Of a stretch of 64,000 bases of DNA, positions 1 through 64,000 are shown piece after piece. Numbering within the stretch: the first letter of the stretch is position 1; every line of letters begins with the position of its first letter. This DNA comes from an uncultured Flavobacteriales bacterium (GTDB taxonomy: Bacteria > Bacteroidota > Bacteroidia > Flavobacteriales_G > Salibacteraceae). Where the stretch lies: assembly GCA_937121175.1 (NCBI GenBank), contig CAKZKD010000005.1, positions 248,001 through 312,000 on the forward strand. The letters are read 5' to 3'. Position numbers and translations under genes: made by a program. The notes below the pieces were generated by a model that saw only the letters and a list, made by a program, of their open reading frames with translations, was not told the origin of the DNA and did not search any database.

Positions 1-742
1 CGGTAGAATTCGAATAAGAGACTTTTCCACCCATATTATTTATTGACATTCCTGCAGCACATTCGGCTTTTCTATCGGCAATTTTAAATTTATTTGATTG
101 GTAATACAATGAGATATCAGATGCAACAGTCTGACCAGGCTGAGTTGATTGACCTGCAACGGTTATTCCTCCAGTAAGATTGGAGTGTATATACTTGAAA
201 CTAACTCCACCTGAGAGATTATCAGAAAATTTGGCAGCAACACTTCCATTGATTGCAAACTCGTTTGGTCTAAACTGATTTAAATTTTGACCAGTATTAT
301 CTGTAAACTGAATGTCACCCAAGCTGAAATACTTTATACCTCCACCAAATGTTATAATTTTATTAAGGTTGTAGTAAAATGTAAAGTAAGACAGACTAAT
401 ATCTGGAACGAGGTTTCTCAGCCAAGGCGTATAGCCCATAGCAAAACCATATTTTTCTTCCATAAATGCCAATTTAGATGCGTTCCAATGCATGGCGTTT
501 ATATCCGGACTAGTTGCTACACCTGCATCTCCCATAGCGCCATGACGAGAATCAGGAGAAATCAATAAGAAGGGAACGGCTGTCGTTATGGTATTTAACC
601 GGTCATCATCAGCGGTTTGCCCACTCAATTGACCAGTACTAACCGTATTACCACTCACCTGGGCATTTGAATTAAAGCCTAACAATACCACAAGTGCAAA
701 AAGTGCGGATGAAATGAAGTTTGCTTTTAAAGAATCCATCAT
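1..742 (-). CDS. porV: T9SS outer-membrane shuttle protein PorV (LptO), C-terminus cut by window edge
   Basis: My translation of the minus strand from position 742 gives an open frame to the left edge, about 247 codons, with no stop. It starts MMDSLKANF, has a signal peptide ending in NSNAQ, then PDSRHGAMGDAGVAT and NAMHWNASKLAF, which are typical of the PorV/LptO barrel family, followed by alternating beta-strand sequence. In the family, PorV is an outer-membrane barrel that receives T9SS cargo after translocation and delivers it to the PorU sortase. It lies 39 bases downstream of porU in the same direction, the pairing known from Flavobacterium. A perfect TATATTTG box in the gap suggests a promoter of its own. 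The start is 742 or the adjacent ATG at 739. The C-terminal part is missing only because the window ends. Confidence 0.9.
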   Translation of the reverse strand, partial: MMDSLKANFISSALFALVVLLGFNSNAQVSGNTVSTGQLSGQTADDDRLNTITTAVPFLLISPDSRHGAMGDAGVATSPDINAMHWNASKLAFMEEKYGFAMGYTPWLRNLVPDISLSYFTFYYNLNKIITFGGGIKYFSLGDIQFTDNTGQNLNQFRPNEFAINGSVAAKFSDNLSGGVSFKYIHSNLTGGITVAGQSTQPGQTVASDISLYYQSNKFKIADRKAECAAGMSINNMGGKVSYSNST

Positions 743-756
743 AATTTTTCGGTTTG

Positions 757-764
757 CAAATATA
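757..764 (-). promoter_or_regulatory. -7 promoter box for porV
   Basis: Read on the minus strand this is TATATTTG, a perfect match to the Bacteroidota -7 consensus TAnnTTTG. It lies 14 bases before the porV start codon, inside the porU-porV gap. No convincing -33 TTG was seen. Confidence 0.5.
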
Positions 765-781
765 CGGTTTGTCATTATTAA

Positions 782-3700
782 TTAATGTAGTATAACTAGT
801 TTCTCAAATTTGTCGGCAATATCACCGTTCTGAGATTTTACATATACTTTATATACATATACACCTTTTCCAATTTTATCGCCAAAGTCATCCAATCCAT
901 TCCAATTTATTGGGCCTAATCTAAATCCCTTTGAATTGTATGTTCCGTCTATAGTCTTTACTACTTTACCACTTATGGTAAATACTTGTATTCGCACAAA
1001 CAAATCCTGATTGGGATGATTGTGCTCTAAATAGAAGTCGGTATTTGTAGTGAAGGGGTTGGGGTAATTTAACACATGATCAAGCGCCAATTCTTCACTC
1101 GAAGTTACCACAAAGGCAATATCCGAAGTTGATGAGTTATTGTAAACGTCCCACGCCTTGAGTTGCAAAGTATGGTTCCCTTCGCTCAACTCTGAAAGCG
1201 GATAAGTAACTACTCCTCTTTGGTATGAATTTAATTCAGTTTCATAATACTCATTTAAAACAATTTGATCTGCGGTATTTGCATCAAGCGTGGCTGTAAT
1301 ATCGTGACCTACGCCGCTCCCTGTGGTATTAATCCCATTATTATCAAAGAATTTTGCATAGATATTCGGACTTTCATCAGTCATTCCACCATTAACAAAT
1401 GTGCTGTCGTTCATGTACAAATCAATCTGAGGGCCCAAATTATCTGAAGCGGCATTGGGGTTTTTACCTCCAACAATAATGTCATTATCGACTCCATTAC
1501 CATCAATAACTCCGTTTTCTGCGTAATAACTGATTTTGCCAGTACCGTAACTAAAGTCAATATCCTTCGGAACAACAAATGAAAATGTAAATTTACCTGC
1601 CTTCACCGTAGCCTTTCCTCTGAATAAAACACTTGTTCGAGCTTTAAATTCCATTGACCCGGACTTGCCATCGTTGTTTAACGTTTTTAAGTTCTTTTCT
1701 TTATCGAATACAGTTGGATAAACAACTCCGTTGAAATCCGTAAGTAAATCATTGGTTTTTCTACTTCTAACTTCTCCAGAGATAGTCACCAAATCCAATG
1801 CTCTGATCGTATCTGGAACCGATGTTGTCACGACTTTTTCTTTTGGGTAGGCTAATCTAATTGCGGGATCACCTAGCAACGCAAAAACTCTACTATTTAA
1901 ACTCGTTTGGCCTTCTTTCGTTAGTCGAACTAAATCACCTAGCCTTGGCATTTCACCATTGTACTCTTCGTAAGCCACTTTGTTGAATAAAGTAGCAAGC
2001 GCAAAATTTGGAGTTGAAAAAACCAATCGCGTAGTGGTTAAAAGTCCAATTCCTCCGCCATCAGGATTCAGAAAAACAAACTCGCCTGCAGAAGTTCTTT
2101 TTGGATCATCAAATCGACTAAACTCACAAGTAGCAGTAATTAACAGTGGCATATTTTTTCGATTATCCCAACTATTTATTTGTGAAACCTCAAGAATTCG
2201 CTCATGTGCCCAACCTAATTCTCCACCGTGCCCTAAATAATTCATGGTAAGTGATCCTCTCAAAACAGCGTTGTCAATTGCTGCATTCACATCAGGGTAT
2301 CTATGTCCTCCAGGAGTTGCCCTTTGCGGATAAGCATCAGACAAAACTTTGTTCACGTTGTAAAACGGGAAATTGGTATCGACTTGTGTTGAAAGATTAT
2401 CTACTTGCTCCATGTGAATGTTTCCATCTTCATCATCCGCAATGAAAGTAAGTCGATTTCGCCAGGAGCCAAATGCCGCTTCTCCATAATACGCTCTTAC
2501 TTTGTCAACAGCTTCTGTTGCTTGCCGAACCGTTTTTACGGGAAATCGTCCAACTCCAACTTCCATAATCCCTGCGGTTATTGGCCCAACATAGTCTGGA
2601 CTTAAATAAGCAATGAAGTCATCCGTGGCAATGGAACTCGTTGGCCTCAGTGAATTCAATGTTTGATAAATAGGGATAAAATTAGTGTTACCTGTAATCC
2701 GATTTTTAAAATCGTAAGAAGCATCTCCGAATAGAAGAACATATTTAGGTCCTCCATTAGAAGTTTCTTTCAAAAACCTTATAAAGTTTCTAATTGCCAC
2801 AAGGTCTTGTCTTCCCGCTCCAAACTCGTTGTATATGTCTTTAACATTTACAATTGACGTTTGCAAACCACCATATTCTTTGTGGATTTCTGCCAATTCT
2901 TCAGCTTGAGCTCTAAACATTTCTGGAGAGATAATTAAATAATCAAAATCCACATCGCCTAAACTGTGTAAATTTTGATTTTCAATTTGGTAGGCCTCTG
3001 TTGGCACGGCAATGGATTTAGGGTCAAAAGCTACAAATTCAGACTTTTCAGTTGGCCCAACATTAAATCTCGCTTTAGCATTAACAACATTATACCCAAT
3101 CAACCTAGGTTGCAACGGGTTGGAAATATTCCAAACTTGCATACCGGAAGTGGGGTTTGCAATTTCATACGTAAATGAATTAGCATTTCCGAATGTTGAA
3201 ACATTTCGGAAAGGCAATTGTGGGCCAACAAAGGTTAAGTTCCGCTTACAATTAATTTCAATTTTATCTAACCATGCTTCAGATTCCCCGCCACCTTTGG
3301 TAAAGTTTAAAAACACGGAAACTTTACTTTTAGAAGGCCTTCCTGTAATTTCTGTGCTTGCATATTCTGCAAAGTCAGCGGTGTAATCGCCGCTCACTTT
3401 TCCTCCAATTATTGAACTTGAACCAATACTACCAGCACTCGCAGTTAAGGTACTCACAGAGTTCAAAGACCGAAGTGCTGCATAAACCTTAACAGTAGCA
3501 TTTTGAGTAGACAGAATATTTGGAAAGTCTAGGTCTATGGAATAAGACAATGTTGAACTAAATTTTTCTCCGAACCAAAGCCGTCCACTTGATAATAAAT
3601 TACTCGATTCAATTTCATGAACTCCAAAATCATCAAATACAGAAATTACGGTCCCACCATTACTTGACGGTTCGTTTCCAAGGGGTTTTGAATCTCCACC

Positions 3701-4537
3701 GTTGAATGAAATAAAGCAATAACTAGAATCACTATAAATGTTTTTCGTTGATTTAAATACACTACCATCAAATTCAATATTATCGGCACCAGGAACATAA
3801 AAAAGTGCATAATCGTCCTTATCTATCTTTTGATCATCAGCTCCTTTGGTAAAAACAGGAATTTGCACCAAGTCATCAACTGGATCTATCGTATTAATTT
3901 CGGGTAGCATCCCGCCTTGATTCAAATATACCACCAACCTAGATAAATCGGTGACTTCTGGCGTAAAACCAAGTCTTTTAAAGAAATCGTAATTCAATTT
4001 CACAATTCCACCTTTTGCAACGGCCACTTTGTACCAGTTGCCACCAGATAAAATACTGGTGGATTTCCAAGAAGCCCTAGAATTTGTTTTTGAAATCGAG
4101 TTGTAATCAACTTTTACATTCGTGATTTTCTTGATTTCTCCGTTTTCTCTTATGAAAGGTACAAAGGACAATCGAACAACCGTTTTACCATCCACTAGCT
4201 GAGATGTGAGTTTAAAATCTGGCTTATTGGTAATCGAATTAGATTCTATAGACACAATATTTTTTTCTACAGAACTAAGTGATTCCGTTTCCAAACTGTA
4301 ATTCTCAATTCCAGTAACGCTTATTAAATTATTGGCCTTAGTAGTCAAGGTAACTTCCGGGAGTACAGATTCCGATAAATTATAATTTGCTCCTTCAACC
4401 TTCAAGTAGGTTTTGACCGAATGACTAAAAGTTTCATCCTTTACCACTCCGTCCCAATCAATAGATTCATTGATTTGTGCGTAACCACAACTAATGAAAA
4501 GTAGTAGAAGTAAAGTTATTTTTCTTTGTAATCTCAA
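782..4537 (-). CDS. porU: T9SS gingipain-like sortase PorU
   Basis: 1251 residues, matching the large PorU family. A signal peptide (RKITLLLLLFISCGYAQ) is followed by a long beta-rich N-terminal region, a C25 gingipain-like peptidase domain around residues 540-900, Ig-like repeats, and a C-terminal T9SS sorting-type domain from about residue 1160 (NYPNPF ... KLVILH). The peptidase pair is visible as His about 770 in LGHGGE and Cys about 804 in TATCEF, with the spacing seen in gingipains. In the family, PorU sits at the outer membrane, removes the sorting domain from T9SS cargo and joins the cargo to lipopolysaccharide. It begins with TTG at 4537; an in-frame stop lies just upstream and no ATG gives a complete signal peptide. 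It is followed by porV and is divergent from the PorP/SprF gene. Confidence 0.93.
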   Translation of the reverse strand: MRLQRKITLLLLLFISCGYAQINESIDWDGVVKDETFSHSVKTYLKVEGANYNLSESVLPEVTLTTKANNLISVTGIENYSLETESLSSVEKNIVSIESNSITNKPDFKLTSQLVDGKTVVRLSFVPFIRENGEIKKITNVKVDYNSISKTNSRASWKSTSILSGGNWYKVAVAKGGIVKLNYDFFKRLGFTPEVTDLSRLVVYLNQGGMLPEINTIDPVDDLVQIPVFTKGADDQKIDKDDYALFYVPGADNIEFDGSVFKSTKNIYSDSSYCFISFNGGDSKPLGNEPSSNGGTVISVFDDFGVHEIESSNLLSSGRLWFGEKFSSTLSYSIDLDFPNILSTQNATVKVYAALRSLNSVSTLTASAGSIGSSSIIGGKVSGDYTADFAEYASTEITGRPSKSKVSVFLNFTKGGGESEAWLDKIEINCKRNLTFVGPQLPFRNVSTFGNANSFTYEIANPTSGMQVWNISNPLQPRLIGYNVVNAKARFNVGPTEKSEFVAFDPKSIAVPTEAYQIENQNLHSLGDVDFDYLIISPEMFRAQAEELAEIHKEYGGLQTSIVNVKDIYNEFGAGRQDLVAIRNFIRFLKETSNGGPKYVLLFGDASYDFKNRITGNTNFIPIYQTLNSLRPTSSIATDDFIAYLSPDYVGPITAGIMEVGVGRFPVKTVRQATEAVDKVRAYYGEAAFGSWRNRLTFIADDEDGNIHMEQVDNLSTQVDTNFPFYNVNKVLSDAYPQRATPGGHRYPDVNAAIDNAVLRGSLTMNYLGHGGELGWAHERILEVSQINSWDNRKNMPLLITATCEFSRFDDPKRTSAGEFVFLNPDGGGIGLLTTTRLVFSTPNFALATLFNKVAYEEYNGEMPRLGDLVRLTKEGQTSLNSRVFALLGDPAIRLAYPKEKVVTTSVPDTIRALDLVTISGEVRSRKTNDLLTDFNGVVYPTVFDKEKNLKTLNNDGKSGSMEFKARTSVLFRGKATVKAGKFTFSFVVPKDIDFSYGTGKISYYAENGVIDGNGVDNDIIVGGKNPNAASDNLGPQIDLYMNDSTFVNGGMTDESPNIYAKFFDNNGINTTGSGVGHDITATLDANTADQIVLNEYYETELNSYQRGVVTYPLSELSEGNHTLQLKAWDVYNNSSTSDIAFVVTSSEELALDHVLNYPNPFTTNTDFYLEHNHPNQDLFVRIQVFTISGKVVKTIDGTYNSKGFRLGPINWNGLDDFGDKIGKGVYVYKVYVKSQNGDIADKFEKLVILH

Positions 4538-4595
4538 GGATTGTTTATTAATCAGCTATGCGCTTGTTCGGGTATTTAATGACAATTTTCGGGGC

Positions 4596-4605
4596 AGAAC
4601 GTTCT
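4596..4605. promoter_or_regulatory. Small palindrome in the divergent porU/porP region
   Basis: AGAACGTTCT is a perfect 10-base palindrome roughly central in the 183-base gap between the divergent porU and porP/sprF-like genes. It could be an operator serving both, but a palindrome this short can occur by chance. The rest of the gap holds only AT-rich promoter sequence, including TATAATTG at 4690-4697, one base off the -7 consensus and oriented toward the PorP/SprF gene. Confidence 0.25.
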
Positions 4606-4720
4606 ACAAAAAGAATTATTGCATAATTAATACTTAAGCCCTCTATCATCAAGATTTTAAAATTAAGTTTTCAAAAACAAAATAATTCGTATAATTGCCT
4701 ACACGATAAGCGAAATCTAT

Positions 4721-5725
4721 ATGTCGGTAAGACAGATAATTAAAGTCATAGCAGTTTGGTGCGGTTTGATGAGTGCGGTTGAGTATGGCTTTTCGCAAGA
4801 TCCCATTTACTCACAATTTTACGCAAACCCACTGTATCTAAACCCTGCATTAGCGGGAGTTGAGCGTTGCCCTAGGTTCGTCATGAACTACAGAAACCAG
4901 TGGCCGGGCGTAGCTAGTGGAGGAGGTAATTATGTTACTTATTCTGCATCCTACGACCAACATGTCGATGCACTTAGTGGTGGTTTGGGAGTTATGCTAA
5001 TGCATGACCGTGAAGGTGTTTCTGGTATTTTTAAGACAACTCGTGCAAGTGCAATTTACAGTTACAATGTTGCAGTAAACAGAAAACTTTCATTGCGTTT
5101 TGGGGGTGAAGCAACTTTTTTCAATAAATCGATTGACTGGGATCAGTTAACTTTTGGTGACATGATTGATGAACGTTATGGGTTCATTTATCCTACACAA
5201 GAAACGCCTGTGCGAAATAGCGTTTCTGGAGTAGATTTCTCAGCAGGTGCTTTGGCTTATACCAAAAACTTTTATGGAGGAGTTGCTGTGCACCACTTAA
5301 CAGAACCTAAAGAACGATTTTTAAATGCTGCAAATACTCAATTGCCAAGAAAACTAACTGCTCACGCGGGATGGGTAATCCCTATTAACAAAAGGTACCC
5401 AGATGAGGGAGCTGTGTCTCCTAATATTTTATTTCAACAGCAAGGTGGTGAATTTTCTCTCAATCCTACTGCTCAGCAACTTTACCTTGGAATGTATGCA
5501 TATAAAGGACCAATAGTCGGCGGTCTTTGGTATAGAGGAAAAGATGCATTTGTTGCATTGGTTGGTATTCATACCGATTACGTTCGGTTTGGTTATAGTT
5601 ATGACATCACAACAAGCAATTTGTCACTGCAAAGCGGGGGAACACATGAAGTATCATTAGCGCTGCTATTTGATTGCAAACCACAGCGCAGAAGATTTAG
5701 ACCAATAGCTTGCCCTAAATTCTAA
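4721..5725 (+). CDS. PorP/SprF-type T9SS membrane protein
   Basis: 334 residues with a signal region ending near GFSQ and the hallmark PorP/SprF start DPIYSQFYANPLYLNPALAG, followed by RNQWPG and repeated barrel strands. Family members are inner-leaflet-facing outer-membrane barrels that bind PorE-type anchors or act as dedicated partners of SprB-like adhesins. Many copies occur per genome, so I do not assign this one as the core PorP. It is divergent from porU and 50 bases ahead of gldJ, so it sits inside the T9SS and gliding block. The C-terminus is unusually basic and Cys-containing (DCKPQRRRFRPIACPKF). The ATG start gives a good signal peptide. Confidence 0.88.
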   Translation: MSVRQIIKVIAVWCGLMSAVEYGFSQDPIYSQFYANPLYLNPALAGVERCPRFVMNYRNQWPGVASGGGNYVTYSASYDQHVDALSGGLGVMLMHDREGVSGIFKTTRASAIYSYNVAVNRKLSLRFGGEATFFNKSIDWDQLTFGDMIDERYGFIYPTQETPVRNSVSGVDFSAGALAYTKNFYGGVAVHHLTEPKERFLNAANTQLPRKLTAHAGWVIPINKRYPDEGAVSPNILFQQQGGEFSLNPTAQQLYLGMYAYKGPIVGGLWYRGKDAFVALVGIHTDYVRFGYSYDITTSNLSLQSGGTHEVSLALLFDCKPQRRRFRPIACPKF

Positions 5726-5740
5726 TTCAATTTATACTAT

Positions 5741-5748
5741 TATATTTG
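5741..5748 (+). promoter_or_regulatory. -7 promoter box for gldJ
   Basis: TATATTTG, a perfect TAnnTTTG match, 27 bases before the gldJ ATG at 5776. It argues against a start at the TTG at 5746, which lies within the box itself. Confidence 0.55.
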
Positions 5749-5775
5749 AACTATCGTTATCTAAAAAATTTGGAT

Positions 5776-7260
5776 ATGAAACTATTGAAATTCAGCTTAC
5801 TAACCGCATTAATAGGAATATTGTATTCCTGCGGAAATGAGCAATCTTCAGCTACTGGCTGGAACTATAATGACACTCGTAATGGAGGATTCCAGAAAAT
5901 GCCTTTCGAAGAGCAAGAAACTGGTCCTAACCTTGTATTAATAGAAGGTGGCACTTTTACCATGGGTCGGGTTGAACAAGATGTGATGTTCGATTGGGAT
6001 AATTATCCAAGACGTGTAACAGTATCCTCGTTTTATATGGATGAAACTGAGGTTACAAACCACTTTTGGTTGGAATATTTGTATTGGTTAAATCGCGTTT
6101 TTGCTGCGGATTATCCTGAAGTAGTTGTTAAGGCTCTTCCAGATACATTAGTATGGAGAAGTAAATTGGCTTACAACGAGCCTTATGTTGATTATTACCT
6201 AAGGCATCCAGCCTACAGAGACTACCCAGTTGTTGGTGTTACCTGGCAACAAGCAAGTGATTATTGTTTATGGAGAACAGATCGTGTTAACGAATTCATA
6301 CTAATTCGAGAAGGGATTCTTGAGCATTATGTGAATCAAGCCGCTGAAGACAACTTTAATACTGATGCATACTACGCCGGACAATACGAAAGTGGAAAAG
6401 CAACCGAAGGAGTGCCAGATTTCAATCCTAATGGAACGGGTTACAGACGAGTAAATATGGAGGATGGAATTATGCTCCCTAAATATCGCCTACCTACAGA
6501 AGCTGAATGGGAATATGCTGCGTATGGCCTTATTGGAAATTCTTTAGGTGAACGAGTTATCGAAAGAAGGCTTTGGCCGTGGAACGGACACGCAGTAAGG
6601 AATCCAGAAGAAGAATACATTGGAAGCATGATGGCTAACTTTAAAAGAGGTCGTGGTGATAATATGGGAATTGCTGGCAAGCTAAATGATAATGCTGATA
6701 TAACTAACCCCGTTTATGCATACTGGCCGAACGATTACGGTCTTTATAATATGGCTGGCAATGTGAGTGAATGGGTAATGGACGTTTACCGCCCATTAAA
6801 CACAGAAGATAACAGTGATTTTAGACCCTTCAGAGGTAATGTTTACGAGAAGCTATTAGTCGATGAAGAAGGTTACGTCGCTGAAAAAGACAGCCTAGGA
6901 AGGCTTCAGAAAGTTAACGTTACTGATGAAGAAAACCTTGACAGAAGAAATTATCAAAGAGCTGACAACATCAATTACTTAGATGGAGACTACGAATCTC
7001 ACATTGATCGGTTGCACTGGGGTGATGATTTTGAAAACACAGACGAAAAGAAAACAGAGACTACTTTTATGTATGAGTACGGTCAAAAATCCTTAGTAAA
7101 CGACGATACCAGAGTTTATAAAGGTGGTAGCTGGAGAGATCGTGCATATTACATGAATCCAGGAACTCGACGATTCCTTGAGGAAACGCAAAGAACTGCC
7201 TTCTTAGGCTTCAGATGTGCAATGGATAGAGTTGGAAGTCCGGTAGGATTAGGAAATTAA
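5776..7260 (+). CDS. gldJ: Gliding-motility lipoprotein GldJ
   Basis: 494 residues. A lipoprotein signal (MKLLKFSLLTALIGILYSCG) precedes a formylglycine-generating-enzyme-like fold: LVLIEGGTFTMG, the YMDETEVTNHFWLEYLYWL segment, LPTEAEWEYAA, NVSEWVMD and a terminal RDRAY ... LGFRCAMD. GldJ and GldK are paralogues with this fold; the YLYWL region and the neighbourhood (gldJ next to porU and porV, as in Flavobacterium johnsoniae) point to GldJ. In that organism GldJ is an outer-membrane lipoprotein needed for gliding and for stable GldK. The catalytic cysteines of true formylglycine enzymes are not obvious, so the role is probably structural. I chose the ATG at 5776 because an upstream TTG would fall inside the promoter and lengthen the signal peptide. 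A strong terminator follows. Confidence 0.88.
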   Translation: MKLLKFSLLTALIGILYSCGNEQSSATGWNYNDTRNGGFQKMPFEEQETGPNLVLIEGGTFTMGRVEQDVMFDWDNYPRRVTVSSFYMDETEVTNHFWLEYLYWLNRVFAADYPEVVVKALPDTLVWRSKLAYNEPYVDYYLRHPAYRDYPVVGVTWQQASDYCLWRTDRVNEFILIREGILEHYVNQAAEDNFNTDAYYAGQYESGKATEGVPDFNPNGTGYRRVNMEDGIMLPKYRLPTEAEWEYAAYGLIGNSLGERVIERRLWPWNGHAVRNPEEEYIGSMMANFKRGRGDNMGIAGKLNDNADITNPVYAYWPNDYGLYNMAGNVSEWVMDVYRPLNTEDNSDFRPFRGNVYEKLLVDEEGYVAEKDSLGRLQKVNVTDEENLDRRNYQRADNINYLDGDYESHIDRLHWGDDFENTDEKKTETTFMYEYGQKSLVNDDTRVYKGGSWRDRAYYMNPGTRRFLEETQRTAFLGFRCAMDRVGSPVGLGN

Positions 7261-7285
7261 TAACAACTCAAACTTATTAAGTTGA

Positions 7286-7319
7286 AAAGCCGTTCCGATA
7301 ATTTCGGGACGGCTTTTTT
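7286..7319 (+). terminator. Rho-independent terminator after gldJ
   Basis: A 13-pair stem (AAAGCCGTTCCGA with TCGGGACGGCTTT, one G-T wobble) closes a 5-base TAATT loop and runs into a T tract. It begins 25 bases after the gldJ stop and ends just before murF, so murF needs its own promoter or read-through. Confidence 0.9.
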
Positions 7320-7330
7320 ATTTTTAGCCC

Positions 7331-8608
7331 ATGAATAAATTGCTTGAAGCTTACAAACAATGCAATAACAAGGTTTGCACAGATACTCGAAAAATATCCG
7401 CAAATTGCTTGTTTATTGCCCTAAAAGGAGACAATTTTAATGGAAACAAATTCGCAAAACTGGCAATTGAAAGTGGTGCTCGAATTGCGGTTATCGACGA
7501 GCCTGAATACGAAATAGAAGGAAAGACGATTCTAGTGACCGATGGACTGTTGGCTTTACAAGATTTGGCCAATGTCTTCAGAAAGGAATTCGAGATTCCA
7601 GTTCTCGGAATTACAGGTTCAAACGGAAAAACCACTGCGAAAGAATTAATCCATAGCGTTATTTCTAAAAAGTATAAATGCCATTCTACTCCAGGAAATT
7701 TCAACAATCATATTGGGCTTCCTCTAACATTACTTTCCATGCCAGCAGATACTGAATTTTGTATATTAGAAATGGGCGACAATCACATGGGAGAAATAGC
7801 CCTGTTATCAGAAATTGGCGAACCAACGCATGCTCTCGTTACTAATGTTGGCAAAGACCATATAGAAGGGTTTGGCTCATTTGAAAATAACAAACTCGCC
7901 AAAAAAGAGCTTTTTGATTACGTCTCGAACACCAATGGAACGGCATTTATTCCAGAATTTGAAGAAGAGGTTGTTACTCTTGCAAAAGACATTACGAACC
8001 AAATTTCTTTTGGTAATTCTACTTCGAAATTCAATATTGAATTTAAAGGTGCTAGTCCTTTCGTTCAGTATTCTACGATTTCAAATGAAAAACACACAAC
8101 TAACCTCATCGGAGAATACAACATCTATAACATTCAAATGGCTTATGCTATCGGCAAGCAATTTGGAGTTGAAGAAAAAGAAATTCATAACGCAATTTGC
8201 GAATACAAACCAAGTAATTTAAGGTCGGTCTATTTAGAGAAAGGAAGTAACGTAATTTTTCTTGATGCTTACAATTCTAATCCTTCAAGCCTGAACGCAG
8301 CATTGGAAAGCTTTGAAAAACAACACCTCAAACAAAGCAGAATAGTAATTATTGGCGATATGCTTGAACTAGGTAACGAAAGCCTTAATGAACACCAAAC
8401 TATCGTGAATCAACTTATAAAGTCAGATCTAAGGGTTTATTTGGTTGGTGCAGAATTTGAAAAAACCAAACACGGACCTTCAATGTACTGGTATCCGAGT
8501 AGAACAGAGCTTATCGAGCACCTAGTTGAGCACCCTATTCAGGATAGTCAGATACTCCTAAAAGGATCACGCGGAATACGATTAGAGGAAGTTGTTGAAG
8601 CTTTATAA
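7331..8608 (+). CDS. murF: UDP-N-acetylmuramoyl-tripeptide--D-alanyl-D-alanine ligase MurF
   Basis: 425 residues, normal MurF length. N-terminal substrate domain with CTDTRKI and FIALKGDNFNGNKFA, ATP loop GITGSNGKTTAKELI near residues 96-110, LEMGDNHMGEI, VTNVGKDHIEGFGS, and the C-terminal LDAYNSNPSSLNAAL and GDMLELG motifs. It adds D-Ala-D-Ala to the UDP-MurNAc-tripeptide in the cytoplasm, the last cytoplasmic step of peptidoglycan precursor synthesis. It starts 11 bases after the gldJ terminator and converges on glyS with a 6-base overlap, sharing the sequence TTATAA as Leu-stop in both directions. Confidence 0.95.
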   Translation: MNKLLEAYKQCNNKVCTDTRKISANCLFIALKGDNFNGNKFAKLAIESGARIAVIDEPEYEIEGKTILVTDGLLALQDLANVFRKEFEIPVLGITGSNGKTTAKELIHSVISKKYKCHSTPGNFNNHIGLPLTLLSMPADTEFCILEMGDNHMGEIALLSEIGEPTHALVTNVGKDHIEGFGSFENNKLAKKELFDYVSNTNGTAFIPEFEEEVVTLAKDITNQISFGNSTSKFNIEFKGASPFVQYSTISNEKHTTNLIGEYNIYNIQMAYAIGKQFGVEEKEIHNAICEYKPSNLRSVYLEKGSNVIFLDAYNSNPSSLNAALESFEKQHLKQSRIVIIGDMLELGNESLNEHQTIVNQLIKSDLRVYLVGAEFEKTKHGPSMYWYPSRTELIEHLVEHPIQDSQILLKGSRGIRLEEVVEAL

Positions 8609-10150
8609 AGCACCTTTAACCAAATCCGCCATACTTGTTTTTTCTGCAAGAATTGACCGCAACTCATCAACTGAAACTCTTGATTGCTGCATGGAATCTC
8701 TATCACGAAGTGTAACCGTTTTTTTATCAAGAGAATCGTGGTCCACGGTAATGGCAAATGGAGTTCCAATTGCGTCTTGCCGTCTGTAGCGTTTGCCAAT
8801 CGCATCCTTTTCGTCATACTGCATATTGAAATCCAATTTTAGGTCGTTGAAAATCTCACGAGCCATTTCTGGTAATCCGTCTTTTTTAAGTAATGGAAGA
8901 ATAGCACATTTTATTGGAGCCAAAGCCGGCGGAAGTTTTAAAACTACTCGGCTAGACCCATCTTCTAACGTCTCTTCTTGTAGTGAATTAGAAAATACCG
9001 CCAAAAACATTCTATCCAAACCAATAGAAGTTTCAATTACGTACGGAACATAATTTTTATTCTCCTCTGGATCAAAATACTGTAGTTTCTTACCTGATTC
9101 TTGTTCATGACTTTTCAAGTCGAAATCGGTACGAGAGTGGACACCTTCTAACTCTTTGAATCCCATTGGAAAATCATACTCAATATCGCACGCAGCGTTA
9201 GCGTAATGCGCCAGTTTGATGTGGTCGTGAACTCTATATTTATTATCCGAAATTCCAAGATTTTTATGCCATTTCAGCCTTCGTTCTTTCCATTCATTAT
9301 AGGCCTCTATTTCAGTTCCTGGCTTTACAAAAAATTGCATTTCCATTTGCTCAAACTCACGCATTCTGAAAATAAACTGGCGAGCAATAATTTCATTTCT
9401 GAAAGCCTTACCAATCTGGGCAACTCCGAACGGCACTTTCATTCTTCCTGATTTCTGGACGTTCAGAAAGTTCACGAATATTCCTTGGCAGGTTTCTGGT
9501 CTCAAATAAATTTTATTGGAATCGTCTGCAGTTGAACCCATTTCGGTACTAAACATCAAATTGAATTGGCGAACATCTGTCCAGTTAGCAGTACCTGAAA
9601 TTGGGCATACTATTCCCAACTCTTCAATCAATGCTTTTAACCCTTCTAAGTCATTTGCGCTTAAAAGCTGACCCATTTTTGAGGCAATTCCATTGATTTT
9701 TTCAGTGTATTGAAGCACCCGAGGGTTGGTTGCCATAAACGTCTCCTTGTCAAAATCATCCCCAAACCGTTTAATCGCCTTTTTGACTTCCTTTTCAATT
9801 TTTTGAATTCGGATTTTTTCCATATAATCTTCCAACAAAACATCGGCTCTATAGCGCTTTTTTGAATCTTTGTTGTCAATCAATGGGTCATTAAATGCAT
9901 CAACGTGTCCTGAGGCTTTCCAAGTAGTTGGGTGCATAAATATGGCGGAATCAAGCCCGACAATATTTTCGTTGCCATGCACCATACTTTTCCACCAGTA
10001 TTCTTTGATGTTGTTTTTGAGTTCGACACCATAAATCCCGTAATCGTAGGTGGCGCTTAACCCATCATAAATTTCGCTGGAAGGAAATACATAACCGTAT
10101 TCCTTTGCATGCGATACAATCTTCTTTAATGGGTCTTCGTTTGATGCCAT
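8603..10150 (-). CDS. glyS: Glycine--tRNA ligase, single-chain class II type
   Basis: 515 residues of the dimeric class II glycyl-tRNA synthetase. Visible are the N-terminal YGFVFP-like segment (EYGYVFPSSEIYDGL), the AIFMHPTTWKASGHVDAFNDP motif region, motif 2 around RNEIIARQFIFRMREFEQME, and motif 3 SIGLDRMFLAVF, followed by a C-terminal anticodon-binding domain (APIKCAILPL ... DHDSLDKKTVTLRDRDS). It charges tRNA-Gly in the cytoplasm. It is transcribed against murF, and its stop is embedded in the shared TTATAA. Upstream, CAAGTTTA at 10167-10174 reads TAAACTTG on the minus strand, one base from the -7 consensus, so it probably has its own promoter. Confidence 0.95.
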   Translation of the reverse strand: MASNEDPLKKIVSHAKEYGYVFPSSEIYDGLSATYDYGIYGVELKNNIKEYWWKSMVHGNENIVGLDSAIFMHPTTWKASGHVDAFNDPLIDNKDSKKRYRADVLLEDYMEKIRIQKIEKEVKKAIKRFGDDFDKETFMATNPRVLQYTEKINGIASKMGQLLSANDLEGLKALIEELGIVCPISGTANWTDVRQFNLMFSTEMGSTADDSNKIYLRPETCQGIFVNFLNVQKSGRMKVPFGVAQIGKAFRNEIIARQFIFRMREFEQMEMQFFVKPGTEIEAYNEWKERRLKWHKNLGISDNKYRVHDHIKLAHYANAACDIEYDFPMGFKELEGVHSRTDFDLKSHEQESGKKLQYFDPEENKNYVPYVIETSIGLDRMFLAVFSNSLQEETLEDGSSRVVLKLPPALAPIKCAILPLLKKDGLPEMAREIFNDLKLDFNMQYDEKDAIGKRYRRQDAIGTPFAITVDHDSLDKKTVTLRDRDSMQQSRVSVDELRSILAEKTSMADLVKGAL

Positions 10151-10198
10151 ATCTCTAAATTTTGCGCAAGTTTACAATGATTCTTGCTTTTGAAATAC

Positions 10199-10834
10199 CT
10201 ATTGATTTATTCTTTTCAGCAAAAACTTTAGTTCACTCAAAATCATTGCTGTCGCTCCCCAGATTTTATATCCTTCGAACCTGTAAAGTGGTGCGCTAAT
10301 CATTAATCCACTTCCTGATACTTTTACTTTATCGTTTGCCACAAGCGCATCATCCAAAAGAACATCCAAAGGCATTGACAACACTTTTTTAACCTCTTTC
10401 TCCTCTGGAATTACATTCAATTTTTCGGTGGTTACCGCTAAATACGGTTGCACGTAAAAATTACTTGGTGGTATGTAAAGTTGAGTTAGTTCGGAAATTA
10501 TAAATTTGGAATCAAGTTGCACGCCCATTTCCTCAGCAAATTCTCGAATTGCCGTTTCTTTCAAAGTTGAATCAATCGTTTCTTTACGCCCGCCAGGAAA
10601 GCTAATTTGGCCGCTGTGATGGCCATTGTACGTGTTTCTTTCCATTAACAAGGTGTGCCATTCTCCGTTTTGTTGGAACAATACAACCAAAACAGCGCTC
10701 AACTTTGCTGTTTTTTTTATTTCCTCAAAGTCTTGGTTTACGATTCTGCTCATTGGAGCCATTGCTAAGTGAGCCTCAACTCCCGGCAAACCTTGATTGA
10801 TTGCATGATTAAATTGTTCCGTTAAATTATCCAT
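10199..10834 (-). CDS. Nudix hydrolase, CoA pyrophosphatase-like
   Basis: 211 residues with a clear Nudix box: GGRKE, then REFAEEMG about 14 residues later. The preceding LLMERNTYNGHHSGQISFPGG matches the NudL/UPF0035-type subgroup, whose studied members cleave coenzyme A to 4'-phosphopantetheine and 3',5'-ADP using divalent metal. A few genes upstream on the same strand lie panC and panD of the pantothenate branch of CoA synthesis, which fits a CoA-related role, though substrate choice in Nudix proteins is hard to predict. Its ATG overlaps the radA stop by one base (TAATG), so translation is probably coupled. Confidence 0.85.
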   Translation of the reverse strand: MDNLTEQFNHAINQGLPGVEAHLAMAPMSRIVNQDFEEIKKTAKLSAVLVVLFQQNGEWHTLLMERNTYNGHHSGQISFPGGRKETIDSTLKETAIREFAEEMGVQLDSKFIISELTQLYIPPSNFYVQPYLAVTTEKLNVIPEEKEVKKVLSMPLDVLLDDALVANDKVKVSGSGLMISAPLYRFEGYKIWGATAMILSELKFLLKRINQ

Positions 10835-12189
10835 TAACCAAACAACTCCTGAAACACTTCAGTCACTGAATAAAATGCTTTTATCTCAATTTTATGCGCA
10901 GGTACATCGATTCCTTTTAACGCGTGTTTAGATACGATGATGGATTGAAAACCCAACTTTTCTGCCTCTTCTACCCTCCTTGGCATTTGAGTAACAGGTC
11001 TCAACTCTCCTGACAAACCTACCTCAGCAGCAAATACAGTTTCTGCATCCAAAGGAATATCTTCCGATGAACTTAAAACGGCGCATACCACAGATAAGTC
11101 CATTGCAGGGTCATCCACCTTTAGTCCTCCAGCTATATTTAAAAAGACATCTTTTGCTCCTAACCTGAATCCACATCGCTTTTCCAGAACAGCAAGAAGC
11201 ATATTTAGTCTTCGCAAATCAAAACCAGTAGAAGAACGTTGCGGAGTTCCATATACAGCCGATGAAACCAATGCTTGTGTCTCTATCAATAACGGTCGGT
11301 TACCTTCCAACGAAGCACCAATTGATACGCCGCTTAAGTTGCTTCTTTCCTTATTTATTAAAACTTCGTTTGGGTTTTTGATTTCCTTTAATCCACCAGA
11401 AACCATCTCGAAAATTCCAAGTTCTTGAGCCGAACCAAACCTATTTTTTGAAGATCTCAAAATTCGGTACACGTGGTTTCGGTCTCCTTCAAATTGAAGA
11501 ACAGTATCAACCATGTGTTCCAAAACTTTCGGGCCAGCAATTGAACCTTCTTTATTGATATGCCCAACAAAAATCACAGGAGTTGCTGTGCTTTTTGCGT
11601 AATGAATTATTTCTCCAGCACATTCTCTAACCTGAGAAATACTACCAGCGTAGCTTTCTATATGCTCTGAAGAAATTGTCTGAATAGAATCAACAATGAC
11701 CAATGCGGGGCTTATTTCCTTGCATTTTTCTAGTATGTATTGCAACTTGGTCTCTGAATATATCAGACAGTTGTTTTTTTCTTTCGTTATTCTATCAGCT
11801 CGCAGTTTTATCTGAGTTGCACTTTCTTCTCCAGATACATACAACACTTCTTTTTGAAAACGAAGTGATAGTTGGAGCAATAGTGTACTTTTTCCTATTC
11901 CTGGCTCACCCCCTACCAGCACCACTGAGCCTGGCACAATTCCACCGCCAATTACTCGGTCAAATTCCTTACTCGCAGTTGCAAGTCTAGGGAAATCTTC
12001 AACAACTACATCGTTCAATTTAATGACCGAAGCTTTTTCGAGAAAATCTGTAGGAGATTGATTTTTAGACTTGGTTGTTTTCTCTTCAACGTAACTGTTC
12101 CATTCTCCGCATGAATTGCATTTTCCCATCCACTTAGGAGAACTGTTGCCACAATTTTGACAGAAAAAAATGGACTTTACTTTGGCCAT
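10834..12189 (-). CDS. radA: DNA repair protein RadA
   Basis: 451 residues, standard for RadA/Sms. N-terminal four-cysteine zinc finger (CQNCG ... CNSCGEW), Walker A GGEPGIGKSTLLLQ near residue 90, the RadA-specific KNRFG motif in SSKNRFGSAQELG, and a C-terminal Lon-like domain (GGLKVDDPAMDLSV). RadA is a RecA-like branch-migration motor in homologous recombination. It is in the middle of a tightly packed minus-strand group: 3 bases after rfaE2 and overlapping the Nudix start by one base. Confidence 0.96.
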   Translation of the reverse strand: MAKVKSIFFCQNCGNSSPKWMGKCNSCGEWNSYVEEKTTKSKNQSPTDFLEKASVIKLNDVVVEDFPRLATASKEFDRVIGGGIVPGSVVLVGGEPGIGKSTLLLQLSLRFQKEVLYVSGEESATQIKLRADRITKEKNNCLIYSETKLQYILEKCKEISPALVIVDSIQTISSEHIESYAGSISQVRECAGEIIHYAKSTATPVIFVGHINKEGSIAGPKVLEHMVDTVLQFEGDRNHVYRILRSSKNRFGSAQELGIFEMVSGGLKEIKNPNEVLINKERSNLSGVSIGASLEGNRPLLIETQALVSSAVYGTPQRSSTGFDLRRLNMLLAVLEKRCGFRLGAKDVFLNIAGGLKVDDPAMDLSVVCAVLSSSEDIPLDAETVFAAEVGLSGELRPVTQMPRRVEEAEKLGFQSIIVSKHALKGIDVPAHKIEIKAFYSVTEVFQELFG

Positions 12190-12192
12190 AAT

Positions 12193-12714
12193 TTAAAGGT
12201 TGGCGTCAATAATTTTTTTCTCCAATGAACTGGTCGAATATCCTGGGACAAAAGGAATTACTTTAACCAAGCCACCTTGCTCACGTACTTCAGTGCTTCC
12301 AACAATGTAATCTTTAGCTTCGATATCTTTTTGGCTTGCTGAATAGTCTCCACCTTTGACTAACACATCTGGTAGCAATTCTTGGATTAATTGCAATGGA
12401 GTATCTTCATCAAAAATCACGACATAATCTACAAATTGAAGAGCTGACAGAATTACTACTCGTTGATGCTCTTCTTTTATTGGGCGAGCATCACCTTTTT
12501 CTAACCGTCGCACAGAATCGTCAGAATTTACTCCAATGACCAAAGCATCTCCACAATCACGAGCTTTAGACAAATAATCAATGTGCCCCACATGAATTAA
12601 ATCGAAGCAACCATTGGTAAATACTATTTTTTGGTTTTCAGCATTGAATTGTTCTCTAATTCTTTTTAAATCAGAAAAAGAAATCCGTTTACTTTCAAGT
12701 AGCTTCAACGACAT
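12193..12714 (-). CDS. rfaE2: D-glycero-beta-D-manno-heptose-1-phosphate adenylyltransferase-like protein
   Basis: 173 residues, the size of a stand-alone RfaE domain II. NGCFDLIHVGHIDYL carries the nucleotidyltransferase HxGH signature, followed by VIGVNSDDSVRRLEKGDARPI and VLVKGGDYS. In the heptose pathway this enzyme makes ADP-heptose for lipopolysaccharide; no kinase domain is fused and no heptose partner gene lies nearby. The start overlaps the upstream membrane-protein gene by 20 bases. Confidence 0.87.
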   Translation of the reverse strand: MSLKLLESKRISFSDLKRIREQFNAENQKIVFTNGCFDLIHVGHIDYLSKARDCGDALVIGVNSDDSVRRLEKGDARPIKEEHQRVVILSALQFVDYVVIFDEDTPLQLIQELLPDVLVKGGDYSASQKDIEAKDYIVGSTEVREQGGLVKVIPFVPGYSTSSLEKKIIDANL

Positions 12715-13708
12715 CTTGAGCTCTTCTTTTATTGTAAATAGGCATTAATGCGAAACTCGCCGCACCGAAAATTAGAAGTAACAGCGTTTGTGCAGCCCAA
12801 ACAATTGTTCCGAATGCGTAACCTGTAGTTTCATTGACACCATAGAGACCTAAAACTAATCCTACAACTGCAGGATATGCTCCAATGCCACCATTGGTTA
12901 AAATAACCGTAAATCCGCCTAAGATAAAACCTGTCAAAATGCCTTCGAAAGGTACCTCTAAAGTCTCTGGTAAACTGAAAAAGCAAACGTAGAACATAAG
13001 TACATACATTCCCCAAATGAAAACGGTATGTCCAAGAAACGCCCATTTGTCTTTCATCTTCCAGATAGACTGAATGCCTTCTAATAAACCAACCAAAAAG
13101 CCTTTGACCTTCAATAAAATCGGAAATTGTTCCGCTTTTTTAAAAAGTACATAAAGAGTAACTGAGCCAATCAACATTAACCCGAAGCCTATCAACACCA
13201 AAGTTTGAAATGAAACTGGAAGATTAAATTCTTGAATTTTACTCGTTACGTAATCATCTATTACATGAAATTGAAAGTAAAGTACTAGGACTGAAAAAAT
13301 CATCATAATTATCAAGTCAGCAATGCGCTCAGCTATCACCGTTCCTAATAACTTTTCGTAGGGAATATTCTCGTATCGAGCCATAACACCACATCTTGTG
13401 AATTCACCTAACCTAGGAATTGCCAAATTCACTAAGTACGCAATCATTACTGCATAAAAATTATTCAAGAATTTTGGATGGTATCCTAGTGGGCGAAGCG
13501 TGTATTTCCATCGGTAGGCTCTACTCAAGTGACTTAAAACTGCAAAAACCAGAGAAAATATTATCCAACCGTAATCGGCTTTTAAGAAGGCCTGGTATAT
13601 TTCGTCGATTTGCTCTTCTGAAAAAGCATTTACGTAGTAGAAAATTAGTCCAATTCCCAGCCCAAGTGGCAGAACAATTTTTAGCAAATTTCCAACTAGC
13701 TTTTTCAA
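12695..13708 (-). CDS. Lysylphosphatidylglycerol synthase TM-like (UPF0104) membrane protein
   Basis: 337 residues with about eight hydrophobic segments, from LLKIVLPLGLGIGLIFYYV at the N-terminus to LLLLIFGAASFALMPI near the end. Family marks are SRAYRWKYTLRPLGY, the AIPRLGEFTRCGVMARYENIPYEKLLGTVIAERIADL stretch and NGGIGAYPAVVG. This is the membrane part of the MprF/AglD2-like family without an aminoacyltransferase domain. Members have been linked to lipid or polyprenyl-lipid transport, but the substrate here is not known. It begins one base after panD and overlaps rfaE2, so it belongs to the same transcript. Confidence 0.82.
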   Translation of the reverse strand: MKKLVGNLLKIVLPLGLGIGLIFYYVNAFSEEQIDEIYQAFLKADYGWIIFSLVFAVLSHLSRAYRWKYTLRPLGYHPKFLNNFYAVMIAYLVNLAIPRLGEFTRCGVMARYENIPYEKLLGTVIAERIADLIIMMIFSVLVLYFQFHVIDDYVTSKIQEFNLPVSFQTLVLIGFGLMLIGSVTLYVLFKKAEQFPILLKVKGFLVGLLEGIQSIWKMKDKWAFLGHTVFIWGMYVLMFYVCFFSLPETLEVPFEGILTGFILGGFTVILTNGGIGAYPAVVGLVLGLYGVNETTGYAFGTIVWAAQTLLLLIFGAASFALMPIYNKRRAQDVVEAT

Positions 13709-13709
13709 A

Positions 13710-14063
13710 TCAAGAATTCAGTTTATTGTTCGTTTCATTCGGAAAAACCACTGAAGGTTTAAAGGATTTAGCTTGTTCAAATTCCATTTGAGCGTAAGCA
13801 ATAATAATCACAATATCTCCAACAGAAACTTTGCGAGCTGCAGGGCCATTCAAACAAACTTCACCGCTATTTTCCGCACCTGTAATCACGTATGTTTCCA
13901 AACGCTCACCATTGTTAATATTCACGATTTGAACCTTTTCTCCTTCAATTAAATTAGCAGCTTCCATTAACACCGGATCAATGGTTACGCTTCCAATATA
14001 ATTAAGGTCTGCTTGAGTAACTTTTACTCGGTGCAGCTTCGATTTTAAAACTTCAACTAGCAT
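13710..14063 (-). CDS. panD: Aspartate 1-decarboxylase PanD
   Basis: 117 residues. The self-cleavage site is Gly24-Ser25 within NYIGSVTID, exactly where the family has it; processing yields the pyruvoyl group that decarboxylates aspartate to beta-alanine. Other family marks are [30 protein letters not shown] and [11 protein letters not shown]. It follows panC by 30 bases, so the two supply both halves of pantothenate synthesis together. A perfect -7 box in that gap suggests that panD and the genes after it can also be transcribed on their own. Confidence 0.96.
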
Positions 14064-14073
14064 AATTCGGCTG

Positions 14074-14081
14074 CAAAATTA
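14074..14081 (-). promoter_or_regulatory. -7 promoter box for panD and downstream genes
   Basis: Minus-strand TAATTTTG, a perfect TAnnTTTG match in the 30-base panC-panD gap, 10 bases before the panD start. Confidence 0.5.
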
Positions 14082-14093
14082 ATACTTATTCAA

Positions 14094-14936
14094 TTATAGC
14101 TTCATATTGTCTATCAGTCGAATGCTTTCTACCCAAACAGCTATAAATACTCGGCAGTTTTTGTTGGTTGAATTGGTGCACGCCTCTAGTGTTTTCTCGT
14201 CGTTTACACTCAAGTACTCCAACTCAAAATTAGGGTCTGAAACAAATGATTGTTTAACAGAAGATAACTCCATTTCTAGGTCTTTCCCGTTTAACCCTAC
14301 GAGAGGTTGTAACATCAAGTTAATTTCAGATGCTTTTTTTAATCCCACTTTTGTTAAGCGCTGATTTCTACTACTTAAAGCCAGCCCATTTTCCGAACGC
14401 ACAATTGTACAGGGAATTATTTCAATATCTGGAAAGGATCTCTTAGCCAACATTTGAATGACCAACAACTGCTGGTAGTCCTTGAGTCCAAAATAGGCTC
14501 GATTTGGTTGAATGAGTTCAAAAAGTCTTTTCACTACGGTCAATACTCCTTCAAAATGACCAGGTCGGTTTTTTGCTTCAAGTACCTCGCCGACCTCCCT
14601 TAAATTAATTGCTGGTGTTTTTTTAGATTCTGCATTGGGGTACACCTCATTGTCCGTGGGGATATAAACCACAACGTTTTCAACATGAGAGAGAAGCTCA
14701 ATATCCTGTTCCAACGTGCGGGGATATTTAGTTAAGTCCTCGCGATTATTAAACTGTGTTGGATTAACATAAATAGAGCAAACCACGACGTCATTTCCTT
14801 GACTTGCCTGTTCTATCAAACCTAAATGACCGGCATGTAGCGCGCCCATTGTAGGAACAAAGCCAATACTTAAATTACTTTTTCGACGTTTGAGCTGCCA
14901 AACTTCTAAATCAGAATTTGAACGAAGGATTATCAT
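14094..14936 (-). CDS. panC: Pantothenate synthetase PanC
   Basis: 280 residues, typical length. The HxGH-type motif is FVPTMGALHAGHLGLI near residue 30, followed by VVCSIYVNPTQFN, KRLFELIQPNRAYFGLKDYQQL and SSRNQRL. It joins pantoate and beta-alanine with ATP hydrolysis. It is the first gene of the minus-strand group leading into panD and is divergent from the glycogen-synthase-like gene. I saw no perfect -7 box on the minus strand in the short divergent gap. Confidence 0.96.
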   Translation of the reverse strand: MIILRSNSDLEVWQLKRRKSNLSIGFVPTMGALHAGHLGLIEQASQGNDVVVCSIYVNPTQFNNREDLTKYPRTLEQDIELLSHVENVVVYIPTDNEVYPNAESKKTPAINLREVGEVLEAKNRPGHFEGVLTVVKRLFELIQPNRAYFGLKDYQQLLVIQMLAKRSFPDIEIIPCTIVRSENGLALSSRNQRLTKVGLKKASEINLMLQPLVGLNGKDLEMELSSVKQSFVSDPNFELEYLSVNDEKTLEACTNSTNKNCRVFIAVWVESIRLIDNMKL

Positions 14937-14961
14937 TTTTATGAAAGGCTAAGGCTCTGTG

Positions 14962-14969
14962 TAGCTTTG
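14962..14969 (+). promoter_or_regulatory. Upstream -7 box before the glycogen-synthase-like gene
   Basis: TAGCTTTG, a perfect TAnnTTTG match on the plus strand, 39 bases before a second perfect box. It could be a second start site. Confidence 0.35.
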
Positions 14970-15000
14970 AGTTTTAGTAGGAAAAATCACTTAATTATTG

Positions 15001-15008
15001 TACTTTTG
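15001..15008 (+). promoter_or_regulatory. -7 promoter box for the glycogen-synthase-like gene
   Basis: TACTTTTG, a perfect match, 21 bases before the ATG at 15030. It lies within a possible TTG-initiated extension (from 14967) and so supports the shorter protein. Confidence 0.6.
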
Positions 15009-15029
15009 CAGCAACTTAAAAACAGATAT

Positions 15030-15857
15030 ATGTCGGATACTACAAGAGTATTATTTGTAACGCAAGCCATGCAACCATACTTACCTGAAACAAGAATAAC
15101 AAAAATTTGTCGGGAATTACCGCAGGCTGTTCAGGAGAAAGGCAGAGAAATTAGAAATTTCATGCCGCGTTATGGTAATATCAACGAAAGAAGACATCAA
15201 TTACACGAAGTTATTCGTCTATCTGGAATGAACCTAGTTGTAGATGATCACGATCATCCTCTAATAATAAAAGTAGCTTCTATTCAACCAGCTAAAATGC
15301 AGGTTTACTTTATTGACAACGAAGAGTATTTCAAAAGAAAATCGGCTTTGGCTGATCTTGACGGAAACGCTCACGAAGATAATGATGAGCGAATGATTTT
15401 CTTCTGTAAAGGGGTTATCGAAACGGTTAAAAAATTAGGTTGGGCTCCTGACATTATTCACTGCCATGGTTGGATGAGTTCGTTACTTCCACTTTTCATC
15501 AAAAAGGTATATAACAACGAGCCAATGTTTGCGAATTCTAAATTGGTTTTCTCAGTATATAATGATGGCCTGGAGCAACCCTTGAATACCAAGTTATTTG
15601 AAAAGCTTCAATACGAGAACATCGACGCTTCTGAATACGATTCATTGAAAGACCCGAGCTACGACAACTTAAACAAATTTGGTGCAAGTTGTGCCGATGC
15701 TGTAATAATTGCTGAAGATGGTGCTAGTCAGAATGTAATCGACTACGTTAATGGATTGGATAAACCAGTACTCGATGGAACAATGGAAGATTATGTGGAT
15801 GCATACGATGCATTCTATGACGAGGTTAATAATCTAGAAAATGCTTTAGCGGATTAG
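15030..15857 (+). CDS. Truncated glycogen/starch synthase-like protein (GT5 N-terminal domain only)
   Basis: 275 residues, against about 480 for a full glycogen synthase. It resembles the GT5 N-terminal domain: VLFVTQAMQPYLPET, REIRNFMPRYGNIN, FFCKGVIETVKKLGWAPDIIHCHGWMSSLLPL. The KxGGL ADP-glucose motif expected near the N-terminus is replaced by ETRITKICRELP, and the whole C-terminal Rossmann domain is absent, with a natural stop and an acidic tail. Proteins like this occur in Bacteroidota between panC and DUF4270 genes, as here, so this is a lineage form and not a fresh break. An active glycogen synthase is unlikely; a binding or regulatory role is possible. The ATG at 15030 fits the family start and the -7 box. 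Confidence 0.8.
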   Translation: MSDTTRVLFVTQAMQPYLPETRITKICRELPQAVQEKGREIRNFMPRYGNINERRHQLHEVIRLSGMNLVVDDHDHPLIIKVASIQPAKMQVYFIDNEEYFKRKSALADLDGNAHEDNDERMIFFCKGVIETVKKLGWAPDIIHCHGWMSSLLPLFIKKVYNNEPMFANSKLVFSVYNDGLEQPLNTKLFEKLQYENIDASEYDSLKDPSYDNLNKFGASCADAVIIAEDGASQNVIDYVNGLDKPVLDGTMEDYVDAYDAFYDEVNNLENALAD

Positions 15858-15862
15858 CATAC

Positions 15863-17188
15863 ATGACCTTTAAAAACATACTTAACAATTTACGACCCCA
15901 ACTTGTTGGGGTCGTAATGGTTTTAGTCCTTTTTTCATGTAAGAAAAAAGAAGAAAATCCAGAACCAACCGGAATTGAAGTTCAACCAACCGAAAATTTA
16001 CTTGGGCTTTTTACCACAACCGACTTTAAACTTGTTTGCACGACACAACGTATAGATTCTGTGCGAACTGATGCTGCAGATTTAAGCACCGTCGGTAGTT
16101 ACGTTGACCCAATATTTGGAAAAGTTAGTTCATCATTTGTTACTCAATTGCGTTTATCCTCCGAAAACATCGACGTGAATGGATTAAGAAATGTAAAGAT
16201 TGACTCTGCCGTTCTAAACTTAGTATATTCTGGAAGATATGGAGCCTCAAATAATCAATCGATCGAAGTTTTTGAGGTCACCGAGGCCTTGTCAACATCA
16301 GATTTTTATTACAGTAGCTCACCCATTCAAGAATCTGCGGAAAATATTGGGTCATTATCCGACTTCGCACCAGTGCCTTCTGCGCCAATAACAGCCGATG
16401 GCAGTCTGGAGTCACCATCTATTCGCATTCCTATTGATACCACATTTGCCCGAAAATTATTTACAACCGATGCATCAAACTATGCTAGCAACGCAGCATT
16501 TACAAGTTTTTTGAACGGAATCGTAGTGAAACCCAACAACCCAACTCAGGGTTCCGAAGAGGGTGGTCTGTTGTATTTTTCCTTACCCGATGTTTACAGT
16601 AGGCTAATTGTCTATTACACAAATCCAGATAGTACTCGGAGCGAGCTTGCGTACTTAATAAACGACAAGAGTACCACCTTTAACCTTTCAAAAATGGATT
16701 ATAACGAATCGGATGTAGGTGCAGTATTAGAGCAACCGCAACCCGATGCCGATTTAATTTATGTGCAGAGTTTTGGAGGCACCATGGTTAAAGTTGAAAC
16801 TCCTGATATTACCAAAATCATTGAAAATGGGCCTGTATTGGTAAATTATGCCAAGCTATCCTTTAGTGCGGATATTTCCTCGAATATTTACCCCGCTATA
16901 CTCAATTTATTTCTATTTGGATTATCTGAAGATGAAACCTTACTATACGAATTACCCGATAAAGGTGAAGTGCATTATGACGGCGCCATCAATTCAAGTG
17001 GAGCTTATAAAATCGGTTTAACTCGATATATTCAAGGTGTATTGGATGGTAAGATTGAAAATAACGGATTACTTTTGAGAGAACTTGGTGGCATTGGTGC
17101 ACGGTCTATTATTTATGGCCCAGGTAATGCTACTAAGCCATTAACATTAGAAATTTCTTATACACCAATAAGCTCAGAAACGAAGTAA
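15863..17188 (+). CDS. DUF4270 lipoprotein
   Basis: 441 residues with a lipoprotein signal (QLVGVVMVLVLFSCKKK, Cys about 26). The mature part matches the DUF4270 family: TQRIDSVRTDAADLSTVGSYVDPIFGK near the N-terminus, a middle with IDSAVLNLVYSGRYG, and a C-terminal segment near KPLTLEISYTPI. The function is unknown; family members are predicted outer-membrane or surface lipoproteins of Bacteroidota. It starts 5 bases after the glycogen-synthase-like gene and ends 1 base before glmS. The start at 15863 is needed for a charged n-region. The signal-peptide codons contain a perfect 12-base inverted repeat. Confidence 0.82.
   Translation: MTFKNILNNLRPQLVGVVMVLVLFSCKKKEENPEPTGIEVQPTENLLGLFTTTDFKLVCTTQRIDSVRTDAADLSTVGSYVDPIFGKVSSSFVTQLRLSSENIDVNGLRNVKIDSAVLNLVYSGRYGASNNQSIEVFEVTEALSTSDFYYSSSPIQESAENIGSLSDFAPVPSAPITADGSLESPSIRIPIDTTFARKLFTTDASNYASNAAFTSFLNGIVVKPNNPTQGSEEGGLLYFSLPDVYSRLIVYYTNPDSTRSELAYLINDKSTTFNLSKMDYNESDVGAVLEQPQPDADLIYVQSFGGTMVKVETPDITKIIENGPVLVNYAKLSFSADISSNIYPAILNLFLFGLSEDETLLYELPDKGEVHYDGAINSSGAYKIGLTRYIQGVLDGKIENNGLLLRELGGIGARSIIYGPGNATKPLTLEISYTPISSETK
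15890..15917 (+). promoter_or_regulatory. Perfect hairpin inside the DUF4270 signal-peptide codons
   Basis: TTACGACCCCAA and TTGGGGTCGTAA form a perfect 12-pair stem with a CTTG loop, 27 bases after the start codon. It is followed by a moderately T-rich stretch. It may lower or pause expression of this gene relative to its upstream neighbour; I infer this from position and stability only. Confidence 0.6.
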
Positions 17189-17189
17189 T

Positions 17190-19031
17190 ATGTGTGGAAT
17201 AGTCGGTTACATTGGAACTAAAGAAGCTTACCCCATAATTATAAAAGGTTTGCAAAGACTCGAATATCGTGGTTACGATAGTGCGGGCGTTGCGCTTTTA
17301 GAAAGTGGAGAAATTAACTTGTACAAAAAGCAAGGTAAGGTTTCGAAATTGGAAGAATTCTCTGCTGACAAAAATCGGAAAGGAAACTTAGGAATTGGTC
17401 ATACACGTTGGGCAACCCACGGAGAACCTAATGATGTAAATTCTCACCCTCACTTATCGAACAATGGCAATTTGGTCATGATTCATAATGGAATTATTGA
17501 GAACTATGCGGCCATTAAAGCAGAGCTCGTAAAACGAGGTTATACATTTCAAAGTGAAACCGATACTGAAGTTCTATTGAACTTGATTGAGGATATCCAA
17601 ACCAATGAACAAGTAGCACTGGGAACAGCAATGAGAAAGGCACTCAATCATGTAATTGGAGCCTACGCAATTGCTTTGATTGATAAAAACGATCCAGGAA
17701 AACTGTATGCTGCACGTAAGAGTAGCCCACTGGTTATCGGAATTGGTGAAAATGAATATTTCGTTGCATCCGATGCTTCTCCAATCGTTGAATACACCAA
17801 GAATGTGCTGTATCTTGATGACGAAGAAATTGCCATTCTAGAACCCGGCAAAGACATCGACCTATTTACGCTCCAGAACAAAGAGAAAACTCCGTACATT
17901 CAAGAACTAGAAATTCAATTAGAAGCAATTGAGAAAGGTGGCTATGATCACTTTATGCTCAAAGAAATTTACGAGCAACCCAGTTCTATTAAGGACAGTA
18001 TGAGAGGGCGACTGGCTCTTAAAAAAGGCATTGTAAACCTTGGCGGAATTCAGGACTACGAACAAACTTTAATGAACGCAAATCGCATCATTATCGTAGC
18101 CTGCGGTACAAGCTGGCATGCTGGTTTGGTTGGGGAATATCTATTTGAAGATTTCGCCAGAATCCCGGTAGAAGTAGAATACGCAAGTGAGTTTCGTTAT
18201 AGAAACCCAGTGTTATATGAGAATGACGTTGTAATTGCAATTTCTCAATCTGGAGAGACTGCAGACACTCTTGCCGCAATCGAATTGGCGAAATCAAAAG
18301 GCGCAACCGTTTTTGGTGTTTGTAACGTCGTTGGTTCATCAATATCAAGAGCTACGCATGCCGGGTCGTACACACATGCAGGCCCTGAAATTGGTGTAGC
18401 AAGTACAAAAGCGTTTACGGCTCAGATTACAGTATTAACTTTAATGGCGTTAAGTATCGGTCACAAAAAGGGAACTATTCCCGTGTCTAGGTACCGAACG
18501 TTATTAAACGAGATTAATTCGATTCCAAAATTGGTGGAGCGTTGCTTGAAAACAGAAGCTGATATTAAGGAAATATCGGCTCGGTTTCAAAATGCATCCA
18601 ACTTTTTATATTTAGGTAGAGGGTACTCCTTTCCAGTTGCACTTGAAGGCGCACTTAAGTTGAAAGAAATTTCGTATATACACGCTGAAGGGTATCCAGC
18701 AGCAGAAATGAAACATGGCCCTATTGCGCTTATTGATGAAGAAATGCCTGTGGTGGTTATTGCCACAAAAGGCCCTTCTTACGAGAAAGTAGTTAGCAAT
18801 ATTCAGGAAGTAAAAGCTAGAAAAGGAGTTGTAATTGCCATTACAACTGAGGGCGATGTGGATGTGAAAGGGATGGCCGATTACACCATTGAAATTCCTG
18901 AAATTGAGGAAGCACTAGTGCCGTTCTTATCTGTAGTTCCGCTCCAATTACTTTCTTATCATATTGCAGTAATGCGTGGTTGCAATGTTGACCAGCCGCG
19001 TAACCTAGCAAAATCTGTAACAGTAGAATAA
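17190..19031 (+). CDS. glmS: Glutamine--fructose-6-phosphate aminotransferase GlmS
   Basis: 613 residues. The N-terminal amidotransferase begins MCGIVGYIG with the nucleophile Cys2, then RLEYRGYDSAGVA, GHTRWATHGEPN and HNGIIENY. Two SIS sugar-isomerase domains follow (CGTSWHAGLVGEYL, SQSGETADT, LGRGYSFPVALEGALKLKEISYIHAEGYPAAEMKHGP), ending in PRNLAKSVTVE. It makes glucosamine-6-phosphate for peptidoglycan and lipopolysaccharide. No glmS ribozyme is expected or seen: the gap to the DUF4270 gene is one base. Confidence 0.97.
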   Translation: MCGIVGYIGTKEAYPIIIKGLQRLEYRGYDSAGVALLESGEINLYKKQGKVSKLEEFSADKNRKGNLGIGHTRWATHGEPNDVNSHPHLSNNGNLVMIHNGIIENYAAIKAELVKRGYTFQSETDTEVLLNLIEDIQTNEQVALGTAMRKALNHVIGAYAIALIDKNDPGKLYAARKSSPLVIGIGENEYFVASDASPIVEYTKNVLYLDDEEIAILEPGKDIDLFTLQNKEKTPYIQELEIQLEAIEKGGYDHFMLKEIYEQPSSIKDSMRGRLALKKGIVNLGGIQDYEQTLMNANRIIIVACGTSWHAGLVGEYLFEDFARIPVEVEYASEFRYRNPVLYENDVVIAISQSGETADTLAAIELAKSKGATVFGVCNVVGSSISRATHAGSYTHAGPEIGVASTKAFTAQITVLTLMALSIGHKKGTIPVSRYRTLLNEINSIPKLVERCLKTEADIKEISARFQNASNFLYLGRGYSFPVALEGALKLKEISYIHAEGYPAAEMKHGPIALIDEEMPVVVIATKGPSYEKVVSNIQEVKARKGVVIAITTEGDVDVKGMADYTIEIPEIEEALVPFLSVVPLQLLSYHIAVMRGCNVDQPRNLAKSVTVE

Positions 19032-19038
19032 ATAGCTT

Positions 19039-19239
19039 ATGAAAATTGTGTTGATTGCTTTTTTGGCTCTTGGTTGTTTTGCTTGTTCTGGAACTAATGG
19101 AGATGATGTTCCAACTCAAGAAGAATTGCGCAAAGAATTGAAACAGTTAATGAAGCCTGATCCTGTTGAGGAGATAGTTTCGAAACCCGATACAACATTT
19201 TCGGATACTGCGTTTGTACTAGATTCAATTCCAGAATAA
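19039..19239 (+). CDS. Small lipoprotein, unknown function
   Basis: 66 residues. A lipoprotein signal (MKIVLIAFLALGCFACSG) precedes a short acidic, proline-containing tail (DDVPTQEELRKELKQLMKPDP ... DSIPE). There is no recognisable domain. It starts 7 bases after glmS on the same strand and stops 1 base before the convergent gamma-carbonic-anhydrase-like gene. The clean lipobox and tight spacing favour a real gene. The tail looks disordered and could act as an envelope tether. Confidence 0.65.
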   Translation: MKIVLIAFLALGCFACSGTNGDDVPTQEELRKELKQLMKPDPVEEIVSKPDTTFSDTAFVLDSIPE

Positions 19240-19240
19240 C

Positions 19241-19756
19241 TCATTCTTTATACCAAGCCGAATACTCTAAGTAGTTATCGGCTATTCGCATTACTTCACC
19301 TTCGAAGAGTTCAGGGCTTAAATCCTTCACCTTTTTTGCTGGTATCCCAGCATATAAACTTCCCGATTCAATAACCGTATTTGCCAAAACGACAGAACCA
19401 GCTGCTACCAAACAATTTGAATGAATATGGGCATTATCCATCACAATTGCGCCCATACCAATAAGCACATTATTGTGAATGGTACAACCATGCACCAGAG
19501 CATTATGACCAATGCTTACATTGTCTCCAATATTCGTAGCTGATTTTTCAAAAGTTCCATGAATTACAGCACCGTCTTGGACGTTTACTTTATTCCCCAT
19601 TTTGATTGAATTCACATCCCCACGGACTACAGCATTAAACCAAAAGCTACAATCATCACCCGAAATTACTTCTCCAATAATTGTTGAATTCGGAGCAACA
19701 AAACAATTTTTGCCCAATTGAGGAGTAAACCCACGTACTGAAATTAAATTACTCAT
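19241..19756 (-). CDS. Gamma-carbonic-anhydrase-like hexapeptide protein
   Basis: 171 residues of left-handed beta-helix hexapeptide repeats: FWFNAVVRGDVNSIKMG, VNVQDGAVIHG, IGDNVSIGHNALVHGC, VLIGMGAIVMDNAHI. The three His of the gamma-carbonic-anhydrase metal site are retained (one in VIHG, two in GHNALVHG). Family members (YrdA/PaaY/CaiE-like) are metal-binding cytoplasmic trimers; some hydrate CO2, others act as thioesterases or have no proven activity. The enzyme class is uncertain. It faces the glmS group and is divergent from the HU/SPOR gene. Confidence 0.85.
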   Translation of the reverse strand: MSNLISVRGFTPQLGKNCFVAPNSTIIGEVISGDDCSFWFNAVVRGDVNSIKMGNKVNVQDGAVIHGTFEKSATNIGDNVSIGHNALVHGCTIHNNVLIGMGAIVMDNAHIHSNCLVAAGSVVLANTVIESGSLYAGIPAKKVKDLSPELFEGEVMRIADNYLEYSAWYKE

Positions 19757-19823
19757 AGGTCTTTGTTTTTAGTCCTTACAGGCACTCTAAGTACCTGCAA
19801 ATATTTACTTTAGTTTTCGCAAA

Positions 19824-20972
19824 ATGCACCTAGTTTCCAAACATATAAAAAGTCTTTTGTTTTCGAACGATTGCGTAGTTATACCTGACTTTGGTGGATT
19901 GGTATCCAACCCACACAGTGCATCATTTAATGAACTCAACAACAGATTTTCGCCTCCTTACAAAGCATTAGGCTTTAATGCGCGATTAAAAAAGAACGAT
20001 GGGCTGCTTACTCACGAAATTTCAATCCAAGAAAACATTGATTATTCCGAGGCAGTTGAAGTTGTAAAACAGTTTGTCGTCTCTATTTCTGAAACTCTTG
20101 AAAGTTCTGGTGCTTTTGAATTGGCCGAAATTGGAACGTTTTATCACGACGTAAACAAAAGTTTACGCTTTAAGCAAAACACCAAGTTACCATTAGACAC
20201 CAACTTTTTTGGACTCGCATCTTTTCACGCAAAACCCATCGAAGTTGCAAGTACTCAGGCACCAAGCAGTAAGCCTCAGCCAGTTGTGACTCCTGTGCTT
20301 CAAGAGAAAAAACCAACTCCAATCGTCAATTTAAGCCAATCACTACATCAAGACAATCCTGCATTTCCTTGGAAAAAATTAGCAATTGCTGCGTGTATTC
20401 TACCTTTTCTATTTTACGTTTTCTGGTTAGGAACTTATTCTAATATTCTTGGCGATACAGACCAATTTCAATATTCCGACCTTAACCCATTTGTAGAAAA
20501 AGTATGCGTAACATTTGACCCACGAAATGAAGAGGCTTCTTTGTTTACCAAGCCAGTTGAAACTATAAGCACCTTAGAGTTGATAGCCGAAATTGGGAAC
20601 GATAATTTTGTAAAACACTCGTTTTTGGAGGAAAGTGCTATCGAATTGCATTCAAAAAAAGAACTGGTTGTTCAAGTTAAAGAATTTACCGCTGCTCCAT
20701 TTTCAACTAACGTCTCCTTCGATAAAAATCTGTTCGCTCCAAGAAATCAGAGTGGCTTCTATGTGATTACAGGTTGCTTTGGATTGTATGAAAATGCTAC
20801 TAAGTACGTTTCCACTTTGAGGAATAAAGGGCTTAGCGCTACCATTGTTGATCAAAAGAATGGATTGTTTAGAGTAAGCGCGAACACCAGTAAGACAAGA
20901 AGTTTGGCCTTGCAAAAATTGCGAAAGCTAAAATCATCTGGCTACCCCGATGCTTGGGTTCTAAGCAAATAA
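19824..20972 (+). CDS. HU-CCDC81 / SPOR membrane protein
   Basis: 382 residues. The N-terminal 130 or so match the paired HU-CCDC81 domains of Bacteroidota (CVVIPDFGGLVSN, NGLLTHEIS-like NDGLLTHEIS, FELAEIGTFYHD). A proline-rich linker leads to one membrane span (LAIAACILPFLFYVFWLGTY, about residues 188-208), then a C-terminal SPOR domain from about residue 312 (SGFYVITGCFGLYENATKYVSTL). The SPOR side should be periplasmic, where such domains bind denuded peptidoglycan glycans, with the HU-like part in the cytoplasm. This suggests a division or envelope role linked to a cytoplasmic partner. TACTTTAG just upstream is one base from the -7 consensus. Confidence 0.82.
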   Translation: MHLVSKHIKSLLFSNDCVVIPDFGGLVSNPHSASFNELNNRFSPPYKALGFNARLKKNDGLLTHEISIQENIDYSEAVEVVKQFVVSISETLESSGAFELAEIGTFYHDVNKSLRFKQNTKLPLDTNFFGLASFHAKPIEVASTQAPSSKPQPVVTPVLQEKKPTPIVNLSQSLHQDNPAFPWKKLAIAACILPFLFYVFWLGTYSNILGDTDQFQYSDLNPFVEKVCVTFDPRNEEASLFTKPVETISTLELIAEIGNDNFVKHSFLEESAIELHSKKELVVQVKEFTAAPFSTNVSFDKNLFAPRNQSGFYVITGCFGLYENATKYVSTLRNKGLSATIVDQKNGLFRVSANTSKTRSLALQKLRKLKSSGYPDAWVLSK

Positions 20973-20998
20973 AAAGGCCTTCATTTCTGAAAGCCTTT
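20973..20998. terminator. Bidirectional terminator between HU/SPOR gene and rpoD
   Basis: AAAGGC-CTTC pairs with GAAAGCCTTT around an ATTTCT loop with one internal mismatch. It is flanked by A on the left and T on the right, so it can serve both converging genes. Confidence 0.75.
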
Positions 20999-21023
20999 CT
21001 AATTTTAATATTTAAATCAACTA

Positions 21024-21884
21024 CTATAAGTAGTGTTTCAAAAAGTTTGAGTTCGTTTTCTTTCTCAAACCTCTCAATGCTTTTTCCCGGATTTGTCTAA
21101 TACGTTCACGTGTAAGACCTAAGCTATTAGCAATTTCTTCTAAAGTCATTGGAGTTTTTCCATTTAAACCAAATGAAAGTCGAACCACCTCAGCCTCTCT
21201 TGGCTTAAGCGATACTAAAACTCTTTCGATGTCTTTACAGAGAGATTCCCGCATCATTTCGTCCGCAGGATTTTTTGAATTGTTGTTAGAAAGAACATTC
21301 AATAAAGAATTTTCTTCTCCATCAATAAGCGGAGCATCAACAGATACTTGCTTTTGAGAATACGTTACCAAATCACCAACGCTGTCAGCGTTAGTTTCTA
21401 GCAACACAGAAATTTCTTCGTGTGAAGGAGCTCTTTCAAACTCTTGTTCAAGTTTTGAGAATGCAGAAGCTACCTTTTGTATAGCAGAAACTTTGTTTAG
21501 CGGCAAACGAACCACTCTTGAGTTTTCTGCAATAGCTTGCATGATGCTTTGACGTATCCACCAAACCGCATAAGAAATGAATTTAAAACCCTTTGTTTCG
21601 TCGAATCTCTTGGCCGCTGTAATCAGACCAATGTTTCCCTCAGCAATTAAATCTTCTAATGTCAAACCATGACCCTGGTATTGCTTGGCAACAGAAATTA
21701 CGAAACGTAAATTGGCATTAACCAACTTGTTAAGAGCCCTTTCATCCCCTTGCTTTATCTTCTTCGCTAATTCTACTTCTTCCTCTGCCGTGATCATTTC
21801 CTCTTTGGAGACATCACTTAAGTATTTGTCGATAGACTTCGAATCGCGATTCGTAAGCTGTTTGGAGATTTTGAGTTGTCTCAT
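21024..21884 (-). CDS. rpoD: Primary sigma factor RpoD (Bacteroidota type)
   Basis: 286 residues, the short form typical of Bacteroidota with no long region 1.1. Region 1.2 is SIDKYLSDVSKEEMITAEEEVELAKKI; region 2 contains LVNANLRFVISVAKQYQGHGLTLEDLIAEGNIGL and SYAVWWIRQSI; regions 3 and 4 follow, with the helix-turn-helix TLEEIANSLGLTRERIRQI. This sigma directs RNA polymerase to TTG/TAnnTTTG promoters, the pattern found repeatedly in this window. It ends at the shared terminator and has a perfect -7 box of its own. Confidence 0.96.
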   Translation of the reverse strand: MRQLKISKQLTNRDSKSIDKYLSDVSKEEMITAEEEVELAKKIKQGDERALNKLVNANLRFVISVAKQYQGHGLTLEDLIAEGNIGLITAAKRFDETKGFKFISYAVWWIRQSIMQAIAENSRVVRLPLNKVSAIQKVASAFSKLEQEFERAPSHEEISVLLETNADSVGDLVTYSQKQVSVDAPLIDGEENSLLNVLSNNNSKNPADEMMRESLCKDIERVLVSLKPREAEVVRLSFGLNGKTPMTLEEIANSLGLTRERIRQIREKALRGLRKKTNSNFLKHYL

Positions 21885-21953
21885 AGGCGAATAATAATTA
21901 TTTAAATGAAGCCTGTTAAATTACAATTATTTCCAGACTTCGCAAATGAGCTG

Positions 21954-21961
21954 CAAAAGTA
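21954..21961 (-). promoter_or_regulatory. -7 promoter box for rpoD
   Basis: Minus-strand TACTTTTG, a perfect match, 69 bases before the rpoD start. This implies a 5' leader of about 60 bases, longer than most in the window. Confidence 0.55.
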
Positions 21962-22086
21962 CTGATTTTCTTTCCATTTTTCACAGGCAATGTCACTACA
22001 AACGGGAGTTTTTGATTAATGTTTCGAGTATTGATAAAAACCAACAATAAAGCCGCAATTAATTGACCATTACGCACCGTGAGTTT

Positions 22087-22094
22087 TATTTTTG
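22087..22094 (+). promoter_or_regulatory. -7 promoter box for the small membrane protein and hflX
   Basis: TATTTTTG, a perfect match, 16 bases before the ATG at 22111. It rules against a TTG start at 22063. Confidence 0.55.
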
Positions 22095-22110
22095 TTCGAA
22101 ACCTAAGATT

Positions 22111-22542
22111 ATGTACACAGGACTCTTGCATTTACACAGAATGATCGCTTACGTAGCAATGATTTTAATTTTCGTTGCCATGTTAAAAGCCATGTTTGGA
22201 ATGATCAACAACAAAACATTTACTGAAGGCGACCGCAAGCTAGGCTTATTTGCACTTATTTCAGCGCACATTCAGTTACTTCTGGGTCTCGGGCTATTCT
22301 TTATCGGCCCCGTTTTTTCGCAACTTGGAAGCATGGGAGCGGTTATGAAAGATGCCGATTTAAGATTTTTAGTTGTTGAACACCCACTCACCATGATTAT
22401 TGGAGTCGTTCTGATTACTATAGGATATTCAAAATCGAAAAAAGCAACCAATGACAAGTCAAAGTTTAAAACAATGGCTTTCTTTTACTTAATTGCCCTG
22501 GCTCTTGTTTTAAGTAGAGTACCTTGGGATAGATTAGCATAA
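22111..22542 (+). CDS. Four-helix membrane protein with conserved-type histidines
   Basis: 143 residues with four hydrophobic segments (AYVAMILIFVAMLKAMFGM, LGLFALISAHIQLLLGLGLFFIG, HPLTMIIGVVLITIGYS, AFFYLIALALVLSRVPW). Histidines sit at or near helix ends in GLLHLHRM, SAHIQ and VEHPL, a pattern that could bind b-type heme. I recognise it as a small inner-membrane protein of a kind seen in Bacteroidota but know no function. Its stop is one base before the hflX TTG start, so the two are probably co-translated. The ATG is supported by the -7 box. Confidence 0.7.
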   Translation: MYTGLLHLHRMIAYVAMILIFVAMLKAMFGMINNKTFTEGDRKLGLFALISAHIQLLLGLGLFFIGPVFSQLGSMGAVMKDADLRFLVVEHPLTMIIGVVLITIGYSKSKKATNDKSKFKTMAFFYLIALALVLSRVPWDRLA

Positions 22543-22543
22543 C

Positions 22544-23731
22544 TTGATAAAAACGGAAGGCGTAAACGAACGGGCAATTCTTATTGGATTGATTCTCGAA
22601 AATCAATCGGAAGAAGAAACGACCGAATATCTCGACGAATTAGAATTCTTGGCAAAAACTGCAGGAATTGAAACAGTAAAACGTTTTACACAGCGACTAG
22701 ACCACCCTGACACGCGTTCGTTTGTGGGCAAGGGTAAATTGTTCGAAATCAACACTTACATCAAAGAAAACAATATAAACGTTGTCATTTTTGATGATGA
22801 CCTCTCCCCTTCTCAATTGAGAAATATTGAAAAAGAAATCAAGAAAAAAATCTACGATCGTAGTTTACTGATTCTTGACATATTTCAATTTAGAGCACAA
22901 ACTGCCCAATCGAAAACACAAGTCGAGCTAGCCCGCTATCAGTACTTATTGCCTCGTCTTACTAGAATGTGGACTCACCTTGAACGACAGCGAGGCGGAA
23001 CAGGAACAAGAGGTGGAGCCGGTGAAAAAGAAATTGAAACAGACCGTCGTAGAATTCGGAAGAAAATTACCCTGCTGGAGGAAAAATTACAAGCAATCGA
23101 CAAACAAAACGCGGTGCAACGCAAAAACCGCCAAAAAATGGTTCGCGTTGCGTTGGTTGGTTATACCAATGTAGGCAAGAGTACTTTAATGACTCTACTA
23201 AGTAAATCTGAAGTATTTGCTGAGAATAAATTATTCGCAACACTCGATACCACTGTTAGAAAAGTGGTTATTGAAAACTTACCTTTTTTACTTTCTGACA
23301 CCGTTGGATTCATTCGAAAACTACCTCATCAATTAGTAGAATCTTTTAAATCCACTTTAGACGAAGCACGCGAATCAGACATATTAATACACGTTGTTGA
23401 TATTAGTCATCCAAATTTTGAAGACCACATTCATGTAGTAAACAAAACGCTCTCGGATATTGATGCGGCTGATAAGCCTACAATTCTCCTTTTCAATAAG
23501 ATTGACAATTATCGTAATTTGGAAGAAGGCGAGTTCGATTACACTGCGAATGCCAAACAAAACATTTCATTAATCGACCTTAAAAAGACTTGGATGGCCA
23601 ATGAGCATACGGAATGCATATTCGTTTCGGCCCATAAGAAAACCAACATGAACGAGCTAAAAGAACAGCTCTACCACATGGTTAGAAGTGTTTACGAAAC
23701 GAAGTACCCTTATCATCATTACCTCTACTAA
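22544..23731 (+). CDS. hflX: GTPase HflX
   Basis: 395 residues. The N-terminal HflX domain (FLAKTAGIETVKRF, DTRSFVGKGKLFEI, VIFDDDLSPSQLRNIEK) and the glycine-rich ERQRGGTGTRGGAGEKEIETDRR linker lead to a GTPase domain: GYTNVGKSTLM, the TLDTTVR switch, DTVGFI and LLFNKID (the NKxD motif). HflX binds the 50S subunit and can split stalled or hibernating ribosomes. The start is TTG at 22544 right after the preceding stop; the next possible ATG codons lie inside conserved sequence. Confidence 0.94.
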   Translation: MIKTEGVNERAILIGLILENQSEEETTEYLDELEFLAKTAGIETVKRFTQRLDHPDTRSFVGKGKLFEINTYIKENNINVVIFDDDLSPSQLRNIEKEIKKKIYDRSLLILDIFQFRAQTAQSKTQVELARYQYLLPRLTRMWTHLERQRGGTGTRGGAGEKEIETDRRRIRKKITLLEEKLQAIDKQNAVQRKNRQKMVRVALVGYTNVGKSTLMTLLSKSEVFAENKLFATLDTTVRKVVIENLPFLLSDTVGFIRKLPHQLVESFKSTLDEARESDILIHVVDISHPNFEDHIHVVNKTLSDIDAADKPTILLFNKIDNYRNLEEGEFDYTANAKQNISLIDLKKTWMANEHTECIFVSAHKKTNMNELKEQLYHMVRSVYETKYPYHHYLY

Positions 23732-23751
23732 ATCGTATTCATCAACTTGCG

Positions 23752-23779
23752 TTTCTAACTGCAATAGATATTTCTAACT
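23752..23779 (+). repeat. 9-base direct repeat upstream of the histidine kinase gene
   Basis: TTTCTAACT occurs at 23752-23760 and again at 23771-23779, 19 bases start to start (about two helix turns), ending 10 bases before the kinase ATG. The second copy overlaps TAACTTAG, one base off a -7 box. It may be an operator for the response regulator encoded downstream. Confidence 0.4.
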
Positions 23780-23789
23780 TAGTTGCAGA

Positions 23790-25682
23790 ATGAAATTAAA
23801 TCTTCAGTTTGCATTTTTATCTGTATTCACCTTGTCGCTTTGCTTGGTGGAATCGCAAAATGCAGTTGCCCAGCAGGAGGATTTCCACTTCGAAACCATT
23901 CAACATTGTGCAGATACAGCGCCTGAATACGCCCTAAAAATCATTGAATCCAAATTAATAAACCACCCAACAGACAGTCAAAAGGTCTGGTTGAGTAGTT
24001 TAAAAGCGCAGGCCTACATTTCGCTTAGTGAAGATGCTAAAGCAGAAACTGAATATAAACACTCCATCGAATTAGCCATATCAATTCAAGACACGATACA
24101 AATTCTTCAGAACAGGAATCGACTGGCGCTACTGGAGTTTAAAAAAGGCAATTATTCCAATTGTTTCGAATTGTATTTGACCAATAAAAAAATGGCTCAA
24201 CATTCATCCAACTGCAAATTCATGTCCAACTCATCTTTAGGTGTTGCCACCATGTATTATTATCTAAAAAATAAGGAGAAATGCCTAGAACAATTCTTGG
24301 AATGCAACAAATTAGCGAAGCAGTGTAAAGACACGGTAACTCTTCAAAAAAGTTGTCACAACCTGGCATCATTATACATTGAATTTGGCGAAAAAGAAAA
24401 AAGTATGACTTGGATGGAGGAAGGTTTAAGTTATTTAAAACCTGATAATTACTTCGGGCTTGCCCAGAGCTACTCCATCTATGCTGCTTTCCACGATTAT
24501 CCTCAACAAAAGGAAAAAATGAAGCAACTGCACGATGTGGCAATTGAATTTGCTATTCAATCGAAAGATTCTTCCATGATGGCATTTTGCTACCTTAAAA
24601 AATGCAGCTACTACATACTTTCAGAGCAACTTGATTCTGCAACCGTTTTGGCAAAAAAGGCATTATCTCTGTACCGTAAGGTAAAACTCATGGATGGCAT
24701 TCTGCATGCCAACGGCTATTTATCAAAAATTGGCTTATTGGAAAAAGACCCTCAAAAAGCCATCAAAGCACTTAAAGAATACATAGAAGTTAGCGACACC
24801 ATATATACCGAATTAGCATTCCTAAAAGCCACTGAGCTAGAAACCAAATACGAAACCGAGAAAAAAGAAGCCGAAAACAAATTATTGAAGCAAACCAATC
24901 TGCGCAAGGAAGCCGAATTGGAGAATGAGAAAACCTCAAAACAAAACCAAGCAATACTTCTTGTTTCGTTACTACTTATCACTTTTACTGGTGGAGTTTA
25001 TATTTTCTATCGAAGAAAACTGAAAACCAATGAAAGAATTGCTACCATCGAAAAACAAAATTTTACCGCGGTGATTAAAGCCGAAGAAAATGAGCGAGGA
25101 CGAATTGCAAAAGAATTACACGATGGATTAGGGCAATTGCTTTCCTCGGCCAAACTCAATGTTGCGGCCACGGAAGAGTCCGTTTCCGAAGATGATTTGC
25201 CACTTATCAAAACCTCCATGCAATTGATTGATGAAGCCGTGAGCGAAGTTCGCTCTGTTTCGCACAACCTAATGCCTATTGCTCTAACTACAAAAGGTCT
25301 AATCGCCGCGTTGGAAGATTTGGTTGAAAAAATTAATCAAACCAAAATATTAGAAGTGGCACTCCAGTTAAAGTTTGATGAGAACCTACTTTCTAAATCT
25401 ACACAAGTAACTCTTTATAGAGTAATCCAGGAAATTCTGAACAATGCCTTAAAACACTCTAAAGCCACTACCATAAACGTTCAAATAGAATCTAGAGGAA
25501 AATCATTACAATTGATTATCTCAGATAATGGAATTGGATTCGATTCAAACGAAATAAAAACCAGCAAAGGCATTGGGTGGACGAACATATTTTCTAGAAT
25601 TTCTTTGTTAAATGGAAAAATAAACATTGACTCAAAACAGAATAAAGGCACTCACCTCTCAATTCAAATACCCTTGGCATAA
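23790..25682 (+). CDS. TPR-containing sensor histidine kinase (NarX/LuxR-partner type)
   Basis: 630 residues. Signal peptide (to about residue 28), a periplasmic region of tetratricopeptide-like helical repeats (about 35-345), a coiled coil rich in Glu and Lys, one membrane span (AILLVSLLLITFTGGVYIFY), then a cytoplasmic HisKA_3 domain with the phospho-acceptor His about 444 in RIAKELHDGLGQLL, and an ATPase domain with NNALKHSKAT, DNGIGFD and the short C-terminal GTHLSIQI. The TPR-TM-HisKA_3 build is common in Bacteroidota; the signal is unknown. It overlaps the regulator gene by one base (TAATG), so the pair is translationally coupled. Confidence 0.93.
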   Translation: MKLNLQFAFLSVFTLSLCLVESQNAVAQQEDFHFETIQHCADTAPEYALKIIESKLINHPTDSQKVWLSSLKAQAYISLSEDAKAETEYKHSIELAISIQDTIQILQNRNRLALLEFKKGNYSNCFELYLTNKKMAQHSSNCKFMSNSSLGVATMYYYLKNKEKCLEQFLECNKLAKQCKDTVTLQKSCHNLASLYIEFGEKEKSMTWMEEGLSYLKPDNYFGLAQSYSIYAAFHDYPQQKEKMKQLHDVAIEFAIQSKDSSMMAFCYLKKCSYYILSEQLDSATVLAKKALSLYRKVKLMDGILHANGYLSKIGLLEKDPQKAIKALKEYIEVSDTIYTELAFLKATELETKYETEKKEAENKLLKQTNLRKEAELENEKTSKQNQAILLVSLLLITFTGGVYIFYRRKLKTNERIATIEKQNFTAVIKAEENERGRIAKELHDGLGQLLSSAKLNVAATEESVSEDDLPLIKTSMQLIDEAVSEVRSVSHNLMPIALTTKGLIAALEDLVEKINQTKILEVALQLKFDENLLSKSTQVTLYRVIQEILNNALKHSKATTINVQIESRGKSLQLIISDNGIGFDSNEIKTSKGIGWTNIFSRISLLNGKINIDSKQNKGTHLSIQIPLA

Positions 25683-26326
25683 TGGATAAAGTAAACATCT
25701 TAATCGCGGACGATCATCAAATGTTTATTGACGGTGTCAAAGCTTTACTACGAACTGAAAAAAATCTAGATTTTATCGGTGAGGTTCACGACGGAGTTGA
25801 AGCAATGGAATTTCTGGAGCAAAACAAGAATATTGACTTATTAATTACCGACATAAGCATGCCAAATATGGACGGGGTTGAGCTGACCAAGCAGGTAAAA
25901 CTAAAGTACCCAGAAATCAAAGTTTTGGTAATCACTATGCACGATGACAGACAGATTGTAAGTGAAATTTTACTTGCTGAAGCAGAGGGATACATCCTAA
26001 AGAACACTGGAAAAACGGAACTAAAGCAGGCAATAGAATATCTAATGGAAGGCAGTACACACTATTCCAATCAGATATTAAAATTAATGATGCAACGCAT
26101 CAAACAACATCAAGCCAACTTAAATACCACCAAGCCTCTTTCAGAACGAGAAGTTGAAGTTATCGACCTTATCGTAAAAGAGCTAACTACAAATGAAATT
26201 GCCGACAAACTCTTTATCAGCCCAAGAACAGTAGAAACTCACCGAAAGAATATTATGATTAAAACTCAATCGAAAACCTTGGTAGGGCTAATAAAATTTG
26301 CGTTTAGAAATAAATTGACTCTTTAA
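25682..26326 (+). CDS. LuxR/NarL-family response regulator
   Basis: 214 residues. The receiver domain has the acidic pair Asp10-Asp11, phospho-acceptor Asp57 in LITDISMPNMDG, Thr85 and Lys107. The C-terminal LuxR-type helix-turn-helix is LSEREVEVIDLIVKELTTNEIA followed by SPRTVETHRKNI. It is the partner of the histidine kinase. The target genes are unknown, but a direct repeat just upstream of the kinase gene could be its own site. Confidence 0.94.
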   Translation: MDKVNILIADDHQMFIDGVKALLRTEKNLDFIGEVHDGVEAMEFLEQNKNIDLLITDISMPNMDGVELTKQVKLKYPEIKVLVITMHDDRQIVSEILLAEAEGYILKNTGKTELKQAIEYLMEGSTHYSNQILKLMMQRIKQHQANLNTTKPLSEREVEVIDLIVKELTTNEIADKLFISPRTVETHRKNIMIKTQSKTLVGLIKFAFRNKLTL

Positions 26327-26341
26327 TTAAAAGCACAAAAA

Positions 26342-26369
26342 AGCCCTCTCAAATTTCGTCAAAAGGGCT
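26342..26369. terminator. Bidirectional terminator between the response regulator and acyl-CoA dehydrogenase genes
   Basis: AGCCCT and AGGGCT form a 6-pair stem over a 16-base loop, with an A-rich run to the left that reads as T-rich for the minus-strand gene. The stem is modest, and the site suits the minus-strand gene better than the plus-strand one. Confidence 0.55.
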
Positions 26370-26392
26370 GTTATTATTTGCGATAATTATTT

Positions 26393-27535
26393 CTACCCTT
26401 TCAAAACCCCTCTAGAGATCACAATTTTCTGAACCTCTGAAGTTCCTTCGTAAATCTGAGTAATCTTTGCATCACGCATCAATCGTTCAACATGATATTC
26501 TTTTACAAAACCATATCCGCCATGCACTTGAACAGCCTCAACTGTTACTTCCATTGCAACTTTACTCGCGTACAATTTCGCCATTGCTGAAGCTTGTCCA
26601 AATGGCAAACCTTGGTCTTTTAACCAAGCCGCTTTGTAAACCAACATTCTGGCTGCTTCAATATTTGTAGCCATATCTGCCAACTTAAATTGAATCGCTT
26701 GGTGTTTAGAAATTTCTTTTCCGAAAGCTTTTCTTTCCTTAGAATAAGCCAAAGCCAATTCGTAGGCTCCAGTTGCAATTCCTAATGCTTGAGCCGCAAT
26801 TCCAATTCTACCACCTTCTAATGTTTTCATGGCGAATTTGAAACCAAACCCGTCTTCTCCAATTCGATTGGCTTTAGGAACTTTGACGTCATTAAAAAGC
26901 AATGTATGGGTATCGCTTGCGCGAATTCCCATCTTATTTTCTTTGGCTCCAACAATGAAGCCATCCATTCCCTTTTCAACAATCAAAGCATTAATTCCTC
27001 GGTGACCCTTTTCCTTGTCAGTTTGAGCAATTACGATGTAAGTCGAAGCAGAATTGCCATTGGTAATCCAGTTTTTTGTTCCATTCAAAAGGTAGTAATC
27101 GCCTTTATCTTCTGCTGTAGTTTGCTGAGAAGTAGCATCGGAACCCGCTTCAGGCTCACTCAAACAAAACGCACCTATCGCCTGACCCGTTGCAATTGGA
27201 GTTAGATACTTTTCCTTTTGCTCCTCTGTTCCATATTTTTCAAGTCCATAATTCACCAAAGAATTACAAACCGAAACACATACTGAACTGGAAGAATCAA
27301 CTTTAGAGAATTCTTCCATAGCAATTGCATACGAAAGAGCGTCCATTCCGCCGCCACCATATTTTGGGTCAACCATCATTCCCATAAATCCCAATTCACC
27401 CAATTGGGCAATTTGTTCTTTTGGAAATTGCATGTGCTCATCTCTTTCAATAACACCAGGCAACAGAACACTTTGTGTAAAATCTCTTGCCGCTTCACGC
27501 ACTGCTAAGTGCTCTTCTGTTAATTCAAATTCCAT
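26393..27535 (-). CDS. Acyl-CoA dehydrogenase
   Basis: 380 residues, standard for the FAD-dependent short/medium-chain family. Visible are the FAD-binding signature AFCLSEPEAGSDATSQQT, YLLNGTKNWITNG, the EGGRIGIAAQALGIATGAYELALAYSKERKAFG stretch, and the C-terminal YEGTSEVQKIVISR with the likely catalytic Glu in YEG. It oxidises acyl-CoA to enoyl-CoA in fatty-acid or branched-chain amino-acid breakdown and needs an electron-transfer flavoprotein, which is not in the window. Chain-length preference cannot be read from the sequence. It is a single gene with its own -7 box, divergent from anmK. Confidence 0.93.
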   Translation of the reverse strand: MEFELTEEHLAVREAARDFTQSVLLPGVIERDEHMQFPKEQIAQLGELGFMGMMVDPKYGGGGMDALSYAIAMEEFSKVDSSSSVCVSVCNSLVNYGLEKYGTEEQKEKYLTPIATGQAIGAFCLSEPEAGSDATSQQTTAEDKGDYYLLNGTKNWITNGNSASTYIVIAQTDKEKGHRGINALIVEKGMDGFIVGAKENKMGIRASDTHTLLFNDVKVPKANRIGEDGFGFKFAMKTLEGGRIGIAAQALGIATGAYELALAYSKERKAFGKEISKHQAIQFKLADMATNIEAARMLVYKAAWLKDQGLPFGQASAMAKLYASKVAMEVTVEAVQVHGGYGFVKEYHVERLMRDAKITQIYEGTSEVQKIVISRGVLKG

Positions 27536-27561
27536 GTGAAATCTCTTTTAATTAAGGGACG

Positions 27562-27569
27562 CAAAAGTA
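27562..27569 (-). promoter_or_regulatory. -7 promoter box for the acyl-CoA dehydrogenase gene
   Basis: Minus-strand TACTTTTG, a perfect match, 26 bases before the start codon in the divergent gap with anmK. Confidence 0.55.
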
Positions 27570-27605
27570 CCTCATTTGGTTTATTTAATTGCTAAACTTG
27601 TCGGA

Positions 27606-28670
27606 ATGCATTCCTACAAAAAATACTACCGTGTAATTGGCTTAATGTCAGGCACATCCTTAGATGGGTTGGACCTTGCAAGCTGCCTTTTTACACGAAA
27701 CTATAGCTCGTGGGACTTCACATTAGAATGCGCCACCACTGTAAAATATTCTGTTGACTGGATTAACCTACTCAAGGAGTCGGAGCTTTCCAGAAACGTT
27801 GAAAATATTGACTACAAATTTGGGGTGTTTTTAGCCCAATCGGTTCAAGGTTTTATCAAAAACCACCAACTTTCCAATATTGACCTAATAGCATCTCATG
27901 GCCACACCCTATTTCATGAACCAGAAAAAGGAATAACTGTACAAATTGGAAATGGTGCAATAATCGCTAAGGAGTTGAATATCGATACAGTTTCCAACTT
28001 CAGACAAGCCGATGTTTTACTTGGCGGTCAAGGCGCTCCTTTAGTACCAATCGGCGATCAATTATTGTTCAAGGATTTTCCATGCTGCATTAACGTAGGA
28101 GGATTTGCTAATCTCTCTAAGAAATCAGAATTTGGAATTGCCGCGTGGGACATTTGCCCTGCCAATTATGTCTTAAATTCACTCTGCAATGAAATTAATA
28201 CAGAGTACGACAACGAGGGAAACATTGCACGGACCCATGCAATCCATTTACCTCTTCTTAATGAACTAAACAGTATTAAATTTTACGAAAAGAATCCGCC
28301 CAAGAGTCTTGCTCGAGAATGGGTCAATGAAAATATTTGGCCAATATTGAACCGCTATACAATCTCTATTGAAGAAAAAATTGCAACTTTTACCGAACAC
28401 GCGGCAATTCAAATTGCGGAAAGTTTACCGACTAATGCTATGTCGCTGTTCACCGGAGGAGGAACCTACAATACATTTTTAATGGAAAGAATACAGCATT
28501 ACAATCCTGCGGCTCAAATTGTTATTCCGAGCAATGAACTTATTGAATACAAAGAAGCCTTAGTTTTTGCCTTTTTAGGTTTATTGAGATACCACGGAGA
28601 AGTGAATATTTTATCTTCTGTAACTGGTGCAACGAAAGATCACTCTAGCGGAGACCTACATGGTAAATAA
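27606..28670 (+). CDS. anmK: Anhydro-N-acetylmuramic acid kinase AnmK
   Basis: 354 residues. The start motif VIGLMSGTSLDGLDLA is diagnostic; SHGHTLFHEP, QIGNGAIIAKEL, VSNFRQADVLLGGQGAPLVPIGD and LFTGGGTYN follow. It phosphorylates and opens 1,6-anhydroMurNAc to MurNAc-6-phosphate in cell-wall recycling. I chose the ATG at 27606; a TTG at 27576 would add ten residues and lie upstream of TAAACTTG (27593-27600), one base from a -7 box. If that box is real, the mRNA would be nearly leaderless. Confidence 0.93.
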   Translation: MHSYKKYYRVIGLMSGTSLDGLDLASCLFTRNYSSWDFTLECATTVKYSVDWINLLKESELSRNVENIDYKFGVFLAQSVQGFIKNHQLSNIDLIASHGHTLFHEPEKGITVQIGNGAIIAKELNIDTVSNFRQADVLLGGQGAPLVPIGDQLLFKDFPCCINVGGFANLSKKSEFGIAAWDICPANYVLNSLCNEINTEYDNEGNIARTHAIHLPLLNELNSIKFYEKNPPKSLAREWVNENIWPILNRYTISIEEKIATFTEHAAIQIAESLPTNAMSLFTGGGTYNTFLMERIQHYNPAAQIVIPSNELIEYKEALVFAFLGLLRYHGEVNILSSVTGATKDHSSGDLHGK

Positions 28671-28729
28671 ACGTTTAAAACCAACCTCAAAAAACCATCT
28701 TCACTCCCCAAAAAGAAGCCCCAAACAAT

Positions 28730-28737
28730 TACATTTG
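28730..28737 (+). promoter_or_regulatory. -7 promoter box for the amino-acid dehydrogenase gene
   Basis: TACATTTG, a perfect match, 17 bases before the ATG at 28755. Confidence 0.6.
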
Positions 28738-28754
28738 CGCAAAATATTCTGAGC

Positions 28755-29984
28755 ATGAAAGATTTACTTCACAAGTTTGAAAACAAAACACCAGAAATAG
28801 TATTTGAATGGCAAGATGCCGAAACAGAAGCACACGGTTGGGTTGTAATTAACTCGCTTAGAGGTGGCGCTGCTGGTGGTGGAACTCGTATGAGAGTTGG
28901 TTTGGATAAGCGTGAAGTGGAATCATTAGCCAAAACCATGGAAGTAAAATTTACGGTTGCTGGCCCTGCTATTGGAGGAGCAAAATCTGGAATTAACTTC
29001 GACCCAAATGACCCACGAAAAGAAGGTGTGCTTAGAAGGTGGTACAAGGCTGTTGCACCTTTACTAAAGAACTACTACGGTACTGGTGGAGATTTGAACG
29101 TAGATGAAATTCATGAAGTAATTCCAATGACCGAGGATTGTGGTGTTTGGCACCCTCAAGAAGGTGTATTTAACGGACACTTTCAACCCACCGAACCGCA
29201 AAAAATTAATAGAATAGGACAACTTAGAAGAGGCGTTCTTAAAGAAATTGAAGACATTAGCTTCTCTCCAGATGTTAGCAGAAAGTATGTTGTGGCTGAT
29301 ATGATTACTGGTTACGGCGTTGCTGAATCAGTAAAACATTATTACGATGTGTACGGCGGGAACTTGGAAGGCAAACGTGTCATTGTTCAAGGTTGGGGAA
29401 ACGTTGGTTCCGCAGGTGCTTTTTACCTTGCGCAAAGCGGAGCTAAAGTTGTTGGAATTATTGACCGTGTTGGAGGATTGATAAAAGAAGATGGGTTCTC
29501 ATTCGAAGAAATCACCGAACTATTCAACAAAAAAGAAGGCAACAAATTGGTAGCTGACAACATGTTAACTTTCGACGAAGTGAATTCCAAAATATGGGAC
29601 TTGAAAGCTGAGGTGTTTATTCCTTGTGCCGCTTCTCGTCTAATTACCCAAGACCAAGTTGACAGAATGAAGGCCAACGGCATGGAAGTTATTGCAGCAG
29701 GTGCAAACGTTCCTTTTGCCGATCCAGAAATTTTCTTTGGTTCGATAGCAGATTATGCAGATAATCACATTTCTGTTGTTCCAGATTTTATTTCTAACTG
29801 TGGTATGGCAAGAGTGTTTTGTTACCTCATGCAACAAGACCATGTGGATATGAGTGATCAAGCAATTTTCAACGATACTTCTTCAATAATTAAAGGAGCT
29901 ATAGAAAAATCGCACGCTAAAAACAGCTCAAAAACTGGAATCGCAAAAACTGCATTTGAAATCGCATTGAATCAACTGGTTTAA
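28755..29984 (+). CDS. Glu/Leu/Phe/Val family dehydrogenase
   Basis: 409 residues. N-terminal domain with SLRGGAAGGGTRMR and GPAIGGAKSGINFDP (the Lys there is the expected catalytic residue), then GTGGDLNVDE; the NAD(P)-binding Rossmann part has VIVQGWGNVGSAGAFYLA and FIPCAASRLIT. The family deaminates glutamate, leucine, valine or phenylalanine reversibly with NAD(P); substrate cannot be assigned safely from sequence. It has a -7 box of its own and is followed by nhaD after 22 bases, so co-transcription is likely. Confidence 0.9.
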   Translation: MKDLLHKFENKTPEIVFEWQDAETEAHGWVVINSLRGGAAGGGTRMRVGLDKREVESLAKTMEVKFTVAGPAIGGAKSGINFDPNDPRKEGVLRRWYKAVAPLLKNYYGTGGDLNVDEIHEVIPMTEDCGVWHPQEGVFNGHFQPTEPQKINRIGQLRRGVLKEIEDISFSPDVSRKYVVADMITGYGVAESVKHYYDVYGGNLEGKRVIVQGWGNVGSAGAFYLAQSGAKVVGIIDRVGGLIKEDGFSFEEITELFNKKEGNKLVADNMLTFDEVNSKIWDLKAEVFIPCAASRLITQDQVDRMKANGMEVIAAGANVPFADPEIFFGSIADYADNHISVVPDFISNCGMARVFCYLMQQDHVDMSDQAIFNDTSSIIKGAIEKSHAKNSSKTGIAKTAFEIALNQLV

Positions 29985-30006
29985 TAAATACTAGATACTT
30001 TACATC

Positions 30007-31377
30007 ATGGAAATTGCTATTGTCGTCATTTTTATTCTTGGGTATTTAGGTATCACCTTAGAGCATACTACAAAAATTGATAAGGTTGCTCCAGCATTAA
30101 TGATGACAGGTTTAGCCTGGGCATGTATTGCATTTGGCCTAGATGGTTTTTCGTCTTGGTTTGACCCTATGACTCATCATTTGATGGATGGTTCTAATGG
30201 GACAATCGATTACAATACATTAGGACACCTTGACAGAATGCACTTGATGGAAGAAACACTTTTGCACCATTTTGGCAAAACGTGTGAGATTCTGATTTTC
30301 CTCATCGGCGCAATGACAATAGTGGAAATAATTGACCATTTTGATGGTTTTTCTACCATAAAGCGATTTATAAAAACCAACAATAAAAAAACGCTGCTTT
30401 GGATAATGGCGATTCTTGCCTTCATCCTTTCCGCAATTATTGACAACCTAACCGCAACAATTGTACTTATCACCATACTTCGAAAGCTTCTTTCGAAAAA
30501 CAGCGATAGAATTTGGTATGCCGGTCTTATCATTATTGCTGCAAATGCAGGTGGTGCATGGTCGCCTATTGGTGACGTTACGACTACAATGCTTTGGATG
30601 GGTAACAAAGTATCCTCAATAAAATTATTTCAATTATTGATAATTCCTTCTTTACTTTGTATGGTCGTACCTACGTTTCTAGCCGGGTTCATGCCTGCAT
30701 TTAGAGGTAAATTTGAAGTCGATAATACCGAGCAAAAGCAAAACCCTAAGGGTCCAATTATGTTATACACCGGACTTGGAATGATCATTTTTGTTCCCAT
30801 TTTCAAAACCGTCACACACCTCCCCCCTTACATGGGAATGATGCTATCACTTTCAATTATTGTTTTAATTGCAGAGATAATTAGTAATACCGGATTTAGT
30901 ATGAACACCATAGGGACTCAAGAAGGCGAGCACGCTGAAAGCCCTACTTTCAAGGCGTTATCCAAAATTGAAATGCCATCCATCTTGTTTTTCTTAGGAA
31001 TATTGATGACCGTTGCCGCTCTCGAATCTCTTGGAATGGTTTTCATGTTTGGCGAAAGCGTTCAGTCCACCATGAATAACAATGTATTTGTTATGCTTCT
31101 TGGTGTAAGTTCTGCCATTATTGATAACGTACCATTGGTTGCGGCAAGTATGGGAATGTTTAACATGACCACTTTTCCGATGGATGACCCTATTTGGCAT
31201 TTTATCGCCTATGCCGCCGGTACAGGTGGTAGTATGCTCATTATTGGTTCTGCTGCTGGAGTTGTGGCAATGGGTATGGAGCGTATTCCATTTTTCTGGT
31301 ACCTTAAAAACATTTCTTGGCTGGCACTCGTCGGTTATTTGGCAGGTGCAGGTGCCTATTATTTTATCGGCCTTTAG
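30007..31377 (+). CDS. nhaD: Na+/H+ antiporter NhaD
   Basis: 456 residues, highly hydrophobic with about a dozen spans. NhaD-family marks are LGITLEHTTKIDKVAPALMMTG, LIGAMTIVEIIDHFDGFSTI, the DNLTATIV motif in SAIIDNLTATIVLITILRK, NAGGAWSPIGDVTTTMLW and IIDNVPLVAASMGMF. NhaD exports sodium in exchange for protons at the inner membrane, mainly at alkaline pH or in salt, and fits a marine or brackish lifestyle. It follows the amino-acid dehydrogenase closely. Confidence 0.92.
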   Translation: MEIAIVVIFILGYLGITLEHTTKIDKVAPALMMTGLAWACIAFGLDGFSSWFDPMTHHLMDGSNGTIDYNTLGHLDRMHLMEETLLHHFGKTCEILIFLIGAMTIVEIIDHFDGFSTIKRFIKTNNKKTLLWIMAILAFILSAIIDNLTATIVLITILRKLLSKNSDRIWYAGLIIIAANAGGAWSPIGDVTTTMLWMGNKVSSIKLFQLLIIPSLLCMVVPTFLAGFMPAFRGKFEVDNTEQKQNPKGPIMLYTGLGMIIFVPIFKTVTHLPPYMGMMLSLSIIVLIAEIISNTGFSMNTIGTQEGEHAESPTFKALSKIEMPSILFFLGILMTVAALESLGMVFMFGESVQSTMNNNVFVMLLGVSSAIIDNVPLVAASMGMFNMTTFPMDDPIWHFIAYAAGTGGSMLIIGSAAGVVAMGMERIPFFWYLKNISWLALVGYLAGAGAYYFIGL

Positions 31378-31412
31378 AGGTTAAAAAGCAGACTCAACAA
31401 TTAACACTTTAA

Positions 31413-31436
31413 TGTGAGAATAAAATAATTCTCACA
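31413..31436. terminator. Stem-loop between nhaD and exbB
   Basis: TGTGAGAAT and ATTCTCACA form a perfect 9-pair stem with a 6-base AAAATA loop, 36 bases after the nhaD stop. No T tract follows, so it is either a weak terminator or a 3'-end stabiliser. CATCTTTG at 31460-31467, one base off the -7 consensus, may be the exbB promoter. Confidence 0.6.
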
Positions 31437-31499
31437 GAACTTCTGGATAGTCAATCCTTCATCTTTGCTAGTTAGGCTAAAAACTTAATTACAAAGATT

Positions 31500-32210
31500 A
31501 TGATTAAACCGTTTTTCTTACAAGTAACCGTAGCATCAGACACAGCAAGCGCAGCTGCAGGAGCTGAAGGAATGCCAACCGAAGGAACACTATCTGTTCT
31601 CGATTTAATAGCAGGCGGTGGTTGGTATATTATGGGTCCTCTGGGCATTTTGTCAATTGTTGCCATTTATATTTTTATCGAGCGGTTTTTAGCTATCCAA
31701 AAAGCCCAGTCTTTAGACCCTGCGTTCATGAATAAAATGAAAGACTTTATTCATGATGGTAAAATGCAGGCAGCACAAGATTTATGTAAAAAGACCCCTA
31801 CTCCATTTGCGAGAATGTTATTGAAAGGGGTGAACAGAATCGGTAAGCCACTCGGTGATATTTCAGCAGCAGTTGAAAATGTTGGTAAACTTGAAATTTA
31901 CAACCTAGAAAAATCACTTTCTACGTTAGCTACAATTGCTGGAGCCGCACCAATGATTGGTTTCTTAGGAACTGTGATAGGTATGATTAACACATTCCAC
32001 GAGATGTACTCCGCTGGAAATAGCGTAGAAATTTCGAACCTTTCAGGTGGAATTATGCAAGCAATGGTTACCACCGCTGCAGGTTTGGTCATTGGAATAA
32101 TCGCTTATGTTGGTTACAACATGTTAGTTGCCAAAGTGGATAAGGTGGTGCATAAAATGGAAGCAACCTCAATTGAATTCATGGACTTACTGCAAGAGCC
32201 TGTAAAATAA
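31500..32210 (+). CDS. exbB: ExbB/TolQ/MotA-family proton channel subunit
   Basis: 236 residues with three membrane spans: MGPLGILSIVAIYIFIERF, then after a cytoplasmic loop LSTLATIAGAAPMIGFLGTVIGMINTFH and AMVTTAAGLVIGIIAYVGYNMLV. The GFLGTVIGMI and TTAAGLVIGI motifs are typical of ExbB. With ExbD it uses the proton gradient to power TonB and outer-membrane receptors. It heads an operon with exbD and a TonB-like gene, so the ExbB name is preferred over TolQ. An Ala-rich N-terminal extension precedes the first span. Confidence 0.92.
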   Translation: MIKPFFLQVTVASDTASAAAGAEGMPTEGTLSVLDLIAGGGWYIMGPLGILSIVAIYIFIERFLAIQKAQSLDPAFMNKMKDFIHDGKMQAAQDLCKKTPTPFARMLLKGVNRIGKPLGDISAAVENVGKLEIYNLEKSLSTLATIAGAAPMIGFLGTVIGMINTFHEMYSAGNSVEISNLSGGIMQAMVTTAAGLVIGIIAYVGYNMLVAKVDKVVHKMEATSIEFMDLLQEPVK

Positions 32211-32240
32211 ATTACTGATTAACAAGTTAATACACGCAAC

Positions 32241-32633
32241 ATGGCGATAGGATCAAGAAATAAGGTAAGTGTGAGTTTTTCAATGTCTTCAATGACTGAC
32301 ATTGTTTTTCTTTTATTGATTTTCTTCATCATTGTATCTACAATGGTTAGCCCTAATGCTCTAAAGGTGTTATTGCCAAAAAGTGCAGCTAAAACAACCT
32401 CACCTCAAACGGTATCTGTTTCAATCAATACCAATCTTGAATATGCCGTTAACGGAAATATTGTTGCTGGTGAGGCGTTAGAAAGCGGCATAATTAATGC
32501 TGTTGGGCAAGCTGAAAAACCAGGGATTGTGTTGCATTGTGATCAGTCCGTGGCGTTGGAGCATGCAGTTAAAGTAATGGATATTGCTAATAGAAATAAG
32601 TTTGAATTGGTGCTTGCCACTCGTGCAAAATAA
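32241..32633 (+). CDS. exbD: ExbD/TolR-family protein
   Basis: 130 residues. After a short cytoplasmic start (SRNKVSVSFSMSSMTDIV) comes one membrane span (FLLLIFFIIVSTMV) with the conserved proton-path Asp in MTDIVF at its start, then a periplasmic domain (VLLPKSAAKT ... HAVKVMDIANRNKFELVLATR). It works with ExbB. Its stop directly abuts the ATG of the TonB-like gene. Confidence 0.92.
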   Translation: MAIGSRNKVSVSFSMSSMTDIVFLLLIFFIIVSTMVSPNALKVLLPKSAAKTTSPQTVSVSINTNLEYAVNGNIVAGEALESGIINAVGQAEKPGIVLHCDQSVALEHAVKVMDIANRNKFELVLATRAK

Positions 32634-33455
32634 ATGGGATACTTTGATACAAAAGATAAAAAAAGAGGGTTAGTTGGAACTATAGTCATCCATTTAGTCA
32701 TTCTTATTCTTTTTGCCATTTATGGTCTTACTTATCCTATTCCACGGCCAGAATCGGGAATGTTACTCAATTTAGGTTCAACAGCTGAAGGAAGCGGCGA
32801 AGTGCAACCTGACCAAGTAGGAGAAACTGTAAATGAAGTTACTGAGGAAAGTGCAAATACTCAACCTTCTCCAACAGAATCGGCTGATATTCAAGAAATG
32901 ACTCAAGACCAAGTAGATGCAATTGAGGTTCCTCCAAAGAAAGACCCAGAAAAAACGCCCGAGAAGACACCTACCGAAAACCCCATTAAACCAGATAAAG
33001 AAGCTGAAAAAGAACCCGTAGTAAAAGAGCAAACCGTTGATGAAAGACTGAAGAAAGCACTGGAAGGTGCATTTGAAAAAGGCGGCTCTGAAGGTGACGA
33101 CAAAGACAAAATAGGAGACAAAGGTAAGGAAGGCGGTTCTAAAGACGGTAATTCATATACTGAAGGCAATGGCGGCTCAGGCGGTGGCAACTATAACTTG
33201 GGAGACCGAAATGCTATTGAAAAAATTAAACCCGATTATGTATGTGATGAATACGGTATTGTTGTGATACAAATCTTTGTGAACCAAACCGGTAAAACTA
33301 TAAACGCAAAACTTCAAGTTAAAGGAAGCACGAATCCAGCGCCTTGCCTTGTGAATAAAGCAAAAGAAGCTGCTTTGAAAACCAAATGGCAACCAGACAC
33401 AAAAGCTAAGGAGATTCAAGTAGGGAGCATTACTTATCACTTTGAGCTGAACTAG
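32634..33455 (+). CDS. TonB-like energy transducer
   Basis: 273 residues. One N-terminal membrane anchor (LVGTIVIHLVILILFAIYGL), a long Pro/Glu/Lys-rich and then Gly-rich periplasmic stretch (KKDPEKTPEKTPTENP, then EGNGGSGGGN), and a small C-terminal domain of about 80 residues (YGIVVIQIFVNQTGKTIN ... GSITYHFEL) resembling TonB/TolA-type ends. Two cysteines (CDEYG and PAPCLV) could form a disulfide. Position after exbB-exbD supports energy transfer to TonB-dependent receptors such as the one at 51.5 kb; a TolA-like role is also possible. Confidence 0.8.
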   Translation: MGYFDTKDKKRGLVGTIVIHLVILILFAIYGLTYPIPRPESGMLLNLGSTAEGSGEVQPDQVGETVNEVTEESANTQPSPTESADIQEMTQDQVDAIEVPPKKDPEKTPEKTPTENPIKPDKEAEKEPVVKEQTVDERLKKALEGAFEKGGSEGDDKDKIGDKGKEGGSKDGNSYTEGNGGSGGGNYNLGDRNAIEKIKPDYVCDEYGIVVIQIFVNQTGKTINAKLQVKGSTNPAPCLVNKAKEAALKTKWQPDTKAKEIQVGSITYHFELN

Positions 33456-33466
33456 TTTCTACTTCG

Positions 33467-34684
33467 ATGAATTACGAAGAGACGCTAGACTACCTTTTTT
33501 CTCAATTACCGATCTACCAACGTGAAGGCAAAGCAGCATACAAAGCAAACCTCGATAACACCTTAAAGCTCGACCAATATTTAAATCACCCTCACCAATC
33601 GTTTAAATCGGTGCATATTGGCGGCACAAACGGAAAGGGAAGTTCGTCTCACATGCTGGCCTCCATTCTTCAAGAAGCGGGGTATAAGGTTGGACTATAC
33701 ACTTCGCCACACCTAAAAGATTTTAGAGAACGTATAAAAATTAACGGTGAAAATATTCCACGAGAATATGTGACGCGATTTGTAGCAGAACACAAAGACA
33801 CTTTTGCCAATTGGCACCTTTCATTCTTTGAATGGACGGTCGGGCTATGTTTCGATTATTTTAGAAGTGAAAAAGTTGATATTGGAATTATTGAAGTAGG
33901 ACTTGGTGGTCGGTTGGACTCTACCAATATTATTTCACCATTAGCCTGCCTTATTACAAACATTGGTATAGACCACCAACAATTTTTAGGTGACACAAAA
34001 CCCAAAATTGCTTCGGAAAAAGCGGGAATTATAAAACCAAATACACCAATAGTAATTAGTGAAACTCAATCAGAAACTTCACCAATATTTCTGGCTAAAG
34101 CCAAAGAACAAAACACGGAAATTAAATTTGCGGACCAAACTGTTCAAAAAACCTATGCATCCGATTTGCTAGGCTCCTATCAAAAGATCAATCAGTGTGG
34201 AGTATTGGCGCTCATTCCTTACTTAAAGGAAAATGGGTTTACAATATCAAAGCTACACATTGAATCTGGGCTAAAAAATGTGGTTAAAACCACCGGACTA
34301 CTTGGTCGCTGGCAGGTGTTAAGTGAAAGCCCCAAAACCATTTGCGATACCGCGCATAATAAAGAAGGATTAGGTTATGTACTGAAACAACTTGACGAAA
34401 CTCCAAAAAATAAACTGCATTTGGTTTTAGGGTTTGTGAACGATAAAGATGTGGCTAATATTCTAGCGTTGTTTCCAAAAAATGCGACGTACTATTTATG
34501 CGAACCTGCTATTCCAAGAAGACTGAAACTAGAAACACTTACAGACATTGCTAAAACCCAGAATCTAAGGTTTCATTCTTTCGATTCTGTCCAAAAAGCA
34601 CTTTCAAAAGCAAAAGAAAATGCGGAAAGTGAGGATGTTATTTTTATTGGAGGAAGCACCTTTGTGGTTGCTGAAGTTGTTTAG
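33467..34684 (+). CDS. folC: Folylpolyglutamate synthase / dihydrofolate synthase FolC
   Basis: 405 residues with the ATP loop SVHIGGTNGKGSSSHMLASIL near residue 50, TSPHLKDFRERIKING, EVGLGGRLDSTNI, TNIGIDHQQFLG and SEKAGIIK, and the C-terminal DTAHNKEGL and VLGFVNDKD. It adds glutamates to folates and may also make dihydrofolate. It starts 11 bases after the TonB-like gene and converges on the P-type ATPase with a one-base gap. Confidence 0.94.
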   Translation: MNYEETLDYLFSQLPIYQREGKAAYKANLDNTLKLDQYLNHPHQSFKSVHIGGTNGKGSSSHMLASILQEAGYKVGLYTSPHLKDFRERIKINGENIPREYVTRFVAEHKDTFANWHLSFFEWTVGLCFDYFRSEKVDIGIIEVGLGGRLDSTNIISPLACLITNIGIDHQQFLGDTKPKIASEKAGIIKPNTPIVISETQSETSPIFLAKAKEQNTEIKFADQTVQKTYASDLLGSYQKINQCGVLALIPYLKENGFTISKLHIESGLKNVVKTTGLLGRWQVLSESPKTICDTAHNKEGLGYVLKQLDETPKNKLHLVLGFVNDKDVANILALFPKNATYYLCEPAIPRRLKLETLTDIAKTQNLRFHSFDSVQKALSKAKENAESEDVIFIGGSTFVVAEVV

Positions 34685-34685
34685 T

Positions 34686-37364
34686 TTATCTACCTTTTGT
34701 AAGTAGCGCTTTTCGAGCTAAATCAAAAGGAATAATAGAAAACGCAAGCAGAAGAACCCATATCCATTCAACAATAGTCATAGGCACTGTCCTGAACATT
34801 TCTCCTCCAACTTCAGTTAAAATAAATTGCACAAGAAAAATGGACGCAATTACTTGCAAAAATCCTTTGTTTTCAGAAACATGATGAAGCAGGTTTAACT
34901 CCTCCACTCTCACATTAAACTTATTGAAGTTATTGAGTAAAACGAACAATGAAAAAAATGCTGTCAGAAAAATTATTGTTTCACCGTTTGGGTTGTCCAT
35001 TCGAGTAAATAAATTTTTGAAGAAAGGCAAAGTCAAAAAAGCCAAGCAAAGTAACCCAATGTACATTCCATTAAACAATATAGAACTCCACATTTCTTTT
35101 GTAATGATACCTTCATCTCTTGATTTTGGGCGTTCTTCCATGTGTTTGTTTAATGGAGGTTCACCGCTAAATGCTAGTGCCGCCAATGTGTCCATAATTA
35201 AATTTATCCAGAGCAATTGAATCATGGTAAGCGGTAATTCAAAACCGAAAAACGGTCCTATGAAAGCTAAGAAAATGGCACTAACATTTACAGATAATTG
35301 GAATGTAATAAACTTCTGAACCGATCTATAAATAGTTCTTCCGTAATGAACTGCATTGGCAATCGATTGAATATTATCGTCCAATACAACAATATCAGAT
35401 GCTTCTTTGGCGACCTCCGTGCCACTGCCGAGTGCAAAACCCACATCAGATTTACTTAGTGCTGGGCTATCGTTCACTCCATCACCAGTCATTCCAACTA
35501 CAAGCCCTAAAGACTGACTAACATTCACCAATCTTGTTTTATCGCTCGGCAAGCATCGTGAAATCACTCTCAATTTTGGAATAATTCCTTTTAATTCTTC
35601 ATCAGACATTTCACCCAATTCGGTGGATGTAATGGCCACATAATCTTCAATATCAATGAGTCCACATTCCTTTGCGATTGCAATGGCAGTTCCATGACGG
35701 TCTCCTGTGCACATTACGGTTTGAATTCCCGCAGACTGTAACTCATGAATTGCTGCATTGGCTTCTGGGCGAATCTCATCCCGAATTAAGCTAAAACCTA
35801 ACAAGGACATTTCTTCGGGAATACTGTCCTCGGTAGCAGGTTTTGTGGTTGTGGCTATTCCTATCAACCGTACACCATCGTCCGCCTTTCGGTCTAGCTG
35901 ACTGGTTAAACTATCGAGTAACGGTTTTGTGAGTTCCTTCCTAGTTCCATGTAAATCAGTGTAGTATGTACAATTTTCAAGAATTCTCTCAGCAGCACCT
36001 TTAATTAAAGTTACCGTTTTTCCTGATTTCAGCACAACCTCTGAGGCACTGTATTTCCTAGCCGATGAAAACAAAATTTGAGCTCTAATTTCAGCAACTG
36101 GAGACTTGAACTCTACTTGATCGGCCTTTACGAATTTCAACAAAGCACGTTCTGTAGAATTACCTCCTAGAATTCTCTCGTTTTCGTTTTTGGCTTTTCG
36201 ATTAACAATGGCCGAAGTATTTTCCCTAATTGCCATGTTGAGGGTTTCTGTAATTTCAACCGGAACCTCATCAATACGAGGAAATTCATGAGTGTTGTTT
36301 GCTTCGGTCTCATCAATTCCTAAAAAACCAACAGCTTCTAATTGACCTTTCGTGATAGTTCCAGTTTTGTCACTGAACAATAAGTTTAGTGAACCGGCGG
36401 TTTCTATTCCTAATAACTGACGAACCAACACCTTGCTTTTCAACAGTTTTTGCATGTTTTGGGCTAGAACGATAGCAATCATCATGGGCAATCCTTCAGG
36501 GACTACCACCACCACAATAATTACCGCAAGAATCAATGCGGTCATAATATCATTGAGGTAAGCGTGCCAATCTTGTGCGAAATACGCGGTAAAATCAAAT
36601 TGATAATCAATGGCAATAATCTTGAACATAAATGCAAATGCAATTAAGGGAGCACCTATGTACCCAAATTTGGCAATTTGGTCAGCAAGGGTCGAAAGTT
36701 TCACACGAAGCGGCCCTATTCTATCCTCGGATTTTAGTGCTTTGGCCAGTTTACCGAAATGAGTTTGATCACCAATAACACCTACTTGCATCACTCCTTC
36801 CCCGTCTTCAACTATAGTTCCTCGGTACAAACCGTGGTTATCGTTTAAGTTTTTTAAGTCAGCGCTTCCTTCTATTTTTGAAACAGGCTCAGCCTCACCA
36901 TTCAGCATAGCTTGGTTAATTTTAAGTTTGCCATGAAAAACACTTCCATCGGCTGGAATTTTATCTCCGGGCTGGAGAAATACGTAATCACTAACTACAA
37001 TTTCATCAATAGGTATTAATCGCAGTTCACCACTTCTGAATACATTCAAGAATATCTTAGATGCTTCTTCCTGTAATTTTTGAAATGTTTGCTCATTCTT
37101 AAACTCCGAAAAAGTGGCGACTAACGTGGCGAGGGCAACTGCCACAGCAATTCCTACACCCTCATACCATTCGGTATAACCCATGAATGACAAGAAAATA
37201 ACGACCACCAAAGCCACTATTAAAATCAAAATCATTGGGTCTTTAGCGTTTTCAGCAAGTTTATCCCAAAAGGTAACGGAAGCTTGTTCTGTAAGCGAAT
37301 TTGAGCCATGTTTCTCCCTTGAAGCAATTACTTCATTTTCCGAAAGACCATCTAACTCAATCAT
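34686..37364 (-). CDS. Calcium-type P-type ATPase (PMCA-like)
   Basis: 892 residues. N-terminal cation-ATPase segment (LSENEVIASREKHGSN), actuator domain with GDKIPADG and LNGEAEPV (TGES-like), the PEGL segment in VVVPEGLPMMIAIV, phosphorylated Asp about 332 in SDKTGTITKGQ, the hinge MTGDGVNDSPALSKSDVGFALG, and C-terminal spans with WINLIMDTLAALAFSGEPP. The motif set fits P2-type calcium pumps; export of calcium or a similar divalent ion from the cytoplasm is likely. It is a single minus-strand gene; no perfect -7 box was seen in the 110-base gap ahead. Confidence 0.92.
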   Translation of the reverse strand: MIELDGLSENEVIASREKHGSNSLTEQASVTFWDKLAENAKDPMILILIVALVVVIFLSFMGYTEWYEGVGIAVAVALATLVATFSEFKNEQTFQKLQEEASKIFLNVFRSGELRLIPIDEIVVSDYVFLQPGDKIPADGSVFHGKLKINQAMLNGEAEPVSKIEGSADLKNLNDNHGLYRGTIVEDGEGVMQVGVIGDQTHFGKLAKALKSEDRIGPLRVKLSTLADQIAKFGYIGAPLIAFAFMFKIIAIDYQFDFTAYFAQDWHAYLNDIMTALILAVIIVVVVVPEGLPMMIAIVLAQNMQKLLKSKVLVRQLLGIETAGSLNLLFSDKTGTITKGQLEAVGFLGIDETEANNTHEFPRIDEVPVEITETLNMAIRENTSAIVNRKAKNENERILGGNSTERALLKFVKADQVEFKSPVAEIRAQILFSSARKYSASEVVLKSGKTVTLIKGAAERILENCTYYTDLHGTRKELTKPLLDSLTSQLDRKADDGVRLIGIATTTKPATEDSIPEEMSLLGFSLIRDEIRPEANAAIHELQSAGIQTVMCTGDRHGTAIAIAKECGLIDIEDYVAITSTELGEMSDEELKGIIPKLRVISRCLPSDKTRLVNVSQSLGLVVGMTGDGVNDSPALSKSDVGFALGSGTEVAKEASDIVVLDDNIQSIANAVHYGRTIYRSVQKFITFQLSVNVSAIFLAFIGPFFGFELPLTMIQLLWINLIMDTLAALAFSGEPPLNKHMEERPKSRDEGIITKEMWSSILFNGMYIGLLCLAFLTLPFFKNLFTRMDNPNGETIIFLTAFFSLFVLLNNFNKFNVRVEELNLLHHVSENKGFLQVIASIFLVQFILTEVGGEMFRTVPMTIVEWIWVLLLAFSIIPFDLARKALLTKGR

Positions 37365-37474
37365 ATATCGAAATTGTTTACAGTGTTCTAAACTAAAATA
37401 TTTTCTAATGACAAGCCACTGAATGTTCGCAAGAAAATATTCGATTTATCAATGAGTTGTTAATGAACCCAGAA

Positions 37475-38005
37475 TTACTCTGAACATACGATCATTTGGT
37501 CGGTTACAACCGTATTGGATTCATGGAAGCTTTGATCACGAATTTTTATTTCCATTCTAAATGTGTCGTAACCAAAATCTGACGCAATAACATCCAGCTC
37601 TATTTCGGCATCGTAAACATCCGAAAGACTATTGTTATCTACATAAGGGACACGGTAGTAGAAATTTAGCGTATCGTAAATAGTGTCTATTGGTATTACT
37701 TGTTGGTCTTTATCCAATTTGGTAATTATTGTAGAATCGATATAATTTACGGTATTCTTTGCCCATTCTCCATTCAAAAACGGGCGAATATCTACAAATG
37801 CGTTGTATCGGTTATTACCAGCCGTATCTGTTGCTTCCAAACCAAAATCGCCATCACAATCTCGAACTTGAATTTTTACAATGGTATTGGTAGTGGTTCG
37901 ATCTGCACTCGTTAAAGAAATTGCAGGTACAATTTCATCGCATGATTCTTTTGTACAACCGAGAATTGCAACTAGCCAACAAATTATAAAAGCAACATTT
38001 TTCAT
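37475..38005 (-). CDS. Lipoprotein, unknown function
   Basis: 176 residues. A lipoprotein signal (KNVAFIICWLVAILGCTKE) precedes a beta-rich domain with IVKIQVRDCDGDFGLEATDTAG and NFYYRVPYVD and ending FHESNTVVTDQMIVCSE. The DGDFG segment is like those of Bacteroidota lipoproteins with Ig-like folds. I know no function. A longer reading frame begins at 38143, but the ATG at 38005 gives a normal signal peptide and lies 11 bases from a perfect -7 box, so I use it. It is divergent from another small lipoprotein gene. Confidence 0.72.
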   Translation of the reverse strand: MKNVAFIICWLVAILGCTKESCDEIVPAISLTSADRTTTNTIVKIQVRDCDGDFGLEATDTAGNNRYNAFVDIRPFLNGEWAKNTVNYIDSTIITKLDKDQQVIPIDTIYDTLNFYYRVPYVDNNSLSDVYDAEIELDVIASDFGYDTFRMEIKIRDQSFHESNTVVTDQMIVCSE

Positions 38006-38016
38006 TTGAACGCTAA

Positions 38017-38024
38017 CAAAGTTA
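38017..38024 (-). promoter_or_regulatory. -7 promoter box for the minus-strand lipoprotein
   Basis: Minus-strand TAACTTTG, a perfect match, 11 bases before the start at 38005, implying a very short leader. Confidence 0.5.
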
Positions 38025-38092
38025 GAAATCCTATCCCATTTCTCATTGTTAATAATAGGTATTAAAAACGCTAATACAAAAGACGTATTGTT

Positions 38093-38100
38093 TACTTTTG
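38093..38100 (+). promoter_or_regulatory. -7 promoter box for the plus-strand small lipoprotein
   Basis: TACTTTTG, a perfect match, 28 bases before the ATG at 38129. Confidence 0.55.
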
Positions 38101-38128
38101 CTTGGTAAGCATATTTTGCTATATCATT

Positions 38129-38416
38129 ATGAAACAAGTACATAGAACTATTTTTATTATAGTTGGGTTTGTGATATTTTCGGGCTGTTCCTTGATGGGT
38201 GGATTACCTGAAGGGGAAGAGTTTGCTTACGAAGTTGGTGAAATTGTCTATTTCAAGGCAGACCACATGCCTATGCTTATCGAAAAACAGGTATATAAGA
38301 AAAAGGTGAAGCAATATGAGGTCGTTTTTAAAAACAAAGACGGCGAATTGCTTAACAATACCGTTTCGGAGGATGACCTCTTGGCAACTCCCCCAACAAA
38401 CAGAGCTCGCATATAG
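38129..38416 (+). CDS. Small lipoprotein, unknown function
   Basis: 95 residues with a lipoprotein signal (RTIFIIVGFVIFSGCSLMG) and a compact mature part: EFAYEVGEIVYFKADHMPMLIEKQVYKKKVKQYEVV and a C-terminal SEDDLLATPPTNRARI. The alternating pattern suggests a small SH3-like or beta-barrel fold, but I do not recognise the family. The ATG at 38129 suits the signal; a TTG at 38102 is too close to the -7 box. The LuxE-like gene begins 36 bases later. Confidence 0.7.
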   Translation: MKQVHRTIFIIVGFVIFSGCSLMGGLPEGEEFAYEVGEIVYFKADHMPMLIEKQVYKKKVKQYEVVFKNKDGELLNNTVSEDDLLATPPTNRARI

Positions 38417-38452
38417 CTCCACCAAGTCAACAATTGCTCTGAATAGCAGAAT

Positions 38453-39424
38453 ATGACTTTCGACTCGTCTTCAATATTTTCAATACGTACGGAAGATGAC
38501 TTTGAAAAAATTGCGATAAAACTTTTTAATTATCAATATAAAAACAATGGTTTATATAGAAATTACTGTGACCTTGTTCTAAAGGGAAAAAAACCTACAC
38601 AAATTGATGAAATTCCTTTTTTACCTATTCAGTTTTTCAAATCTCACACAGTAAAGACCACTGATTTCGAAGCCGAATCCATTTTCTCAAGTTCTGGCAC
38701 AACCGGAAGTACGCCTAGCCTGCACCACATTCATTCCAAGGATTGGTACTTAACAGTTTGTACAACAGCATTTGAACTTCAGTACGGTTCTTTAAAGGAT
38801 TTCAGGGTTTTAGCTTTGCTACCGAGTTACCTTGAGCGAGAAGGCTCTTCCTTAATTGATATGGTGGAGCACTTTATCAGTTCATGCGGAAATCACGGCG
38901 ATTTCTACTTGAATCACAAAGAGAACCTTGTCCAAGAACTAAACAAACCTTTTGATGGAAAAACGCTATTGATTGGAGTCACCTATAGTTTATTGGATTT
39001 TGCAGAGCAAACTCCAATACCACTTAATGACACAGTTATCATGGAAACAGGTGGAATGAAAGGCCGTCGTAAAGAAATGATTAGAGAAGAAGTTCACGAA
39101 ATACTTAAATCCGCTTTTTCGGTTGAACGAATTCATTCGGAATATGGCATGACTGAATTGTTATCCCAAGCCTACTCAAAAGGAAACGGCATTTACACTT
39201 CTCCTTCATGGATGAGAGTTTTAACGCGTCAAACTTCAGATCCCTTTACCTATGAAAAAACAGGAAAAACTGGTGGTATAAACATTATCGACCTCTCCAA
39301 TTGGAAGTCTTGCGCATTTATTCAAACGCAGGATTTAGGCAGAGTTTACAGAGACAATTCGTTCGAGATTTTAGGTCGCTTTGACGATAGCGAAACGCGA
39401 GGCTGCAACCTTATGGTGCAGTAA
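38453..39424 (+). CDS. LuxE-like acyl-protein synthetase
   Basis: 323 residues resembling the LuxE / acyl-protein synthetase family: FLPIQFFKSHTV, the nucleotide-loop-like SSSGTTGSTPS, ALLPSYLEREGSSLIDMVEHFI, METGGMKGRRKEMIR and SEYGMTELLSQAYS. Known LuxE activates a fatty acid as acyl-AMP and passes it to the LuxC reductase. No luxC, luxD or luciferase gene is near, so bioluminescence is not implied; it may activate another carboxylic acid. It converges on tyrS with a two-base gap. Confidence 0.83.
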   Translation: MTFDSSSIFSIRTEDDFEKIAIKLFNYQYKNNGLYRNYCDLVLKGKKPTQIDEIPFLPIQFFKSHTVKTTDFEAESIFSSSGTTGSTPSLHHIHSKDWYLTVCTTAFELQYGSLKDFRVLALLPSYLEREGSSLIDMVEHFISSCGNHGDFYLNHKENLVQELNKPFDGKTLLIGVTYSLLDFAEQTPIPLNDTVIMETGGMKGRRKEMIREEVHEILKSAFSVERIHSEYGMTELLSQAYSKGNGIYTSPSWMRVLTRQTSDPFTYEKTGKTGGINIIDLSNWKSCAFIQTQDLGRVYRDNSFEILGRFDDSETRGCNLMVQ

Positions 39425-39426
39425 TT

Positions 39427-40707
39427 TTAAGCAAATTTTGCAATAAAATACTTCTTCTTTCCTCGTTGCAACAACAAATATTTTCCGGCCACTAAATGAT
39501 CTTTAGAAATAGGTATGTCATCTGAAACTTTGTCTTTATTCAAGCTGAAAGAGTTTTCTTTTAATGCTCGTCTGAACTCTCCATTTGAAGGTAAAAAACC
39601 TGTTTCTGCAACCGCTATCTCCGACAACAACAGCTCACCACCGTCCAATTTACTGAAAGAGACCTCTGACTGTGGTACTCCATCAAAAACAGCCAGAAAA
39701 TCTTCTTCGCTCAGCTTAGCCAAAGAAGCTGACGTTGATTTTCCGAATAAAATATTTGAAGCTTCAATTGCTGTTTCCAAATCTTCTTCAGAGTGCACAC
39801 GAATCGTAATGTCGCGCGCCAATTCTTTTTGGAGTAAACGCAAATGAGGTTCCTCTTGATGCTTTTTTATCAACTCATCAATCTCCTCCTTTGGTTTCAG
39901 CGTAAATATTTTAATGTATTTCTCCGCATCTTCATCCGAAGCATTAATCCAGTACTGGTAAAACTTGTATGGTGAAGTTCTTTTTCTATCCAGCCAAACA
40001 TTACCTCCCTCGGTTTTTCCAAATTTAGAACCATCGGCTTTTGTAATCAATGGAGTTGTTGCTGCGTATGCTTCTGTACCCCCCAATCGTCGAATGAGTT
40101 CTGTTCCGGTTACAATGTTCCCCCATTGATCAGAACCACCTAGTTGAATTCTACAATTTTTGTCTCGGTTCAATACAAAAAAATCATAGCCCTGAATAAG
40201 TGGGTACGAAAACTCAGTAAAAGAAAGTCCTGTTTCCATTCTACTTTTTACAGCATCCTTGGCCAGCATGTAATTTATTGAAATGTGTTTTCCTACATCT
40301 CTAATAAAGTCAATGAAAGAAAATCCATCAAACCAATCGTAATTATTGACCAATTCTGCGTGGTTCTCGGTTGTAGTACTAAAATCAAGGATTTTCTCTA
40401 GCTGAACTTGAATTCCAGCCATGTTTTTATCGATTTCAGCTTTGTTAAGCAGATTTCTTTCTTTTGATTTACCAGAAGGGTCGCCCACCATACCGGTAGC
40501 TCCACCAATCAATGCAATTGGCTTGTGGCCAGCTCTTTGAAAATGAAGTAGAATCATTATTTGAACCAATGAACCAATGTGCAGACTGTCTGCTGTTGGG
40601 TCAAACCCAATATACCCAGCCACTTTTTCTTTGGTCAAAGCTTCTTCAGTTCCTGGCATTATATCGTGGAGCATTCCTCTCCATCTAAGTTCTTCAATAA
40701 AATTCAT
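39427..40707 (-). CDS. tyrS: Tyrosine--tRNA ligase TyrS
   Basis: 426 residues. The class I HIGH-type motif is YIGFDPTADSLHIGSLVQ near residue 32, the tyrosine pocket includes QGYDFFVLN and GGSDQWGNI, the KMSKS-like loop is KFGKTEGGNVWL, and a C-terminal S4-type RNA-binding domain ends KYLLLQRGKKKYFIAKF. It charges tRNA-Tyr. It has its own perfect -7 box. Confidence 0.96.
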   Translation of the reverse strand: MNFIEELRWRGMLHDIMPGTEEALTKEKVAGYIGFDPTADSLHIGSLVQIMILLHFQRAGHKPIALIGGATGMVGDPSGKSKERNLLNKAEIDKNMAGIQVQLEKILDFSTTTENHAELVNNYDWFDGFSFIDFIRDVGKHISINYMLAKDAVKSRMETGLSFTEFSYPLIQGYDFFVLNRDKNCRIQLGGSDQWGNIVTGTELIRRLGGTEAYAATTPLITKADGSKFGKTEGGNVWLDRKRTSPYKFYQYWINASDEDAEKYIKIFTLKPKEEIDELIKKHQEEPHLRLLQKELARDITIRVHSEEDLETAIEASNILFGKSTSASLAKLSEEDFLAVFDGVPQSEVSFSKLDGGELLLSEIAVAETGFLPSNGEFRRALKENSFSLNKDKVSDDIPISKDHLVAGKYLLLQRGKKKYFIAKFA

Positions 40708-40726
40708 ACTACCTTATTTGGGGCGG

Positions 40727-40734
40727 CAAAGATA
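40727..40734 (-). promoter_or_regulatory. -7 promoter box for tyrS
   Basis: Minus-strand TATCTTTG, a perfect match, 19 bases before the tyrS start. Confidence 0.6.
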
Positions 40735-40835
40735 GAAATGAAAAGAATTATTGGTAATGACATCGTCACTAATTCCAAACAACTATCCTTAACATGGATT
40801 GTCTCTTTATGGATGCTTCATTTCATCGGTTAATC

Positions 40836-40843
40836 TAAATTTG
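40836..40843 (+). promoter_or_regulatory. -7 promoter box for the epimerase gene
   Basis: TAAATTTG, a perfect match only 4 bases before the GTG start at 40848. A transcript started the usual few bases downstream would begin at or next to the start codon. Confidence 0.55.
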
Positions 40844-40847
40844 AAGG

Positions 40848-41852
40848 GTGAATTTTGTAACAGGAGGTACTGGATTAGTGGGTAGTCATATTCTACTCAA
40901 TTTGGCGCAATCAAAGCAAGAAATAACTGCTCTGATAAGACCAAATTCAGATGTATCTTCTGTAAAAAAACTGTTTGAAAGAAACGACTCTTCTGCGCTA
41001 TTTGAAAATATAAAATGGGTTGTGGGAAGCTTGAAAGAAACCAATCAACTCATAAAAATAATGGAAGGTGCGACAATAGTGTATCACTGTGCCGCCTTGG
41101 TTTCTTTTGACAGCAACGACCGTCGAGAACTGATTCAAACCAATATTGAAGGAACTGCAAACATGATTGATGCTGCTTTGGATGTAAGACCCAAGAAGTT
41201 TGTTTATTTAAGTTCAACCGCTGCGATTGGAAAACAACCCAAGAAGAAGGTTATTGACGAAACCTGCGAATGGGACCCAGATAATAAAAATGGCGTTTAT
41301 AGCTTCTCGAAACATTATGCTGAGCGTGAAGTGTGGAGAGGAATTGAAGAAGGATTATCTGCTGTCCTTCTAAATCCAGCAGTAATTCTTGGGCCAGGAA
41401 AATGGGGAACGAGCAGCACCAGAATGTTCAACACGGTTTATAGCGGTTTACAATTTTATACTACAGGAGGCAACGCGTTTGTAGATGTGCGCGATGTCGC
41501 CAATATTGCAATTCATTTAGCAACTAGCGACATAAAGAATGATCGCTTTTTAGTGTTCTCCGAAAACCTATCGTTTAGGTCTGTTTTAGATTCCATTGCT
41601 ATATACCTGAACAGACGAAAAGCAAAATACTTAGCCACGCCAGTTATGGGTTATTTGGCTGGACTATTTTCGGAAATATGGGCAGTTATTGGAGGTAAAA
41701 AACCGTTGATTACTCGAGATTCTTCTCGGTCTGCAAACTCAACTCAAGTGTATTCTAACGAAAAAATAAAACAGGCCTTGGGGTATGAGTTTATGCCAGT
41801 TGAGAAAAGTATAAAGGACACCTGCAAGATTTTTCTAGCCGAAAAAAACTAA
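40848..41852 (+). CDS. NAD-dependent epimerase/dehydratase family protein
   Basis: 334 residues of the extended short-chain dehydrogenase family. The NAD loop TGGTGLVGSHI is at residues 5-15, which fixes the GTG start. Also seen are VYHCAALVSF, the KFVYLSSTAAIG strand and YSFSKHYAE with the catalytic Tyr-x-x-x-Lys pair, then LLNPAVILGPG. It probably acts on a nucleotide sugar or a dihydroflavonol-like or steroid-like substrate; the sequence does not say which. It stands alone and overlaps the convergent DUF4296 gene by 4 bases. Confidence 0.87.
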   Translation: MNFVTGGTGLVGSHILLNLAQSKQEITALIRPNSDVSSVKKLFERNDSSALFENIKWVVGSLKETNQLIKIMEGATIVYHCAALVSFDSNDRRELIQTNIEGTANMIDAALDVRPKKFVYLSSTAAIGKQPKKKVIDETCEWDPDNKNGVYSFSKHYAEREVWRGIEEGLSAVLLNPAVILGPGKWGTSSTRMFNTVYSGLQFYTTGGNAFVDVRDVANIAIHLATSDIKNDRFLVFSENLSFRSVLDSIAIYLNRRKAKYLATPVMGYLAGLFSEIWAVIGGKKPLITRDSSRSANSTQVYSNEKIKQALGYEFMPVEKSIKDTCKIFLAEKN

Positions 41853-42220
41853 TCGATTTTTTCTTCTAGCTGTGCAATTTTAAGATTGAGTTTGGTAATA
41901 ACAGACTCGTAAATTTCCTCCATATCGTCGGGCGATTCATGGTAGTAATTGACACTGGCTTCGAAAGTTTCTTGAGTCAAATTCTTTGAAGACAACAATT
42001 GAATCATTCTGGCATTTCGTTTTTCAGTTGCTATGGTATCATTATGAGATCGCCCTTTGTAGGCGGCTTGGATGAGCTGAATTTCGTACATCAACTCTAC
42101 CATGTGCTCTTTTTCAATTAAATCAATTGGCGGTTCACTCTCAATTTTAGGTTCAATAGAGTTACACCCAAAAACAAACAAGGTGCAAATCAACAGACAA
42201 AAACTGAATATTCTTGACAT
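41849..42220 (-). CDS. DUF4296 lipoprotein
   Basis: 123 residues. A lipoprotein signal (FSFCLLICTLFVFGCNS) is followed by the DUF4296 pattern: LIEKEHMVELMYEIQLIQAAYKG, then a helical region with NLTQETFEASVNYYHESPDDMEEIYESVI. The function is unknown in Bacteroidota. I use the ATG at 42220, one base after the pyrC stop; a TTG at 42232 would add four residues and overlap pyrC. Neighbours pyrC and a dolichol-phosphate-mannose-type glycosyltransferase lie upstream on the same strand, an arrangement that appears typical for this family. Confidence 0.82.
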   Translation of the reverse strand: MSRIFSFCLLICTLFVFGCNSIEPKIESEPPIDLIEKEHMVELMYEIQLIQAAYKGRSHNDTIATEKRNARMIQLLSSKNLTQETFEASVNYYHESPDDMEEIYESVITKLNLKIAQLEEKID

Positions 42221-42221
42221 T

Positions 42222-43574
42222 TTATCTTTCAAATGTTAGTCGCTGGCCATTTGCCACTTCGTTAATCGAATCTAACGGATTTGATTTTAAATCGTAAACC
42301 AAATTACCATTCACAAATGTTTTCTGAACCTGAGATTTAAAAGTTGTTCCTTCAAAAGGACTCCAGCCGCATTTGTAAAGAATATTTTCTTTTTCGACTT
42401 GCCAATCGCTACTCAAATCAACAATAGCCAAATCTGCTTTAAACCCTTCTCTCAAATATCCGCGACCTTCCACAGCAAACATATCTGCAGGTGCATGACA
42501 CATTTTTTCTACAATTCTCTCCAAACTAATTTTACCATTATGATAATGTTCTAGCATGGAAACTAAAGCATGTTGAACCAGTGGGCCACCCGAAGGTGCT
42601 CGCCAATAATCCAAACTTTTTTCTTTTAATGTGTGGGGTGCATGATCTGTGGCAATTACATCAATTTTATTATCCAAAACCGCTTGAAAAATAGCATCTC
42701 TATCTTCAGCAGATTTCACCGCTGGATTCCATTTAATTAAAGCGCCTTTTTCATCATACTGACTTTGATCGAACCACAAGTGGTGGACGCATGCCTCTGC
42801 TGTTATTCTCTTTTCTTTTAGAGGCAAGGAGTTTTCAAAAAGAGATAATTCTTTGGCCGTGCTAATGTGTAAGATGTGCAATCGCGTGTTGTATTCTTTT
42901 GCTAATCCTACAGCAAATGAACTGGACAAATAACAAGCTTTTTCCGAACGAATTTCTGGATGCATGCTAAAAGCAACTTCATTTCCATACTTCTCTTTGA
43001 AAGCAGACGAATTTGCACGAATGGTATCTTCATCCTCACAGTGGGTTGCTATGAGCATTTTACACTTCCCGAAAAGAGTTCGCAAAGCCGTTTCGTTATC
43101 CACCAACATATTGCCAGTACTCGAGCCCATAAACACCTTTACGCCGCAAACCATTTTGGGATCGGTTTTAAGCACCTCATCCATGTTGTCATTACTAGCT
43201 CCCATGTAAAATGAATAGTTAGCAATCGAACGTTCGGCAGCAATATCGTATTTATCCTGTAATAATTCCTGGGTCAACGCATTGGGCACTGTATTCGGCA
43301 TTTCCATAAAAGAAGTGATTCCTCCCGCTACAGCAGCTCTCGATTCCGTATAAATTTCCGCTTTGTGAGTCAGCCCTGGCTCTCTAAAATGAACTTGATC
43401 GTCTATTAAACCCGGCAGTAGGTGTTTACCAGTTAAATCAATTACCTCTTCCCCATTTTCAGGTTGCAAACCTTGTTTTGATATGGTTTTTATGATGTCA
43501 TTTTCAATTCTGACATCACCAACAAAAATGCTTCCTTCGTTAACAATGGAAGCGTTTTTCAATAAATACGACAT
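42222..43574 (-). CDS. pyrC: Dihydroorotase PyrC, Bacteroidota type
   Basis: 450 residues of the amidohydrolase family: LLPGLIDDQVHFREPGLTHK, GGITSFMEMPNT, KVFMGSSTGNM, ATHCEDED, LHILHIST and VIATDHAPHTL. It closes carbamoyl-aspartate to dihydroorotate in pyrimidine synthesis. In most dihydroorotases the metal motif is HxH; here the first His is Gln60 (DQVHF). I recall the same change in other Bacteroidota dihydroorotases, so it seems to be a lineage trait, but it should affect the metal site. It starts 1 base after the glycosyltransferase gene. Confidence 0.9.
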   Translation of the reverse strand: MSYLLKNASIVNEGSIFVGDVRIENDIIKTISKQGLQPENGEEVIDLTGKHLLPGLIDDQVHFREPGLTHKAEIYTESRAAVAGGITSFMEMPNTVPNALTQELLQDKYDIAAERSIANYSFYMGASNDNMDEVLKTDPKMVCGVKVFMGSSTGNMLVDNETALRTLFGKCKMLIATHCEDEDTIRANSSAFKEKYGNEVAFSMHPEIRSEKACYLSSSFAVGLAKEYNTRLHILHISTAKELSLFENSLPLKEKRITAEACVHHLWFDQSQYDEKGALIKWNPAVKSAEDRDAIFQAVLDNKIDVIATDHAPHTLKEKSLDYWRAPSGGPLVQHALVSMLEHYHNGKISLERIVEKMCHAPADMFAVEGRGYLREGFKADLAIVDLSSDWQVEKENILYKCGWSPFEGTTFKSQVQKTFVNGNLVYDLKSNPLDSINEVANGQRLTFER

Positions 43575-43575
43575 G

Positions 43576-44289
43576 TTAAACGCGTTTTCCTTTCATAATG
43601 AGCACACCAAACAGTGCCTCTTTAAAAATACGTGAGCTCATTTTAGACTCACCTATTACTCGATCGATAAAGGTTATTGGTACTTCTTCGATTTTAAATC
43701 CATTTCGATGTACCGTATATTTCATTTCAATTTGAAAGGCATATCCAACAAAACGAATCCCTACCAAATCTATTTGCTCCAAAACTTTTCTTCTGTAACA
43801 AACAAAACCTGCTGTGGTATCACGAACATTAAACCACAGAATCAAGCGAACATACACCGAGGCAAAGTATGACATTAGTATCCTACCTAAGGGCCAATTC
43901 TTGACTTTTCCACCAGAAACGTAGCGAGAACCCACGCTCATGTCTGCACCATTTTTAGCGCAAGCTTCGTATAGCCGCATCAAGTCGTTTGGGTCGTGAG
44001 AAAAATCGCAATCCATTTCAAAAATGTACTCGAATCCTTTTTCCAAAGCGATACCAAATCCATGGATGTACGCAGTGCCCAACCCTTGTTTTCCTTCTCT
44101 TTCAGTTAGTAACAATTTGGAGCCAAATTCTTGTTGAAGTTCCTTGACTTTTGCTGCGGTCCCATCTGGAGAACCATCGTCAACTATCAAAACATCAAAT
44201 TCTTGCGGTAACCCAAAAACGGTACGTATCATTTTTTCTACGTTTCCGATTTCATTGTAAGTGGGTATTATGACTACTGAATCTGACAC
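43576..44289 (-). CDS. Polyprenol-phosphate mannosyltransferase-like glycosyltransferase (GT2)
   Basis: 237 residues of the dolichol-phosphate-mannose synthase type: VVIIPTYNEIGNVEKMI, VLIVDDGSPDGTAAKV, REGKQGLGTAYIHGF, the metal-binding EMDCDFSHDP and SRYVSGG. There is no C-terminal membrane domain; FASVYVRLILWF is a weak hydrophobic patch. It likely transfers a hexose from a nucleotide sugar to a polyprenyl phosphate at the cytoplasmic face. It heads the minus-strand group with pyrC and the DUF4296 gene. TATATTCG upstream is one base off a -7 box. Confidence 0.9.
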   Translation of the reverse strand: MSDSVVIIPTYNEIGNVEKMIRTVFGLPQEFDVLIVDDGSPDGTAAKVKELQQEFGSKLLLTEREGKQGLGTAYIHGFGIALEKGFEYIFEMDCDFSHDPNDLMRLYEACAKNGADMSVGSRYVSGGKVKNWPLGRILMSYFASVYVRLILWFNVRDTTAGFVCYRRKVLEQIDLVGIRFVGYAFQIEMKYTVHRNGFKIEEVPITFIDRVIGESKMSSRIFKEALFGVLIMKGKRV

Positions 44290-44373
44290 TTTTTTTCTTT
44301 AGAATGCACGAATATAAATTATGCTTACAATAGTATTGTTGGGAAGTTCAAGAAAGATTTGTTAAACCGTATT

Positions 44374-44386
44374 TTCAACTGTTGAA
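44374..44386. promoter_or_regulatory. Inverted repeat upstream of the T9SS cargo/receptor run
   Basis: TTCAAC-T-GTTGAA is a perfect 6-base inverted repeat around one base, 51 bases before the -7 box of the 44.5-56.6 kb gene run. It could be an operator. The remainder of this 183-base gap shows only AT-rich sequence and TAACTTTA, a near -7 match. Confidence 0.3.
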
Positions 44387-44437
44387 CATGATAATATTTA
44401 GTTAATAAATAACTTTAGCAAGCATTAAAAAACCCTT

Positions 44438-44445
44438 TAGATTTG
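44438..44445 (+). promoter_or_regulatory. -7 promoter box for the seven-gene surface run
   Basis: TAGATTTG, a perfect TAnnTTTG match, 27 bases before the GTG start at 44473. It is the only perfect box I found ahead of the seven genes. Confidence 0.6.
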
Positions 44446-44472
44446 CAGGCGCTTTAAGTAAAAAATTAAGTA

Positions 44473-45774
44473 GTGAAAAGAATTAAGTTCGCTTTTATTT
44501 TATTGTTCTTTTTGAGTGGGTTTTCTACCTTAGCTCAAGTAAAGGATACAGTGAGAATAATGCACTACAACCTGCTGTACTACGGAGAAGCCACGACCAA
44601 TTGCACTGCCAATAATAATAGTGTAAACAATAAAGATTCCTACTTAAAAACCATTGTAAATCATGTAAGACCTGACATATTTACAATAAATGAAATGGGT
44701 TGTAATTCTGTTTACGCAAGGCGAATCAGAGATTTAGTTTTAAACACTGTTGATAGTATTTATGAATTAACCACACTTCAGGTAGGCAGCTCTCAGAATA
44801 TTTGCAACATGCTGTTTTACAACACGAACAAAGTAAAAGTGGCTTCGCAAGAAAAAATAACAACCGCATCCAATGGCACAAGTATAGTTCGCGCCATTGA
44901 CTTGTACGAATTACAATTTTTGTCCACCAATCTTTCCGAAAATCACATTCAACTTGACACACCCTCAACTAATTTCTTGACCATGCATTTAAAAGCTAGT
45001 AGCGGAACTGCTAACAAAGCACAGAGAGAAGTGGCTGCCGCTGGTGTTATGGAGTATTTAGAGGCAAACAATAATCCAGGTAATTACATTTTGAGTGGCG
45101 ATTTAAATCTATACACGCACACCGAAAAAGCCTGGGAAAATTTTACCGATTGGACTGCAGCTTCCTATAATTTTTATGACCCAATAAATAGAGTCGGAAG
45201 TTGGGGAAACAATAGTTCTTTTGCTGATGTGCACACTCAGAGCACGCATACTAGTCAAGGCTGCCATAGTAGCGGTGGAATGGATGATCGTTTTGATTTT
45301 ATTCTTGCCTCAAAGTTCATAATGGAAGGTCGAGGAAGCGTTACTTATATTCCTGGAACATATAAGGCATTGGGTCAAGACGGGAACAGGTTCAATGGAC
45401 GATTAGATACTCCAACAAATAATTCAGCGCCATCTGAAGTTATCAGTGCGATGTATAACATGAGTGACCATTTACCTGTTATTATGGATGTTGAAGTTTT
45501 GTTTGGTCAAGCCCCAAACGCACTAGATGAAGTAAACCAAATAGTAAAACCTAATGTTTGGGTTGATTCGGAGCGCAACATCAACATAGCTTCTAGAGCA
45601 ACAAATGTGGACTACCTAATTGAGGTGATTTCGACTGAAGGTAAGTTAATTTCATCGCCAGTATTAACAGGAAACGCATTCTCTGGAAAAGAACTAAATG
45701 CTGGTATTTATATAGTTAAGATTCTGGAAAAGAATTCTGGTATTTATACTAATCATAAAATAATTATCAAATAA
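44473..45774 (+). CDS. Secreted EEP-family nuclease/phosphatase with T9SS sorting-type domain
   Basis: 433 residues. Signal peptide (FAFILLFFLSGFSTLAQ), then an endonuclease/exonuclease/phosphatase domain: MHYNLLYYG, FTINEMG (metal Glu), TMHLKASSG (catalytic His), LSGDLNLYT (Asp-x-Asn), DDRFDFILAS and MSDHLPVIMDV. A C-terminal domain of about 80 residues (NVWVDSERNINI ... HKIIIK) has the shape of a T9SS sorting domain. The enzyme should act outside the cell on DNA, RNA or a phosphodiester or lipid phosphate. The start is GTG at 44473. It is the first gene of the run and ends 3 bases before the next. Confidence 0.85.
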   Translation: MKRIKFAFILLFFLSGFSTLAQVKDTVRIMHYNLLYYGEATTNCTANNNSVNNKDSYLKTIVNHVRPDIFTINEMGCNSVYARRIRDLVLNTVDSIYELTTLQVGSSQNICNMLFYNTNKVKVASQEKITTASNGTSIVRAIDLYELQFLSTNLSENHIQLDTPSTNFLTMHLKASSGTANKAQREVAAAGVMEYLEANNNPGNYILSGDLNLYTHTEKAWENFTDWTAASYNFYDPINRVGSWGNNSSFADVHTQSTHTSQGCHSSGGMDDRFDFILASKFIMEGRGSVTYIPGTYKALGQDGNRFNGRLDTPTNNSAPSEVISAMYNMSDHLPVIMDVEVLFGQAPNALDEVNQIVKPNVWVDSERNINIASRATNVDYLIEVISTEGKLISSPVLTGNAFSGKELNAGIYIVKILEKNSGIYTNHKIIIK

Positions 45775-45777
45775 GCT

Positions 45778-47889
45778 TTGAAGGGTCTTAAGTACATATT
45801 TGCCTCACTTTTCACCCTTTCTTTCTCGATTGCATCTTTTGCGCAAACCGAACGAACTACCTCAGAAAGTGAAATTGCGCTCACCTTAAATAACGTAGGT
45901 CTTTTTGGAAATGCATTTAAGGGGAATTACCCTGATGTGCCATCTTGTAGATACCCTAAAAGTTCAGGTGTGGAGCATTTGTTTGAAGCTGGACTATGGG
46001 TAGGAGCAACTTTGAGAGGTTCTGCAAATGTCAGTTCTACGGCTTTTGACAATTCGAGAGGTTATTCCGAAGGCACTGGTGGATACGAATTTACTGCTGA
46101 ACAAAACGCCCCTATAAAAGAAAGAAGTTCGTTATTTAATAGTAGAGTTTATGACCCTAGTGCTATTTCTCATCAGGATTTCATTTTGGATTATTCTGAG
46201 AAAAACATTCTGGTACCTGGCACAGAAATTAGAGTCAACAATCACGAACAGCCACTTGGACTTGATGTTCATTTGGAAACGTATAACTGGAACTATGCCT
46301 TTAGTAATTTCTTCGTAATTCTGAACTACACCATTACCAATACAGGAGAAGACGAACTAGACTCTGTATATATTGGCATGTTCGCGAATGCGGTTATTCG
46401 AAATGTAAACGTTACACCAGCAGGCCTAGGCGGTACAGCATTTTATAATAAAGGCGGAAACGGCTATATCGACTCGCTGCAACTTTCTTATACGTATGAC
46501 AACAATGGCGATGCCGGTTTTACAGAAAGTTATTTTGGACATAAATTCCTTGGCGCTGAATACAAAGGCCAATTTTTACACCCTAAGAGTAATCCAGATT
46601 TTAAGCATCATTACAATGTTTGGACGTGGGGAAACACAGCATTGCCGTTGCTTTTTTCTCCCGGAGACGATGCCCAGAAGTACAGAAAGATGACCAATGG
46701 ATTGAATTACCGTGAAGATTGGTCGGTAGAAAATGACTCTAACAATCAACACAATGGCACTTACATCAACAAAATAGTAAACGACCCAGGCAACCGCTCA
46801 GACATGGTTAGTGTTGGCCCTTTTGCTGAACTAAATCCGGGCGAATCTATTCAAATTGCATTTGCCATATTATGTGCCAAAAAGAATGAGGATGGAAACC
46901 CGAATGGGGATAATAATGCTACCCAACAAAAAAATCTAGTTTCAAATGCCGAATGGGCGCAAACTGCCTATCTTGGTGAAGATATCAACGGTGATGGAAT
47001 TTTGAGTCCGGATGAAGATAGAAATGAAAATGGAGTATTAGACCGATATATTCTTCCTTCCCCGCCAAATTCGCCACAAACAAAAATTGTTGCAAAAGAT
47101 GGTTCTGTGGATTTATATTGGACTTCCAATGCAGAAGAAAGTATTGACCCCATTAGCTTGAAGAAAGACTTTGCAGGGTATCGTGTTTACCTCTCAAAAC
47201 TTGGATTTGATGTAGAACAGAACGTTGAACCAGCGAAAGCCTTAACAGAAGTTGGGATTTTCGATTTAAAAGGCGATAGTTTGTTTTTTGAAACTGGCTT
47301 TGATGAAATCAAATTGGCGGAACCAATAACATTCGAAGGTGATGAAAATCTATACTTGTACAAGTACAGTATTAATAATCTGCAAAATGGATGGCAATAT
47401 ATCTGTGCCGTAACCGCATTTGATTCGGGTGATGAAAATGCAAATTTAGAATCTTTAGAATCTTCGCCATTGGCAAGTGGGCAAAGGGTATTCATGGGTA
47501 CACCACCAAACGAGAACACAAAAGAAGATGGTCCGTTCGCCTATCCAAATCCGTATTATTTAGAGGCCGCTTGGGAAGGGTTTACCACACGACAAACTAC
47601 TAAGAAATTGATTTTTGCAAACTTGCCAGAAAAGTGTACTGTAAGTATCTTCAATATGGCTGGTGATCTAGTGGACCAATTTGAACATAATCAAAATTAT
47701 TCAGGAGAAGATATAGAATGGTTTTCTCAATTTTCGGATGAAGAAAATACAGTTTTTTCAGGAGGCGAACATGGATGGGATCTTATTAGCAGCGAAGGAC
47801 AAGCCGTTGCTAGAGGACTTTATTTATTCTCTGTCAAAGATTTAAATACCAATAAAATTTACAAAGGAAAATTCACGCTTATTAAATAA
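45778..47889 (+). CDS. Large secreted protein with C-terminal sorting-type domain, unknown function
   Basis: 703 residues, TTG start right after the preceding stop. Signal peptide (KYIFASLFTLSFSIASFAQ), a beta-rich body with SGVEHLFEAGLWVGATLRG and FFVILNYTITNTGEDELDSVYIGMF, a calcium-loop-like DINGDGILSPDEDRNENGVLDR around residue 402, a fibronectin-like part (VDLYWTSNAEE ... FAGYRVYLSK), and a C-terminal YPNPY ... GLYLFSVKD ... KGKFTLIK domain similar to T9SS type A ends. The catalytic function, if any, is not visible; a surface binding or scaffold role is likely. Confidence 0.75.
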   Translation: MKGLKYIFASLFTLSFSIASFAQTERTTSESEIALTLNNVGLFGNAFKGNYPDVPSCRYPKSSGVEHLFEAGLWVGATLRGSANVSSTAFDNSRGYSEGTGGYEFTAEQNAPIKERSSLFNSRVYDPSAISHQDFILDYSEKNILVPGTEIRVNNHEQPLGLDVHLETYNWNYAFSNFFVILNYTITNTGEDELDSVYIGMFANAVIRNVNVTPAGLGGTAFYNKGGNGYIDSLQLSYTYDNNGDAGFTESYFGHKFLGAEYKGQFLHPKSNPDFKHHYNVWTWGNTALPLLFSPGDDAQKYRKMTNGLNYREDWSVENDSNNQHNGTYINKIVNDPGNRSDMVSVGPFAELNPGESIQIAFAILCAKKNEDGNPNGDNNATQQKNLVSNAEWAQTAYLGEDINGDGILSPDEDRNENGVLDRYILPSPPNSPQTKIVAKDGSVDLYWTSNAEESIDPISLKKDFAGYRVYLSKLGFDVEQNVEPAKALTEVGIFDLKGDSLFFETGFDEIKLAEPITFEGDENLYLYKYSINNLQNGWQYICAVTAFDSGDENANLESLESSPLASGQRVFMGTPPNENTKEDGPFAYPNPYYLEAAWEGFTTRQTTKKLIFANLPEKCTVSIFNMAGDLVDQFEHNQNYSGEDIEWFSQFSDEENTVFSGGEHGWDLISSEGQAVARGLYLFSVKDLNTNKIYKGKFTLIK

Positions 47890-47903
47890 TAAATTCAACA
47901 CTT

Positions 47904-50021
47904 ATGAAACACTTTTTATTTCTTACAATGAGTCTAATGACATTCGGCTTTTCGAATGCACAACTAGACACGCTTTCTATTGACTCAGCTCAATGGGTTT
48001 CTCAGGCAAACCTTGGCAACTGTGACGACATGTCTCGTTACGATGGCAAACGAGTTGTTGTTCACGGTATTTGCGCAGTTGACGGAGACGCTTACGGTTC
48101 TCAAAGTCACAACATACATGTTACTATGAGCAATTCCCCAATGCCATTTGGTGGTATCAGATTGCGCCAAGGTGACCCTAATGCCCAGTACAGTGTAAGT
48201 ATCAGAAACCTAAAACAAGGAGATTCAGTTCGAATAGTAGGTGAACTAAGTCAGTATAGAGGTGAAACTCAATTGGAACCAGATGTATCTAACGATGCCA
48301 TTACTGTTTTCAAAAGAGGTGTTACGATTGAGGATACTGTTCTTTCAGTTGGTGTGTTTAATGATAATGCTAAAAACAACGTTCTAACTACTGGAGAACA
48401 GTGGGAAGGAGCTTTTGTAACCTTTGAAGATGTAGATGTTGTTTCGGTTGATCCATTTAGTGGAAATCGTGTTGCATTTACAGTTCAAGATCAAGCTGGA
48501 AATCAAATCAATGTTGGTGATCATTTTACTGCCCAAAGAACTCCTGCATATACTCATCCGGTAACCAATACTCCTGGAACGTTTTCTGCTCCAACATCTG
48601 GCGACAATTTTAAATCCATTTCTGGTATGATAATTCACAGCAAAAACAATTGTGCTGGTGAAACAGGTAGAGGTTACGAATTACACCCCTTCGCCCCCTC
48701 TCATTATAACTATGGACCGTCAGCCCCAAAAATCACCAATAAAAAAAGAGATAAGTTAGTACCAAAGTCTTCTGAAAGCGTTATCGTTTCTGCAGATATC
48801 ATAGACTTAGATGGATCTATTGTTTCTGCAACACTTTTCTACAATACTGGTACTAATGTCAACGATATCAACTTTACGTCAGTTACCATGACAAAAGCTA
48901 CAGGAACAAACAACTACACTGCAACTATTCCTAGTCAAGCGAATGGAACTTTTGTGAGATATTACATTTCAGCTGAAGATGACTCTGCTAACGTTACTAC
49001 AGTACCTAATGTAAACCCAATTGCCGGATCAGACGCCTACAGAGTGAGAGATAACGGTGCAACTATATATGACCTGCAATTCACTCCTTGGTCTAACGGG
49101 AACTCAATTTTCATTGGAAATGAAGTTACAGTATCGGGTGTTGTAACTTCTTCTGGTGCTGAAGGTGATTTAAGTATTATTCATATCCAAGATGAAAGTG
49201 CCATAACGGGTTGGTCTGGAATTGAATTGCAAAATGCAGGTACTACTTTCGAAAGAGGTGATAAATTGGATGTTACCGGAATAGTTTCTGAGGACTTTGG
49301 AAAAACGGTAATGTCAGTTTCAAATGTGACTAAAAATGGAACAGGAACCATTGAACCCTTGTACATTTTACCGGATAGTGCATCTACTTATTCTTTTGAA
49401 GGAAACGAACGTTACGAGTCAGTTCTTATCGGCTATGTGAATCCTGGTGGAAAATTATTTGTGGTTGACACCAACGCAGATGCTCCGGCTAGTTTTGCAG
49501 AATGGCTTGTGGGAAGAGATAAAAACGACCCAGCTAGTGGAGCAAGAGTTCTAACTGGAAGAGAATTTGAATCTTCTACTGCCGTTTCTTATGTTAATTC
49601 TAGTTTTAGAGTTAAGGAGCCATACCCGATTGAGAAGATTATTGTTTCTGATACAGTTGAAATGGATACTGTAATTGGCGTTATGACATACAGCTTTAGC
49701 AATATGAAATTGTTGCCACGAGATAATGACGACTTCATAAACATAAACTTAGAAGTAACATCTGTTGCAACATACAATGACGGGAAAGAAATATCTATTT
49801 ACCCGAATCCTTCTAGCGATGTAGTATTTGTAAACACAAACGGACTTGACCTTACTGCAGATGTTATTGGATTGAATGGAAAAATTGTTTTGAGCACTGA
49901 GCTAAATACAAATAGTGGCAAACTGAACGTAAGCAGCTTGAATGACGGAATTTACATCCTTTCGTTGTCCGATGCTCAAGGCACTGTAGTAGCACGAGAA
50001 AAACTAGTTATTAAACACTAA
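47904..50021 (+). CDS. Secreted OB-fold protein with T9SS sorting domain
   Basis: 705 residues. Signal peptide (FLTMSLMTFGFSNAQ), an OB-like segment near residues 45-115 (GKRVVVHGICAVDGDAYG ... LKQGDSVRIVGELSQYRGE), a second beta region to about 270, an Ig-like part with SADIIDLDGSIVSATLFY, another OB-like segment at about 405-480 (GNEVTVSGVVTSSGAEGD ... FERGDKLDVTGIVSE) and a clear type A sorting domain from about 630 (ISIYPNPSSDVVFVN ... KLVIKH). Such OB folds accompany EEP domains in extracellular nucleases of the ExeM/NucH type, which suggests that this protein works with the enzyme encoded two genes upstream. A strong hairpin follows the stop. Confidence 0.78.
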   Translation: MKHFLFLTMSLMTFGFSNAQLDTLSIDSAQWVSQANLGNCDDMSRYDGKRVVVHGICAVDGDAYGSQSHNIHVTMSNSPMPFGGIRLRQGDPNAQYSVSIRNLKQGDSVRIVGELSQYRGETQLEPDVSNDAITVFKRGVTIEDTVLSVGVFNDNAKNNVLTTGEQWEGAFVTFEDVDVVSVDPFSGNRVAFTVQDQAGNQINVGDHFTAQRTPAYTHPVTNTPGTFSAPTSGDNFKSISGMIIHSKNNCAGETGRGYELHPFAPSHYNYGPSAPKITNKKRDKLVPKSSESVIVSADIIDLDGSIVSATLFYNTGTNVNDINFTSVTMTKATGTNNYTATIPSQANGTFVRYYISAEDDSANVTTVPNVNPIAGSDAYRVRDNGATIYDLQFTPWSNGNSIFIGNEVTVSGVVTSSGAEGDLSIIHIQDESAITGWSGIELQNAGTTFERGDKLDVTGIVSEDFGKTVMSVSNVTKNGTGTIEPLYILPDSASTYSFEGNERYESVLIGYVNPGGKLFVVDTNADAPASFAEWLVGRDKNDPASGARVLTGREFESSTAVSYVNSSFRVKEPYPIEKIIVSDTVEMDTVIGVMTYSFSNMKLLPRDNDDFININLEVTSVATYNDGKEISIYPNPSSDVVFVNTNGLDLTADVIGLNGKIVLSTELNTNSGKLNVSSLNDGIYILSLSDAQGTVVAREKLVIKH

Positions 50022-50029
50022 GAAAATAA

Positions 50030-50058
50030 ACCCCTGTTGGTTCACTACCAGCAGGGGT
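50030..50058 (+). terminator. Strong intra-operon hairpin before the lipoprotein gene
   Basis: ACCCCTGTTGGT pairs with ACCAGCAGGGGT (12 pairs, one G-T) around a TCACT loop. It begins 9 bases after the OB-fold gene stop and ends 7 bases before the TTG start at 50066. No long T run follows, so partial termination, 3'-end protection or translation control are all possible. Confidence 0.7.
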
Positions 50059-50065
50059 AATTATT

Positions 50066-51502
50066 TTGAAAAAGACTCATTTCCTTTTCTTTACTGCTTT
50101 AGTTTTTGTTGCACTGTCGTGTAAGAAAGGTGAGAAAATTGGCAACGGTGCGCCGGAAACCATTATTACACCAAAGGCAATCAACTTAAGCGGAGAGCAA
50201 CGACTAAAGTCCACAGTCAGGTTGTCTTGGTTTGGATTGGATTCTGATGGTTATATAGAAGGATACGAGTATAGCAAAGACGAAAAAAACTGGAATTACA
50301 CCACAAATACAGACAGTACTTTTGTGTTTATTATTGAAGCAGGTCAAGACACTGCTGATATCAATTTTTGGGTCAGAGCTATTGACAACGATGGAAATAC
50401 AGACCCCACACCAGCCAAATTAACTGTACCAATAAAAAATACACCCCCAAATATCACGCTCAACAAAACTCTATCTACAAGTGATACGGCTTTGTTAGTG
50501 GCCACTGTTTTTTGGGAAGCAGATGACCCAGATGGAGCGGATAATTTGAAAGGGTATGAAATAAAAATTAACGATGGTGCTTGGTTCGACCTTCCCAAGA
50601 ACCTCGATAATATTTCGATAACCCCTTCGAATCCAGAAGCAAATGGCGCAACTGGTGCAAATATTTATTCTACTTCAGACAAAAAGTTAGGAGAAATCGG
50701 TGGCCTTATAATGGAAGACACCAACTCCATTTTTATTCGCTCCTATGATTTGTCATTGAGTTACAGCGAGCTTGACACTCTTTCCGGCTTGTACTTTAAG
50801 GGCAAGAAGTCGGACCTGTTAGTTATTGGCGGAGACAGAGATAGAAACAACTTCTATAAAGGAAGGCTTGCAAATGTTTACACCCAATTTGATTACATAG
50901 ATTATACAGCAAATGACGGGGCTAGCCAACCAACATTTTGGAATCCAACCTTCACATTAATGGCCTTACAGTACGATAAATTGTTTATTTATTCTGATAA
51001 AACAACATACCTAAACGACAACACAAAAAAAGAAAGTCTAATTCTTGAAGCAGCAGCCGAATCCGTTCAAGAGTTTATTGATCAAGGGAAAAAAGCGTTT
51101 ATAATTGGGTACTTCGAAAACCCCTTGGATAGTAATTCTAATCTTTTCCCGTTATTGAATATTGCAAGAATTGACAACAGCTCTAAAGCACTATTATTAG
51201 AACCATTCCCAAATACGTTGACATCAAAAGAAGCTGGTTATCCCGATTTAGGAACAATTAGTTTCCCCTCAACTGCCTCACCATTCGAAAAAACATCTGA
51301 TGTAATAGAAATTTATGCAGGTAGATTTGATGGAACCTCTGGTTACAATGGCCCTACCACTGTTGGTATAAAAAAGCAAAACGAAGCAAACGGAAACACC
51401 TACCAAGTTTACATCGCTGCTAGTATGGCAGATATGAATGCAGATTATAGCAAAGTAGATTCATTATTTAATCATGTTCTAAACGTTGAATTCGACTGGT
51501 AA
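50066..51502 (+). CDS. Surface lipoprotein with Ig/Fn3-like and amidotransferase-like regions
   Basis: 478 residues, TTG start (KKTHFLFFTALVFVALSCKKG is a clean lipoprotein signal). Two Ig- or Fn3-like modules follow (TVRLSWFGLDSDGYIEGYEYS and VFWEADDPDGADNLKGYEI), then a C-terminal alpha/beta region of about 230 residues beginning DLLVIGGDRDRNNFYKG and with LQYDKLFIYSDKTT, LEAAAESVQEFIDQGKKAFIIGYF, which has the look of a class I glutamine-amidotransferase-like fold without an evident catalytic Cys. I do not know its function. It overlaps the TonB receptor start by one base (TAATG), so the two should be made in coupled amounts. Confidence 0.7.
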   Translation: MKKTHFLFFTALVFVALSCKKGEKIGNGAPETIITPKAINLSGEQRLKSTVRLSWFGLDSDGYIEGYEYSKDEKNWNYTTNTDSTFVFIIEAGQDTADINFWVRAIDNDGNTDPTPAKLTVPIKNTPPNITLNKTLSTSDTALLVATVFWEADDPDGADNLKGYEIKINDGAWFDLPKNLDNISITPSNPEANGATGANIYSTSDKKLGEIGGLIMEDTNSIFIRSYDLSLSYSELDTLSGLYFKGKKSDLLVIGGDRDRNNFYKGRLANVYTQFDYIDYTANDGASQPTFWNPTFTLMALQYDKLFIYSDKTTYLNDNTKKESLILEAAAESVQEFIDQGKKAFIIGYFENPLDSNSNLFPLLNIARIDNSSKALLLEPFPNTLTSKEAGYPDLGTISFPSTASPFEKTSDVIEIYAGRFDGTSGYNGPTTVGIKKQNEANGNTYQVYIAASMADMNADYSKVDSLFNHVLNVEFDW

Positions 51503-54366
51503 TGAAAACCCTTTTTACATCTATTTTCATTAGTCTCTTTACGCTTATTACGGTAGGTCAAGAAACGGCAACCCTAAAAGGGCAACTAATTGATGAAGAA
51601 ACGGGTACACCGTTAATCGGTGCCACTGTTGTAATTGTTGGAACTTATAACGGAGTTTCTTGCGATATTGACGGTAATTACATAATCAAAGACATTAAAC
51701 CAGGAGACTATTCTATTAAGTTTTCCTATATCGGATATACCGATAAAGTATATAATGGAATAACATTGAAAGCCGGTGACACCAAAGTCATTAACTCTAA
51801 ACTTTCACTTCGATCTACGGTAATGAACGAAGTTGTTATAGTGGGTGACAAAAACCTAATTAACTTAGAAGATGCCGCATCCGAGGTCAATATTTCATCA
51901 GAGGATATTGAGCAAATGGCGGTGCGTAACGTTCAAGAAATTGTGAACATGCAAGCCGGAGTTAACCAAACTATGGACGGCATAAATATTCGAGGAGGTA
52001 GAAATTACGAGACTCAGTATCTCATTGATGGAATTAGCGCTCAAGACCCTCTTTCAGGAACTGGTTTTGGTGTTGATGTTCAAAGCTCTTCGGTAAGTGA
52101 TGTTTCTTTAATTACAGGTGGTGCCGGTGCTGAATTTGGTGGAGGTGCAGCAGGTGTTATTTCAACAAAAATTAAGGAAGGAGGCGAAAAATTTGAAATC
52201 GCTGGAAGTTGGCAACGAGATAACCTTGGGGATTGGTCAATTGGCAATGCAAATAACCCATTAGTTCAAAGTAGAATAAATGACGGTACAGCGTGGAATA
52301 CCGACATAGTGGATATTGCCATGGGAGGCTCTGTCCCTTTCACGAAAAAGAAACTTCGTTTTTTCACAAGTGCTAACATGTTTTTGAGTGACGATTATTA
52401 CCGTGTACAAGCAGATCAATTACACAGTTCTCTTTTCCTTGAAAACGATTCCCTTTTTGCACCAAGGCAAAACAATAAATTCTCAAATACGATTAAATTG
52501 AGTTATGAGTTTAAGCCAGGAACTAAAATTACGCTCACCAACCAACACAGTATTGCGGTTAACCAGAATTCGAGAAGTTTGCAAATAGTAGGATTCGATG
52601 CAATTGTCGCGCCGGGCCTGCAGTACAAATTTTCGCAAGTACCGGACAATGCAAATACCTACACACACCGCTCTAACTTAACGATTTTAAATTTCCAGCA
52701 TTACATAAATAACAACTGGAATATTAAAGTTTCTGCGGGTAGATTATTTACAGGGCTAAGAGCAGATGCGAACGGACGCCCGTTTAGAGAGCCAACAGTT
52801 GACCAAATTTATGACCCGCAATCTATTGTTACAAACCCGCTTCAAACATTCTTACCCGATTCGCCAGCAGTTTATATTCTTCCAGGCGACGGATTTGTAA
52901 ATAATGATGGAATTGCGACTCGCTGGCACGATCATTATGCCCAAGAATATACCGGAAGGGTCAGTTTAAGTTATTTTCCAAAAAACAAACATCATGAATT
53001 CAAATTTGGCTGGGAACATAAAGAAAAAGAATACCAATGGGCCGATGTGGATAGACCATGGGTAGGTGCTCCTATTCAAATCAACGATACCCTAAGTACT
53101 CCTTCTGTTTCTGTGGGAAGCTCTTCAGAAATTTGGCTGGCCAACCCTACCGAAGGCGGTTTCTTTGCGCAAAATAAAATAAGCTACAAAGGAATTTCGG
53201 CAACATTAGGTATGCGATTCAACTATTGGGCTTATGGAAAACAACTCGACGCAGCTGTCCTTAACCCAGAAGTACCACTAACTGAATCATCGAGAGAGGA
53301 ATACGAAGAAGTAAACACACGATTATTCGGAAAACAATTTCAATTCAGACTATTGCCTAAAGTAAATGTGTCGTTTCCTGTAACTGATAATAACGTCTTG
53401 TATTTCAATTATGGCCACGCGATGCAAATGCCACATCCTCGATTTATTTATGCAGGACTCGACCCCGATTACCTAGATAGATCACAATTGGCTACGGTAG
53501 GAAACCCTGTTATTCGACCGGAAAGCACGGTGAGTTATGAAATTGGTGTAAAATCTCAAATCACTAAAGATTTGGGAGTAACCGTTGCAGCTTACAATAA
53601 TGACAAGTACGACTACATAGTTTCGGCAAGAGCATCAGTGCCCGACCAGGGTGGTAAACTGGTAGATCGACTTATTTATTTTAATCAAGATTATGCCCGA
53701 ATAGTAGGTGTTGAACTAAGCGTTACTCAGCGTATCGCTAAGTATTTTAGGATTTTCTTCAATGGTTCGTTCCAGTCTGCTCGAGGAAAATCGAATACGG
53801 CCCGCGAAAGCGAGCTACAAATTATTGAGCAAGGTTTTGTAGATAACACGAAGGAACAACCATTGGCATGGGATCGTCCTTGGGATTTTAAATCGGGAGT
53901 GATTTTTTATTCAGATACGACTATGAGAATTCCTAAGGCCTTTAATAGAGTTCGTGTTTTTCTTGGAATGAATTACAAATCAGGATTCCGATATACGCCA
54001 GTTGAACAAGCTGGGGTTAACGAATTTGGAAGACCACTTTACCAATCTGTAAATAATAGACCAAATTCCGAATTGGCAAAAGCTTGGTTTTGGGCAGATT
54101 TAAAAATCACCAAAGACTTTGCTTTAGGTAAAAACAAAGATCAAGCGCTATCCTTAACTTTTGAAGTTAGAAACTTGTTCAATAACTTAAACGCGCAAAT
54201 CGTTAATCCAGTAACTGGCAATGGATATGTAGACGGAGATGAAGTTCCTGAAACGTGGAGAGACCCTAAATACATAGAGCCGCAAGCGAGTGGAACACCT
54301 CCAAATAACCCTGCAAGATGGAGACCTCCTACACAAATCTTATACGGATTAGCATTTAGATTTTAA
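51502..54366 (+). CDS. TonB-dependent receptor with N-terminal carboxypeptidase-like domain
   Basis: 954 residues. Signal peptide (FISLFTLITVGQ), a carboxypeptidase-regulatory-like domain (TLKGQLIDEETGTPLIGATV ... DIKPGDYSIKFSYIGYTD), a plug with IEQMAVRNVQEIVNMQAGVN, INIRGGRNYETQYLIDGI and a 22-strand-type barrel ending LYGLAFRF with the usual terminal Phe. No SusD partner is next to it, so it is not a typical SusCD pair; the lipoprotein encoded just before may take the binding-protein place. It should import a substrate using TonB energy. The ligand is unknown. Confidence 0.9.
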   Translation: MKTLFTSIFISLFTLITVGQETATLKGQLIDEETGTPLIGATVVIVGTYNGVSCDIDGNYIIKDIKPGDYSIKFSYIGYTDKVYNGITLKAGDTKVINSKLSLRSTVMNEVVIVGDKNLINLEDAASEVNISSEDIEQMAVRNVQEIVNMQAGVNQTMDGINIRGGRNYETQYLIDGISAQDPLSGTGFGVDVQSSSVSDVSLITGGAGAEFGGGAAGVISTKIKEGGEKFEIAGSWQRDNLGDWSIGNANNPLVQSRINDGTAWNTDIVDIAMGGSVPFTKKKLRFFTSANMFLSDDYYRVQADQLHSSLFLENDSLFAPRQNNKFSNTIKLSYEFKPGTKITLTNQHSIAVNQNSRSLQIVGFDAIVAPGLQYKFSQVPDNANTYTHRSNLTILNFQHYINNNWNIKVSAGRLFTGLRADANGRPFREPTVDQIYDPQSIVTNPLQTFLPDSPAVYILPGDGFVNNDGIATRWHDHYAQEYTGRVSLSYFPKNKHHEFKFGWEHKEKEYQWADVDRPWVGAPIQINDTLSTPSVSVGSSSEIWLANPTEGGFFAQNKISYKGISATLGMRFNYWAYGKQLDAAVLNPEVPLTESSREEYEEVNTRLFGKQFQFRLLPKVNVSFPVTDNNVLYFNYGHAMQMPHPRFIYAGLDPDYLDRSQLATVGNPVIRPESTVSYEIGVKSQITKDLGVTVAAYNNDKYDYIVSARASVPDQGGKLVDRLIYFNQDYARIVGVELSVTQRIAKYFRIFFNGSFQSARGKSNTARESELQIIEQGFVDNTKEQPLAWDRPWDFKSGVIFYSDTTMRIPKAFNRVRVFLGMNYKSGFRYTPVEQAGVNEFGRPLYQSVNNRPNSELAKAWFWADLKITKDFALGKNKDQALSLTFEVRNLFNNLNAQIVNPVTGNGYVDGDEVPETWRDPKYIEPQASGTPPNNPARWRPPTQILYGLAFRF

Positions 54367-54367
54367 C

Positions 54368-55390
54368 ATGAAAGCTGTTCTACATATCGTGTCTATGTTG
54401 CTGATTTCGCAGAGCATTTTTGCGCAAATTCTGCCTAATTTAGGAGGGCAACGTACCGGAAGTTCGGCACTTACGTTCTTAAAAAACGATGGTAGTCCTC
54501 GTTCCTTAGGAATGGCGAGTGCGAATCTCACCTTAAAAGGTGACGCAACCACCGCATTTACCAACGTGGCTAATATATCAAGTGTTGAATCTTTTTCGAT
54601 GGGCATTTCAAATTACTTCATAGGAGCTGGGATTAACCAGTCCTTTTTGTCAGCTGTATTGCCAATAACAGACAAAAACTCAACATTTGCACTTACAGTT
54701 AATAGTCTTTCATCAGGTAAACAAGAAGTAAGAACGGAGTTTCAACCCAAAGGAACTGGTGAGTTTTTCTATGCCGCCAATACTGCCGTCGGGTTGGGTT
54801 ATGCACTAAAACTTTCAGACCAATTCTCATTTGGTTTAAAACTGAAATACATCAATGAACGTTTGGCTCAATATCAAAACCACTCAATGGCAGTTGATTT
54901 GGGGTTTATCTACAACACAGACGTTAAGGAATTGAGCTTTGCAGTTGGAGTGACTAATTTCGGAGGTAACTCGTCGTTAAATGGCGATTTCCAAGAAATA
55001 AAATTCAACCAAAACCAAACACCAACTCCAGAAGAGTTCTCTATTCCTACTGAATTCAAATTAGGTGTAAGCGTAGTTCCTTACGATAAGGACAATCATA
55101 AAATATTAACTGCGGTACAATTAAACCATCCAAATGACAACAGCGAGAACATTAGAATCGGTGCTGAGTATAGTTATCGCGATTTAATTTTCGGGCGAAT
55201 TGGTGCAATGCTTGGACGAAAAAATCACCGTATTCCAACTTTTGGGGCCGGATTAAAAATGGTGGTCAAAAACCACCCAGTCAAATTTAATTATGCCTTT
55301 CTTCCCACATCTTTTATGGGTTTACAGCATTCTATTGGCATAAATTTCCGCTTTTATAAAGTAGAAGAAAGAAAAATTGAAGGTGAATAA
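54368..55390 (+). CDS. PorV/PorQ-family outer-membrane barrel
   Basis: 340 residues. Signal peptide (VSMLLISQSIFAQ), then the family start SSALTFLKNDGSPRSLGMASANLTLKGDATTAFTNVANIS and barrel strands through GINFRFYKVEE. This resembles the PorV/PorQ (UPF0164) family and is a separate gene from porV at the left edge. PorV and PorQ carry or hold T9SS cargo and sorting machinery at the outer membrane. In this run it could be a dedicated acceptor for the secreted proteins encoded upstream. It starts 1 base after the receptor stop. Confidence 0.82.
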   Translation: MKAVLHIVSMLLISQSIFAQILPNLGGQRTGSSALTFLKNDGSPRSLGMASANLTLKGDATTAFTNVANISSVESFSMGISNYFIGAGINQSFLSAVLPITDKNSTFALTVNSLSSGKQEVRTEFQPKGTGEFFYAANTAVGLGYALKLSDQFSFGLKLKYINERLAQYQNHSMAVDLGFIYNTDVKELSFAVGVTNFGGNSSLNGDFQEIKFNQNQTPTPEEFSIPTEFKLGVSVVPYDKDNHKILTAVQLNHPNDNSENIRIGAEYSYRDLIFGRIGAMLGRKNHRIPTFGAGLKMVVKNHPVKFNYAFLPTSFMGLQHSIGINFRFYKVEERKIEGE

Positions 55391-56612
55391 TACGAAGCGT
55401 TTCATAGTAACTATTCTTGGCGCCCTATTTATTGTTGGGTGCAACGGCTTTTTTGGTAAAAAATCAGACCTTAGTTTTATCGATAAACCTGTTTACCAAG
55501 ATCGCGAAGTAGCGTATGTGCCTATTCAACCTGTACTCGACAATTTTGTAAAGCCAAGCCAAGTTTTGGCAGGTTTTGACGAACTAATTTATGTAGTTGA
55601 CCAAGGTAGTAGCGAAATAATTTCGTTCGACATTTCGGGACGAGAATTAGGAAGACTGCGCGTACCCGGTTTATACAGCATAGCAATGGATCGAGCTTTT
55701 GATATTCTTGCTATAGGAACATTCGATACTACGTTTAATGATTTTCCTTTGACATTGAATTGCATATATAGAATAAACCAAAAGAACGGAACACTATACG
55801 GATTACAATATGCGAGCTTAAAACCAGCATTAATTCATCCCTTATACAACAAAACTAAATCTGCAACAAGATCGGATCAAGAAGTACAATTTCTAAATAT
55901 TGCATGTCTGGGAGACAATACCTACTATGTAACAAGACAAGGACCTAATAAAACGGTTAATGGCTTTGGCTGTAATGCAAACGATCCAAGTCGCGATGTG
56001 ATTTTACAAATCAGACCAGATTTGGAAACTGGAGAACAAGATAAATTTGTTTCGCCGATAAGTATAACTACAGCCCAAGGTTCAAATCCGTGTTATTGGA
56101 CTTACCCGCAAAGCATTACTTCTTTAGTACAACCACCACAAGCACCCGACATTAGTTCAAGTAGAGATTTCATTTACACAAGTATCGACCCCGATTTGTC
56201 TTTAAAAGTGCAATATATTGAATACGTAGAAGACCAAGATGGTGTTCAGTATCTACAAAAATTATTGCCTACCGACGATACATCGAAAGCGGATGGGTTT
56301 TTATATGAAGCGGGAAAATTTAAAAAACCAATGGGAGTAACCATTGCTGGAGACAGAACGAATTACATTTTTGTTGTTGATGCCGAAAGTGATTCTCTGT
56401 TTCAGTTCAATGCCGAAGGGTTTGAAGGAGCGAATCCACCTCCATTCTCAACAAGTAAAAAACAAGTAACGGCTTCCTTTGGAGGAAGAGGAATTGGGCT
56501 AACTCAGTTTAATAACCCTACAAGTGTAGCCTATTATGACAATATTGTTTACGTGGCCGACCAAGGCAATAGTCGAGTGCTTCGGTTTAAGCTGACAACC
56601 GACTTCGACTAA
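55377..56612 (+). CDS. Beta-propeller (NHL-like) lipoprotein
   Basis: 411 residues with a lipoprotein signal (RFIVTILGALFIVGCNG) and a propeller-like repeat pattern: DELIYVVDQGSSEIISFDISGRELGRL near the start, KKPMGVTIAGDRTNYIFVVDAESDSLFQFN and FNNPTSVAYYDNIVYVADQGNSRVLRF at the end. Such propellers bind ligands or partner proteins at the surface. The start is TTG at 55377 or GTG at 55383; both overlap the PorV-like gene (14 or 8 bases). It is the last gene of the run and overlaps the convergent hydrolase by 4 bases. Confidence 0.8.
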   Translation: MKVNNTKRFIVTILGALFIVGCNGFFGKKSDLSFIDKPVYQDREVAYVPIQPVLDNFVKPSQVLAGFDELIYVVDQGSSEIISFDISGRELGRLRVPGLYSIAMDRAFDILAIGTFDTTFNDFPLTLNCIYRINQKNGTLYGLQYASLKPALIHPLYNKTKSATRSDQEVQFLNIACLGDNTYYVTRQGPNKTVNGFGCNANDPSRDVILQIRPDLETGEQDKFVSPISITTAQGSNPCYWTYPQSITSLVQPPQAPDISSSRDFIYTSIDPDLSLKVQYIEYVEDQDGVQYLQKLLPTDDTSKADGFLYEAGKFKKPMGVTIAGDRTNYIFVVDAESDSLFQFNAEGFEGANPPPFSTSKKQVTASFGGRGIGLTQFNNPTSVAYYDNIVYVADQGNSRVLRFKLTTDFD

Positions 56613-57370
56613 TCGAGTAAAAACGCCAACGTTCTCTCTAAAAATTCTTTCGGATTTTCGGCATGCAACCAATGACCAGCCCCTTCAATTGTTTCCAATT
56701 CTGCTTGAGGAAAAGCAAGCTTAATATCCTCGTAATCATTGTCGGTAACATAGTTTGAGTTTGAACCTCGAATAAAAATCGTCTCGCCAAAATACTGAGC
56801 ATCCAAGGTAGCTTCTCCTATTAATTCAATGTTTTTTTCGATTGCATCTAGATTAAATCTAAGCCCAAGCTTACCTTTTTCTTGCCAATACATACTTTTC
56901 ATCAAAAACTGTCGAACACCTACCTCCTCTATATATTCGGATAAAACTTTATCAGCCTCTCCTCTGCTCTTTAACGACGAAAAATCCAATGCTTTTAGAC
57001 CTGCAATGATTTGCTGATGATGAACAGGGTATTCTTTTGGAGCAATATCGGCAACAATCAAATTCTTCAATATGTCTGGATAATTCTGAGCGAATTTCAT
57101 GGCTGTTTTTCCGCCCATTGAATGACCCAAAAGTGACACAACGTCAAATCCCAACTCCTCAATAAGTTGAGCAACATCTTCCATCATCACCTGATAGTTA
57201 AACTCTTCAGAATGCTCTGAGTGTCCATGATTTCTTGCATCAACTATAATTGTATCGAAATGTTTTGCGTATTCTTTTGCTGGTCCTTGCCAGTTGTCAA
57301 GCATACCCATTAAACCGTGCAAAATAATCAGCGGTTCTCCCTCTCCAAAGCGCTTGTAGTTTAATTTCAT
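56609..57370 (-). CDS. Alpha/beta hydrolase (YbfF-like esterase)
   Basis: 253 residues. The oxyanion region LIILHGLMGMLDNW, the DARNHGHSEHSEE segment, the nucleophile Ser in LLGHSMGGKTAM and the catalytic His in EGAGHWLHAENP match small esterases such as YbfF; the acid is probably the Asp in the VTDNDYED region or nearby. The substrate is likely a short-chain ester or acyl-CoA but is not known. Its start overlaps the pdxJ stop by 4 bases (ATGA), so the two are coupled. Confidence 0.85.
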   Translation of the reverse strand: MKLNYKRFGEGEPLIILHGLMGMLDNWQGPAKEYAKHFDTIIVDARNHGHSEHSEEFNYQVMMEDVAQLIEELGFDVVSLLGHSMGGKTAMKFAQNYPDILKNLIVADIAPKEYPVHHQQIIAGLKALDFSSLKSRGEADKVLSEYIEEVGVRQFLMKSMYWQEKGKLGLRFNLDAIEKNIELIGEATLDAQYFGETIFIRGSNSNYVTDNDYEDIKLAFPQAELETIEGAGHWLHAENPKEFLERTLAFLLD

Positions 57371-58086
57371 AACGATTGTAACTCTCTTTTATATAGGTTC
57401 ACCACATTTTCTAAACCAAAATACAACGCATCACTTACCAGTGCATGTCCAATAGAAACCTCTAACAAACCGGGAATATTTTCGGCAAAAACCTTCAAAT
57501 TTTGTAAATCCAAATCATGACCAGCATTAATTCCTAATCCAAGTTCGTTACAAATTTCAGCAACTTCAGCATAAGGCTTTACTGCAGCTTCTTTATCTTT
57601 ACTAAAACCACTCGCATAAGCTTCTGTATATAGCTCGATACGATCCGTTCCGATTTCTTTAGCAGGTAAAAAGTACTTTTCATCAGGGTCAATGAATATT
57701 GAAGTCCGAATTCCTTTTTCCTTCAATCCTCCTACTACGTCAGTAAGTAATTGCTTTTGATTTATGGTATCCCAACCAGCATTTGAAGTAAGTACATCTG
57801 GTCCATCGGGAACTAAGGTTACTTGAGTCGGTTTTATGCTGCCCACCAACTCCAAAAAAGCGGTGTTCGGATATCCTTCAATGTTAAATTCTGTAGTATA
57901 AATTTTATTTATTTCATAGGCATCGGTATACCTAATATGTCGTTCATCTGGTCTTGGGTGAATGGTAATCCCCTCAGCACCAAACTTTTCTATAGATTTT
58001 ACTGCATGAACCAAATTTGGAACACCTCCACCACGGGCATTTCTAATGGTTGCAATTTTGTTTACATTCACACTTAGTTTACACAT
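57367..58086 (-). CDS. pdxJ: Pyridoxine 5'-phosphate synthase PdxJ
   Basis: 239 residues. Family marks: LSVNVNKIATIRNARGG at the start, GAEGITIHPRPDERHIR, VTLVPD, SIFIDPD, RIELYTEAYA, GINAGHDL and EVSIGHALVSDALYFGL. It condenses 1-deoxyxylulose-5-phosphate with 3-amino-2-oxopropyl phosphate to make vitamin B6. An in-frame extension to 58158 exists, but a perfect -7 box lies inside it and the family begins at MCKLSVNVN, so I use 58086. Confidence 0.95.
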   Translation of the reverse strand: MCKLSVNVNKIATIRNARGGGVPNLVHAVKSIEKFGAEGITIHPRPDERHIRYTDAYEINKIYTTEFNIEGYPNTAFLELVGSIKPTQVTLVPDGPDVLTSNAGWDTINQKQLLTDVVGGLKEKGIRTSIFIDPDEKYFLPAKEIGTDRIELYTEAYASGFSKDKEAAVKPYAEVAEICNELGLGINAGHDLDLQNLKVFAENIPGLLEVSIGHALVSDALYFGLENVVNLYKRELQSL

Positions 58087-58118
58087 ATATCCATAGATTT
58101 GGTAATACAATAAAGCAC

Positions 58119-58126
58119 CAAAATTA
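58119..58126 (-). promoter_or_regulatory. -7 promoter box for pdxJ
   Basis: Minus-strand TAATTTTG, a perfect match, 32 bases before the pdxJ ATG and 22 bases from the start of the divergent CBS gene. Confidence 0.55.
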
Positions 58127-58148
58127 GACGAACAATTAAGGCAGACGA

Positions 58149-58811
58149 ATGCTAGCAAGTGAAATTGTCATAACAGAAATTCCGTCACTCACCGTGTCTG
58201 ATAGTATTGCTCAGGCTATTGAATGGATGGACGAATTTAAAGTCACACAACTTGCAGTAGTTGATGATTACAAGTTTCTTGGAATAATTAACGAAAACTA
58301 TTTATTAAACATCGACGACCCCGTTGACCGAGTAGCTGATCACGTCCAATTTCTTCAAAAAATTCATGCTTACGAAAACGAACATGTTTTTGAAATTGTG
58401 AAAAAAGTCCAACAAAACCAATTAAGTTTAGTTCCAATACTTTCCGACCAAGATCTTTTTGTAGGTACAATCACGGTGTTTAATCTTATGGAAGTAATTG
58501 CAGAAATGCCAGTTGTAAAAAACCCAGGTGGAATTATTGTTATGGATATGAATTCCATTGATTATAGCCTTTCCGAAATTTCTAGAATTGTTGAAAGTAA
58601 TGATGCGAAAGTGTTGGGTTGTTTTATTTCAAGAGCACATGAGAATAACACCATTGAACTCACCATAAAAATCAATAAAATGAATGTGCAAGATGTTATA
58701 CAAACATTCGAGCGTTTCGGTTACGAAATAACTGCCAGTTATGACCATAGTAGCAACAACGAAGACATGGAAGACCGTTATAACAATCTAATGAATTACC
58801 TAAACATGTAA
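58149..58811 (+). CDS. CBS-domain protein with ACT-like C-terminal half
   Basis: 220 residues. Two CBS motifs: LTVSDSIAQAIEWMDEFKVTQLAVVDDYKFLGII and VFEIVKKVQQNQLSLVPILSDQDLFVGTIT. The C-terminal part (GGIIVMDMNSIDYSLSEISRIVESNDAKVLG) has the beta-alpha pattern of an ACT domain. CBS pairs bind adenine nucleotides in many regulators, so it may sense AMP, ATP or NAD. It is two bases ahead of nadK, which is consistent with a regulatory link to NAD(P) metabolism. It is divergent from pdxJ. Confidence 0.85.
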   Translation: MLASEIVITEIPSLTVSDSIAQAIEWMDEFKVTQLAVVDDYKFLGIINENYLLNIDDPVDRVADHVQFLQKIHAYENEHVFEIVKKVQQNQLSLVPILSDQDLFVGTITVFNLMEVIAEMPVVKNPGGIIVMDMNSIDYSLSEISRIVESNDAKVLGCFISRAHENNTIELTIKINKMNVQDVIQTFERFGYEITASYDHSSNNEDMEDRYNNLMNYLNM

Positions 58812-58813
58812 TC

Positions 58814-59695
58814 GTGAAAAGAGTAGCAATTTTTGGTCGATTTTTCAAGGAAGAATACACTCCCAAAATTCAAGTTCTTTTCTCCTTACTTGCGGATAAA
58901 CACTTTGAAATTACTTTGTTTGAGCCGTTTTACGGCTATTTAATAGATAAAATTGACCTACCAGAAAGTTTCGATTCTTTTAATGAAGGGTCTGAATTAA
59001 CTGGTAAAGTTGATTTACTAATAAGCATAGGTGGGGACGGAACTATTTTAGAATCTGCAACTTTGGTTAGAGGATTAGATATTCCAATTTTGGGAGTAAA
59101 CACGGGAAGATTAGGGTTTCTTTCAACTGTGGTTCTTGCCGAATTTCCATTGGTTCTTAATCAAATCCTTGAAGGCAAATTTTCCATAGAAAATAGAAGT
59201 ACACTCGAGCTTACTACTGAAGAAAAATTATTCGAAGACAAAAATTTTGCACTAAATGAACTGGTTGTGCACAAAAAGGATACTTCGAGTATGATAGGGA
59301 TTCATGTCTATATTGATGATGAGTTGTTAAATACATACTGGGCCGATGGCCTCATTATTAGCACTCCAACAGGTTCAACCGCATATTCCTTAAGTTGCGG
59401 AGGTCCTATGCTTTTTCCTAAAGCCGAAAATTTTGTTATCACTCCGGTTGCGCCTCACAACCTAAACTCACGCCCCATAGTCATACCCAACGATAGACAA
59501 GTAAAACTGAAAGTCGAAGGACGAAGTAAAAATTTTTTAGTGTCATTAGACTCCAGAATGGAAACAATGAACGCAACAACAGTTTTAAAGTTAAACAAGG
59601 GGGAATTCAATATCCCATTGCTTAAAATCTCCGATCAAACTTTTATTAAAACTATTAGACAAAAACTGCATTGGGGCTTAGATCATCGAAATTAA
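58814..59695 (+). CDS. nadK: NAD kinase NadK
   Basis: 293 residues. Diagnostic GGDGT in LLISIGGDGTILESATLV, then LGVNTGRLGFLSTV, NELVVHKKD, the DGLIISTPTGSTAYSLSCGGP motif and ITPVAPHNLNSRP. It phosphorylates NAD to NADP. The start is GTG at 58814, two bases after the CBS gene stop. Confidence 0.96.
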   Translation: MKRVAIFGRFFKEEYTPKIQVLFSLLADKHFEITLFEPFYGYLIDKIDLPESFDSFNEGSELTGKVDLLISIGGDGTILESATLVRGLDIPILGVNTGRLGFLSTVVLAEFPLVLNQILEGKFSIENRSTLELTTEEKLFEDKNFALNELVVHKKDTSSMIGIHVYIDDELLNTYWADGLIISTPTGSTAYSLSCGGPMLFPKAENFVITPVAPHNLNSRPIVIPNDRQVKLKVEGRSKNFLVSLDSRMETMNATTVLKLNKGEFNIPLLKISDQTFIKTIRQKLHWGLDHRN

Positions 59696-59747
59696 TCGCC
59701 ACTTTTCTACAATTGTAAATTTAATACCGAAACACTACTCGATTTTT

Positions 59748-59755
59748 TATATTTG
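59748..59755 (+). promoter_or_regulatory. -7 promoter box for the DUF6089 genes
   Basis: TATATTTG, a perfect match, 19 bases before the TTG start at 59775. Confidence 0.55.
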
Positions 59756-59774
59756 CAGCATATAACACGACGCC

Positions 59775-60668
59775 TTGAAGAAGCTATTTTCAGTCTTTGT
59801 ACTACTATTAACACTATCCTCCGTTTTTGGGCAACGTTGGAAAGCCTACAGGCAAGAAGTAAGTGGCGCCTTAGGTACCAGTTTTTTCCTGGGCGATGTC
59901 GGTGGGTCAGCCGATAAACCAACTAATTCAATCCGTGATATAAATTTTAAAGCAACTCGGTTTACAGGTAGCGGGGCATACAACTATTTTTTGCGACAAG
60001 ATATGTCTGTAGTTGGTTCTTTTACTTACGCAATGCTTACTGCTAAGGATGAATTTTCAGCTAATGAAGCGAGAAGAAATAGGAATTTCGACATAAGAAC
60101 CCATCTCTTTGAGGTTGGTGCTCAGTATAGATACTATTTTATCAAAGACAAATTTGGTCATGTCTTTAAACTTCGAGGAGCAAGTTCAATGTTCTTTTCT
60201 CATATTTCTGCTTACGCCGGAATAGGAGTAGCTGGTTTCTATTTTAACCCGAAAGGGCGATATTCCGACGGTAAGTTTTATGCGCTACAGCCTTTAGGCA
60301 CGGAAGGTCAAGGCCTTCCTGGTGGCCCTGACAAATACCGTAGAATCGGTCTAGCAATCCCACTTTCAATTGGTGCTAAATATTCCTTAGGAAAACGGCT
60401 AGGTATAGGTGCAGAATTTTGTTTTAGAAAAACATTTACAGATTATCTTGATGATGTAAGTACGGTTTATTATGATAACGCGGAAATAATTAAGGCAAAC
60501 GGAGATAAGGCAGGATTTCTTGCTGACCCTAACGATGGAACAAATCCGAATTGGACTAACCCGGGTGAAAGGAGAGGTGGTGAAGGTCAAAAAGACTTTT
60601 ATGGTACTTTTTTAATTTCTGTAAATTATAAGCTTCTTAAAGGAAAGTCGTTTAAGCCTCGATTCTAA
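59775..60668 (+). CDS. DUF6089-family outer-membrane protein (first copy)
   Basis: 297 residues, TTG start. Signal peptide (KLFSVFVLLLTLSSVFGQ), then GALGTSFFLGDVGG, SFTYAMLTAKD, a barrel pattern and the shared motif FCFRKTFTDYLDDVSTVYYD. It is a predicted small outer-membrane beta-barrel, of unknown function, a common neighbour of uppS and bamA in Bacteroidota. The next gene is a clear paralogue in tandem. Confidence 0.82.
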   Translation: MKKLFSVFVLLLTLSSVFGQRWKAYRQEVSGALGTSFFLGDVGGSADKPTNSIRDINFKATRFTGSGAYNYFLRQDMSVVGSFTYAMLTAKDEFSANEARRNRNFDIRTHLFEVGAQYRYYFIKDKFGHVFKLRGASSMFFSHISAYAGIGVAGFYFNPKGRYSDGKFYALQPLGTEGQGLPGGPDKYRRIGLAIPLSIGAKYSLGKRLGIGAEFCFRKTFTDYLDDVSTVYYDNAEIIKANGDKAGFLADPNDGTNPNWTNPGERRGGEGQKDFYGTFLISVNYKLLKGKSFKPRF

Positions 60669-60678
60669 AATTCGAGAC

Positions 60679-61491
60679 ATGCTCTCAAAGGCTTTATTCA
60701 TTCTATTGTTCATTTCGTTGTTTGGCAGTTCTACTGTTAAGGGTCAAATGATGACCGAAATTGGTGGTCTAGTTGGACAGTCCTATTATTTGGGTGATCT
60801 AAACCAAACAGGTCATTTTCCATCTAGTAACACTCATTTGACTTGGGGAGTTACCATACGGCAACCTTTAAACGCTAGATGGGCAATGAAAGGAACCTAC
60901 TTTAACGGAAAACTTTCTGGTTCGGATGCTTCAAGTAAAAATTCTGCAAATCGAAATAGAAATCTTTCCTTCGAAACACCGATAAATGAATTTTCATTTG
61001 TTTTTGAATTCAACTTTTTACGGTACCACAGTTTTATTATTCGCGATCATTTTTCTCCGTACTTATTTGGTGGGGCTGGCTTAGGATTCATTAATCCAAG
61101 GGCCGAACTAAACGGAAATCAATATGATTTAAGAGAGCTGCGCACTGAAGGGCAAAGCAGGCCATACAGTAAAGGACAATTTGTAATTCCTTTTGGGCTT
61201 GGGACAAAATTTAAATTTTCTCACCGCGTTATGTTTGCAATCGAGTATGGAATACGAAAAACATTCACTGACTATATAGATGATGTAAGTACCGCGTATC
61301 CTGAAGACCCAACTTCAATTTCAACGACTGCTCAAGCGCTATCAAATCGAACCATTGAACCTGATGGTAGAAATATTTGGGGTACACAGCGAGGCAACCC
61401 GAACAAAAATGATTTTTACACCAACGCCACTTTTACCATGACGATTAGACTAGGTAAACAGCCCAACCTTTGCAAGTATAACACCCAATAA
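60679..61491 (+). CDS. DUF6089-family outer-membrane protein (second copy)
   Basis: 270 residues, ATG start. Signal peptide (KALFILLFISLFGSSTVKGQ), GGLVGQSYYLGDLNQTG, and YGIRKTFTDYIDDVSTAYPED matching the motif of the first copy, with a similar order of barrel strands. The copies differ strongly outside the motif, so the duplication is old. It lies 10 bases after the first copy and 51 bases before uppS. Confidence 0.82.
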   Translation: MLSKALFILLFISLFGSSTVKGQMMTEIGGLVGQSYYLGDLNQTGHFPSSNTHLTWGVTIRQPLNARWAMKGTYFNGKLSGSDASSKNSANRNRNLSFETPINEFSFVFEFNFLRYHSFIIRDHFSPYLFGGAGLGFINPRAELNGNQYDLRELRTEGQSRPYSKGQFVIPFGLGTKFKFSHRVMFAIEYGIRKTFTDYIDDVSTAYPEDPTSISTTAQALSNRTIEPDGRNIWGTQRGNPNKNDFYTNATFTMTIRLGKQPNLCKYNTQ

Positions 61492-61496
61492 AAAAG

Positions 61497-61504
61497 TATA
61501 TTTG
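61497..61504 (+). promoter_or_regulatory. -7 promoter box for uppS and bamA
   Basis: TATATTTG, a perfect match, 38 bases before the GTG start at 61543. Confidence 0.6.
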
Positions 61505-61534
61505 CCGGCTCATTCAAAGGCGCAAATTTCAGTG

Positions 61535-61546
61535 CCACGATCGTGG
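61535..61546. promoter_or_regulatory. Palindrome overlapping the uppS start codon
   Basis: CCACGATCGTGG is a perfect 12-base palindrome that includes the GTG start codon (61543-61545). It lies about 30 bases after the -7 box, where a repressor could block transcription or an RNA structure could affect initiation. It may be chance. Confidence 0.3.
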
Positions 61547-62277
61547 AAAATCTGCTACTAAATAAGAATAACATACCTGAGCATATTGCCATAATAATGG
61601 ACGGTAATGGCAGGTGGGCTAAAGGTAAGGGGATGCCAAGAATTTTTGGCCACAAAAGTGCAATTGCAGCTGTGCGAGAAGCCACTGAGGGATGTGCTGA
61701 AATAGGAGTGAAAAATTTAACGCTTTATGCGTTTAGTACTGAAAATTGGAATCGACCTAAACTTGAAGTCAAAGCATTGATGGAACTGTTGGTTTCATCA
61801 CTTTCTAAAGAATTAGCAACACTGACCAAAAATAATATTCGCTTACTCACGATTGGCAATCAAGACGATTTACCAAAAAGTTGTCAGAAATCACTTGCCA
61901 AAACTGTAGAAGCAACCAAAGAAAACACCCACATGAATTTGATACTCGCATTGAGCTATTCTAGTAGATGGGAGATTGTTGAGGCGATTAAAAAAGTTAT
62001 TGAAGACACGAAGCAAAATAAAATTGATGAAAAGCAGTTTGATGCGGATATGTTTGAAAGCTATTTAACTACATCTGGAATTCCAGACCCTGAATTAATC
62101 ATAAGAACCAGTGGTGAACAGCGAATTAGCAATTTCTTATTGTGGCAGGCAGCTTACAGTGAATTTTGTTTTCTAGAAAAAAAGTGGCCTGACTTCACTA
62201 GAGATGACCTCAAATCAGCAATTTACGAATATCAAAATCGAGAGCGTCGATTTGGAAAAACAAGTGAACAACTGTAA
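61543..62277 (+). CDS. uppS: Isoprenyl transferase (undecaprenyl diphosphate synthase) UppS
   Basis: 244 residues. Diagnostic HIAIIMDGNGRWAKGKG (catalytic Asp in MDGN), GHKSAIAAVREATEGC, LTLYAFSTENWNRP, and PDPELIIRTSGEQRISNFLLWQAAYSEFCF. It makes the C55 lipid carrier for peptidoglycan and surface polysaccharides. The start is GTG at 61543; no ATG precedes the catalytic motif. bamA follows after 6 bases. Confidence 0.96.
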   Translation: MENLLLNKNNIPEHIAIIMDGNGRWAKGKGMPRIFGHKSAIAAVREATEGCAEIGVKNLTLYAFSTENWNRPKLEVKALMELLVSSLSKELATLTKNNIRLLTIGNQDDLPKSCQKSLAKTVEATKENTHMNLILALSYSSRWEIVEAIKKVIEDTKQNKIDEKQFDADMFESYLTTSGIPDPELIIRTSGEQRISNFLLWQAAYSEFCFLEKKWPDFTRDDLKSAIYEYQNRERRFGKTSEQL

Positions 62278-62283
62278 AAAGTA

Positions 62284-64000
62284 ATGTTGAGGATTGCCTT
62301 TTTAATTGTGCTCACATCAGTTTTTTCACTGAAAGTTTGCTCCCAGCAAACTATTGGAGGTGGAAAAAAGTTTGACTATACGAGCCCCAAAGAATATAAA
62401 ATTGGAGGCCTTGAGGTTACGGGCACTAAAAAGCTAGATCCCAATGCGCTAATCCTATTATCAGGACTTAAAGTGGGTAAAAAGATTACAGTGCCAGGTG
62501 AAGCCATTTCGAAATCAATAAAAAAGCTCTGGAAACAAGGTTTATTTGAAGATGTAAAAATTAAAGCCACTAAGACCCAAGGAGATTTTATCTTTTTGGA
62601 AATAGCGGTTCAGGAACAACCTCGATTGTCACGGTTCAAATTTAAGGGTATCAAAAAATCCGAAGCAAATGATTTGAGAGATGAGATAGACTTATACAAA
62701 GAGAAGATTGTCACTCAAGGTTTATTAATGAATACTCAAAATACAATTCGTCGGTATTTTACCGAAAAAGGATTCTTAAATTCAACTGTTGACATTACAG
62801 AAGTTGACGATAAAGAATTTCCAGATCATGTATATTTTGATATTAAGATCAACAAATTTGACAAGGTAAAAGTGCAGGAGATAATCATTTCCGACAACAA
62901 GGCACTGACTTCTTATCGTATCAAGAAGGCCATGAAAGAAACCCGTGAAAAAAGTATATTCTACCCTTTTTACGAGTTTGACAAAATGATTTTGCAAACA
63001 ACTAAAGCATCGATGCCATGGGAAGACTCTTTGCATGCCGGTAAAGCATTATGGGAATATACCACAGAAAATATTCACCTCAATATTTTTAAAAGTGCAA
63101 AGTTCATTCACCAAAACTACATTGACGATAAAAAATTAATCATTGACAAATACAAAAGCAAAGGGTATAGAGACGCTAAAATTGTGAGCGATACAGTCAT
63201 AAAGAGTACCGATAAAACGGTAACAATTAAAATTAAAGTTGAAGAAGGTCCGTTATATTATTTCCGTAACATTAAATGGGTCGGAAACACCAAATTCCCA
63301 ACTGCCATGCTTGACAATATTTTGGCAATCGAACGCGGAGATATTTACAACCCAGAAATTCTAGACCAACGTTTATTCATGGACCCAAACAGTAAAGATG
63401 TCTCATCACTGTATATGGACGATGGCTATCTGTTTTTTCAGGTAAACCCAGTTGAAGTTTACGTGGACAATGACTCAGTTGATTTAGAAATTAGAATCTA
63501 TGAAGGGCAACAAGCAACCATTAACAAGGTTACTGTTGCTGGCAACACAAAAACAAACGACCATGTGATTTACAGAGAACTCAGAACTTACCCTGGCTCC
63601 TTGTTTAGTCGTTCGGATATCATTCGTTCACAAAGAGAACTTTCTGTTTTAGGCTACTTCGACCCACAGGCGATGAATGTAACCCCTTTGCCCGATCCAG
63701 AAAACGGAACGGTTGACATAGCCTACACGGTTGCCGAAAAACCATCCGACCAAATTGAGCTCTCTGGTGGATTTGGAGCCGGACGTGTGGTTGGTACAGC
63801 CGGTATTGTCTTTACGAATTTCTCATTACGAAATCTGTTTAAACTGGAGGAATGGAGACCCTTACCTTCAGGAGACGGACAATCTCTTAGCCTAAGGGCA
63901 CAAACCAGTGGACGTTGGTTTAGTAGTATTAACATGTCTTTCACCGAACCGTGGTTAGGTGGGCGAAAGCCAATTTCATTTACAGTTTCAGGATATCATA
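62284..64000 (+). CDS. bamA: Outer-membrane protein assembly factor BamA, C-terminus cut by window edge
   Basis: My translation from the ATG at 62284 is open for about 572 codons to the right edge. Signal peptide (FLIVLTSVFSLKVCSQ), then five POTRA-like repeats (IGGLEVTGTKKLDPNAL, RLSRFKFKGIKKSEAND, VKVQEIIISDNKALTS, RNIKWVGNTKFPTAML, INKVTVAGNTKTNDHVIYRELRTYPGSLFS) and the start of the barrel (LSGGFGAGRVVGTAGIVFTNFSLRNLF). BamA folds beta-barrels into the outer membrane, including the T9SS barrels and TonB receptor encoded in this window. It probably shares a transcript with uppS. Confidence 0.95.
   Translation, partial: MLRIAFLIVLTSVFSLKVCSQQTIGGGKKFDYTSPKEYKIGGLEVTGTKKLDPNALILLSGLKVGKKITVPGEAISKSIKKLWKQGLFEDVKIKATKTQGDFIFLEIAVQEQPRLSRFKFKGIKKSEANDLRDEIDLYKEKIVTQGLLMNTQNTIRRYFTEKGFLNSTVDITEVDDKEFPDHVYFDIKINKFDKVKVQEIIISDNKALTSYRIKKAMKETREKSIFYPFYEFDKMILQTTKASMPWEDSLHAGKALWEYTTENIHLNIFKSAKFIHQNYIDDKKLIIDKYKSKGYRDAKIVSDTVIKSTDKTVTIKIKVEEGPLYYFRNIKWVGNTKFPTAMLDNILAIERGDIYNPEILDQRLFMDPNSKDVSSLYMDDGYLFFQVNPVEVYVDNDSVDLEIRIYEGQQATINKVTVAGNTKTNDHVIYRELRTYPGSLFSRSDIIRSQRELSVLGYFDPQAMNVTPLPDPENGTVDIAYTVAEKPSDQIELSGGFGAGRVVGTAGIVFTNFSLRNLFKLEEWRPLPSGDGQSLSLRAQTSGRWFSSINMSFTEPWLGGRKPISFTVSGYH

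Follow-up and report, generated by a model that had tools for sequence, protein, structure and literature searches.

A putative intrinsic terminator that doubles as signal-peptide codons of a DUF4270 lipoprotein at the recurring GT5-DUF4270 junction

The pyrBI attenuator responds to UTP. Terminators lying close behind a stop codon or inside a reading frame have been described in E. coli, where, according to the sections of PMC4824070 on this subject, a distance of more than 27 nt between stop codon and terminator gives maximal termination (PMC4824070). In the tR2 construct W48, a terminator placed 30 bp into a second ORF remains largely efficient and gives rise to non-stop mRNAs, and the loss of termination on translating the second ORF of the E. 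coli analogue came to only some 10% (PMC4824070, same sections). Among the matches listed for DUF4270, intragenic terminators, attenuation and Bacteroidota in open-licence PMC papers, none describes an arrangement of hairpin and signal peptide like the one reported here. The dual-coding anatomy of this element is our finding, and the regulation that it might exert is offered as a hypothesis.

The window, which is the whole stretch of DNA that was analysed (64,000 nt), contains the following features around the hairpin:

15001..15008, + strand: TACTTTTG, 21 nt upstream of the ATG of GT5, fitting the Bacteroidota -7 promoter consensus TAnnTTTG
15030..15857, + strand: GT5, a stand-alone starch/glycogen-synthase catalytic domain (PF08323), the upstream gene
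15863..17188, + strand: DUF4270 (PF14092) lipoprotein gene, with signal-peptide codons 15863-15937 and lipobox Cys codon 15938-15940
15890..15917, + strand: stem-loop, with arms 15890-15901 and 15906-15917, loop 15902-15905 and a G-C-closed core 15893-15914
15918..15935, + strand: T-rich tail 3' of the stem, with TTTT at 15921-15924 and TTTTTT at 15930-15935, coding for the hydrophobic core of the signal peptide
17190..19031, + strand: glmS, directly 3' of DUF4270 with a 1-nt gap

For GT5, the ATG at 15030 was assumed to be the start, and its ORF is open from the TTG at 14967. The GT5 stop codon TAG (15855-15857) precedes the stem by 32 nt and its G-C core by 35 nt. The order GT5-DUF4270 is very widely kept: a GT5 match is located upstream on the same strand in 125 of the 127 loci of our class set, glmS is often the next gene, and DUF4270 (PF14092) is present in 366 of 395 genomes of the class. 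The motif TAnnTTTG is quoted as the Bacteroidota -7 promoter consensus in PMC7366714; it is rarer in the window (54 matches) than in shuffles (mean 81.7), and the 15001 site is a consensus match only. The + strand has no TAnnTTTG from 15009 to 17069 and so shows no promoter of this kind for DUF4270 on its own. The next match, TACTTTTG at 17070-17077 (+), is located in the 3' end of DUF4270, 112 nt before glmS, and is a possible promoter for glmS alone.

The perfect 12-base inverted repeat with a 4-base loop that the initial annotation had placed inside the DUF4270 signal-peptide codons lies exactly at 15890-15917. Its letters are TTACGACCCCAA-CTTG-TTGGGGTCGTAA, forming 12 perfect pairs, six of them G-C, around a 4-nt loop; read as DNA, the same repeat makes 13 pairs around TT and is a near-perfect 28-bp palindrome. 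The stem-loop begins with codon 10 of the 441-aa DUF4270 ORF and runs through codon 18 to the first base of codon 19, and its codons spell L-R-P-Q-L-V-G-V-V of the signal peptide. The T-tract of the window is weak and interrupted, with TAATGGTTTTAG directly 3' of the core and 6 T in the next 12 nt.

Several tests were applied to the origin of this stem. For the 91-nt region the folding energy is -24.9 kcal/mol, whereas its shuffles average -14.2 (z -3.5; 0 of 200 shuffles as stable), and none of 200 synonymous recodings of its own signal-peptide codons is as stable as the hairpin (z -4.6). Perfect inverted repeats with arms of at least 10 and a loop of 3-10 number two in the 64-kb window, where a first-order Markov model expects 0.90, and for arms of at least 12 with a loop of 3-8 the Markov expectation is 0.000 per 64 kb (60 draws). 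The stem goes beyond what base composition, dinucleotide content and the encoded peptide explain, and on the recodings and the Markov expectation the early judgement that it is very unlikely to be a chance product stands. The other repeat with arms of at least 10 (31726-31756, 11 bp, 9-nt loop) is inside ORF 31500-32210, whose sequence we take to be that of a MotA/TolQ/ExbB-type protein. A G+C-rich hairpin with a short loop, the form expected of an intrinsic terminator, is found in the window stem and in relatives. A simple consensus terminator scan also flags the stem, its total of 7 being not clearly higher than the shuffle mean of 4.9 (sd 2.5). The minus strand folds well too, but the scan gives no minus-strand site at the stem, and a terminator on that strand was rejected. 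A scan of 15500-16500 against Rfam 15 returned three matches up to E 1, all far below the gathering scores.

Similar hairpins recur across the class. The core was defined as a hairpin of -8 kcal/mol or better with 6 or more T among the 12 nt that follow, and 190 loci could be placed relative to GT5, namely 122 of the class set and 68 named loci found through glmS. The hairpin core lies inside the signal-peptide codons in 77 of the 190; the start is possibly after the stem in 16, two have no scorable start and the core is absent in 95, counts that are not prevalence estimates because the loci were chosen for spread and by score, not at random. Within the 77, 67 loci (the window included) offer no start codon, of whatever type, beyond the beginning of the stem, and 10 were assigned by an ATG-only rule. 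Two inside cases, L137 and L168, show no difference from L113 and L118 over 120 nt, and without these duplicates 75 of 188 distinct loci are inside cases. Of the 53 family labels of the class set, 24 include an inside case, and the stems of the 77 start in all three codon phases (43/9/25). Stem sequences differ widely between families, with some motifs recurring. Named holders include Pedobacter sp. SYP-B3415, Fluviicola sp. XM-24bin1, Nafulsella turpanensis, Roseivirga thermotolerans and Hymenobacter gummosus, the hairpin of the last being not significant against recoding (23/200). In named Flavobacteriaceae no core was found except weak ones in Gillisia hiemivivida (L182) and one MAG (L212), neither of them significant against recoding (15 and 32 of 200). 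The element is also absent in 10 of 11 f56 loci, in all five f34 loci and in all three f59 loci; in two of the f34 loci (L088 and L091) the hairpin is significant against recoding but has fewer T's after it than the core definition asks for.

The first part of the class set comprises 87 genomes with a match, of which 86 loci were read and G021, with its match split over two contigs, was left out. The second part consists of the best 30 of the loci listed for the PF14092 genomes and 16 loci picked for family spread; L106-L108, L111 and L115, among the best 30, repeat genomes already in the set and were uncounted, and four further loci repeating genomes were used only as control DNA. The resulting 127 loci divide into 47 with the hairpin inside, 24 with it before or ambiguous, 54 with none and two without Cys. 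Three loci (L052, L071, L085) were excluded from the recoding test, which covers 124, and L059 and L079 have no GT5 match, which leaves the 122 counted above. The named set was drawn from the best 80 of 582 relatives: L146, L156, L176, L187 and L202 had too little DNA before glmS and were unscanned, and from the 75 scanned loci two without an ORF, L139, L181, L195 and L203 (chosen frame unlike DUF4270) and L179 (no GT5 match) were removed, leaving 68. GT5 was also looked for in 15 genomes that gave no PF14092 match, and 8 of the 15 had a GT5 match. The longest frame near the GT5 match in L218-L221 reaches a ATGTGTGGAAT start like that of glmS, and it is probably a divergent DUF4270. In L011, a 46-nt near-perfect inverted repeat (-39.4 kcal/mol) lies upstream of DUF4270, between about 163 and 118 nt ahead of the lipobox Cys codon.

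Synonymous recoding was compared between DUF4270 loci and control lipoprotein-like ORFs taken from the same DNA. With at most 10 of 200 recodings as stable, 68/124 class-set loci and 19/69 named loci stand out against 7/45 controls, a control figure that is above expectation at the 5% level, so that the test is somewhat lenient. At the stricter level of at most 1 of 200, the figures are 47/124 and 14/69 against 1/45. The T-runs that follow the significant hairpins were treated in the same manner: the longest run has a mean of 5.44 observed and 4.17 recoded (70 loci), and it is above the recoded mean in 59 of the 70 (Wilcoxon 3.6e-10; 60 of 70 in another random run). Averaged by family, the excess is positive in 20 of 22, and a run of at least 5 T follows the stem in 51 of 70 loci. 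Although T's pairing with A's 5' of the stem could raise T-runs through pairing alone, this excess points to termination rather than to mere mRNA structure. Within the control DNA, the element is also specific to DUF4270. Twenty stretches and the window hold 54 lipobox ORFs, with a core in the signal-peptide codons of 9/17 DUF4270 ORFs and 0/37 others; across all 363 ORFs of this DNA, 13 have a core in the first 100 nt, eight being DUF4270 and five other ORFs.

The position of the hairpin is regular with respect to both neighbours. In the 95 loci with a core, the distance from the GT5 stop to the G-C core has a median of 35 nt (MAD 7), and the core ends at a median of 33 nt before the Cys codon (MAD 7), equal spreads by which spacing alone cannot tell a terminator from a signal-peptide element. 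When starts were permitted from 20 nt before the GT5 stop onward, the first usable start lies at a median of 3 nt from that stop in 78 inside-type loci and of 12 nt in the other 103. From the nearest ATG to Cys, the signal peptide has a median of 27 residues in 58 inside loci against 22 in 80 loci, a greater length that arises partly by construction, because the stem must fit between start and Cys. This geometry fits a frame whose start would have moved upstream, across a terminator that was already there, until it adjoined the GT5 stop.

Compensatory changes in aligned relatives, proposed together with the first description of the stem as a check on it, are borne out in part. Within the window's genus, L003 and L004 still form 12 pairs, with A-T replacing T-A at the outermost position and with a different loop, and L002 keeps most of the stem in a partly degraded form; three further genera of the family carry a shorter stem, placed at the same codons. 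Over seven rows of the window's relatives (six distinct), 90.5% of cells are paired and two pairs are changed on both sides, which is suggestive only, because 44 of 500 shuffles reach as many. A set of 11 species (one genus and a neighbour) has 96.2% of cells paired and again two doubly changed pairs, a number reached by 14 of 500 shuffles. Covariation is modest in both sets. The peptides of the relatives are alike (RPQ-xx-GVV, RPL-x-GVV), so protein constraint contributes to the conservation of the stem. That the stem has to satisfy codons and pairing together, as had been suggested, is supported by outer positions that changed and remain paired in the genus, by the changed loop and by hairpins that recur class-wide. 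In the window's genus the stem persists but the T-tract is weak.

The window stem is probably a weakened copy of an element of the intrinsic-terminator type that ends the GT5 transcript and that the DUF4270 frame overlaps. The T-tracts of many relatives, together with the terminator-like distance from the upstream stop, make an intrinsic terminator or attenuator at the GT5-DUF4270 junction likely, and we judge the hairpin more probably than not to be a terminator or attenuator. The end of the GT5 transcript would fall some 35 nt past the stop codon of GT5. DUF4270 would, in many families, start upstream of this terminator, so that stem and T-tract would be signal-peptide codons too, the stem coding for the basic n-region and early h-region and the T-tract for h-region residues of the Phe/Leu/Val type. 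Because a T-tract encodes mostly hydrophobic residues in any frame, a signal peptide is usable for a terminator. The T-tract of the window is interrupted, and its copy may therefore be a weak terminator or only a pause hairpin.

A polymerase that initiates upstream of the DUF4270 start codon has to transcribe through the hairpin before full-length DUF4270 mRNA is complete, and likewise before it reaches glmS wherever the two genes share a transcript. In vivo, the hairpin would terminate a fraction of transcripts, and ribosomes restarting at the DUF4270 start codon would run into the 5' arm and raise read-through, so that output would depend on translation. We regard such translational gating of read-through as a plausible but somewhat doubtful part of the model. 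By analogy with these E. coli cases (PMC4824070), versions with a strong T-tract should terminate a good share of transcripts, with restarting ribosomes as their natural antagonists; because the relief by translation in E. coli is so small, the gating may be weak unless reinitiating ribosomes arrive earlier than de novo ones. The full proposal, put forward tentatively, is a reinitiation-gated intragenic terminator kept in many families, in which GT5 ribosomes halt about 35 nt ahead of the hairpin, leaving it free to form, and restarting ones open it. If it is true, terminated transcripts would carry a start codon and signal-peptide codons without a stop codon, and this switch would make the expression of an envelope lipoprotein, in many cases along with glmS, dependent on translation. 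The stem could tune the output of downstream genes, as was suggested at the outset, and its retention in the genus and class-wide recurrence support this. A regulation specific to glmS was considered and is weakened by L129, which keeps the hairpin although glmS is not its next gene but lies 8.8 kb away on the other strand, and by the f56 loci, which have glmS downstream and mostly no hairpin. The L129 hairpin suggests that the element is not tied to glmS, the link being common, not general.

Other explanations of the hairpin have to be weighed against this. It might be a real but non-regulatory, leaky GT5 terminator that the DUF4270 frame has overrun and that sets a fixed ratio of GT5 to DUF4270-glmS; such a terminator would account for a spacing to the GT5 stop that is usual for terminators (median 35 nt), for families in which the hairpin precedes an ATG able to start DUF4270 (L010, L025, L030, L057) and for the 95 of 190 loci that do without the element. 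Hairpin and T-run are held against synonymous drift in many families, which argues for selection on the RNA but not for regulated over fixed output, and we judge this explanation possible, if rather unlikely. The hairpins before a start codon count, on the other hand, against an mRNA structure that acts on translation or export, by slowing ribosomes in the signal peptide or by making the start region more or less accessible, and that plays no part in termination. Stems wholly inside the signal-peptide codons in 77 of 190 loci, the steady distance to the Cys codon (median -33, MAD 7) and the poor T-tract in the window's genus would suit it, but T-runs above synonymous expectation in 59 of 70 loci and the lack of the hairpin in all 37 other lipobox ORFs make it unlikely.

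A near-perfect 28-bp palindrome could also be the DNA site of a regulator, or a mobile repeat. The 22-nt core, however, occurs at one place in the 3.7-Mb genome with up to 3 mismatches allowed, the changes within the genus are paired, and the turnover of stem sequences between families with pairing kept argues strongly against either; on single copy and turnover, operator and mobile repeat were rejected as highly improbable. As for chance, the modest covariation is what it has in its favour, and it is scarcely credible for a stem that no recoding out of 200 equals, that is expected 0.000 times per 64 kb and that recurs in relatives.

If the hairpin is indeed an intrinsic terminator within signal-peptide codons, it would be a natural and widely recurring case of one DNA stretch serving as transcription terminator and as protein export signal. 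The locus would be suited to testing whether ribosomes closely follow RNA polymerase in Bacteroidota, and the element would provide a first lead on the control of the very common GT5-DUF4270 cluster, often with glmS.

The putative terminator resembles the E. coli tR2 constructs (PMC4824070) and the ORF-internal 3' ends (PMC7815308), as far as the relevant sections of these papers describe them, in that a hairpin with a T-tract lies in the first 100 bp of an ORF, after an upstream stop. Whereas the cases in those sections are an engineered construct or single cases, the element here is found at the natural GT5-DUF4270 junction in many families, with signal-peptide codons doubling as its parts. 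It is also like pyrBI attenuation, as outlined in PMC4824070, where the terminator is inside a translated frame, so that a close ribosome can prevent the hairpin; in our case the stem is located in the reading frame between the start codon and the lipobox Cys, and its translation is what we infer. The pyrBI system uses a short leader peptide and a pause site (PMC4824070, same outline), whereas no separate leader peptide stands upstream of the structural gene here, the frame being DUF4270 itself. The element would thus represent a new variant of intragenic terminators and attenuators, located at one recurring natural junction.
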